Origin: Buxus sempervirens
Taxonomy: Eukaryota; Streptophyta; Magnoliopsida; Buxales; Buxaceae
NCBI GenBank assembly: GCA_947561395.2
Contig: OX387185.1
Location: 31,662,213 to 31,726,212 of the forward strand
Length of the DNA: 64,000 nt
Direction: 5' to 3'
Shown here: positions 1 to 64,000 of the stretch, one piece after another
Position numbering within the stretch: position 1 is the stretch's first letter
Layout: each line of letters starts with the position of its first letter
Notes under the pieces: generated by a model
Database searches by the model: none
Told to the model about the DNA's origin: nothing
The model's input: the letters and a program-made list of their open reading frames with translations, nothing else
Made by a program: the position numbers and the translations under genes

Positions 1-1872
1 AAATTGGCTAATGACATTATTTGTTATGAAGTTACTTACACGGCATCATCGTGTCCCTTGATGCAATTACCGTGGTCAATCCGAATGACCCCAATGCATC
101 TCTAAACATTATCAACTGGGAAAACCAAACTTAAATGTTAGTATTTATTATTTAATAAAATGTCATTACAGTAAGGACTTATATTTAACAAGTATTCTAT
201 TCTTAATCCTACCTCATTTCCGAACCGGCTAGCCGCATCCGAATTATGATCCAACTTCATAAATACCTAATGCACTGCGCTACACAACTTAGGATTCGTG
301 CCAAGTTGGTGCTTGTAGTGATACTTGGGGTTCAGATAGTGTGTGCTGTATGAAAGGAAAATTTTATTATAATGACAATTGACAAACTATAATATAAATG
401 TAATAAATCATAAATTTATTCATATTTACCAGCTAAATGTAAGAGATGTAATAAAGTCTTAGTCCATCTCGCATTAATAATCTTGTGCACCCATTTGTAC
501 GAATCAGGTGCTGCATTCATAATCTGGGCTTTCATGACTCTCATACACTCATATATGAATCCTATTGTGGGATAGGCATCCATATCAACAATCCTCAATA
601 CATGGTATATAGGCTCCAAATATCTCACAATGTCTCAGACATCATCCCAAAATTTACTAGACAATACAATGTCCTTGACTCTCCTGCCCGCTGCCGTGCT
701 GCTATGAGAGGAACTACACCAATCTTGATTAGTAAAAAGTGTCATCAATCTTGCCTGATGCTTCAAAAGACTCTCCAGGGCAATGTAGTTCGTACTGAAT
801 CTGGTAATACCAGGCCGAACTATGTCTCTACCACATATTTCTCTCATCTTTGCTAGTACGAAGTTGTGGTTGTAGACAAATTTCGTTAGGGCTTGGGCAT
901 ATCGTAAAACACTGACTACTGTGCTCCTCTTTGCAATCGCTTCCAACATCAAGTCGATGCAATGCGCTGCACACGGCGTCCAATATATACTATACTTCTC
1001 CTGTATGATCTTTCCAGCCTTCTTGTAGTTGTTTCTGTTATCTGTGACAATTTGGACCACATATTGTGCACCGACATCAGCTATGATCCCCTCAAGTAGC
1101 CGTTCTATATAGTCTGCATCCTTTATTTTATCTGATGCGTCCACTGACTTCAAGAACACTGCCATCCCTCTACAATATACCATGAAGTTGATGATGGACA
1201 GTCTAGTAGGACCTGTCCAACCATCACACATAATAGTCACCCCGAATTGCTTCCAATGAGGTCGTAAGGATGCAATAAAATCTCTCATCTCCTGCTCCTC
1301 ATCCAGATATCTGCCCATAATGTCATGAGGTGTAAGTGGCTGCACTCCATAGGGTACTCCGACATCCTCGTACTCTGTGTCTGCCCTAACTCAAGCTCAG
1401 CCCTATGTCCTAAACCTCGAGCACGAGTACCATGGTCACCTCCAAATTAACCACCCCTCTTAAAGCCCAATCTGTGGCTCTCCCTCTCGTAATCATCCCG
1501 TAAAGAATCTTGAACAATGGCTTGAAATGCGGCCCTCTCTGCTTCAGTCACCATATCAGCGGGGTAGACAATGTGATCATCTGAATCCTCACCCCCGGCA
1601 GGTGGTTGTACAGGTTCCCCTAGCCTGCGTCTGATCTCATGCTCTATGGCCCTCTTCTCCTGGCGGCTAGTAGTCCCGACATGTAGATGTTCTTGCATTT
1701 GTTTTTTTACTTCTGGAGGTACTCTTGGACAATCCTGTAGCCATGTGCTAAGGTGTTGCTTCAGGCGTGAAATCCCACCACCCATCTACTTTCTTACAAT
1801 GCCTCCAACCAATATCCACTTGCCTACGACCCTATTGGTCACCTCCACTGCCAGTGCTAGAACCAGAAGCCA
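1..1872 (-). pseudogene. hAT-family transposase remnant (BED finger, DUF659)
   Basis: Read on the minus strand, the 5' end is at an ATG at 1872 (MASGSSTGSGG). A degenerate BED-finger-like stretch follows (DIGWRHCKK, then GGGISRLKQHL about 1785-1740), then a linker, then a DUF659-type core at 1345-635 (CDGWTGP, IVTDNRNNYKKAGK, WTPCAAHCIDLMLE). Downstream pieces resembling the hAT C-terminal region lie at 628-416 (GFIYECM) and 310-60 (HYLNPKYHY, MFRDALGSFG). These motifs are typical of plant hAT transposases related to Ac/Tam3. The frame is broken by a stop and a frameshift inside the BED region, where the paired cysteines seem deleted, and by further breaks near 1400, 632 and 400. It continues beyond the left edge and is almost certainly inactive. 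Terminal repeats were not found. Confidence 0.85.
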
Positions 1873-2485
1873 TACCAGATCAATACAGTAACAATCAACA
1901 ATCACTTGCACAACGAACAAATAAAATACAAATAACAGCTTAGTTACAAAACAAACTTATAATGTCAGGTATGGTACAAAAAAAATTAATAAGGCATCGT
2001 AAACATAATTTCTTATTGCTATTCTTATATATTTTTTAGATTTTTAAATAAATTTAGATTAGTTTATAAGCTTATTTGGTGTATTTTTATAATTAATTTT
2101 CACGAGAAATAATTAAAAAAATTAATTTTCAAAAAAAAATTATAGATAACGACACCCATTGATAGATCGGGTGCCGATGCATAATATATCCAAAAATCAG
2201 CTCAATTTAATACCTTTAAGCCTATAAAATAAAAGAAATACATGTTTACATTCTTTAGGATGGAGCATGAACGTCGTAGAACTTCCAATCCAATTCCAAA
2301 TCTTGCATAGCTTGCTTCTAGAACGAAGATCTTGAGAAAAGATTAACTTTGGGACTGATTTCACGAGAAATGGTGAAGATTTGACGAAGAAATCATCAAA
2401 AATCCCTTCACCCTTCGTTTCTGTCGAAATGTCGTTGATTTGGGTGAAATTTCTGCCCAAATCAACTACATATCAGTTGGTTTCG

Positions 2486-2512
2486 CGCGCACGTGCGAAA
2501 CACACGTGCGCG
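2486..2512. repeat. Perfect 10-bp inverted repeat, 7-nt loop
   Basis: CGCGCACGTG at 2486-2495 is the exact reverse complement of CACGTGCGCG at 2503-2512. The loop is CGAAACA. Each arm contains the palindrome CACGTG. Confidence 0.9.
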
Positions 2513-2573
2513 TGACTGAAATTTTAAAAGAAAAAAAGCGTTTTGACGAAACGCAACGGCACCTCAGGGATTT

Positions 2574-2619
2574 GACAGGCTAGCAGCATTCGGCTAGCGA
2601 AACGTGCTGCTAGCCTGTC
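2574..2619. repeat. Perfect 15-bp inverted repeat, 16-nt loop
   Basis: GACAGGCTAGCAGCA at 2574-2588 pairs exactly with TGCTGCTAGCCTGTC at 2605-2619. The loop also contains GGCTAGC, a partial third copy. Confidence 0.9.
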
Positions 2620-2959
2620 GAAATCGATTTTTCGGCGGCACGAACATTGGTTTAAACTCATATATAGAATCAATGTATTAATTAATAGATTTTTGACATT
2701 TAAATACCTTTTGGTTTTTTTTTTCTAAGATAAATAATGACAAAAATGTATTAGTTTGAAACATAGAAGAAAAACAGGTATATAAGTACCCTGTAGTCAA
2801 AGCTGCACATGAGGTTTTTTGTGGTTGAATCTTTTTATAATGTTTATTAAGAGCAGAAAAACAGGTATCATAATCTCTAGTTGATATTTTAGCAGTTATA
2901 GTAAATAATAGTTTCCCTTTCTTGGTAGGAAGGTCTTAAGAGAAATAAATCTTGGGAGG

Positions 2960-3311
2960 GGATGGCAATGGGGCGGGTTAAATGGGTAACCCGACCTGCC
3001 CCTAATGGTAAGGGTTAGGTATTGCCAAACTAGGGTAAGGGGGCGGGTTCGGGTTTTGCGCAAGCTGTTCCCAACCTGACTCCGGCCTCACTCTTTTAAA
3101 ATATTTTTTTATTTGTTTGAAATGCTTTTTTAAATATATCATATATTAAAAATACATATTTAATGAATTAATATATTATTATTTGATAAATATTATTTCA
3201 AAGCACATTAGTTTACATTTTCTTAATGCAACCGGGTCAACCCTGCTCCGCCTTGTTACCAACCCAATAGGGGCGGGTTAGGGTTTACCAAAACTTGCTT
3301 TGTTGCCATCC
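2960..3311. mobile_element. MITE-like element with GGATGGCAA ends
   Basis: The segment begins GGATGGCAATGGGGCGGGT and ends TTGCCATCC, giving short inverted termini. The G-rich outer parts flank a very AT-rich centre, and the right arm carries a second GGGGCGGGTT block near 3270. There is no coding capacity. The ends resemble those of common plant non-autonomous DNA elements. I could not find a clear target-site duplication, so superfamily and exact ends are uncertain. Confidence 0.55.
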
Positions 3312-4199
3312 TTGATCCTGTGGTTTATTGATAGTGTATAAATGGTTCAGGCTTGACCTGAGGCCCAGTCCACTTTGTCTACCATATTGTATTATTTGTG
3401 TACACTGGATTTGAACTAGATAGGGAATGTGTTTGAGTTAGCATGCTAAGATCAGCATTGAATTTGGGCCTGGTATGTATCCAAGAAAGGGATATGAATG
3501 GATCCTTGCTATCATTTGTTGGTTAAGTTAGTATTCTATGTAAGATTAGTGATTTTTGCCTATGTTTTCATCTGAACAAATTATAAGGTTAATTATGTAC
3601 CATCCAAGTATATTATATTCTAAATAGGACTATATAACTGCATTAATAATATATTGATGTAATATCATATCTGGATTAGCCAGCTTTAATATTGACCCCT
3701 ATCTTGATCCATATGCAGTCTGATATTTACGTCATAAACAGATATGGACCTTTTTCTTGCTCATATCTTATGGGCCTTGTAATTTCCTATTTTGATTTTA
3801 ATAAAGTTTCATTAACCATTAAAAATAAACAGACATGGACTTGGATCAAGTCTGATATGCTCGAGATCCAACCTGTTTCATTCCCTATGTTTAGATTGGG
3901 TTTGCTGGCTTTATGAGTTTAAAATCTAACTGAAGAAGAAAGATTTATTTACTATAATTCTTATATCTTGCTTTATGTTTGTGACAGAATGTTGAAAGCC
4001 TTCCAACCTTAGATGGACTGGTTTCTTCTTCCATCCAGCTGAACCTGATGTTCTTCTCTGATACTCCTTTTCACTGTCACCTAAGCTACTTTTTTTGTAT
4101 CAATCAAAATATCAGATTTCTTGTCTCCGCTGCTCTACTTCATTCCTTATGGTTACTACCTATTAATTTATTTTTAAAGATTAATGGAAGAATTCATTA
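3312..4199. other. No gene recognised
   Basis: AT-rich non-coding DNA, possibly intronic to the MAP3K gene downstream. The 74-codon frame at 3692-3916 has no recognisable motif. Confidence 0.5.
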
Positions 4200-5000
4200 A
4201 AATATAGAGAAAATTGCACAAGAAACCCATGAGATATCGGTGAAAATAAAGGCACCAAACAGCTGAACAAAGATCTTCCTATGAACAATGTAACAGCGTA
4301 CAGTGCTCGAATACAAGGTTAGTCCCTTCCCACCAAAGTTGAAGCCAAAATGTCCTCTAAATTGTTGGTGGTCAACACACCATAAAAAATACGTCTATTA
4401 CAAGCTAGCCAGATACCTAATGTAATAGCAAAGAAAACAGCATAGGAAAACAATCTCCGCTTCTTTCCAAGAATGAGAAGCGCTACTGATGTGCCAAAAA
4501 AAGTAAACTCCAAAACCCAATTCAGCCTTGAGCCCCTCAAAAAATAAGTCCATAGGTATGTAGCCATTGCACAATGAAGTATGATATGATCTATTGACTC
4601 TCAATCTTTGAGGCATGGCACACACATTGGGCAAGGTAGCTAGAAACTTCCTCCGCCTTTGAAGATTATCAAGAGTATTGATTCCGTTACGAAACAGAGT
4701 CCAAAGAAAGGCTCTAACTTAAGGAGGGGCTGGAGACTTCCACAAAAGGAGGGAGGAAATGGAGGATATGAAGGATCTGACAGTGTACAAACATGCTCAA
4801 AAAAGGAAATAGATGAGAAAGACCCACAAGAGGAAAGGGTCCAAATGCAATGATCAGGGAGTTCAGGTTTAAGAGATACTGGACTAAGTTCCTCCAATGG
4901 GGTACCCAACTCTTCATTTTTGCTGGGCGGGTATCACAATGGAATTGAAGATTCCAATTAAGACCCGTGGGGCTTTCATACATCTCTTGTTTAGTTTTCT
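4200..5000 (-). mobile_element. L1-type LINE fragment, C-terminal (zf-RVT) region
   Basis: Minus-strand frames read IWTLSSCGSFS (about 4860), a degenerate alpha-helical zf-RVT block, then DHIILHCAMATYLWTYF-like sequence and a stretch ending GIWLACNRRIFYG (about 4400). This order is diagnostic of the region after reverse transcriptase in plant L1 elements. It is broken over three frames, so it is a dead, 5'-truncated copy. Confidence 0.75.
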
Positions 5001-7002
5001 TATTAGTCATTTTTTGTAACTCTTGAATTCATTTTAACGTGATATTTCTCTGTCTCTGCAAGACCTTGAAAATTTATTTTTAACAAACCTAAATTGAACA
5101 TAACGAGCTTAATGGTGAAGCATTAATTCATTTAGTAAAATGATGTTAATTGTTGTTGAATCAAAAGAAGGTTAAAAGAAAAATAAGATAATGATTGGCA
5201 GAATAAACAACTTATCTTGAGAAGCATCAGATCATGCTAAGGTTTACAAGTAGGGGAGAGTTCCAGAGAACTCTCCATTTGGTTTGTTTTTTTATGAGAC
5301 TTTGGATGTAGCCAGTGAAGGAGTGGACACAAATTCTGGTTCATGTACATGCGAAGGATGCATTAAAACCTGTAATTTAGGTGGTTGCTTCCCCTTCGGT
5401 ACAACTTTTGCAATTAATGATGTTAATCATGAAACAAAGGTTTTTTTTTTTTTTTCAGTATGAAATGGGAGTTAGAAGTGAAGTGGAATTTATAAGTTAT
5501 GGTAAGAGAAAATTTGAACTCAGCAGCTTCAGTGTATGAATGCAAAATATTTAATTGAAATGAGTGAAATAGTTGTCTAAATGTTTAGAACTTGTCATGA
5601 GGTGTGGGAACATTATAGAAATAGATAAGGACAGGAATCAATGAAACAGGAGCAAAAAAAATGCCATTTTGTGACTTGGTGAGCCATTGGTCAAAACTTG
5701 GGTTAACTGAGCAAAGTGCAGAAACTTACATTCTATATGCCTTTCTTGTTTGACTACCAAAGTTAGGGTCTTAGGCGAGAGCCAACTGACTAGAGGGCCT
5801 TGGCTAGCTAAGTGCCTTTGTTGCAAGCAGAAACGTGCCAAATACTATCGCATGCATCTTGATGTAGCTTATATACACAAAAGGAGATTGTACATGATAT
5901 TGGAAAGATTAGTTGGTCCTAGAATCCTATATGAATCAAGATGTAGAAAGGTTGGTGTGTGAACCTATACCGATGTGAATAATTGAGTATGACTAAGTAA
6001 TTTGGTCAGTGTAATATAATTAGAATCGATATGGGGTGGGAATAACAAGTGCAATTGAGTTAACTTCCAGAAAACAAATTGCGAAATTATATGATTTGGT
6101 ATGTTTAGCTGTACCTTGGTACTATGAGCTAGATGTAAATACGTTTATAAATGAATTATATTGAGAAATGGCTTGCATTTTGTTATTAAATGAAAATAGT
6201 ATAACAAATTCCGTATTGAAATTCTCATAGTAATTAAGTGCCTGTTATAGACTACCTATATGAATATGTGAATGACATGCCAGATATTTATATAAAATTG
6301 TTATTCTTGTGCTGGTATACTAATGTGGAAATTGTTAATTTATAATATATGTGTATGAGTGGCTATGTGTTGCCAAATGGACATGGTAATGCCTGAGGTA
6401 TGATATGCCAAGCAAAGACCCATGCCAGTAATATGATATCAAATTATTAATCAACATTATAAAAGGGCATGAGTTGCTGCAGGTCATGGAGATGTCTAAA
6501 GGATGAAATGCTAGGTGAAATAATGGTACATATGTTATAACATGATATATGTGATGTGTCTGTTGCTTGATGACGGTGATAAAAAAATGTCTTGAATTGT
6601 TCCATGTCATGCATGATTGAAAAACTCGATATTAGTCTCGATATCACCTGAGGCTGATATCAAGTTGACTCGCCGATACATTGGTATCGACATATGCCAA
6701 GTTGATGACCTAATTGATTAAAAATATAAAAAATACTTAAGAACTTAAATGCATCTATGTAGTGAAGCTAATTTTGCCAAAATATCTTTAAAGATTATAA
6801 ACTAGTATAACATAAAGAAAAACACAATTAAAATACTGCTTAATTAATTATAAAATAACATTGATAAGTAATGCTATATAGATGAAATTAGACCATTTGT
6901 ACAAAATTTTGAATTATATAAGAATATCTTAATAAATATTAAAAATATTGAGAATCTTGCAACGTGAATAGCAAAGAAATAGAGAAGAAGAAGAACACGT
7001 AA
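5001..7002. other. No gene recognised
   Basis: About 2 kb of AT-rich DNA. There is a 15-nt T tract near 5442 and repeated GATATC/CGATAT motifs near 6630-6700. Short open frames here show no family signature. Confidence 0.5.
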
Positions 7003-7300
7003 ATTTAAATGGTTCGGCAATGTGCCTACGCCCATTGTGTACGTCAAAATTTCCACTATGAAGAAAAAAATCAATTGGGTTACATCAAAATATATATACC
7101 AACCCTAAACTTGGTATTTCTAAAATCCCAAAAATACCCTTTACCGTACTGCGGGGCTTCGCCCTCCATACCCCCCAACCCCATTGTTCACCGCGTGTCC
7201 AACTTGTTCCTCAGCACAGGGGAGGGACCTCTCCCCGTGGGCTTCACCCACAGGGCCCCTCATGTCCCTCCCCCCTTGGACCCAGAATATGAACCACTGT
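7003..7300. other. Possible LTR-retrotransposon fragment
   Basis: The passage ATGGTTCGGCAATGTGCCTACG, in a stretch with low-complexity C-rich text (7145-7290), resembles a motif I associate with plant LTR regions. No ends or target duplications were found. The 120-codon open frame here is not gene-like. Confidence 0.3.
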
Positions 7301-8059
7301 TAGCAACATCAAAAAAATTATATTCATTACAAAAAAGAAAAAGGAAAAAACTATGCAAAACCAAAGTGTAATCAGTTGATTCGCTCACTTGTGAATTAAA
7401 AGTGATTACATGCTCAATAAATTTTTTTTTTTAAAATCTAATTTAGGAAGAAACAAAGCCCAAAATAAAAAATCTCCACAACTCATCAAAACAACAAAAT
7501 TTGCAATTTCATGCTTCCATTAGTATCATCTGTCTCCTATGATTGTTTCACACAACATTTTAAGTATAACAAAGAAAACGGAGGAAAAATTATATAGTTT
7601 CCAAGTTCTTAGAAAACTAACTTTATTCCTTTGAATTGTGAGGTCCCTGCCATATTGCTTTGATTTGTGTTGTAGACATTGGCAATTGAAAGAGAAGGCT
7701 GAAAACTATTAGGTTTGCATTTTTTGACATTTTGATCGAGGGTTTGGATAATTGATCTCAGGATTGCAAAAAATGGTTCGTTGAGTTTGTTTGCATGTTT
7801 TTAAAGGTCTAAAAATGCATATAGGCTGATATGTATTAATATCAACTAATATAATATTAGTATTGGCCAAGACCATGGTTTCTTTCAAGGAAGAGAATGT
7901 CATGGGATCCATTTTTGCTTGAACTGTGGAGCTGCTATGATTAAAATTGTATGCAATGATGGTTTATGAAATAGTATGAAATTGAATAGTTAATATTATT
8001 CCTTATATATGCTTGAGAAACATTATATGAGTCAGACGTAAGTAAAGTGTTCTGATAAA
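7301..8059. other. No gene recognised
   Basis: AT-rich flank of the LINE insertion. Confidence 0.5.
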
Positions 8060-10943
8060 AATAAAGTTGGGTTAAAAACTCAATTTTGAGGTTGGAGGTG
8101 GATGGCAGATGTATTGAAGATAGTGAGGAAATTGGCCAGTCTGTGTGTCATTTTTATGCCAATCTTTATAAGTCGGAGCAAGATTTGTACTTTAACCTAA
8201 AGGAGAGCAATCAATCAAAGGTGGGTGATAAGTTGAAGGAGTGGTTAGAAAGAGTTTTTGAGATGGATGAGATTAAGGAAGCAATTTAGGAGATGGAAGG
8301 GGATAGGGCACCTGGGCCCGATGGTTTCTCAATTGAATTTTTTAAATAAAATTGGGAGATTCTTAAGGACAATTTATTTCAGGTGTTCCAGGAGTTCTAC
8401 ACGAATGGCGTTATTCACAAGGTTACAAATGCGACCTTCCTTGTCCTAATTCCCAAGAAAGTAGGGGCAATAGGGATCAAGGACTTCAGGCCTATTAGTC
8501 TTGCTACTAGTGTGTATAAGATTATTGCAAAGGTCTTGTCGCTTAGGTTCAAGGTGTTGCCTAAGATTATATCGGGGAACCAAAGTGCTTTTGTGGACGG
8601 TCGCCAAATCGTGGATTCGGTATTGATTGCTAATGAATGTGTAGAAAGTAGGAGGAGGTCTCAGGAGCCCGGTGTAGTGTGTAAATTAGATATTGAAAAG
8701 GTGTATGATAAAGTGGAATGGGCCTTCATCGATTCAGTGCTGAAATGGAAAGGTTTTGGTGAAAGGTGGAGGAGGTGGATTTGGGGTTGCCTCAGGAACG
8801 TTCACTTTTCTATTTTGGTTAATGGAGTAGTGAAGGGTTTCTTCCCGTCTTCTAGGGGTATTCGGCAGGGGGATCCTCTATCCCCCTTCTTATTCACTTT
8901 GGTTGCGGAGGTGTTGCATAGATTTTTCATGGTTGGGAGGAGTTCGGGATTGATCAGAGGTTTTAAGATTGGAAGAGATGGGGTGTCAATATCTCATTTA
9001 CAGTTTGCGGATGATACCTTGGTATTTTTGGAAGCATCTAAGGACCAAATGATCTGGTTGAAGAGCATATTGCATACCTTTTGTATGATATCAGGGTTGA
9101 AGGTGAATTGGGAGAAGGAGCTCTATGGTAAGTTTGAATCTTGAAGGGGATGAATCTCTTTCTCTTAGTCGGATATTAGGGTGTCAGTTGGGTAGCTGGC
9201 CAACGTCGTATTTAGGTCTTCCCCTCGTAATGTTAGTTTTTGGGAGCCAGTCATTGAGAGAGTAGAGAAGAGGTTAGCACTTTGGAAGATGAACTATTTA
9301 TCTTTGGGGGATAGGATAATCCTAATCAAGGCTGTGCTTGCAAATCTCTCAGTATATTTCATGTCTTTGTTTAAGATGCTTACAAGAGTTGTGGCTATCA
9401 TTGAGAAAGCCCAAAGGGATTTTCTTTGGGAGGGTGGAGGGAAAAGGAAGAATCATTTAGTAAGGTGGGATAGAGTGTGTTTGGATAAGGAAAAGGGTGG
9501 AATTGGGGTGGGTATGGTAGCCCATCGAAACTCCTCTCTCCTAGTTAAATGGTTGTGGCATTTCAGTACAGAAAAAGGAAGTTTGTGGCATCAAGTGATT
9601 TCAAGCAAATATGGAAGGGACGATAATGGATGGTTTATAAACTTGAGGTCTCGGCCTATAGGAAATTGCCCATGGAAGGCTATCATGAAACTTGCTTCAG
9701 TGTTTTACCCTCATATTAGATTGATTGTTGAATTTGGATCATCGGTTAGATTTTGACATGATCTCTGGTGGGGTAATCAGCCGTTATCTATTCAATTTCC
9801 TCATTTATTCTCTTTGGCCCTCCTTCCTAATGCTTATGTCGCTGATACTATTCTTTGGTCTCCCTTTGGTTCCTCATGGAATCTTCCTTTTCGGAGAAGC
9901 CTTCGTCCCCCTGAAATGGAAGAGATTTCCTCTCTTATTGGTGGATTAAAGGATGTAGTTCTTAATCCCCGAGAATCTGATAAGGTATCATGGTCCCTTT
10001 CATCCAATAGACTGTTTTCCTGTAAATCTTTTTTCATTTCAGTCACACATGATTCATCACATCTTTCGATTCCCTTCCCGGTTCATAAGCTCTGGAAGCC
10101 CAAAGTCCCTCTAAAGATTAAAGCCTTTCTATGGACTGCCCTTTTACACAGGATAAACACAGCGGATCTACTTCAAAGAAGATGGAAAGGGATTGCTCTG
10201 TCCCCGCAGATTTGCTTCATGTGTATGGAATCTGGAGAGAGTATTGATCATCTTTTTATTCTTTGCCAGTTCGCCAGTATCCTGTGGAGGAGGTTGTTTG
10301 AGGCGATTGGTGTGTCTTGGGTGCTTCTAGATATGTTTAACGCATGGTTTGATCAGTGGATGGTGAGGGGTCTTAGTAGGAGGGGCAAACTGTTGTATGA
10401 TATGTTATTCCATGTAGTAGTTTGGTTCATTTGGTGGGAGTGTAATAGCAGGATTTTCAGGGATGTTAGGCAATCAGTGGACTAGGTGTTTGATTCCATG
10501 ATGATTACTGTGGCATCGTGGGCATCGGTTCTTCCGAAGTTCCGGGGGTTACAGCCTATTGAGATTGTGAACGATTGGAAGAAGTGGTGCTTTTCGGAGC
10601 TTATAGTGGAGGATGTTTTGACAAGAGGGATGAAGGGGATATCTCCAGACATGAGGTAGGAGTGTAAGATGCTCCGGAGCGAGATGTGGACGTGGTCAGA
10701 TATTGAATGGCTTGTTCAGGTCTGACTAAGGAGTCTTGAGAGTGTTTGTATAGGTTCTGTGACGTGTATAGTGGATTGATAGTGGTATTTGCTTTTGTTT
10801 TTGTGGGGTACACTTGGGGTTTGTTGACTTTTTGTGTTACGATTGTATACTCCATACTTTATACTTTTTTCCCATTTAATATATACACTCAATCTTCATT
10901 ATTCATCAAAAAAAATAAATAAATAAATAAATAAAGCTGGGTT
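8060..10943 (+). mobile_element. 5'-truncated L1-type LINE with target-site duplication
   Basis: Reverse transcriptase runs from 8086 to about 9140. Visible blocks are APGPDGFS (8308), FLVLIPKKVGA (8436), DFRPISLATSVYKIIAKVL, QSAFVDGRQI, RQGDPLSPFLFTLV and the catalytic FADDTLVFLEAS (9006). The zf-RVT part continues to about 10485 (IEKAQRDFLWEG; HRINTADLLQRR; C-x2-C then H-x4-C near 10220; VVWFIWWECNSRIF). In-frame stops at 8287 and 8347 and frameshifts near 9140 and 9750 disable it. The 3' tail is A8 then repeated AAAT (10908-10934). Flanking copies AATAAAGTTGGGTT (8060-8073) and AATAAAGCTGGGTT (10930-10943) form a 14-bp TSD with one mismatch. The endonuclease part is missing. Confidence 0.92.
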
Positions 10944-11617
10944 GCTTGGAACATTGAAAGAAGATACCCTGAGTCATAAAGTGTTATGGTATGGTTAGTA
11001 CACATGGTATGATCGAATTTGGCAGGCATGTATTTGAGTAGATACTATAACTTGAAGTTCACTGAGTGCTGTTTATTAATGTGATGTGTTCTTATGTAAG
11101 TTCTATAAGCTCAGGTTTACTGAAGATTGCATGTTTAGCCCTCCAAGAGTAGCCCTAGATCTGGTAGGATTGGCAACGGATTGTGGTGCATCTCTGAGTA
11201 ATTCCCAAGGTGTAAACCTACTATTAAACTTGCATTGAGCATGGTAGGAGAGACTTCCATTGAGCATGCTACAAAGAGAAAAGATAGGGATAGTATGATC
11301 CTTTCCGAGGCTAAAATGATGGTTGCTCAGATATTCTGATCCTGTGTAGGGTTAAAAAGAGGGGGATTACCTAGAGCTGCTGGGCTCCAGCTTGGATCAA
11401 AATTTGAAGTCCCCATATGCAGTTATCTCTAACTTGTTTTTTCTCTTCCTGTAGTGTTAATATGAAATTTGAATAACATGCACATGGTTATTGTGATTGT
11501 ATGCTTGGCTGGTTTCCTTTTTTTTTTTTTTTACATCACATGTTTGAATTAGTAAAAATCCATTCAGGGCATTTGTAGTATTCGTTATACCAGTATTGAA
11601 GTCCTAATTTCTTGCAG
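10944..11617 (+). other. Intron sequence before MAP3K epsilon exon
   Basis: Non-coding. It ends in a T-rich tract (11516-11532) and an acceptor CTTGCAG at 11611-11617. No kinase-domain exon was recognised anywhere from 1 to 11617. Confidence 0.7.
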
Positions 11618-14600
11618 AAGTATACAGGAGGATGTTTCAATAGCTTCAGAAGTTTCAAATGGAGATGATCAGAGTGGTGAAAGTCCATCTGCAGAAAGAG
11701 TTAAACAGGTGAGAAGCTTGCAAAGATGTTAGCAAATTATGTTCATCTGTCAGAAACTAGGATTTCATTGACAACCTATTTTGTTTGGCATTTTGTTGAA
11801 CATAAATATTAATTTTCTTTGTTTTGTAGAAGAGTTCAAATTTTTTTTTTTTAATTTCATTATAAGTTTTATTTTTCCCTATCAATCCTCAGGATTTTGG
11901 AAAAGAAGTATTAGTGACAGAGGCTGAGGATATGGGGAAGTCTGCCCAGGGTCGCAGTTTGGACGGTTATTTTACCCCGGAAAATACTGATAATCCAAAT
12001 GATGATGTTCTTTCATATCAGGATCCCACCTTAGCTATCCATGAGAACTCAACAATAGGAATTATTTCTGCTAGGTTATCGTCTGTGGGGATAGAAGCTT
12101 CTGATAATCTAGTTGGGTCACATGAGCTACCACATAATGGCGATCAGGATGAAGTGCTGATGAATGGAAAGGTGGAGAATGTGGAGTCAAGAAGGAAAAA
12201 CATTGTGACTAGTGACCATGAAAGGAAAGCAACCTCTGTGGTCAGGGAGAGTAATTTGTTCGGTTTTCAACCAAATATTCATGAAAGTAGTCCTAACAAG
12301 GTATGGATCCACTATGATGGCTGATATCTTCTAATTTTATTGTTTGGTGAGCCAGCTTTGATTATGGTTATGAAATGCATGGTTTCCAGCTCTGTATAAT
12401 GCTTACCTGATACGTGCATCGAAGCATACCTCTTGGCATGTGCCTTCATGTTATTCTGTCCTTTAGTGAACCATGATTTGGAGGATATGAACTTCTCTGT
12501 TCTGTAAAATTATAAGAACTGCAAAGTTGAATGGTTCTTGGATTCAGTTATATACTTATCTTCATATGTTAGTTGATCAACATCTTCTTTGTGTTAAATT
12601 TTATGAATTCTTTCTGTGTATTTGCTGAAGTTTATTATATGGAATTTTCCTGCTCATTAATATCATTCGTTGTTTGTGGGTTACATTTAATCATTAATCA
12701 GTTACCCAAAATTTTGTTGTAGGAGTGAACTATCTTATTCTGAATCTCAGTTTTGGAAAAATGAAAAAAAAAACACTGAAAGTGGAAAAAGATATCAGAC
12801 ATGAAACAATGGTTATTACAGTGTGGAACTAGTTTTCATTTGACTGGCGAGGTATTCTCATGGTTTTTTGGTCTAGGCATTTTCTGAAGGCCTTATGGAA
12901 ATGGCAGCCAACAATAATGTTATTTTCAAGAAGATTGTGATGGTGATGCTGAGGGTTCAACCTTCAAATTGATATGGATCATCCATAATTTGTAAATAAG
13001 ACAGTCAAGTTATCTTTCACTGTACATGGATTCACTAGCAGAACCTCTAGCAAAATTATTTGAATGCATCAAAAGTTGCAAAGAACTGTCAAAAGTCTTA
13101 TAAGAATCATTGACTAAAATAACTATATTTCAGTAGCATATAAATGTTGTTAACGGTAATGAAAATAACGATCAACCTTCAATATCTGTCAAAGCTAGAA
13201 TTAACAGGTACCCATAAATTGGAAATTAATCTCTGTCGAGCACTACAATTAATAATCTTTATGTTACATGGACACTTTACACGACCCCGAAGTACCCACG
13301 TTGACAAGAGACGACATGGGCATTGTTACAGGATACGTGTCGGATCCTTCACATGTCAGCTCAAGCATGACAATCCAAGATCAAACAAATATAAGAAAAG
13401 AAATTAGCAAATAGTTAGCATTGGTTTTTATAAGAGAGAATAAAAAAGATGATAGTTTTTATGAAGATAGAATATATATTCAAGCAATGAATCAAAAAGA
13501 AAAATATGGGAAAAATTAAAAACAAAAACAAACAAAGAGAGTGCTCAGCTTCTGATTTGCCTTATTGACATTTATTTGGAGACTTTTAGCCGACTCATAT
13601 TTGTATCAAAATTTTGGACACTTATCAACTGAGTCCCTGTGTCCTAAGTTCGACTCCTAGACACATACCCAGACCTAACAATCATACCTGGTTCCATGTG
13701 ATATAGCTTAATATTTTGCTTTCAGTTTGCCTGGTTCTACTTTAGTTTCTTGAAATGCGTGTTGATGTGATATAATTCCTCTTAGTATGAGAAATATATC
13801 CGCTTCTCTCAATGGTCCATGTTCCATGATCCTTTCTCATGATGTCTCATTTTATTATATTTCCATTTTTGAATATGTTGATGAAATTATCAGAATTCAG
13901 GAGGCGTGTGAGGCTTATATGCTAAGCCTTGCCTCAAGAATAATATCTCGAGGTTTATCCCCAATGCTTATCTAAGGCTTATACCGTGATACTCATTAAA
14001 TGTGAGAATTACATGAATTTTAGGCCTTGTGTCTTGAGGTTATCTAGCTTGCACCATCATGTTTTTATATTTTGAACTTTCCTCAACTAATTTGAATTCA
14101 AAATATATTGTGTGAAGAGATCCCTCAAGATCATTAAAGGATTTGATGACTAATTTGAGGTATTATTTTTAGGGCTTGGGTCATTTTACATTTTTGATAA
14201 GTACAATAATGCCACTTTGTGCAAAAATGTTGAACATCAGGTCTATTGCCAATTTGCCAAATTGCTCCTCCCAAGACCCTGTTTTGGTAGGACCTGCGTT
14301 GGATTACAGTCCTATTTATTTACCAATATAAATGCATGCTTGTGAATCTCATGCCTCATGCTTTGGTCATGTAAAGTGCGTTGCTTAATGCCTTAGCATT
14401 TAAAAAAATAAAATAAAATAAAGATCATGCCAAAGATATAAAAATTGTATATTGTCTCATCCTAAAAGAATTTTCTGAAAATCTTCGCAAAACTTGGTTA
14501 GCACAAATTAGAAGAGATCCATTGTAACTTTGAAAATTTCAGAGAAAACAATTGAAGTTTAGGGAACTAGATGTGTATTGGTTTCAAGGTAGGATCACTA

Positions 14601-17600
14601 GGAGTTCATGTGTCCCATCTTCAGTTTGCCGATGATATTATTGTCTTCTTGGAGGGGAGTATTGAGCAAGTGGATGTGTTGAGGAGTATCTTATTTCAGG
14701 ATTGAGAGTTAGGTACTGTTTGGTAACGCTTTTCAGAAGTGATTTTTTGCTTTTGAAAGCAAAAATTGCTTTCGAAAGCAAAAGTGCTGTTTGATTATGC
14801 ACACATGAAGCAATTTATAAGAAGCAAAAAAGCAATTTCATTGCTTTTCAAAAGAAGCATAGAAATGTTGCTTCTCACTTTAACCATAAATTTGCTTTCT
14901 TGCTTCTAAAACCTTCAACACAAAACTAGACCAGGAAAAAATTGACCCATCATGTCTAATCCAACCCGAATAAACGGGTTCTGGTTGACCTGTGTAATAG
15001 TTGGGTCGGCTTCAGGTTGGGGATTTAGTAACCCATTCGTATTCGGGTCAAATCGAATCTAGCTTGATAATAATCCGTTAAACCCGATAATGACCTGTTT
15101 AACACGATAATGATCTGTTTAACCCGATAATGACCCACTTAACTCCATAATGACCCGTTTCACACAATAATGGTTCGTTTAACACGATAATGCCCTGTTT
15201 AACCAGATAATGACTCATTTAACCCGATAATGACCCGCTTAACCCAATAATGATTTGTTTCACCCGATAATGACCCGTTTAACTCGATAATGGCCCATTT
15301 AACTCAATAATGACCCGTTTAACCTGATAATGACTCGTTTAACCCTAAATTGTATCACTAATTCACGTTTTTTCTATTGGTGTATTTTTTATAATTAAAA
15401 AATACAAAATTTTAATCGGGTTGGTGGGTTGAACTCGATTATTGGCGAGTTGGGTTTGGTTTTGGGTTTTCCCAACCCACCAATAAATAGATTCAACTTG
15501 AACCAATCCGATTATTGCTCAACCTATTACAATATACGTCAAGTATATTTTTAAGTAGAATGCATCAACTGTTTACGGTAGTTTTATATGATAGCATAAA
15601 AACAATTTATATGCTACTATAGTTACCAAACATGTTTTTTTGCTTTTTAGCAGCAAAGCAAAAGTTTACCAAATCGCTTTACTTCAACAAAAGATCTTCT
15701 GAAAAGCAGAAAAGTACTTTTTTGCTTTCAAAAGCAAGAAAGCAAAAGCATTACCAAACGGAGCCTTAATTTGCAGAAGAGTTTGGTAATAGTGATGAAC
15801 ATGGAAAGACATTCAGTAGGGGTTATAGCAAGTGGACTTGGATATTCAGTTGGGAATCTACCTCTTTCATATTCAGTAGGTCTATTTCTTTTTGGGAGCC
15901 GGTTATTAAGAGGATGGAAAGGCGGTTGACTAATTGGAAAAGGAATTATTTTTTATTTGGTGGGAGGATCACCCTTATTAAGTCGGCCCTTTCTAATTTA
16001 CCGATGTACATGTCTATGTTTAGGATGCCCAAGAGGGTAGTGAATGTCATTGAAAAGCTTCAAAGGGACTTCTTGTGGGAAGTTGGGGGGAGTAAAGATC
16101 ACTTAGTGAAGTGGAAAGTTGTCTGTTTGAGTACGGAGATTGGTGGGATAGATTTAGGGAATCTCTTTGCTCAAAACTCCTCATTACTTTCAAAATGGCT
16201 TTGGCGTTTCAATATTGAGAGGAATAGCCTTTGGTGTCAAGTGATTGGATCCAAGTATGGTCTTACAAATAATGGTTGGGATGTAAGTGGGAGAACCCTC
16301 ACTTTTGCTCTCAGGAAGAATGTGGCTCCTTTAGATGCTTTCTTCCAGTCCTATGTTCGTTTTTTTTTGGGTTTGGTACCTCTATTTTGTTTTGGCATGA
16401 CATTTGGTGGGATTCGTCGGCCCTATCCATGATGTTTCCTAGTCTTTTTCAAGTGGTTTCTTTCCCTGATGCATTGGTTTGTGATGTTCTTTCCCCTTCT
16501 TTGGTTGGTCTCAATTGGAATCTTACTTTTCGAAGGGAGTTGCGACTTTGAGTTAATGGAATTGTCATCTTTGTTGGAGTCCTTGAAGGAGGTACCCATT
16601 GTTGTTTCTCATCTCTTCAGTAGGTGTAGGATCTCTAGTGCTCCCATTTCTCATGGGTCCACTACTTTAGATTGTATTCTCTCTATGCTTTATTTATAAT
16701 ATATACTTAAGAAAAATATATACTTAAGAAAAAAGAAATCTAAATTTTGTGATAGCATAATGGAAACTAAAAACAAATCTAGGTTCGTAGAGTTCGAGTT
16801 GTAGAAGTTAAAGATGCTATAGTCAAGTGAAAGTAGGAAAAGCCTTGTGCCCGGATGACATCCCTATAGAGGCATGGAAGTGCGTGGGAGATATTGGCTT
16901 GGTTGAATAAAATATTTAGTGAAATTTTAAGGATTGGGAGCATGAGAAATTTTTGGAGGCTTAATACAGCAATATCCATATATAAGAATAAGGGAGATGT
17001 GCAAGACTGCTCAATTTACCATGGAATTAAAATTATGAGCCACACTACGAAATTGTAGGATAGAGTGATAGAACTTATATTAAGACTAATAACTAGAGTT
17101 CACAAAAACCAATTTGGATTTAGGCTTGGAATGTCTACTACATAAGCTATATTTTACTTAGGCAATTAGTTCAGAAGTCTAGAGAAAAGAAAATAGCTTT
17201 GCATATGGTTTTTATTGATTTGGAAAAAAAGCATATGATAGGATTTTAAGAGAATTAATTTGTTGGACTTTGTATAAAAAAAGGTGAACTAATAAAATAT
17301 ACTGATGCAATTAAGGATATATGTGCGTGACCCTTAACTAAAGTAAAAACTGTTGGTGGTGAGATAACTGGGTTTTCAGTTAAGATAGGTTCGCACCAAG
17401 TGTTAGCTATCAGCCTTTATCTATTCGCTTTAGTGATGGATGAGTTGACAACTTATATTCGAGATAAGGTGCTTTGGTGTGTGTTATTTATAGATGATGT
17501 AGTCTTGATAAGTCAGACTAAAGAAGAACTAAATGTTAAGTTATAATTGTGGACAGATACCTTAGAATCAAAGGGTTTTTAAAATAATTCATGCAAAGAT

Positions 17601-20600
17601 TGAGCATATGAAATGCCCTTTCAATGCAAATAACAATACAACTAATGAAACTATTAGAATTGGCTATCAGGATATTCCTTTAAGAAATAAATTCAGATTT
17701 CTTGGTTTAATAGTTTATAAAGATAGAGAAATTGATGAAGACTTAGCACATAGGATTAGAGCTGGTTAGCTTAAGTGGAGAGGGTGTTTTTAGGGTACTA
17801 TGTAATGAGTGTGTTCAGCTTAAGTTAAAGAGCAAATTATATAAGACGGCGATTAAACCAGCTATGTTGTATGGTATATAATGTTAGGCTGTGAAGAAAC
17901 ATGTTTACAAGATGAGTTTTATTGAGATAAGAATTCTAAGATGGACTTGTGTCAAAACTAGAAAAGAAAAAGTAAGAAATAAATATATTCTAAACTGGTT
18001 AGGCATGGCATGCATTAGGGATAAAATTGAGGAGAGTAGGTTAAGATGTTTTAGACATGTGAAGCAGAGACATGGAGATGCACCTGTAAAAAGTTGTGAG
18101 AAGATGCATATTTAAGGGCCTAAAAGTGCAAGAGAAGGATTGAAAAAGACATGAATTGTGTTAATAAAACAAGATTTACATAAACCTAAAAATTAACTGT
18201 AAGTTATGATTGTTTATAGGATGGGATGGAGAGAGAGGTGATCTGTGTTTCCGAGCCCACTTTGGTGGGAACTGGATGATGATGATAATGAAGGAGAATG
18301 ACAAAAAGGATGCAAAATTATTACCAAAAGATGTTTAAAGAAAACATGGGTATTTGGCCACATTAATGACAATGGAATTTGTGATAATATTGGATGAAGA
18401 AAAGGACTTCATAGAAGCCAGTTATTGAGGAGGAGGAAGTGGAGAAGGTAAAGTAGGAATTTGAGGGAGATAAAGCTCAAGGTCTAAATGGATTTACCAT
18501 GGAATTTTCTGAAAAATATTGGCTCATAATAAAGGAGTTCATTGCAGTTATTCATGAATTGTATGAGGAGTGCTGATTGGAGAAAAAAAATGCTAGCGCC
18601 ACATTTATCACATTGATCCGAAGAGAAGGACGCTTTAGATGTCAACTATAATTTAACTGATCAGCATATTGGCAAGCATATAGGGAATCGTAGCTAAGAT
18701 GTTGGAATATAGGTTGAAGGACATCTAGAATCTATCTTAGAGAGTTGGATGGAAAGAGTTGGGGCTTTCTTTCTTGAATATGCATGGGAGAGATTGGGGT
18801 TTCGATGGATGTGGAGAATGTGGATTAAATGTTTGTATCTATAGTGGCATTCTCTATACTTATTTGAATGGGGTTTCAATCAGGGCCTTCCACAGATCAA
18901 GAGGATTGAGACAAGGTTAATCATTATTCTCATTCTTATTCATCTCGTAATTATAGTGTTAAACAAAATTATTAGGAGTGTTGGATTTAATCACTTTTGG
19001 CTGGTGGTGAAGCTTCAGTTATTTCCCACCTATATTTTTCAGTCAATACCCTGCTGTTTTGTGACACCAATGCCTATTTGATGTGGCCTGTTACAGGTAT
19101 ATCTATCAATCAAAAGTATCCTTATAACATAGCTTTTCACTGATTATCTATGGTGGTATTGATTTTTTTTTCCAAGTCACTGTGGTTTATGCTCATATGC
19201 TGTGATCTTGAAATTAGAGTTTATTGTGGAAATAATGTTAATTAAGCATTACTCTGGGCATTTTATTTTACAAACTGAGAGCCTCATACATTTGTGAAAC
19301 TGCTGCTTTTGAAGACTGCCAAGGCATCCATCATTTCAGCTGGAGATGAATTGAGTAGATTTAGTGACCCTCCAGGAGATGCTTACCTGGATGATTTATT
19401 TCATCCATTGGACCGAAACCAGGAAGATCGAGCCACAGAAGCTTCTACATCTGCTTCATGCTCTCATATTAATCAAGGCAATGCACTTGTACCTGATGGT
19501 GGGAAAAATGACCTGGCCACAAATTTAAAAGCTAGAATAGTTCAGAGACGAATGGAAAACGAAAAAGGACAGCCAAGTGGGGGAGATTTGTTACGTCTCA
19601 TGATGGGAGTCTTGAATGATGATGTAATTGACATTGAAGGCTTGGTGAGTGTGTGATTATTAGATACCTGACTAGTCTGAATATTACCATGCCTGGAAAA
19701 TATTTTATGCTGTGTTTTATGCTGTGTTCTTTTACTTATTTATTTTTTACTTTTATAACAGGTTTTTGATGAAAAATTGCCTGGAGAAAACCTCTTTCCT
19801 TTACAGGTGCTCATATTCTTCTGCTAATGCACTTTTGAGCTCTTCTGTGATACCTTTGTATGCATTATATTTTCTTTTTATAATGGTTGAAGATTGAATA
19901 TACATGCTAACGTATGACATGCTGTCACACATTTCTTGACATCAGATATTTTACATTTGTGCAAGCATCTAGATTTTAGCATTGGTGGAAATTTTGCACC
20001 TGATAAGGTGACTTTAAATTGAATTTGCTTCTTCAAACATTGTTCATAAAAAGTTATACATTAAATTTCATGGTAAGGAAAATACCAGCGGTGGAAATTT
20101 TGGTTCTTTGAGAAAGGAACTCCAGGTAAATTCAAAACAATGCTTTCATGAAGTCCATATGTAGCTACTATAGGTGTGAAGAAGTAGAAGCTGAATGTTG
20201 CCTGCTAATATGTAAGTGTGTGTGTATGGATTTTCATTTCTATATATATCATGCTCGTAAGAATTTGTAAATATTCTTCATGCTGCAGTATGGTGCAAAT
20301 AAGAATATTCATGTTTATAAGGTTCATTATTGTGCTATAGTTTTTATCAAAAAGTAAATGATACAGTAGTATGCTAATGTTTTAGTACTCTTCCCAGTGA
20401 ATTCAAGTATTTAACTACCTAGGATTACTGTAAGTTTCAGGGTGTTGACTTTAGTGATTTTGTTCAATTTTCAGTTGGCATTCAATGCGCTATGTCCCAT
20501 TTGCAGTAAAATAAAATTAAGTGTTCTTATACAAAGGATGTGAATTCTATCATGTTAATTCTACTTGTTGACATTAACAATTCTCTGAGTAAATCCAGAA

Positions 20601-23600
20601 AATGTTGTTTTCCTATTCTAGCATGCCAACCTGGTGACAGTTTATTTTATGCTTTAAGGCATGGAATAATTATTTCTAATATTTGTCAATCTTGATAGGG
20701 AACATTACTTGGTGTAATGGTAAAAAAACTTTGGGCTTCAAGTGGTAAAATGTGGCTTTGAGTTTGAGCACAGCCACTTTGTGCCAAAATACCACAGATT
20801 AGTTCTAATGCCAGTCCACCACTAACAGGATCATACTTGGACAGAACTTACACTGGATTATGGTCCTCTGTCAACCTTCATGTGAAAAAATTGAGTTTTC
20901 CATTTCACATGGTGTTGTCAAATGTTCTGGTGTGGTAATGTTGGTAAAAAATAATGCAGTATTCTTTCCAAGAAATTTATGATGTGTTTGTTTGAAATTG
21001 CATAGTTTTGCCCTTTGATTGTATGGATCTGTGTTTAGAGGAGGATCAGTTTTATTTTTGGTATAATTTTGCAATGTTTAACTCAATTAAATGACATTTC
21101 TGAGTGAATCAGATGATGACTCTTTTCCAGGTTGAACTAGGTGGGTTTTTTTTTTTGTGGGGTAAGATGCATTGCACCTGGTATTTCAACAGATTATGGA
21201 ACATTGGATGTGGATAAACAAGTTTTGGTCAACCGGTAGCAGGATTTCCATCAGATTCCATGGCTTGGGGGGACTAGGAAACCTATTTAAACATTAAGAT
21301 CTTGGATGTATAGGGCTTACCCATGACTGAGGTAAGTCAGAGTGCAGTCAATGGACAAATGATGTGATACTTGGCTAATTCCAAAGCTTTCCAGGTGATC
21401 TGGTTTAAAATTTGATTTTTTGAAAGAGGAAATTGTCTTGAAGCCATCTTAGTGGTTATAGATGGCATTGTTCCATCAAATACATGGACCCATTGTTTAT
21501 TGGAGTAAATACCATGAGAAAAATGGTTTGATTCAGAAAAGAGTTTCTGTGGAATCAATCAGTGAGGAGGAATTAAGGAGTTGGGAGAATTGGAGAAATT
21601 CAGGAAATACTTGTATGTTGAAATTATCTACTCAAGGAAAGATGTAACAATGATATTCATATGGGATGGAATACTCTGGAAACTGGATAACAAGATCCTT
21701 TTGTAATTTAGACTACATGGTCAGTGAGGGAAAACTAGTGATCACCCATGATTGTGCACACAGCCATGTTTTAAGTGATTTAGGTTTATGGAAACTGGAG
21801 TTCATTATGTAGTATGGTAATATCGTGGATCTTTTGGAAAATTTATGCCCAAATGTGAATGATAGTTTCCTGATGGATAGGAAATTGTTGATCACTTTAT
21901 AGCTGGATTGTGTATGAGATGCTTTCAAATTCTAGTTCTCAATGTCATTCAACGTCCCAAGCACATCGATTGCAGGATTAAGAGGGTTTGTATATGTAAA
22001 ACTATTTAATAAGGTGCCTTCTGGAATGCCATATTTATATTAACCATTATACTGTTGCGTACCCATATTTTTTTTCAAGAATCTTTTATGCTGTATAACT
22101 GTGTTACTTTTTTTTCTTTTGATGAATAATGAAGAATATATCTATATATATATATATATATATATTTTATCAGTAATAAAGCTTGTATTATAAATAAGAA
22201 TAGAAATAAAGAGTTACAGGTAACAAACAGTGTACCAAGAATCCCCATCTTACTCTTAATAACCCTTTTATAATTCAGCAAATCGAGTGCAATTCAGAAA
22301 GTCCTCTAACTTTCACTGATGATTGTTTCCCAATCCAGCTATGGGTCAGTCTCAAGACCCTCCTTTCCAGGTAATACCAACTTATCTCTGAGTCCTTAAA
22401 AATCCTGTGGTTTGTCTCCCCCCAAACGACCCAAGCTATAGCTGCCAGGATTGAATTCCAAATCAGTTCGCAGCATGACTTACCCTTCAACCAACCCCAT
22501 GCCTCCAAAGCCTGCCTAAATGTTTCAGGTTGGGTTCAAAAAATCTCTAATCTTGTTAGAAGCATTTTCCAAAGTTTTGATACTCCTGTACAATGTAATA
22601 ACAGATGTTCCACTGATTACTCTTGCTGTTTACACATGATGCATCTGTTAGGAAGCTGCCATCATCTATTCTTTAAATGGTTTAACGTAAGACTTTTATC
22701 TAGTGAAGCTGCCCACAAAAAGAGACCCACTTTGCTCGGACAACCAGGTGCCCAGACTAATTTAGTGGCTTGAAATTTCATACCCGAGGATACCATTTCT
22801 TTGAAAGCTGATCTAACTGAGAAGGAGCCCGATTTCGATGATAAGAGATGATGGTGTTGCTATACAGCATGCAGGTGGGGTATGGAGAGGATAAGAGAAT
22901 CTGGACTACAATAATGAAGAATATTATTAGAAAAACTTAGAGAGAAGTACAATGTAAAGCAGTGGACCCATGAGATATGGGGACCACCCAGGATACAAAA
23001 AACCAGCCACCACAAAACTCCCCACCATACACCATACAATCACATTCCCCCCACCCATCTGCCCAACACAATTAAGAGAAAAGTGGTGATGAGAAACAGC
23101 ACTCATGCCAATCCCTCATAACGTATGATATACCCTAAACTCTAAACTCTGGTCTGACTGATGCCCTTGTTGCTACTGCGACCACCGAAGACTCCACCAC
23201 CTGCTCCATGCTCCTCCTTACATCTTTGAATACTCTGCGATTCCTCTCAAGCCAAATATGCCATACAACAGATGGAAATATAAAGCTATACAACATTTGC
23301 CCTCTAATCCCTAAGCCTAGGATCCTCCATCCATTTAAAAGCCGTCTAACCGAGTCCTGCATAACCCATGATACGCCTATCATCCTCAAGAATCTTTCCC
23401 AAATAGCCCTAGAAAACTGGCACTCCAGAAATATGTGGTCAATGCTTTCCCCTGCCTCCATAAATAATACGCACACATGAGGAGATAAAGCCATCCTCTT
23501 CCACCTTTTCTGAATTATGTCAGCAGCATTAATTATGTAAAGGACTGTCCATAGAAATGCCTTAATCTTAGGAGGAATTTTGAGCTTCCATAAGTGAGAT

Positions 23601-26600
23601 ACAGAGAATGGGGGTGGAGGATCAAGCCTGTCTGACTGGTAAAGACTGAAGTATGAGTTTCAGACTTTCAGGAGAAGGTCCTGCAAGATGAAGGGGACCA
23701 CAAGATTCTATCAAGGGTAGAAGCATCAAGAACCACCTCCTTCAATTTGTCAAGGAGAGAATCTAACTCCTCAACCTCAACCAACCTAGGATCCCTACGG
23801 AGCATAAGATTCCAAGGAAGACCACCAGAATCCCAAAACAAAATATCAAACAGGAATGCATCAGGAGATTGAACAAGAAAAAAAATGTGAGGGAAAACAG
23901 ATGATAAAACAGCATAAACCCACCAGAGATCACGCCAAAAATTGATACAAGAACCCAAGCCTACCGACAAATGCAGAATAGAATGACGGAGCAAGAGCAA
24001 CCACGGCCTTCTAGGGACTACTACCCCTTGGGTGTGCCCTCAGGTTAATAAACCATCCACTATCACCTGCTCCATATTTACTAATAATCACTTGATGCCA
24101 AAAGCTAGACTGATCTGTACTGAATCGCCAAAGCCACTTAACTGATAATGATGAATTGAAACCCCTTCTATCACGCCCCTTGCATACTTGATTCCATCCA
24201 ACCAAATGAACTCTCCTAGATCCTCCTCTCTCCCATAAAAAGTCCCTTTGAGCACTCTCAATAATATTTACCACTCTCCTAGGCATGCGAAATAGTGACA
24301 TGTAATAAACTAGAAGACTGGCCAATGCAGACTTAATTAAAGTAATCTTACCTCCCAGTGACATATAATTCCTGTTCCATAATGCCAGCCTATGTTACTT
24401 GGCTGTTCTTATCAATGCTATCTTTGTCAATTCTTAAATTTTTGCTTAGTGATATATTATATAGGTATAATAATTACATCAGACACCATCACCCCACCCC
24501 CCAAATAACACAGACACCACACACAGTAAAAAAAAAAAAAACAGACTGGATATTTTAGCAAAGATGTTATTATCTGTTTATTTTTGCATTGGCAGGCTGT
24601 AGAATATAGCAGATTAGTAGCGTCGCTCAGACCAGATGAACCAGAAGATGTAGTCGTTTCATCCTGCCAGAAGCTTATTGCTTTTTTCCATGAGCGTCCT
24701 GAACAGAAAATTGTTTTCATCACCCAGCATGGTTTGCTTCCACTAATGGAACTTCTTGAAGTTCCTAGAACTCGTGTAAGCTTCTTTGAAAGATTTATCT
24801 ACTTGTTTTAATTTTCTAACGTGATTTTGTAATTTGCAATTTATAGTGTTTTGTGGTATAAGCATTCTGATATGAAGCTTTCCTACAATTGCAGGTTATA
24901 TGTTCAGTTCTTCAAATCATAAATCACATAATCAAAGATAACTCTGATTTCCAAGAAAATGCCTGTCTTGTTGGTCTGGTAAGTAAGACCATTCTGCTTA
25001 TAATATTCGTGTCCAGAAATTGCTCTTGGCCCGATTTCAGAGTGAAATCCTTTCTTCTTGGACCTCCACTTATACTTGTTAATGATTTAATTGAGGCACA
25101 TATCTTAAGAGTTTTCTTTTACTTAAAAATAGAAGTTTGCTTAATTGTATGATACTTGCTTTCAGCTTTTTCAGAACTCTCTATGAACTTTTTTTCCTTA
25201 CAAAGAAACGTAATACCTCTGATGGTAGAATCCTGAATATTACTATTTTTGGCTTGAATCATCATTATGGATACATTTTTTTTTTGCAAAGATATTGAGA
25301 ATATATTAAGGCGAGAAGAGGAGAAAAGATACAAGATAGCTGATCCCAAATATAGGATAGCACCAGACAAAGTCACACAAGTAGAAATAAGATCCAAAGA
25401 CTGCCCAAGGAAAGAAAATACATCAGACCCCTCCCATACTGATGACATTCCAGCTCCCGCCTTAGCTAAACTATCTGCAAGTGAATTGGCTGATCTAGGT
25501 ACATGGTTAAATGAGACGTTCAACTCATGCGTAAAGAAGCGAGCCAAGCCCACCGAATGAGACAGCCGCCAAGGCGGAGGTGGACAAACTTAAACCAGGA
25601 TACAATAGTGGCGGAGTCGCCCTCCACTGCAAAATCACAGTAACCATCACGATGAGCCATCTGCAAACCAGACAATATAGAGAGGAGCTCTGCTCTAGTA
25701 GAATCCCCAAACCCAATAGGACCACTATAAGCATAAATGACCAGTCCCTCTAAATCTCGCATTACACCTCCAACCCCAGATCTCCCTGGGTTCCCAAAAG
25801 AACAACCATCAAAGTTCAGTTTGAGAAACCCTCTACACGGAGGGACCCAGGATGTCTGTCTCCGATGAGTCACATCATTATGGATACATTTAATTATGAG
25901 CATGAACATCTGCTTGTGCATGGCATCTATGGCATAAATGATTTTAAAGGATATGTGTGCCACCTGATCTTTGGGGTTCTTGTTCTTTTTATTTGAAGAA
26001 ATATTGTTAATTTAAGATTTTTGTATTGTGGATAGCGGTTGCACTTATTCCAAATGTAAATCATAGATTCCTGTAGTGATGAGGTTTGCTGTACCTGATC
26101 GTCCGCGCGAAGTTCGTATGCAGGCAGCTTATTTCTTTCAGCAGCTTTGTCAGTCCAGGTACAGTGCCCTATATTTTTCTGGATGTGATCCTTTAACATT
26201 ATGTTTCACATGAAAGCAGCTAGTAATTATGGAGGCTCCTGATTTGCAGCTCTTTAACATTGCAAATGTTCATTGCATGCCATGGAATACCTGTTTTGGT
26301 GGGCTTCCTAGAAGCAGATTATGCAAAGTACAGGTTTGTTGTTCATCCATACTCTGCAGTAACAATATTTTTCTCGATAAATATGGATTAGGGAGTCAAG
26401 ATGAAGAAAATGGTATTGCTAAGTTGGGAAGCATTGCGTTCAGATGTTCTTGGTGCAACTTGTATATTTTTTTCTGACTCTTTAGCATTTTCATCATGTC
26501 TTATTACTCTGATAAAAATTCAACATATCAGGTGGTTGATTGTTTGATCAAATAGTTTGGGTTCTACAATACATCATAGCTGTATCTAATTTGTCTGAAT

Positions 26601-29600
26601 CTTTTTATTTGCATCATACGTTCTTAACATCCAGTTAGGCTTGCAGATGCCCCGGTTGACTCCCTAAATTTTCAATTCTTCTTTATTTTTCCATTAATTA
26701 CAAAATTTATTGATTAGTTTCTCTTACATTTCCAGGGAAATGGTTCATCTAGCTATCGATGGCATTTGGCAGGTCTTTATGCTTCAGCGCTCAACACCCA
26801 GGAATGACTTCTGTCGAATCGCTGCAAAAAATGGAATACTCATTAGACTTATCAATACTCTTCATAGCTTGAATGAGGCAACTCGACTAGCTTCTGTAAC
26901 AGTTGCAGGTGGATTTCCAATAGATGGTTCAGTTGCAAGACCAAGATCTGGTCCACTGGATTCTGGCTGGGTTACTGGTATACCAAATGAAATGCCACTT
27001 TCAGGAACTGATCAACCTGATGTGCTTAAGTTGAGACATGGAGTGATCGATCATCCTTTGCCAATGGAGCCTTCACGTGCTTCTGCTTCCCATTCGCAAA
27101 GGTCAGATGTTATCATGCAAGAATCTAGATACTTTCCTGGAGATTCTGAAAAACCTCAGTCAAGCAATTTGACAATGGAAGCTTCCATTTCTTCCAAGTT
27201 GCCAGACCCAACTGGTCCAGAAGGCATTACGACTGTAGCAACCAAGGAATCAACAACTACTAAGGACTGGGAGCACCCAGAGCGACGTAAATCAGATCTT
27301 ATTCGGGCAGAAAATGACCCCAGACAGCCACGGGCTTCGAATTCTAACAGAACATCTACTGATAAGCCTCTAAAACCAATGGAAATGGCATCAAATGGGT
27401 TCCCTCCTATGATTTCACAGCAAGAGCAAGTTAGACCTCTTCTTAGCTTGCTGGAAAAGGAACCACCTTCTCGGCATTTCTCTGGTCAGCTTGAATATGT
27501 ACGCCACCTCTCTGGGTTGGAGAGACATGAAAGTATACTGCCTCTACTACATGCATCTGTTGAAAAGAAAACAAATGGCGAACTAGATTTCTTAATGGCT
27601 GAATTTGCAGGTAATTGCTTTTAGTTCCCTCTTGGTTATATGGCTTTTGCCAATATTCTTTTCTTAATCCAGTAAAATGTAAAATTCTGGAATACCAGCT
27701 TCTGATTAGACATTTTATCTTTACATTAAAAAGTTTTTTTTTTTTTTAATCGGTAAATAAGAGATAGTATTAGAATAAGAAGATCCGGGGATACAAGTAC
27801 ACAAAATGTGTACTAGGATGGTACAGAAACAGCCCCCATCTCAGGACAAATAAGAAACAAAACAGCAAGCTACATCAGGACCCCTCCCCCCCATTACAAA
27901 TCTGAAATTCTCCCTACTGTCATAGCATTGCTACTCGATCCAAGCTTAGCCATCATTTGGCTGTAACTTCATTATGCCTGTAAATTAAGGCAATGTATTA
28001 TAGATTATACCTATAAAGTATGACATGATTCATGTTACCAAAGCCGACTTGATGGGTAAGGATGCAGATAAGGATTATGATGACACTATTCAACTTATTT
28101 CCTTTTTCCAGGACAAAATATATCCTTTTTATCGTTGTCTTGTAACCTTTTGATATTGCACCAGTGGTAAATATTAGTTGGGTACCTCTATTATTTATTT
28201 AAAAGGATTTTGATGGTATTTTAATTCCTTATTTCAGAAGTTTCTGGGCGTGGAAAAGAAAATGGAAATCTTGATTCTACTCCAAGACTTTCACATAAAA
28301 CAATGAATAAGAAGGTTGGGATGCTGGGCTTTAATGAGGGGGCTGCTTCAACATCTGGGCTTGCATCTCAGACAGCATCTGGAGTACTATCTGGATCAGG
28401 CGTTTTAAATGCTAGACCAGGAAGTGCAGCATCATCTGGTCTACTTTCACATATGGTATCAACATTAAGTTCTGAAGTTGCTAAGGAATATCTAGAGAAG
28501 GTTGCAGACCTTTTGCTTGAATTTGCTGGAGCAGATACAACTGTAAAATCTTTTATGTGCAGCCAAAGCTTGCTTAGCCGGCTTTTTCAGATGTTCAACA
28601 GGATTGAGCCTCCTATTCTTTTGAAGGTAAATGTGGAGAATTTACTTGGGAATGTTAATGGTTATCTCCTCAGATATATATGACTGCATAGCATTATATT
28701 GCTACTCTTTTCTTCTTGTAGCTATTGAAGTGTATCAATCTTTTGTCAACTGATCCAAACTGCCTAGAGAATCTCCAACGGGCTGAAGCAATCAAACATT
28801 TGATCCCAAACCTTGAACTCCAAGAAGGGCTTCTAATATCTCAGATTCATGATGAAGTAAGTTTTCTTGATTTGCATATCAACTGTCTCTAGAGTTGAAT
28901 TAAATATTTCAAAAATCATGTTAAATGATTGGAAATATATTTGCCACACACACACATATGCACACACTAGATAATGCTTTTGCCATTGATATTTGTTCTG
29001 AGTACCTTTTGATAGAATCAGAAAAAAATGATCATCCAAACCAGAAATAAAAAGTGAAAAAGGAATTTGTAATTCTATCCGAGTCAGAGATAACAATTTT
29101 CTTAATATTCAAGTTCTCAAATTGTCCAGTTTGTAAAATTGTTACTTTGTTCAAGACTTGTGCAATTAAATTCTAAATAGAAATTTTACATTGTCCCAGC
29201 ATTGATTTTATTAGCATAAGAAGCATCCTTTTTTTTTTTTTTCCTCCATTCTCATATTGAACCCGAATGGCAACTGTCGCAAGAGGTGGATTCAGTGTGT
29301 TAGATATGCCAGGGATGTTATGACCAAGGTTGGAAATTTCAGATTTAGCCAGGCATGCCCAGAAAAATTTCGGGGGCATGCCGCTGGCATGCCGAGAAAT
29401 CTAGGGAAAATATATTCCCCACAATTTCTCCATCTCGGGGAAATCTGGGAAAATTTTGTCAGATTTCACTGGCATGCTGCCTCCTTTCCTCAAAATTTCC
29501 CCAATCGGGGAAGAAATTCCCAAATTTCACTGGCATGCAGCTACATTTCACGGATAAAGGTCTTTACCCCTCTATTTCTTGCTGCCGGACCCAAAAAAAA

Positions 29601-32176
29601 AAAGCGAAATTTCATATTGTTTATTATGAGGTGATAGTTATTATATAGTTTCATGAAAGAGAACAAGAAATGACAAGAAGATGCCTCATTCAAACTTGAT
29701 ATGGTTGACAACATGAACCCTGTCCATCAATCCCAATCTTTCAGAAACTGTTTTGAATCAATTCATTGTATGATGTCCAAATTTTTTTTAACCAGGGTGA
29801 AACTTTTAGCCACAAATTTTTTACATGTTAGTTTTTTCCTTTCCTGCTCCAATATGCAACCTGGGTGAGATCTTATACTACCATTTTAGTTCATCTGACA
29901 GATGGTCCTTCTGAGGTTGTATGACTTGTTTTCCAACTAGTTTTCATTACTGGATGATAGTTCGTGTCAATTACCTACTCTAGTGTGCTTTCTGATAAGT
30001 TTGTTTATCGAAGGTTCTCCACGCACTCTTCAATCTCTGCAAAATAAACAAGAGAAGGCAAGAACAAGCTGCAGAAAATGGAATCATTCCACATTTAATG
30101 CGGTTTATCACATCAGATTCACCCTTGAAACAATATGCATTGCCTCTACTCTGTGATATGGCCCATGCATCACGTAACTCAAGAGAGCAATTAAGGGCCC
30201 ATGGAGGGTTGGATGTATACTTGAGCCTCCTGAATGATGAGCTGTGGTCCGTAACAGCATTAGATTCTCTTGCAGTCTGCCTGGCACATGACAATGACAA
30301 CAGGAAGGTAGAACAGGCATTACTGAAGAAGGAAGCAGTTCATAAGTTGGTGAAGTTCTTCCAGTGCTGTCCAGAGCAACATTTCGTGAAAATATTGGAG
30401 CCCTTCTTGAAGATTATCACGTATAAAGACTTCCATCTCTTTTATTTTTACCTAGATTTTATTTTTAAGTGGGTTAAATATTTTGCTAGAGGTCTTTGCC
30501 ATGTTTTTTAGTATTCCTTATTGATGAATATCAAATACATAGAAATAAGTGTGCTGCACATGATTGAAAGTTTTCAATGTACCAATCAGCTAGGATGGTT
30601 CCTGTTTCAGAGTGATCCAACATGATGATATTACCCAACTGACCTAAAATGAATTTTCTATAGCATTAGTTTTGTTTTCCCCAAAACATTCTCATGATAA
30701 ATGGTTAATCTTCTGATTGTGTGAATTCTGGCCCTCAGAGATACCCTTGGTAGATTTCATAGTGTGCGCATGTAATGCTATCCTTTGGGGTATCCCATGT
30801 GCAGATTGTCTTTTATTGTTCAGGAATTGGTATCTTGTGCTTATCTAAAGTTTTGATAGTTTGAAATATAATCTTGAAATGCAGGAAATCTTCTCGAATA
30901 AATACAACATTGGCTGTAAATGGTCTGACACCATTACTTATTGCAAGACTTGACCATCAGGACGCTATCGCTCGCCTCAATCTGCTCAAACTAATAAAGG
31001 TGAGATATTAAGAGTTTCTTCTGTTATATGGTGACTCAGTTTTTATTTCAAGTCTTTCCTGAACCTTTTTAAGAAAAATAAATCTTGAAATCAATAGATA
31101 ACCAAAAAAAAAAAATTACAAATTGGGGCATATGAAAGGTATTTTTTGAAGAATCAATGATTGGCATACTTGGATGTGGATGTTGATGCGGTATTCCAAG
31201 CCTGTAATGCTTCTCGCATCTAAGTTTCTGTCAGTCAAGCCTTTTCAGTTGTATTGTGATAAGTTTCATGAGGCAAATCATTATTTAGCTTAAAGACTTA
31301 GCATGGTGATAATTGAATTGGATGGTATGTAAGCGTTATCAGCTTAGCAGTGTATGTTGAACATGGGTACCAGTTTCTAGCATCACTTTGGCGAATAAAC
31401 TTCCTGATAAATTTGAGTTGTCATTTGGAAGTGTCAAGGTTTTGCTTGGAAACCTCTACCACCAAAAATTAAAAATAAAAATAAATAAAAGGAAAGAACG
31501 AATGAAGGGATATCTACCATGAAATCAAGAGAAAAAAAAGAGAAGGGGCTACCATCTACCTTGTAACCAAGAGAAGTTAAGTTGTTTGTCAAACTTCTAA
31601 CAGACCTGTTTTCTAAATAATGTTATTCACGTAAAGGAGCTATCATCTGCCTTGTAATCAAGAGAAGTTAAAGTTATTTTTGCAAATTTATAACAGACCT
31701 GTTTTCTAGATAATGCTATTCCCATTATGATCAGAGCTTGGAAGCTGGTAACAACTCGTGCTGAGAACGTTTCATCTGGTGTCACTCAGTGGTACCAGCG
31801 TGAAACGTGCGGATGGATGCCCCATTCCAATAGGGGGCCACATCCCAAAACAAATCTCATCCGGTGGTTTCATGGTACCACCAGATTCTAGCACTAATGG
31901 AATTGCATTCACTCACGCTTCCTTTAGAACGTCCATTATTTTGACTTTCAAGATGTGTGCTTATTTTCTGTTTCTGACATCCTAGAAACCATATGGCAGG
32001 CTGTTTATGAGCACCATCCACGACCGAAGCAACTTATTGTGGAGAATGATCTGCATCAGAAGCTCCAGAATCTGATTGAGGAGCGCAGAGATGGACAACG
32101 CTCTGGAGGCCAAGTTTTGGTTAAACAGATGGCCACTGCACTGCTTAAAGCACTCCACATTAATACTGTTCTGTAA
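11618..32176 (+). CDS. MAP3KE1: MAP3K epsilon protein kinase, C-terminal exons (partial gene)
   Basis: Fourteen coding exons: 11618-11708, 11893-12300, 19315-19644, 19762-19806, 24596-24775, 24895-24978, 26067-26158, 26250-26333, 26736-27610, 28238-28626, 28722-28856, 30014-30420, 30885-30999, 32000-32176 (stop TAA). Every junction is GT-AG and phase-consistent, giving about 1,136 codons without a stop. The protein follows Arabidopsis MAP3K epsilon 1/2 almost continuously: RFSDPPGDA, LMMGVLNDDVIDIEGL, then an armadillo-like region (SSCQKLIAFFHERPEQK, FQENACLVGL, FLEADYAKYREMVHLAIDG), a low-complexity middle (26900-27450), SGVLSGSGVLNARPGS, and a second armadillo-like block ending QMATALLKALHINTVL. 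The family comprises plant MAP3Ks related to fission-yeast Cdc7, active in pollen and cell viability and acting with MOB1. The N-terminal kinase domain should lie upstream but is not in the window. The first exon here begins with the last base of a split codon. Confidence 0.96.
12301..14559 (+). other. MAP3K epsilon intron, first part
   Basis: This is the start of a 7-kb intron (12301-19314, phase 0). No gene is seen here. Two stretches (13240-13700 and 13900-14050) read like decayed repeats; the second has multiple AGGCTT/GCCTTG motifs, also seen near 33560-33740. Confidence 0.6.
14709..15768. mobile_element. Harbinger-like MITE (TTA target duplication) inside the LINE
   Basis: The element is 14712-15765 (1,054 bp). 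Its left end GGTACTGTTTGGTAACGC and the reverse complement of its right end, GGCTCCGTTTGGTAATGC, match at 14 of 18 positions, and the match continues into CTTTT. TTA at 14709-14711 is repeated at 15766-15768, as expected for PIF/Harbinger. Subterminal regions are rich in GCTTTT/AAAGCA. It has no coding capacity, and an internal 20-bp tandem array is annotated separately. Its insertion interrupts an L1 reading frame. Confidence 0.8.
15061..15340. repeat. Fourteen tandem 20-bp repeats
   Basis: Units are in exact 20-bp register with consensus AACCCGATAATGACCCGTTT. They carry point differences but no length change through 14 units. Confidence 0.95.
16790..18290 (+). mobile_element. RTE-type LINE remnant
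   Basis: Broken plus-strand frames read GKALCPDDIPIEAWKCVG (about 16840), IYKNKGDVQDCSIYHGIKIMSHT (about 16980), QFGFRLGMST (17110), HMVFIDLEK (17204), SHQVLAISLYLFALVMDEL (17400) and VLFIDDVVLISQ, the FADD-type active site (about 17483). Then comes the tail region with IRRWTC-, IRDKI- and LRCFRHVKQR-like motifs (17930-18075). The 3' end is a short TGATGATGATG run at 18267-18287, typical of plant RTE tails. Many stops show it is old. It sits in the same 7-kb MAP3K epsilon intron. Confidence 0.85.
18300..18980 (+). mobile_element. Highly decayed L1 reverse-transcriptase fragment
   Basis: Visible blocks are EFEGDKAQGLNGFTMEF (about 18456, matching the APGPDGF block of other copies here) and HRSRGLRQG (about 18893, matching the SRGxRQGDP block). 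Frame breaks occur throughout. Ends are undefined. Confidence 0.6.
19807..22108 (+). other. MAP3K epsilon intron, no gene recognised
   Basis: AT-rich intron sequence after the 45-bp exon 19762-19806. Short frames here carry no recognisable motif. Confidence 0.6.
22109..24393 (-). mobile_element. 5'-truncated L1-type LINE (minus) hosting a nested LINE
   Basis: Minus-strand reading starts near 24393: RLALWNRNYMSLGGKITLIKSALASLLVYYMSLFRMPRRV, then ESAQRDFLWERGGSRR, LWRFSTDQSSFWHQVI, and the zf-RVT C-terminus at 23494-23135 (CVLFMEAGESIDHIFLECQFS; WHIWLERNRRVFKD). The tail lies at 22140-22109 as a T tract on the plus strand. TGTTACTT occurs at both edges (22103 and 24392 region), a possible short TSD. 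A frameshift near 24010 and others disable it. A second LINE is inserted in its 3' tail. Confidence 0.85.
22125..22924 (-). mobile_element. Nested LINE fragment with perfect 15-bp target duplication
   Basis: AATAATGAAGAATAT occurs at 22125-22139 and 22910-22924, flanking a 770-bp insertion. On the minus strand the insertion encodes zf-RVT C-terminal sequence (ELIWNSILAAIAWVVWGETNHRIFKD, 22470-22380; C-x2-C and H-x4-C remnants about 22640-22590). Its 3' end is a (TA)n run (22142-22165) rather than pure A. The host is the 3' end of another L1 copy. Confidence 0.88.
25260..25891 (-). mobile_element. Short LINE insertion encoding an RNase H domain, perfect 19-bp TSD
   Basis: CATCATTATGGATACATTT is present at 25260-25278 and again at 25873-25891. 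Between them are 594 bp whose minus strand encodes a plant LINE-type RNase H (RVT_3): LKLNFDGCSFGNPGRSGVGGV (about 25820), TRAELLSILSGLQMA (about 25695), VEGDSATIV (about 25625), HVPRSANSLADSLAKAG (about 25505-25455). The catalytic order D...E...D...D is recognisable. One frameshift lies near 25550. The poly(A) end appears as plus-strand T's at 25276-25285. The insertion is in the MAP3K epsilon intron 24979-26066, antisense to the gene. Confidence 0.93.
27732..27975 (-). mobile_element. LINE 3'-end fragment
   Basis: A plus-strand T tract (27735-27748) is followed by ATCGGTAAATAAGAGATAG and the AGCCCCCATCTC region. These match the 3' end of the nested LINE at 22166-22250 in order and spacing. 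No coding part remains. It is located in the MAP3K epsilon intron 27611-28237. Confidence 0.65.
28857..30013 (+). other. MAP3K epsilon intron with GGCATGC repeat block
   Basis: Non-coding. At 29340-29550 the motif GGCATGC recurs five times, twice within TTTCACTGGCATGC, interspersed with inverted GGGGAAAT/ATTTCCCC pieces. This suggests an old transposon fragment. The overlapping 97-125-codon open frames are products of this repeat. Confidence 0.5.
31547..31721. repeat. Two-copy tandem duplication, 91-bp offset
   Basis: CTACCATCTACCTTGTAACC (31549) and CTATCATCTGCCTTGTAATC (31640) begin diverged copies that both run to ACAGACCTGTTTTCTA. The duplication is inside the last MAP3K epsilon intron. 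Confidence 0.8.
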
Positions 32177-33327
32177 ATTCACGTGTCTTGACTCTGATTT
32201 TCCCTCCCTGTAGAATTGATTTCTAGGAAGGAATGTAATTGTGCATAGTTCTCCCCATCCCTCCCCCCGTCCCCCCCCTCTTTTGTTTTTTTCTGTGTGA
32301 AAAAAACAAGATGCTTGTTTTGGCAGTACCTTCTTATTTTACTTGTGGGCTGTCAAAGACCTGAAAAGGTTGCTTTTTTTTTTTTTTTGATTTTAAAATT
32401 TTTCCTTTTCCTGCTTTCTCCATTGACTAAATTGTGTATAATGTACATTTGTTCGAGATGTATATTGTTGCATCAGGAAATGATGCAACATCATATTTGT
32501 GCGATGATACATCGCTTGTGGATCTGCTTTGAAGCAGACTGCCTGCTCTTCTGGAATATGTTAATTAGGCTCGTACTACTACAGCATATCTATATTGTCA
32601 GTTCTTTATTAGTGCATAGTGAAACTTATGATTGGAAGGTATATTTCTTTCCACTGGAGATTTTTCTTTTGAATTTTGTTAGCGGCCGTTGATCTTGAAA
32701 TCATGGGACTAACATAGCATTTTGACCGGGGTGGTTTGGGGACTTTAACCATGGCCTCAGTGTAATAAAGGAAAAAGAATTAATATGGGATTTCTCTTAT
32801 GTTTGAAAATTCTCTGTTTTTTGTTTTTTTTTATGCAATTGTATTATATAGCCCAGGTAGAAGTACAATTGATAATTATATCACAGGCGGTGGTTATATA
32901 AGTCAAGATTCAGATTTCATCTTGCAGGTGATTTTAAGCGGCTACTTAACCAGTAATCAAGGCTTCCGATCAGGTTGTGTTTAAGCACATGTAGAAGGAA
33001 GGGTATTTCAAAAGCATATGATCGCTGTTATCATTCACAAAATTAGTTTTGAGTTCCATGTAAATAGTAACATGCATGACGCACCAGCAGCAACAATCTA
33101 GAACATAAAAACACCAGGTACATAGCCCCATTACTCCATGGGAATTCAAATCATTGATATCTTCGTGATACATGGTTAAAGGCACCTTCTAACTCATTTC
33201 GATCTCCAGATACCCAGTTCTGCACAAGGTAGCACGCAAAGTTGATCAATTACACTATAATCTTGCACGATTAATCACACCATTTCCACCCTCATTTTGC
33301 TTCAAACACAAACTTCCAGGTACAATC
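32177..33327. other. Convergent 3' intergenic region with both 3' UTRs
   Basis: There are 1,151 bp between the MAP3K epsilon stop (plus) and the eIF4A-III stop (minus). AATAAA at 32764-32769 is a candidate plus-strand poly(A) signal, 588 bp after the stop. A C-rich tract (32259-32279) and T tracts (about 32283-32387) occur. No other gene was seen. Confidence 0.6.
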
Positions 33328-46128
<12,801 letters not shown>

Positions 46129-46449
46129 CGCCGAAAAAATCTGTCGCGGAAGAGATCCCTAATTCGAAAACGGGAGAACGTTAAGCTCTGCTTTTACTTC
46201 TAGAACAAGCGAAATATTTCGAAAAAAGAGTTGAGTATATGTTTGGCATGTATTCCATCTATTCGTATATATATATATATATGCGGTGAATGTGCGAAGC
46301 TTGTAATAGTTTGACGTGTTTCTAGTTTATTGGTGGATCTTTGAGACTCGCATATTCGTTTTGGGGATGACACCTATCGTCTCTTGCAATTTTGGCATTT
46401 GCTGCATTTGTTGTTTTCACGTATTTCAAAGTGAAAGCTCAAAAAAAAT
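46129..46449 (-). promoter_or_regulatory. Presumed 5' UTR and promoter of eIF4A-III
   Basis: This lies immediately upstream of the eIF4A-III ATG (46128). A (TA)8-type tract at 46267-46282 is the only TATA-like sequence, about 140 bp upstream of the start codon. Assignment is by position only. Confidence 0.4.
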
Positions 46450-46895
46450 GGGAAATTATGAAAAAGGTCACTTTTTGATTTGTATTTATAAAAAGAGTCC
46501 ATAAATATCTCATTTTACAAAAAAAGATCACTTTTCAAACTTAATTGAATTAAAGGGTCACTTTTCAAAAAATTAAAAAAATAATGTCATTTTATCGTAG
46601 GTAAAACATGCTTGTGTCCAAGTATGATGCACTCGTATCCCACATAGAATGTGCTTGTGTTTTATGTAAGATGCACTCGTATCCCACATAAAGAAGCTTG
46701 CATCCCACGTGCGCTTGTGTCCCACATAAAGTGATTCTCAAATTTAATTATATTTGAAAAGTGATATTATAATTTAATTATGAGGGACTGTATTTTATAA
46801 TTATTGACTAAAAATCCCTATTCTGTAATTCTCAATTTATGATGGACTATTTTTATAATTATCAACGAAACGTGACCATTTTTCATAATTTTCCC
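46450..46895. mobile_element. Mutator-like MITE
   Basis: Left end GGGAAATTATGAAAAAGGTC (46450 on) and the reverse complement of the right end GGGAAAATTATGAAAAATGG (from 46895) match over about 23 bp with two single-base gaps. Such GGGAAAATTATG termini are common in plant Mutator-like non-autonomous elements. The inside holds two 21-bp direct copies (46626-46646, 46670-46690) built on ACTCGTATCCCACATA. The flanks are A-rich, so the target duplication is not readable. Confidence 0.7.
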
Positions 46896-47054
46896 AAAAA
46901 ACAATGACCATGAGATAAAGCAACATGGTTTATTATAGGAGGCTGCAACAGATGATGTCATCCCCATTGGTGCTAGTGTTCAAGTCATTTTTTTCCCTAA
47001 ATGTTGCACGTAGTGTTGAAGTTAAAAATTTCCACGTGTAGCATTTGACAATAA
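46896..47054. other. No gene recognised
   Basis: Short spacer between two transposon ends. Confidence 0.5.
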
Positions 47055-48642
47055 GGCTCCGTTTGGAAACCGAGAGAATGAGAAAAAAACATACGAGAAA
47101 AGAAAGTAAAAGAAAAGTGAAGTAAAAGAAATGGAAAAGTAATTTTCCTGATATTGTTTGGATGTTGCAAGAAATTTTTATAGTTTTAACTGAAAAATCT
47201 AGAATTTTGTATTTGGATACCAAGAAAGTTAATAGAAAACTGAATGCAATTTTCAAGTCTACCCTCATGTGTATTCATGGCTTTAACTTTTTTTTATCCG
47301 TATATCACCTTGCATAATAGTCTATTTTGCTTTGCACATGGATACAATACACAAGAATATTGACTTGTTCAATACTGACTGAAAAGTACTAGAAAGATCT
47401 AGTTTCAGTCTTATAAGTAGGATGGAGGATTAAATACATGAAATCCCCATCTAAATCAACCAAACCCGGCCATTACTGCTCCCTCATATATCTCCTCCCT
47501 CCTCCTGCAAAACAATGAGCACACCTGCAGAAACTGAAACTGTGGTGATGCTACCATTCATGGGTCAAGGCCATATCATCCCATATTTAGCTCTGGCCAT
47601 TCAGATTCAAGAACAAACAGGTTCCACCATCATCTTCGTTAACACTCCTCTCAACATCAAAAAACTCAAATCAACTTTCCCTTCACAAAAAAACATCCGC
47701 TTTGTGGCTCTTCCCTTCTGCAGCACGGACCATGGGCTTCCACCTGACTCAGAAAACACCGATGTGGTCCCTGTCCCACTTGGTCCCTGTCCCACTTGGG
47801 CATCTACTTCTACTATCCGCACAATCACTTGAACCAGCCTTTAGACTTCTCATCTCTGACATCATTAAAGAACAAGGTCAACCTCCACTTTGCGTGATTG
47901 CGGACATGTTCTTTGGATGGATGGTGGACATAGCCTGTGAGTTCGGTTTCTTTCATGCAATGTTCAATGGAGGTGGTTGTAGACACCTGATTTTTGCACC
48001 CCTAAAATGAGGAAAAATGAAAAGTCAAAACTAAAGTCAAACCCTGAGGGGGTCAAAAAATTGACTTTTTGATTCAAGTGAATTTGCCCATCAAACTTCA
48101 TCTCATTAAAAAGAGCACGTCGACATGGTTCCAACGCAACTGAGTTTGCTGGAATCGGAGTCCAGATGAGAAAGTTATGAACTGGTTAGACTTTTGGGGA
48201 GCGAAAAATTGACTTTTTGCTCGACCCCAATTCAATTGCCCAAATTGATCCCAGTGGATAGGTTGTTCCGAGCTGATTCAATGACACTAAGTTTGCTGAA
48301 ATCGGACACCAGACGAAGAAGTTATGGGCAGTTGAAGTTTCAGAAAAACTGCCCGTGTGGCAGAAAGACAGAAGAAAGCAGAATAAATCAATAAAATAAA
48401 TTAAATAAATATATTAAATATTTTAATAATATTTTAAATTAAAGAATCTCGTTTTATAATAAAATAATAAAAGAAAATTGAATAAAATTCTTTAAGAAAA
48501 TCAAATTGAATAGTGATTTAAAATCCAAATCACTATTCCAGCAATACGGGCAAGCCTTCTGGAAGGGGGACACGCGTTATCATACGGTAGGACATGCGTC
48601 CTGTACAGACGATTCGCGCGAGATTTGCGCACGAGGGCGGCG

Positions 48643-48720
48643 TGCCCGTATTTGGAATGCGGGCAGGGCGTGCCCGTAAATCAATTGCGGGCAAGGCGTG
48701 CCCGCACTGAGTATGGGCAC
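48643..48720. repeat. Three hairpins at exact 28-bp period (LTR 1, cluster A)
   Basis: TGCCCGTA-7nt-TGCGGGCA at 48643-48665 and 48671-48693, and GTGCCCGCA-5nt-TATGGGCAC at 48698-48720. Stems are 8-9 bp with G-T wobbles and one mismatch. The starts are 28 bp apart, separated by GGGCG/AGGCG. The cluster ends 12 bp before the TATA box. Confidence 0.92.
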
Positions 48721-48732
48721 GACTATTTTGCC

Positions 48733-48740
48733 TATAAATA
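48733..48740 (+). promoter_or_regulatory. TATA box of solo LTR 1
   Basis: TTGCCTATAAATAGA context, shared with LTR 2 at 54625. Confidence 0.75.
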
Positions 48741-48750
48741 GAAAGGCCAG

Positions 48751-48770
48751 CCCCCCCCCCCCCCCCCCCA
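48751..48770. repeat. Poly(C) tract of about 20
   Basis: An uninterrupted run of C follows CCAG, just downstream of the LTR 1 TATA box. Its length may be unreliable because of sequencing. Confidence 0.8.
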
Positions 48771-49561
48771 TTTCAGCAGGCCAGCCCCACTAATGGTCCC
48801 CCTCTCCTTCTCTGCCCCCTGCTCGTCCAACACCCTGCCAAACCCTGTCACTTCTAGCCCAATACCCAAAATGCCCTTATACCACCCTTAAACCTTGCAT
48901 AAACCTTTGTTCTGTTAACTCTCTCAATCTCATCATAACTAGACCCTTTCAAAACCAACTTGGGAAATCCACGAAGGCGTGGAAGCGCTGCCAAAATTCT
49001 CGGAGAACCCCGACATCATCAAATCAAAGAGTTCTTAGTGTGGTAATGTTTCTAGTAACTTTCCTTTCAATATAAATGTGATTTTTCTTATTCAAACATT
49101 TTAAAATTTCTCTTATTCTATTACATTGCTACTAATCTGTTTGTTTCATTTTTGGTGGAATCCTCCCATGCAAATAAGCGACATTTTATGGAATAAAAAT
49201 AGAGTGGACCCATAAAACAAGCAAAAGGAAGAAAAATAATATATTTTGGGTTAATTGATTGCAAGCAAGAGGGGTTTGTTCTCTTTGTATATTCCCATGT
49301 AATCCCATCCTACTCCCTCTTTCCTTTTTCACTTTGCCTAATTGAAAGATGACTCAACAAAATGAAGAGAAGAAGGATTACACCCCAATGCAAAAGAAAG
49401 GGAGAAAAAGAAGATTTCCAAGCCAAATAAGGATATTTGCTATATAACGAAGTGCTGAGAACCACAACTGAGGCCACTGGAGGTCCCAAGAAGATAGCCG
49501 GAATGATCCCGGCCAAAATCGATGCAAAAGTGTGAAATCAGGCGATGTTACGGTCAGGGCA

Positions 49562-49640
49562 TGCCCGTATTTCCTATACGGGCAGGCTTGAACCGTATTG
49601 CATTTACGGGCAAGGCTAGCCCGTATAGCAAATACGGGCA
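49562..49640. repeat. Three hairpins at exact 28-bp period (LTR 1, cluster B)
   Basis: TGCCCGTA-7nt-TACGGGCA at 49562-49584 is a perfect 8-bp stem. The second, at 49590-49612, keeps 5 bp (CCGTA/TACGG). The third, at 49618-49640, keeps 7 bp (GCCCGTA/TACGGGC). Loops are 7 nt throughout but differ in sequence. Same geometry as cluster A, 0.9 kb downstream. Confidence 0.92.
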
Positions 49641-51363
49641 GTTATGAAATAACTTAAAAAATGAGATTTTTTGGCCCGGTTGGATCCAAATCCGACCCAA
49701 ATTGGTTTTGACCTGACCCAATGAATAATTTGGACTGTTTAAGTCCACTTTTGGACCATAGGCCTAGATGGGCCCACCAAGACCCCCTTGGGCCCACTTA
49801 TGAGGCTCAAATTTGACCAGCCCAAACCGGGCCCATTTTCAACAAATGGCCCCAAGGCCACTGGAATCCTGGCTAATGGGCCAAATCCAAGCCCACTAAG
49901 CCCTTAACATGTGTAAATAATTTAATCAGGTAAATAACCAAAAATGGTTACCCAATAACCCTACTGGGCCCAAGCCCGACCTTGGCAAACCCACGGGTCT
50001 TCCAAAGGGACCCGCATCCGACCCACTTCACTTAAATAAAAAGATAAAATAAAAGGGGCCTACACCATCAGAGGGTCCCACCAGACCAAACCAAGTGGCA
50101 TGCTGGCCTAGGAAGGGTGAAACTGACTCAAAACCAGGGAGACCCGAGGGACCCGTCAGACCGACGGGGCGGGCCGGGGTGTCTTCGGACTTCCCTGGAC
50201 GTAACCGAGGACTTAACTAGATCTTTGAAAAGCCGCAGACCAGACTTAGACTCGGATATGGCAATCACTGTGTCTGCTTGCACATCTCAGGCAGTGGCGA
50301 CTCCGAATATCCCGAGGCACGCACGAATCCACGTGCGCCCCATGTGCCATCTAGGATTTTTAGGTGCGCACAGTGGTGCTTATGGTACGGCGATATTCTT
50401 TTCTCTTTGGTTGAATCTTCCCCAGAATGAGACGGACGCCGACGAGATTACTTTGCTAGACTTCCCTGAAGTGCCTTGAATTCACCGGTCACAGATCCCC
50501 CATCAGCTCGACAAGGCTGATGGTACCTATTCTTGGTCTATTTTCTTCAGAACACAAGTCTCTCTGTGTTTTCAAGTTGATGCAGTATTGTTCAACACAG
50601 TGGAGGAGTTAGAGAAGACTGGTTTGCGCCATTTCAGAAGGAAATTAAGCGGTAGACCCGTTTGGGCAATTGGACCCACTGTTTCGTCCCTCACAAAGAA
50701 AGACCAGCATAGCAAGGAACACGGTGTCAATGCTGATCTCTGCAACGAATGGCTCAATACCCATTCACCAAATTTTGTTTTGTATGTATCCTTTGGGTCG
50801 GAGACGGACATCTTTGCGTTTCAGACGATGGAGCTAGCAATGGATTTGGAGGCGAGCAACAAGAGTTTCGTGTGGGTTATCAAGCCACCATTTGGGGTTG
50901 ATCGAAGAAGAGAATTCCGGTCGACAGAGCAAAATACATGTGAGGAACTTGCCGTCACTTTTGTTCGTAAGGAAGAAGACTTTCTGATGAGAAGGGAAGC
51001 GAGAACTTTGTTTTGCTTGAAGAGAGGATGCAGGGCATTTGAGGAAGAAATCGACTAAGCTTTGGTGTAGTAAAAATGGAGGAGAGGGGGTGTAGGAGAA
51101 GATGCGGGCCGCTTATTCAAAGGGTCATTGCTAACGCTAGACATAGAAAGAGGGTAGTGTAGGTAAGTTGCCTGCTTTGCGTTTCTCACGACACAAAATC
51201 CAACCTATGTGTGCAGGAAATAAAATGTGGCAATTATCATCAGTTGTTCTCTCGAGAAATGGTGGGCCCCAAGTTTTCTCGATATCCAAACACCATTAAA
51301 ATACGAGAAAAGCTTAATTTCTTTCACTTTCTTTCACTCTCTTGCTATCCAAACGAGGCCTAA

Positions 51364-51700
51364 GTGTTTTTTTCAAGTGGGCCCAATTTGGAACATTTAC
51401 TAAAAGCAAAAAAAAAAATAATCGTCACATGCAACATCTAACTCAAACAACGACAAATGCATACCAAAATTGCAGCAGATTTCATCCCATTCTTCCTTTG
51501 TTCATTCATCATGTCAAACATGGGATGAAATTTTCTATAATTTAGTGTGCATTGGTCCTTGCTACTGCAGTTAGATACTACCACCTGTAGTTGCTAATGG
51601 TTATAATTAGTATTTTTGTCTTGTTGTAAATGTTAAAATCAAATCAATTAAAAATTCAAAAAAGAATCACGAAATGTGAAAAAAAGTATGTTTTGGGGGG

Positions 51701-51739
<39 letters not shown>

Positions 51740-52250
51740 GAGAAAAAAAGGAACAAATAAACAAAGATTTTAGGGAAATTTACACTTACACCCCTTGACA
51801 TTTAGGAAAGGTGCATTTACACCCCTTGACATTTAGAAAAGGGCACTAACACCCCCAATATAAGAAATATGTAGGTAGTACCGTTGCAATTAACTAGCAT
51901 CCTAACACCATTAAAAGTTGGCTTGAAATAACATAAATAATCTTAGATTATTTGTTTTAACAAATTGTTATACTAAAAACCTTTCTCTTTGAACACCCTC
52001 ATGTTCCAGTGATCATAGTCCATTTTGACCTCTAGCTTGCACTTTTCCCGTGACGGTTCATTTCTAGCCACACTTCACTTCCAGAAACATACTTTCGTTT
52101 CAGTAAACTTGTATTGGGGTTTTCAATGATTTTCTTCTCACTAGTTTGATCCTCTCCCTCCCATGAGCTCATTTTGGGGGTTTTCAATCACTTTCTTCTC
52201 CCTTATTTGCGGCAAGAATATCATCCTAGAAGTCTCAACTGCCACCTGGG
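51364..52250. other. Non-coding, with (GA)n and a short direct repeat
   Basis: A GA microsatellite lies at 51701-51742. A 30-bp unit built on TTACACCCCTTGACATTTAG occurs twice (51787 and 51817). No gene seen. Confidence 0.6.
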
Positions 52251-53053
52251 AATCTATCAGATTTTAACAAAGAAGAGAAATAATTGAAAGAAGCTTTGTT
52301 ATTGAATTATCAACATTACACAGAGACTAATATGTATAGTCTTTTTATAGACTTGTTAACAAATGAATGAGTTGTGTAACAGAATGCTTAAAAGCTTTCT
52401 ATTTTTAGTAACTGTAGACACTCCAAAATTGTAAGATTTTTTTATAAATATTGAAGGAGAAAAATATCTTATTGAAATTTTCAATTCTTAGCATTGGGTT
52501 TGAGATCCTTAACTCATTTGAATCCAAAACCACAAAGGAAAAGGCCTGAATTGAATCTTTTACGTGAAGTCAAACTTTTCCTATTGAATTTTGTTGACTT
52601 TTGACCCCAAAAAAATGAAATATTTTTTTAAGACAAGATTTCAAGATAATTTTTCCCGGTAATCAGGTTTTAAGCAATGTTATTGCATAAATGAATTTTT
52701 GAGCCTTTAAATCTTGACAAATACCTTAGCATTAACATATTGAATTTTTTTACTAGACCTGAAAAATCAGAGTTTAGCCTTGAACTAGAAAGTTGACTTT
52801 TTATTCATTTGGAATTTGGGTTTGGAACTATTTTTAATGGATTCAAATTGGGGGGGGGGGTGTTTGCTTCTTTACATGTAATATCTTAAGTAAATGGAGA
52901 TTAAAAAATATGAAGACATTCAATTAAATGATATTACATGTAAATAATTATTGTCTGTGTAGGTAAGGGTCATGGCTATGCAGAAGCTATGCAAACAGTT
53001 TTTTTTTGCCCTGAACTAAAAACTCAGTTCGGTCAAACTAAATTTCATGTGTA

Positions 53054-53224
53054 ACCGAAATTCAATTTCAGTCATGAGTGTTATATGTATAACCAAAATT
53101 GAATATCGGTCATGAAGAGTTTTATCCATGACCGAAATTAAATTTCGGTCAAAAGTGTTATACATGACTGAAATTAAATTTCGGTCTTGAGTGTTATATA
53201 TATGACCGAAATTATATTTCGGTT
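53054..53224. repeat. Five near-perfect palindromes at 36-38-bp spacing (LTR 2)
   Basis: Units are centred near 53063, 53101, 53140, 53176 and 53214. The best, at 53130-53150, is GACCGAAATT-A-AATTTCGGTC with no mismatch. Others differ by one or a few bases. Spacers share AGTGTTATA. Confidence 0.92.
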
Positions 53225-53389
53225 ATAAAGGGTTTTGTGTGCAGCTGTAAGTGTGAAAACTCACACTCCTTATATGGCAAATGTTTGACAAATTATATCT
53301 TCTAATAATCTTCAAGATGTGCAGAATCAAAATGTAAGTTCTGTGAATTTAGTAAAGAGGAAGGTGATGCTGCCACACAGCAACCACTT

Positions 53390-53710
53390 CGCTGGTAGCT
53401 CAAGGAAATGTAAGGTTTTCTAAATAAAGAATATTTCGTAAAGGCACTTGCGAGGAACAACGCCGTTACCACTCCGCTGGTAGCGCATAAGTAAAATAAC
53501 GCATTGAAAATAAAGAGCGCGCACCTGCGTCGTAAGGCGACGTTGATATGCCGCTGACAGCGCATGAGTCATGCAGTGCTTTGAAAGTAAAGAACGCGCA
53601 CCTGCGTCGTAAGACGACGCCGACACGCCGCTGGTAGTGTAGAGCAAGATTGAAGAATCTAAAAATCAGTTGTGCACATGCCGCGTTCCCTCCTGCTAGC
53701 AGCGCGCTGG
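53390..53710. repeat. About 77-85-bp GC-rich tandem repeat, 4 copies
   Basis: The landmark CGCTGGTAGC or a variant occurs at 53390, 53475, 53552 and 53629, with a half copy near 53704. The last two spacings are exactly 77 bp. Each full unit carries CGTCGTAAGGCGACG-type short hairpins. At 53604-53620 the arms GCGTCGT/ACGACGC are perfect. Confidence 0.85.
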
Positions 53711-54624
53711 CAGCGCGCCCTTAACTGGGTCAATTTGGATTTGAGCGGGACTTGAGTTCGCTTCCAACCGTCTACCCCTATCGCAAGGCGACGCCACCAG
53801 CGCTCGATGCGATCTGAGTTTTTCTTCTTTAAATAGACGAGCTGTATTTTTTAGAATGGACTTTTTCTTTTGATCAATTCGATTTGGATCTTGAGGTGTT
53901 CGAGATTCAATCAATTCATCTTTAGAGAGTCGGTGATCGAGTGAGGGGGAGATCTGAGAAAGATCTCCTGGAATTGAAGTTTGAGGATTCTTCTTCATTT
54001 CGGAACTTCACATGATCGTATGATCTCCTGGATTGGTGATCGAGCTTGATGGATGCATAGGTGGATTCCTATTGCATTGGATCATCTTAGTGGGCTCTGA
54101 GGTGATTGTTACGATCTGGATTGATCGTGAATTGCAGCTTGTGGATTCAAGTTGTGTTACAGTTCGTGGATTCGAGCTGTGGATTGCTGTTGAGTGAGTT
54201 CAATTGTAAAGGTTAAGTGTGTTTTCCTTTGTAATTGCTTTTCATTTAATAGTGGAGATTCTAAGGGTTAGTCGCCTCATATAGACTCGAGGTTTTTCCT
54301 GGATCTGGATTCAGGTTTCCTCGTATAAATTCTGTGTGTATGTTTCCGTAATCAAAATTGTTGTAGATTGAGGACCTGTAGAGTAGTCTCCTACTCTTTC
54401 AGCAGCCGAACCGAGCTTTCAGTTATAAATGGGAAATACCAATTGGAAAATTACCGCGAGCTTTCTCTTATTTATCTTTAAACCTATCTTTGGGAAATCT
54501 AAATTCCCCAAATTGGCTTCCGAAATTGGCCAAATTCTCCCAATTCATGCCTTAGATTTGAATTAGAAGGATTTAGATACACTTTTGTGTCTACACTTGG
54601 GACATCCTTGCCCTTATTCTTGCC

Positions 54625-54632
54625 TATAAATA
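54625..54632 (+). promoter_or_regulatory. TATA box of solo LTR 2
   Basis: TTGCCTATAAATAGAGGG context, near-identical to LTR 1. Confidence 0.7.
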
Positions 54633-56261
54633 GAGGGTCTCTCCTTTAGCAAAGGGCTTGAATTTTGAAGATTGAGAGTTCTTGAAGAAGAAGGGAACCT
54701 CTGCCCAATTCTCTACTCAAGCCTTTCAAACAACCAAGGTGAGCTCCTAGCCCTTTTTCTTTCATTTTTATTTCAATTCAATCATTCTTTCATCTTCTAC
54801 CTTTCTGTAGTGCTTGTTGTGTTTGAAACCCCAAACCATACTTCAAGTACCTTAAGCATCCTCTTTAGTCGTAAAACATGAAGACAGAGCTAGGGGAAAC
54901 AAGTATTGGAATGGATCCTTTAGGTTTAGAACTATTTTCATGAAATACTTGCATGATTCATGTTTATTTGTGTGGTTGCTGTTTGTGCATGTTTTGTCTT
55001 TAATTCTGGAGGAATTATATAGATCCATGCTTTTGATAGCATTGGATCTCAATTCCCTCCTAAGATCTGTTTTCCTACATAATTCAATGCACACAATCAC
55101 TTGATTTTGTCAAATAGGCATAGATCTTAGATCTACTATGTTCAATATAGTAAATTTGAGTTCAGAGGCCTTAGAGTAACTTCTCAGGACTTTTTTATTT
55201 GATTTCAATTGGTTTTAATCTTGTAGAGAAGACCTCATGGTCTAATCTCTTTTGATTTGAGCAAATCTTCTATAATTTGGGTAGATTTGGCTCTCACTCT
55301 CCAAATAATGTAAGATTTGAGCCAAATCCCTGCCATAAATGTTTTTGGGTTGTTTTCAAGTCATTTGAAGTCTTTTTAAATCAGATTTAATAGATCAAAC
55401 ACACACATACTTGGTTTTGTCTTGATTTTCACTCAATTTTACAGATCTAGACAAAACTTGTACCATATCTTGGATCATTCATAACTTCATCATATGGATG
55501 AATTTTTGAATTATTCTAGAGGCATGTGAAAGGTAAGGAAGTCTAGTTTAATCCTGTAAAATTTGAGCAATTTATATGGGGCCGATTTTTCAAACTATTT
55601 GATTGAAGTTGATGAGTCAGATTATAATAGATCGTTGAACTTGTCACTTGGTTAAACACCAAAGGCTCATTTCAACTCCAATTTGAGTGATTTCAATTTT
55701 TGAGTCTATTTTTAAATCCAATTGGTTTCGTAACTTTTTACTTTGATTTGAGCTCTGTGTGCTTAATTGACTCTATGCTGCTCAGTAGCAGGTTACAGAG
55801 TCAATTTGTGATCTTCTAAGCATGTTTGAGAGAGCACACAAGCCACAAATGGATGAAGTTTTGAATGAGACCTATTCTATTCAAAATATGGTATCTCATA
55901 CTTCATTCACACCAATTTTCAAGGATTTATATGGAGTCAATCTCCACGAATAGATTTTCAAAGTTTTCTACTTATCACTTTTTCTGTTTTACATCAGTAG
56001 ACTTTGAACAACTGTATCTTCTTTGATTTTAATCATATTTGAATGAAATTTTTACTGAGACTTACAATTCATATAATATTTCAAATGGCTTTGGTTTCAC
56101 TCAATTTGAGTTTGGATTGAATGAGTTATAGTTGATTGGAATTTCTTAGCTCAAATAGCATGATCTTGTATTGATATTTCTAGATTTGATTTGATCTGTT
56201 TTTCTTCAAGATTTATATTCATTTTTACCTTGATCATGAAGACCTGAAGGTGATGTATCCA

Positions 56262-56262
56262 C

Positions 56263-56300
<38 letters not shown>
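56262..56300. repeat. (GA)n microsatellite
   Basis: About 18 GA units, with one interruption (GATAGA). Confidence 0.95.
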
Positions 56301-56302
<2 letters not shown>

Positions 56303-58695
56303 TATAATCAATTGGATCACTCATGTGGAGAATCATACATGTGTTTTTTCTTGTTTTTGTTTGTTTTTATGTGAAATATGTATGTGCAAGCATGAAGCAT
56401 GAATGAGCATATGGCAGACACCTTGTGTGGATGAGTGGGGGTGCCTAACACCTTCCCTATCCATAACCTAACGCCCTTACCCAATCTCTGGACTAAATCT
56501 CAAAGTAGAGCTACTTTAGCTCTATTTTCATTTTTTTATGCTCAATTTGGTGTCCATTCACACCTTAAACTTGAATGGTGGCGACTCCTTTGTTTTGTGA
56601 ATTCTGTGTGATGATTAGGAGGTCACATAGGTGATTTCCATGGTTTCACATTAACATCTATAACAATTTCTGTAACAACTTTAACAGAGAAAGTAGGTTT
56701 TTGTTTATCTAACTAACTTGAACAAACAGAGAAGCTTAACAGCTTTCTGTTATCTAACTATCTTGAATAGACTTAACTAACATTCCCCCTCAAACCAAGT
56801 GTGGTCAAGGATTGAACATTTAGTTTGTCTTTGAGTTCAAGAAATCTTACACCTAGGACTGCCTTAGTGAGTGTGTCAGCAACATGTCGAACTTGAATGA
56901 GACCTTGCATGACTTTCTCTTCCACAAAGTATAGATCTAACTCAATGTGTTTAGTTCGGGCATGTTGTAATGGGTTAGCGAAGAGTTGAATAGTGCTTAG
57001 GTTATCACACTAGATTATAGGAATTGTTTGTGTCGCCACTTTGAGTTCACCAAGAAGTGACTGTCACCAAGTTAACTCAGCAACTAAGTTGGTAAGACTT
57101 CTATACTTTGCTTCGGTTCTAGACCTGGAAATTGTATGCTGCTTCTTTGAATGCTAAGTTACCATATTTCCACCAAGCTACACACAATAACCTGAGGTAG
57201 ATCTTTGATCGTCAGGATCAAATGCCCAATCAGGATCACAAAACCCAACTAAGCTCAAGGATGAATGTTTCTTTAAGTGTAAGATATAATCCAATGTACC
57301 AACGAAGTACCTGAGTATTCTTTTCACTACCTGCCAATGAGACTCCTGAGGTCTTGCATATATTGGCAAACCCAATTCACACTACAAACAATTTCAGGCC
57401 TTGTTATTTTGGTGTATTGCAAAGTGTGTGCACGTCAGGAGACGCAACACATTGCAAGAAGGTCATGTGGATACCTCTTTCGGGAATGGCCCGTCGCACT
57501 CTCTGGCAAAAGCATGAAGGATCGTATGCTTTCAGGATTAGGATATAGGAAAAAGGGTAAAAAGGGGAATGGGAATCGCCACTACCTGATTAGGTACAGG
57601 TAGACACTTGGATGCCTAAAAGTTGTCTAATTAGGTGGTCTGTGCATTGAGATTTTGGTTTAAGTGCTTGGTTATGGTTTAGGGAAGTCCGTAAACACCT
57701 TGTTCCCCCCGTTGGGTGATGGGTCCCATGGGTTATCCTAGTTAAAGTTTGAGAACTCGTTTGTCTCACCCATCCTAAGCTGATATGCATATTTGATTAG
57801 GTCTGTGTGGGACGGCTTGAATGGTGTAGGTCCCTTTAGATTTTATCTTATTTTAATGTTAAGTGATCTATGTCTGGTAGTGGGCCCCATTGGAAAGCCC
57901 AAAGAATCTAAGATAGGCTAAGGGCTCCTATTTGGGCTTAATCTAATCCTAGGAGCCCTTTAGGATTTCAAGTTAAGTTTGGTTGATTATTAACTGTTTT
58001 AAAGTTGCTTCGATCTTACCCTTTAGCCATTAACCCAGTTCAGCTATAGGGGATTATGTACATAACCTCTAAGGTGGAGTGGTTACGTGTAACGCCCCGG
58101 ATCCGTGTTGTTCAATAAAGATATAACACGTCTCACGGAGGTTAGGCAAGGATCGTTAATCAATTATGATCGCTGGATAATCATCTAGCTATAACCTGAC
58201 AGAGTGCACATTTCCATTTATCCAAAATTGTAACATTTAAACTGAACTAGAATCATATGGTTCAACCCCAATTAAACTTTAATACATCTCAATAATTCAA
58301 AGTTCTCAAATTCAGAACAAGATAACCTACAAGTCTAAGGAAGGTAATAGTAATCCTCCTCCCTATAAGCCTCAGCAGGATCTACCCCAGTAATCGCCTC
58401 ACCACGAGTATCTGAAAAACAAACAAAACAAAACAACGGAGTGAGATACGAATATTTCAGCGAGTAGCACATGCATGCAGAAATAGTTGATCACAACTTA
58501 AAACTATGCATCGACAAACACTCAATACGGTTAAACAACCAACATCAGTTTCCCAAGTTCAAACCAACACTTGTTCAAATCAAACAAATCACCTCTCAAT
58601 TAAGTATGGCAACACATCGATTGGTCAATGTCATGACTATCGTTTAGTTGATAAATTAAACATGCCAACTAGACACTCCACACCTCCATGTACAC

Positions 58696-58820
58696 AGTTC
58701 CGGCCTACTCAGGGTTTCGGAACTCTGAAATGACGGCCTACTCAGGGTTTCGTCATCCAATGCAGGCCTACTCCCCGGGTTTCTGCATTGACAACCAGGC
58801 CTACTCAGGGTTTCTGGCTG
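58696..58820. repeat. Four tandem hairpins, conserved loop, different complementary stems
   Basis: Loop GGCCTACTCAGGGTTTC at 58702-58718, 58735-58751 and 58798-58814; a 19-nt variant (CTCCCCGGG) at 58765-58783. Flanking stems: AGTTCC/GGAACT (58696, 6 bp), ATGAC/GTCAT (58730, 5 bp), CAATGCA/TGCATTG (58758, 7 bp), CAACCA/TGGCTG (58792, 5 of 6 pairs). The starts of the loops are 33, 30 and 33 bp apart. Confidence 0.95.
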
Positions 58821-59502
58821 CTCTACACCGGTCGTGGCAACACACAAGGCCATGCAATTCCAACAACCAACAATAACATCACATTACTAAGCTTAAACAT
58901 CTGGATCCAGGACAAGCTAGACCAAAACAGTAAAACATCGTATAATCTCAATTCCAATATCAAAGTAAAACTATTCATTCCACATCATGTAAAACCCATC
59001 ACAGTTCATCACCTGTCCCTCTGGACCAAGCAGTATCTCAAGTAGTTTCAGCATTTTCTCATTTTCGTAACACATGCCATTCGGAAACAAAACTCAATTC
59101 ATTCATACCAAGGAAATCCTCACAATACATTTACAGTTTCCAAACAAGTGAAACCAGAATAGAATAACTCCTCAATCAAAACAGTGTATAAAACAGAGTA
59201 AATGTAACTGGTAACTCTTAGTGGTTTGGTATCCGGCACAACACTCATAAATAACCTAAACACAACTTGGAAGCTTTTAAGAAGTTCACTAAATTTTCCT
59301 CTAATATTTTCATAGGCAAAGTAGATCCCAAAGTTCCCAAAGAAGTGAATAGTGAAGTGGTTTAACCCTTAAGACACTCAATTACTCTTGGCTAAATCAG
59401 ATTTCCATTTTAGTAAGTATAATAGGGTAGGCGCTCACTTCCTGAAGTGGGCGCCAGGTGGACGTCGGTCGGCGGTAAGAAAAATAGGGTAAAAGGTTGC
59501 TT

Positions 59503-59628
59503 GCGCTCACTCGACGCTAAGTGAGCGCGAGATAGGCGCGAGCTGAGCGCCAGGTTCGCGCGAGCTGAGCGGCAGGTTTTCTAGTGCATGCGAGCTTAGC
59601 GCCGGGTTCGCGCGAGCTCGGCGGTAAG
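59503..59628. repeat. GC-rich 22-27-bp tandem repeats and 8-bp hairpin
   Basis: GCGCTCAC/GTGAGCGC (59503-59510, 59521-59528) form a perfect stem. Four units based on GCGCGAGCTGAGCGCCAGGTT begin at about 59536, 59558, 59586 and 59610. Confidence 0.8.
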
Positions 59629-60407
59629 AATAATCTTAACTAGGCATCTACCTCCTAGGTGAACGCGAGTAGGCGCCAGGTTCGCGGATACCCCCTGCGA
59701 TTTCCAGTTCTCTGTAAATTCGAGATCTATAACTCTGGCTGGTTTGTTTCGGTCTGTTATTGCTCCAATACCCTCCTAGTACTCCCAGAAGACTTCCCAA
59801 CCATATTTGGATTTAATCTAAACACTTTTAATTTCAAGATAAAATTCAATCTTCGACTCTGTTTCATGTCATTCCAGAAAACCAGAAAAAAACCAGAAAA
59901 CTCATACATCACTTAAAATACAAACCATGCATAAGAATAAGTTCACGAAAACATCAAACACAAAACCCAGTTGTAAATCAGTGCTACTCACATGAAAGCG
60001 CTTATTCCAGAATACCAAAACCTCGGCCGATCACCACTCCGGCCACGCACGCGAGTACAGAATCTACCCAAACAATTCGTCTCGAGTAGAGAGAAATAAC
60101 CCACTCAACTTTAACTCCAAAATCCGTCTCTTACCCCTTGCGATGCTTGTTCTTCACGAGCAGAGCCCTAATCGCCACTCCAGCCGAAATCGCTCACTTC
60201 CTCTGATATCCAGGCTAACGAAAATGTTTCCGTAAGTATAGTACGCGTATTCTCATAAACCCCAAAACCCTACTTACCCTTTTTAGTATACTTACCTTGA
60301 TACATACGCCGCTCGATCCTTCTCCCATTTCCTTGATCCCATGCACGCTGGCCCACTGAAAAATCCTACATGTTCCGACCACTTAGGTTAACAAGTGCCC
60401 AAGCTAT

Positions 60408-60425
60408 ATATATATATATATATAT
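60408..60425. repeat. (TA)n microsatellite
   Basis: An uninterrupted TA run in LTR 4. Confidence 0.9.
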
Positions 60426-61221
60426 TTAATACTAATAATAATATAATTTTTCCCGAAAAATGGCTATATAACGCCTGTACATACGAGTATGGGCTAAGCC
60501 CTCAAACCACAAAATCACCTGATAAACACAGTTTATATATCAAAATAAATAACTAAATAAATAAATAACTCACAAAAAAAATCAGGGTCTTACATTACGT
60601 ACATAATCTTAACTTTATCACTTTATTGTGTTTAAGTTAAAAAGATCAGAAGTAAGTTTTTTTATGCTCTTTAGTGAGCCGGGATGGTCAATGGGCCCTT
60701 GGATGGGCCCCACAGTGGATACCTTTGATTTTATTATCGTTGTTTTAATTTGGTTCCAAGTGAACTAGGGATGGGCTTGGGGCCCATTTCCTAGGCATAT
60801 GTTTAGAAAATCCAAGGCTTTTGTGGTTAAGGGATGAGTATCCCCTCCATTTTTGGTTTGAAAGGGTGGATTCTCTTTAAGTAAAGAGATAGGGCTCGGT
60901 AGGCCCACACCCTATGTCATGGCCAAATCATCTAACCTACCAAGCATATTTCAATTTGGGCCTCTTTGAGGTGTAGCCCTTAATTAAGTTCATTTTGTTT
61001 ATTTAATTCATTTATAATGAGTCGAAATGCGTGGAACTGGTTGGAAGGCCCACCAGAATCATGTTCGGGCCAATGAAGAGTCCAAAAATCCCAAAACCCT
61101 ATAGGATTTGATTGGTTTTATTTTAAAAGGATATCAAACAATAAAAGGTCCAAAAAATACTTTTCTGGATTTTTCTGGGTTGGACTAAAAACACAGGTCG
61201 GTCGACCTAGTGTCTATTCAT

Positions 61222-61280
61222 GATCGAAATTTAATTTTGGTCACATATGAATTCTGTGTAGCCAAAATTAAATTTTGGCT
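61222..61280. repeat. Two palindromes at 38-bp spacing (LTR 3)
   Basis: GATCGAAATT-T-AATTTTGGTC (61222-61242) and the perfect AGCCAAAATT-A-AATTTTGGCT (61260-61280). Same architecture as the LTR 2 array, and both are bordered by CTCAG(G/T)TCGGTCAA-type sequence, in opposite orientations. Confidence 0.9.
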
Positions 61281-62750
61281 ATGAACAAAATGTGCTTGAC
61301 CGACCTGAGTTTTCAGTCAAGCATAGAAAATCACAGTTTTGCATCTTTTGGTAGAGGCTAGGTTGCACTGGTCTTTTAGGGAAAACCAGGGCTTCTGTGG
61401 ACCCTTGGGCTGGTCCACAGTGGTCTAAGATTGGGGGTGGACCTAGTTAAGCTAGTTGGTTGATTTTAATATCAAAAGAAATGTGGAAATGAGGCTGGGG
61501 GCCTCCTCCCACCACCATGGATTGAAATCCAATTTAATAGACAGAGGCGAAGAACCTCTATTGTGGTTTTTAATGGCTATCTCATTCACATTCCTATGAA
61601 GAGAAAAAGAGGTACACCTAGTTGGTCTTAGCTAAAGCCCACTTGGAAACCATTCTCACATACCCATTCAATGATCAAAACAAAACATGAAAGAGAAAGC
61701 TAAATAGACCATTAAAAGAATGCTAATTATAGCGAAATGAATATGTGCTTCTTGCTTGTGTTTCATAAGGATATGGATCATGTTCAAAGTGAAGTGATTA
61801 GACATGCTTTCATAGTGGGAATCCATGCATGTACTTCATGCTTAAATTATACTAAAAAGGGGCATGTGAATCAGTCAAACTTGGGGAAAGTGGCATAGTG
61901 GTGTGTGACATGCTTTTTGCGCACAAGCAAATCACACATCCATGCAACCATTCTTGATAAAGTGCTAGAAATGCATAAGTAAGCACTTCTGCTGAAGTGA
62001 AAAATAGAGAAAATTCCCATAAAAGTGCTTAATTATGTAATGGGATACACAAGAGAGCCTAAACATTAAATTGAAATTATCTTGGGATTAGTAGGCTTAA
62101 TTATGCATTGGTTTGTGCTTAATATTTTGTTAGCAATGCATATGATTTCTTTGTTTAAAATGTCACAATTTACTTTCTTACCCTCAACTATTAATTGGTT
62201 TTGTTTTGTTAATAGGGAGTAAAATAGGGAGTTAGAACATTGAAGGAGCATTGCTTTGGTGCTGATGTGGCTAACGACCATGCTGATTTGGAGAACATAA
62301 TGTCAGAAACTGTTGGCCATGAACGAATGGGGCATTGAGTAGCTGGAGGATGAGGATTTGAGGGGATTGAAGAGCTAGGGGTCGTTCAAGAGAGAGGCAT
62401 TCAGCTGGAGCACGGCAGCTGGATCAAAGAGGAGCAGAAATTTTCTTCTTAGTTTTGCTGTGTTCTTTTCATATACTTTGAAAAACTTTTGTTGGAGTCG
62501 GTTTGTAAAACCCCATCCTGGATTATACCTTAATTATTAAGCTTAATTATCTAAAGTGTGATTATTAGACAAATTAAGTATTTGTGTTATGAAGATGGGG
62601 TAAATATGGATTATAGTTAAGGATTTAGGGAAATCAAATTGAACTTTATTGAAGTTATTAAGGTAATCGAAGTTAGTGCTATGTCTTAATTACAATTAAC
62701 TAAAGTATCCTCTAATTAGATCTAATGAATTGGAAATCAAATTCTGAAAA

Positions 62751-64000
62751 ATTAGAGTTAAGTGTACCTAAAGTACCTTCAAAGTATACCTAGGGTACCC
62801 CAAAGTATACCCCAGGTACCCTCCCGATTAACACTAGAAGCACACCTATACATTACTCAAGGTATCTTCCCAAATACCACTAAAGTACCTCTTGTATTAT
62901 TCAAGGTACCCCCATTGTATACCCAAAGTACATCCATGTACAACTCAAGGTACCACCCAAGTATACCTAGAGTATACCAAAGTATTACCCAAGGTACCAC
63001 CCAAATAGGGTACACCCATGTATTACCCGAAGTACCCCCATGTATTACCCAAGGTACCACACAAGTGTTGTTTAAAGTACCCCCTAATTATACCTAAGGT
63101 ACCCCACTTGTATCTCTAAGATACCTCCATTGTATGCCCAAAGTACACCCCAAGTATTACTCAAGGTACCCCATTGTATACCTAAGGTACACCTAAGTAT
63201 TATCCAAGGTACTCCCATTGTATGCCCAAAGTACACCCAAGGTATCCCACTGTTTCACCTAAGGTACCCTACTTTAATTGCCTAAGGTACCCCTTTGTTT
63301 ACCTAAGGTATCTCCTTGTGTTTGCCTAAAGGTACCCCTGTGTTTATCTAAGGTATCCCCTTGTGTTTACCTAAGGTACCCCTTTGTTTACCTAAGGTAT
63401 CCCCTTGTGTTTGCCTAAAGGTACCCCTGTGTTTATTTAAGGTATCCTCTTGTGTTTGCTTAAGGCACCTCACTCATATTGGTTAAGGTACCCCACTGTT
63501 TTGCCTAAGCTACCTCACATATATACTTAAAGTACCATTTATATTACCTAAGGCACCTCACTCATATTGGCTAAGGTACCCCACTGTTTTGCCCAAGGTA
63601 CCCCATTTGAATACCTAAAGACCTAAGGTACTTCACTTGTATTGCCTAAGGTGTCCCTTTATTTTAACTAAAGTACCCTACTGTCTTACTTGAAGTACCC
63701 CATTGTTTAGCTAAGGTACATTCCCTTATACAGCTAAGGTACCCCCTTTATATAACTAAAGTACCTCTAACAAACCTAACGTACATCCCTTATATTACCT
63801 AGAGTACACCCCTTGTATTCCCTAGAGGTACTCTTCTCATATAAGTAAGGTACCCCCACTATTTTACCTAGGGTACACCCCCCTATATAGCCAAAGTACC
63901 CCCTTTGTCTAACTAAAGTTATCCCTATATAAGTAAGGTAACCCCCCCACTGTTTTACCTAAGGTACATTCCCTTATACAGCTAAGGTACCCCCTTTATA
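62751..64000. repeat. KpnI-site-rich minisatellite, about 50 units, runs off the window
   Basis: A degenerate 20-28-bp unit of form CCTAAGGTACCCC-(N)-TTGTATTA is repeated to the last base. Many units contain GGTACC; others have AGTACC or GGTATC. Higher-order copies are visible: GTTTACCTAAGGTATC and TTATACAGCTAAGGTACC recur (for example 63721 and 63972). Open frames across it reflect the repeat, not a gene. Confidence 0.95.

Follow-up and report, generated by a model that had tools for sequence, protein, structure and literature searches.

Analysis of a 64,000-nucleotide stretch of the Buxus sempervirens genome (the window) revealed a solo LTR of a Ty3/gypsy retrotransposon that carries four small hairpins (Table 1). 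Read in its sense orientation, the LTR begins with TGTAAGACCCTGATTTTT at 60594 and ends with GGATCCGGGGCGTTACA at 58088. The first-pass annotation had placed the hairpin array inside an LTR, which was borne out by the 2507-bp unit with its TG...CA ends, the TTACG duplication, and the PBS and PPT of full-length relatives. Elsewhere in the window, diverged 22/45/89-bp repeats containing AAGGTACCCC form a long array at 62760-64000; it comes after TGTAAAACCCC at 62504, which resembles another LTR start. Fourteen 20-bp tandem repeats of GATAATGACCCGTTTAACCC with an 80-bp higher order lie at 15066-15345, and a 308-aa open frame at 26698-27624 appears, from its sequence, to resemble part of a plant protein-kinase gene.

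Table 1. Features of the LTR and its hairpin array, in window coordinates
Feature	Position	Strand	Remarks
Solo LTR of Ty3/gypsy retrotransposon, 2507 bp	58088..60594	-	TG...CA ends, 5-bp target duplication
Target-site duplication TTACG, copy 1	58083..58087	.	
Target-site duplication TTACG, copy 2	60595..60599	.	
17-nt loop GGCCTACTCAGGGTTTC	58702, 58735, 58798 (exact); 19-nt variant at 58765	+	plus-strand coordinates
Hairpin H1	58791..58821	-	first in sense order; stem GCAGCCA/TGGTTGT, two G.U pairs, loop GAAACCCTGAGTAGGCC
Hairpin H2	58758..58790	-	stem CAATGCA/TGCATTG, 19-nt loop variant GAAACCCGGGGAGTAGGCC
Hairpin H3	58729..58757	-	stem GATGAC/GTCATT, outermost pair G.U, 17-nt loop
Hairpin H4	58696..58724	-	stem AGTTCC/GGAACT, 17-nt loop
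TATA-like run, putative promoter	60405..60424	-	sense position ~171-190; pattern only, sense strand scanned
Putative splice donor AAG/GTAAGT (AAGGTAAGT)	60290..60298	-	only MAGGTRAG match in sense LTR; pattern only
Acceptor-like module TATTCGTATCTCAC...polypyrimidine...TTTTTCAG/ATACTC	58398..58485	-	CAG at 58414-58412; pattern and recurrence

Host LTR and anatomy of the array

Both LTR ends were recognised in 14 of 20 genomic loci with relatives (L092-L102, L104, L106, L107), and in all 14 the 5-bp duplication lay right at both ends, identifying them as solo LTRs; the first or second LTR base is mutated in L099 and L100, and the 5' end was unrecognised in the remaining six loci. Among the 13 best-matching copies (L090-L102), both ends were found in 11, all of them solo LTRs; full-length elements do exist. 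Two pairs of arrays lie 7.36 kb apart and represent elements with an internal region, and near-identical LTR ends adjoin the PBS and PPT in full-length relatives. In both elements examined, the sense LTR end is followed by GAGA and then by the PBS TGGTATCA(G/A)AG(C/A), an initiator-Met primer site, and in the one element examined for a PPT a purine tract precedes the other LTR. Because the PBS follows the LTR 3' end and the purine tract precedes the LTR 5' end, the LTR sense is the minus strand of the window, and the earlier reading of the array on the plus strand had to be reversed.

A search of one full-length relative, recovered in pieces (L150, L152), disclosed Retrotrans_gag (1.3e-07), zf-CCHC (2.4e-05), and SH3_Tf2-1 (2.5e-10), all above cut-offs. 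The same pieces gave rve (6.6e-05) below its own cut-off, with integrase-like and SH3-like sequence before the 3' LTR, and the CCHC knuckle of a relative's Gag weakly matched HIV-1 nucleocapsid (E ~2e-4). The array-bearing LTR is thus Ty3/gypsy, with its sense on the window minus strand. By the look of its ends, it may belong to the Tekay/Del chromovirus lineage; the pieces of the full-length relative (L150, L152) held no match to a chromodomain.

The four hairpins are near-contiguous at 58696-58821, with a common loop and differing stems. On the minus strand they run H1, H2, H3, a 4-base spacer, and H4, with H1, H2, and H3 abutting; in many relatives the H4 5' arm has one additional bulged base. 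The four units with an invariant loop (one a 19-nt variant) and paired stems described in the first-pass annotation were confirmed: of the 24 arm positions nearest the loops, 22 form Watson-Crick pairs (binomial ~1e-11), and the maximum in 400,000 Monte Carlo draws of arm pairing was 17/24. One stem, CAACCA/TGGCTG, had been called complementary, which fails on the plus strand through an A.C mismatch but holds on the minus strand, where the pair becomes G.U and folding closes all four units. Arms taken from different units pair at 1-4/6 positions, compared with 5-6/6 within a unit. With up to three mismatches allowed, the 17-mer matched three times in the window against 0.08 expected, and this count together with the arm-pairing statistics ruled out a chance origin of the array. 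A coding origin was considered in view of plus-strand spacings in multiples of 3 and one open frame, and was rejected given spacings of 31, 30, and 34 in other copies.

In the predicted fold of the 17-nt unit, the variable stem leads to a closing G-C pair, beyond which come an asymmetric internal loop (AAAC/C), a mini-stem (CCU/AGG), and the tetraloop GAGU; in the 19-nt variant of H2 the predicted mini-stem is reduced to CC/GG. Over a 151-nt stretch, stability was unexceptional for the composition on both the minus strand (z -1.47; 15/200 shuffles folded as well) and the plus strand (z -1.91; 8/200 shuffles). Since the fold energy is unexceptional, the evidence for the array lies in its pattern and not in its energy. 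Rfam covariance models at the gathering threshold, including hammerhead ribozymes of retrozymes, had no match in the window.

Abundance and paired changes among genomic copies

The exact 17-nt loop occurs 10,236 times (5132 + 5104) in the 676.5-Mb assembly, a count of loops and not of arrays, and the reversed 17-mer used as a control gave 0 in the same assembly. Among the matches listed, the loop places were all on contig C1, many of them clustered at array spacing. Loop patterns in a viral contig collection returned 13, 0, and 13 stretches, the first 13 with stems of 0-1 pairs and the second 13 being other repeats or sequence of coding type, many of them resembling collagen by eye; bacterial genome contigs returned 0 and 5 stretches, the five lacking a stem by eye. 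All of these were set aside as unrelated.

Copies were compared in sets. Alignment A1 comprises the window plus 43 of 56 arrays; seven were dropped for having three hairpins or another build (L032, L074, the second array of L089, L111, L117, L121, L129) and six as close copies (L063, L066, L068, L096, L097, L098). The position-chosen arrays were taken in order from the genome loop listing, plus the window, and about half of two locus batches among them came from the Y..R listing, in which one hairpin has Y..R; 58 distinct four-hairpin arrays were kept and 15 other chains left out. A 65-array set served for the tree. Because all loci were obtained through the loop or array, the comparison of loop with arm conservation (0.039 vs. 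0.077) was set aside.

In the majority of sampled copies the four stems are the same by descent, with decay chiefly C->T and G->A. In A1 (43 distinct rows), whose pair counts are biased by rows picked for unusual flanks (L110-L129) and rows found by window similarity, pairing held in 96.4% of 1754 cells, and sliding the partners gave 22-46%; both-side changes affected 40 cells, compared with 13.2+-2.8 in shuffles (0/500), and pairs with a both-side change 9 against 5.5 (6/500 shuffles). The 58 position-chosen arrays were 97.4% paired, against 95.3+-0.2 in shuffles and 20-39% in slides, with 32 both-side cells against 13.9+-2.4 (0/500 shuffles) and five pairs with a both-side change against 2.6 (24/500 shuffles). 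Leaving out the H2 pair, eight both-side cells remained against 1.6 (0/500 shuffles); these shuffles, like the others, ignore relatedness and are descriptive only.

The independent stem changes are few and mostly at pairs adjoining the loop. At the loop-adjacent pair of H2 (H2p1), 26 of the 58 arrays have A with T and 32 have C/T with G/A (20 C-G, 8 C.A, 3 T.G, 1 T-A), none crossed; at the equivalent pair of H1 (H1p1), 53 have A with T and four C/T with G/A, with one exception. At both pairs A<->C goes together with T<->G (A-U<->C-G), and these are not deaminations. On the tree of 65 arrays and 165 flank columns, pair-type changes numbered at least four at H1p1 and at least three at H2p1, counts biased by rows included for unusual flanks (L110-L143) or found by window similarity. 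In five of the 43 distinct A1 rows H1 has gained one base in each arm, A with T in 5/5, and the H4 stem alternates between AGT(N)TCC/GGAACT (N = A, T, G or absent) and ATATCC/GGATAT. Double changes from C-G to T-A at -2/+2 were seen in H1, H2, H4, and the ATATCC form (20 of 26 sites examined), and the both-side changes of H3 were nearly all of this kind, at a CpG pair; they are weak evidence because two deaminations can produce them. Likewise, the flank pattern K..M at -1/+1 (n = 70: 66 T..A, 2 T..C, 2 G..A, 0 G..C) and at -2/+2 (T..A in 26/26) was not rated strong because two transitions from C-G yield T..A anyway.

These data partly support the view that the stems change in a paired way while the loop sequence stays. 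The first-pass annotation had proposed a constant loop with covarying stems, and had named four stems shared by all copies through descent as one outcome that would refute it. Paired changes do occur, both between orthologous hairpins and between array builds, and some both-side changes are independent; yet the four stems are mostly the same by descent, so that the proposal stands in part. An explanation by inherited decoration would have the array, once functional or born by chance, now copied along with an abundant LTR, its paired changes being mostly chance double deaminations. That reading accords with the stems shared by descent in most sampled copies and with a weak excess of C-G->T-A doubles at C-G pairs (4 vs. 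1.3 expected in 58 arrays, 2 vs. 1.2 in 28). It does not account for the linked A-T<->C-G double transversions (58/58 at H2p1, 57/58 at H1p1) or for an array region that can be aligned between divergent LTRs, and we consider it unlikely.

The same loop was also found in tandem repeats with periods of 117 bp (L106), 62 bp (L111), and 64 bp (L165), on stems such as ATTCC/GGAAT, CGTTCC/GGAACG, and GTTTC/GAAAC. L106 is an LTR of 2708 bp, flanked by a TTTTG duplication of its own. Units fold singly as a hairpin in 1/4 cases in L106, 3/4 in L111, and 3/3 in L165. In this second array format (L106 at 1800-2240 sense, L111 at 1-260, L165), CACTCC...GGAGTG flanks the common loop and GACCCATGAT recurs. 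In L033, L078 (the L108 place), L088 (the L107 place), and L089, a second, partly duplicated array begins ~210-250 nt after the first, and these LTRs carry the ATATCC/GGATAT stem. Comparison of divergent LTRs by BLAST left blocks at the array region (sense ~1650-1985, exceeding the hairpins), the acceptor-like module, and the 3' end, with a further block at sense ~760-1330 common to L033, L105, and L107; between L106 and the window LTR, only loop-sized matches and the acceptor module are left. The array-region block is partly ascertained because copies were found via the loop, which does not apply to the acceptor module.

Chimeric hairpins, with the left arm of one unit and the right arm of another, were noticed in L032, L074, L117, L129, L149, L164, L169, and L170. 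The units between the two arms have been lost or duplicated, an outcome to be expected if recombination takes place within identical loops. A mutational origin of the stems, the alternative named in the first-pass annotation, would involve template switching or snap-back synthesis that copies one arm onto the other, making or repairing perfect stems without RNA selection. Such a mechanism can create and maintain perfect hairpins (PMC8794818) and would turn a two-sided insertion or the replacement of a whole stem into a single event. It leaves unexplained, however, the same loop between units and between array builds; a G.U fixed inside H1 (56/58) is not expected from arm-copying, and unpaired chimeric hairpins persist (L032, L074, L117, L129, L149), indicating that pairing is not automatically restored. 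We regard this origin as quite unlikely.

Strand, splice signals, and a possible function

Fixed G.U pairs on the sense strand were found at H1p4 (56/58 arrays), H1p7 (56/58), and H3p6 (57/58). Only H1p4 is internal, H1p7 and H3p6 ending their stems. One step outward from the H1 stem as drawn, 64 of 65 arrays have A.C. Strand-biased decay was considered as proof of RNA selection because G.U outnumbered A.C in A1 (71 to 37) and in a set of 28 position-chosen arrays (33 to 17); these excesses were dropped because the 58 position-chosen arrays gave 51 against 36 (p 0.13), with flanks in which sense-strand C->T (0.107) exceeds G->A (0.056). Loop-flank sites with Y..R numbered 6806, and the matches listed comprised nine T..G, one C..A, two T..A, and otherwise C..G. 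As G.U does not exceed A.C beyond the mutational bias, the genomic copies decay more or less neutrally, which is how dead insertions should behave. The argument for sense RNA draws on the LTR orientation, the one internal G.U, the subfamily differences, and the constant loop.

Pairing might alternatively matter in DNA, with the array acting as a cluster of palindromic protein sites in cis-regulation, or the array might be a source of small RNAs that feeds silencing. The arms of H3, if joined, would read ATGACGTCAT, which we take to resemble a bZIP-like site, and the lack of strand-specific decay in the 58 arrays is compatible with pairing at the DNA level. Maize Sirevirus LTRs offer a precedent, since their clustered palindromes are reported to show an excess of small RNAs (cited in PMC10760457). 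Against this, the loop is constant and the arms are variable, the array is far downstream of the TATA-like run, and the internal G.U of H1 pairs on one strand only, which leaves the explanation unlikely in our estimation.

The array lies between the sole good donor-like site and the acceptor-like module, the latter being the one strong acceptor-like site found by a pattern scan of the sense LTR, and it is probably within an intron of the LTR sense transcript. Given this position, unspliced genomic RNA should carry it and spliced RNA should lack it. Comparison with 10 other LTR copies showed the acceptor module as a separate BLAST block from sense 2110 in seven, among them L108, where the block stops before the CAG; L105 has a short block at 2176-2198, and in L109 and L032 a longer block runs through the module. 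The CAG is present in nine of the 10 copies, and the array of L106 is likewise upstream of an acceptor-like module. About 45 nt after the acceptor-like CAG, GTGAGT occurs in L103, L104, L106, L107, L033, L032, and L089, and the stretch in between resembles a small internal exon common to several LTR copies. The window LTR instead keeps an open frame ending in YREEDYYYLP.

A nuclear-export or splicing-control element could fit this arrangement, with the repeated loop recruiting a host RNA-binding or export factor for the intron-retaining genomic RNA, by analogy with the CTE of Mason-Pfizer monkey virus. The position between donor-like and acceptor-like sites and the repetition of one loop agree with such a role, and Mason-Pfizer monkey virus does recruit NXF1-NXT1 directly to structured RNA (PMC7551171). 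On the other side, the splicing is a prediction only, the open-licence literature yielded no plant counterpart, and the window has no Rfam match; this role seems rather unlikely, and we rank it next after packaging, which is the most likely.

Judging by its layout, the row of hairpins looks like a docking array read by a protein on the element RNA. A fixed loop, a free stem, several copies, the sense strand, and an intron-like position would together fit a protein-read tag of unspliced RNA only. We tentatively favour, as the best of the readings, a cis-acting sense-RNA element whose loop is read by the CCHC knuckle of the element's own Gag, that is, a multivalent packaging (perhaps dimerisation) signal. 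The wider description, a multivalent, loop-read RNA array in an LTR intron that serves as a self-recognition tag for packaging or export, with the loop fixed across LTR families and the stems free, is possible, and we offer it with greater reserve.

Under the favoured packaging reading, transcription through the array would produce a sense LTR transcript on which several small stem-loops present one loop. The loop sequence would be the part that is read, and the stem would only prop the loop, free to change while pairing. An intronic array would be retained in unspliced genomic RNA and removed by splicing from the rest, and the most likely reader would be the element's own Gag, acting via its CCHC zinc knuckle; multivalent binding could then lead to packaging and perhaps dimerisation. 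The PBS/PPT orientation, the both-side changes, the other array builds, the recurring blocks, and a Gag with a CCHC knuckle argue for a sense-RNA element; the ordinary fold energy, the stems mostly shared by descent, and the single folding unit (1/4) in L106 argue against one. The distance of the array from the TATA-like run (~1.6-1.7 kb downstream) also weighs against the packaging reading, since a leader signal would be expected closer by if R/U5 is not long.

Relation to known systems

Retroviral packaging signals are tandem stem-loops read by nucleocapsid zinc knuckles. The array would resemble them in its several stem-loops with a common loop, its place downstream of a donor-like site, and a Gag with a CCHC knuckle; it differs in its much longer constant loop (17 nt) and in its location in the LTR, far from the predicted RNA start. 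In the Mason-Pfizer monkey virus CTE, too, loops are repeated in a retroelement RNA whose intron must be kept, but these are two internal loops of one long stem (PMC7551171), whereas here there are four separate hairpins. Both are functional analogies and not memberships.

Among plant elements, the Ty1/copia element BARE is comparable in that its RNA falls into separate pools and that signals for dimerisation and packaging have been reported for it; its intron is in gag and not in the LTR, and the available parts of the source contain no constant-loop array (PMC3735527). That source also says that fairly little is known of packaged RNA outside BARE (PMC3735527). A study modelling LTRs omitted plant Ty3/gypsy, as LTR length varies too much (PMC3601003), and the main text of a 2025 review of plant LTR retrotransposons does not contain 'hairpin', 'stem-loop', or 'secondary structure' (PMC12786077). 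How plant Ty3 RNA is marked for packaging or export thus seems poorly known. The first-pass annotation knew of no LTR module of this kind, and in the open-licence literature we likewise found no account of an LTR array that combines a constant loop with variable stems. If the interpretation is true, no element of this type had been described for plant Ty3 retrotransposons before, within the literature searched. A 17-nt loop with more than 10,000 occurrences on several stems is a concrete testable candidate, for which the decaying copies provide a natural mutation set.

The Sirevirus palindromes are the nearest plant case. They are alike in being clustered short inverted repeats in plant LTRs that fold into hairpins; they belong to Ty1/copia and have the motif CACCGGACNNNGTCCGGTG with constant arms (PMC10760457), in contrast to the Ty3/gypsy setting, constant loop, and variable arms found here. 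The array is not a Sirevirus feature, as the full-length relative is Ty3/gypsy by its domains and the arms are not constant. It can be placed among the structured, repeated cis-elements of LTR retroelements.
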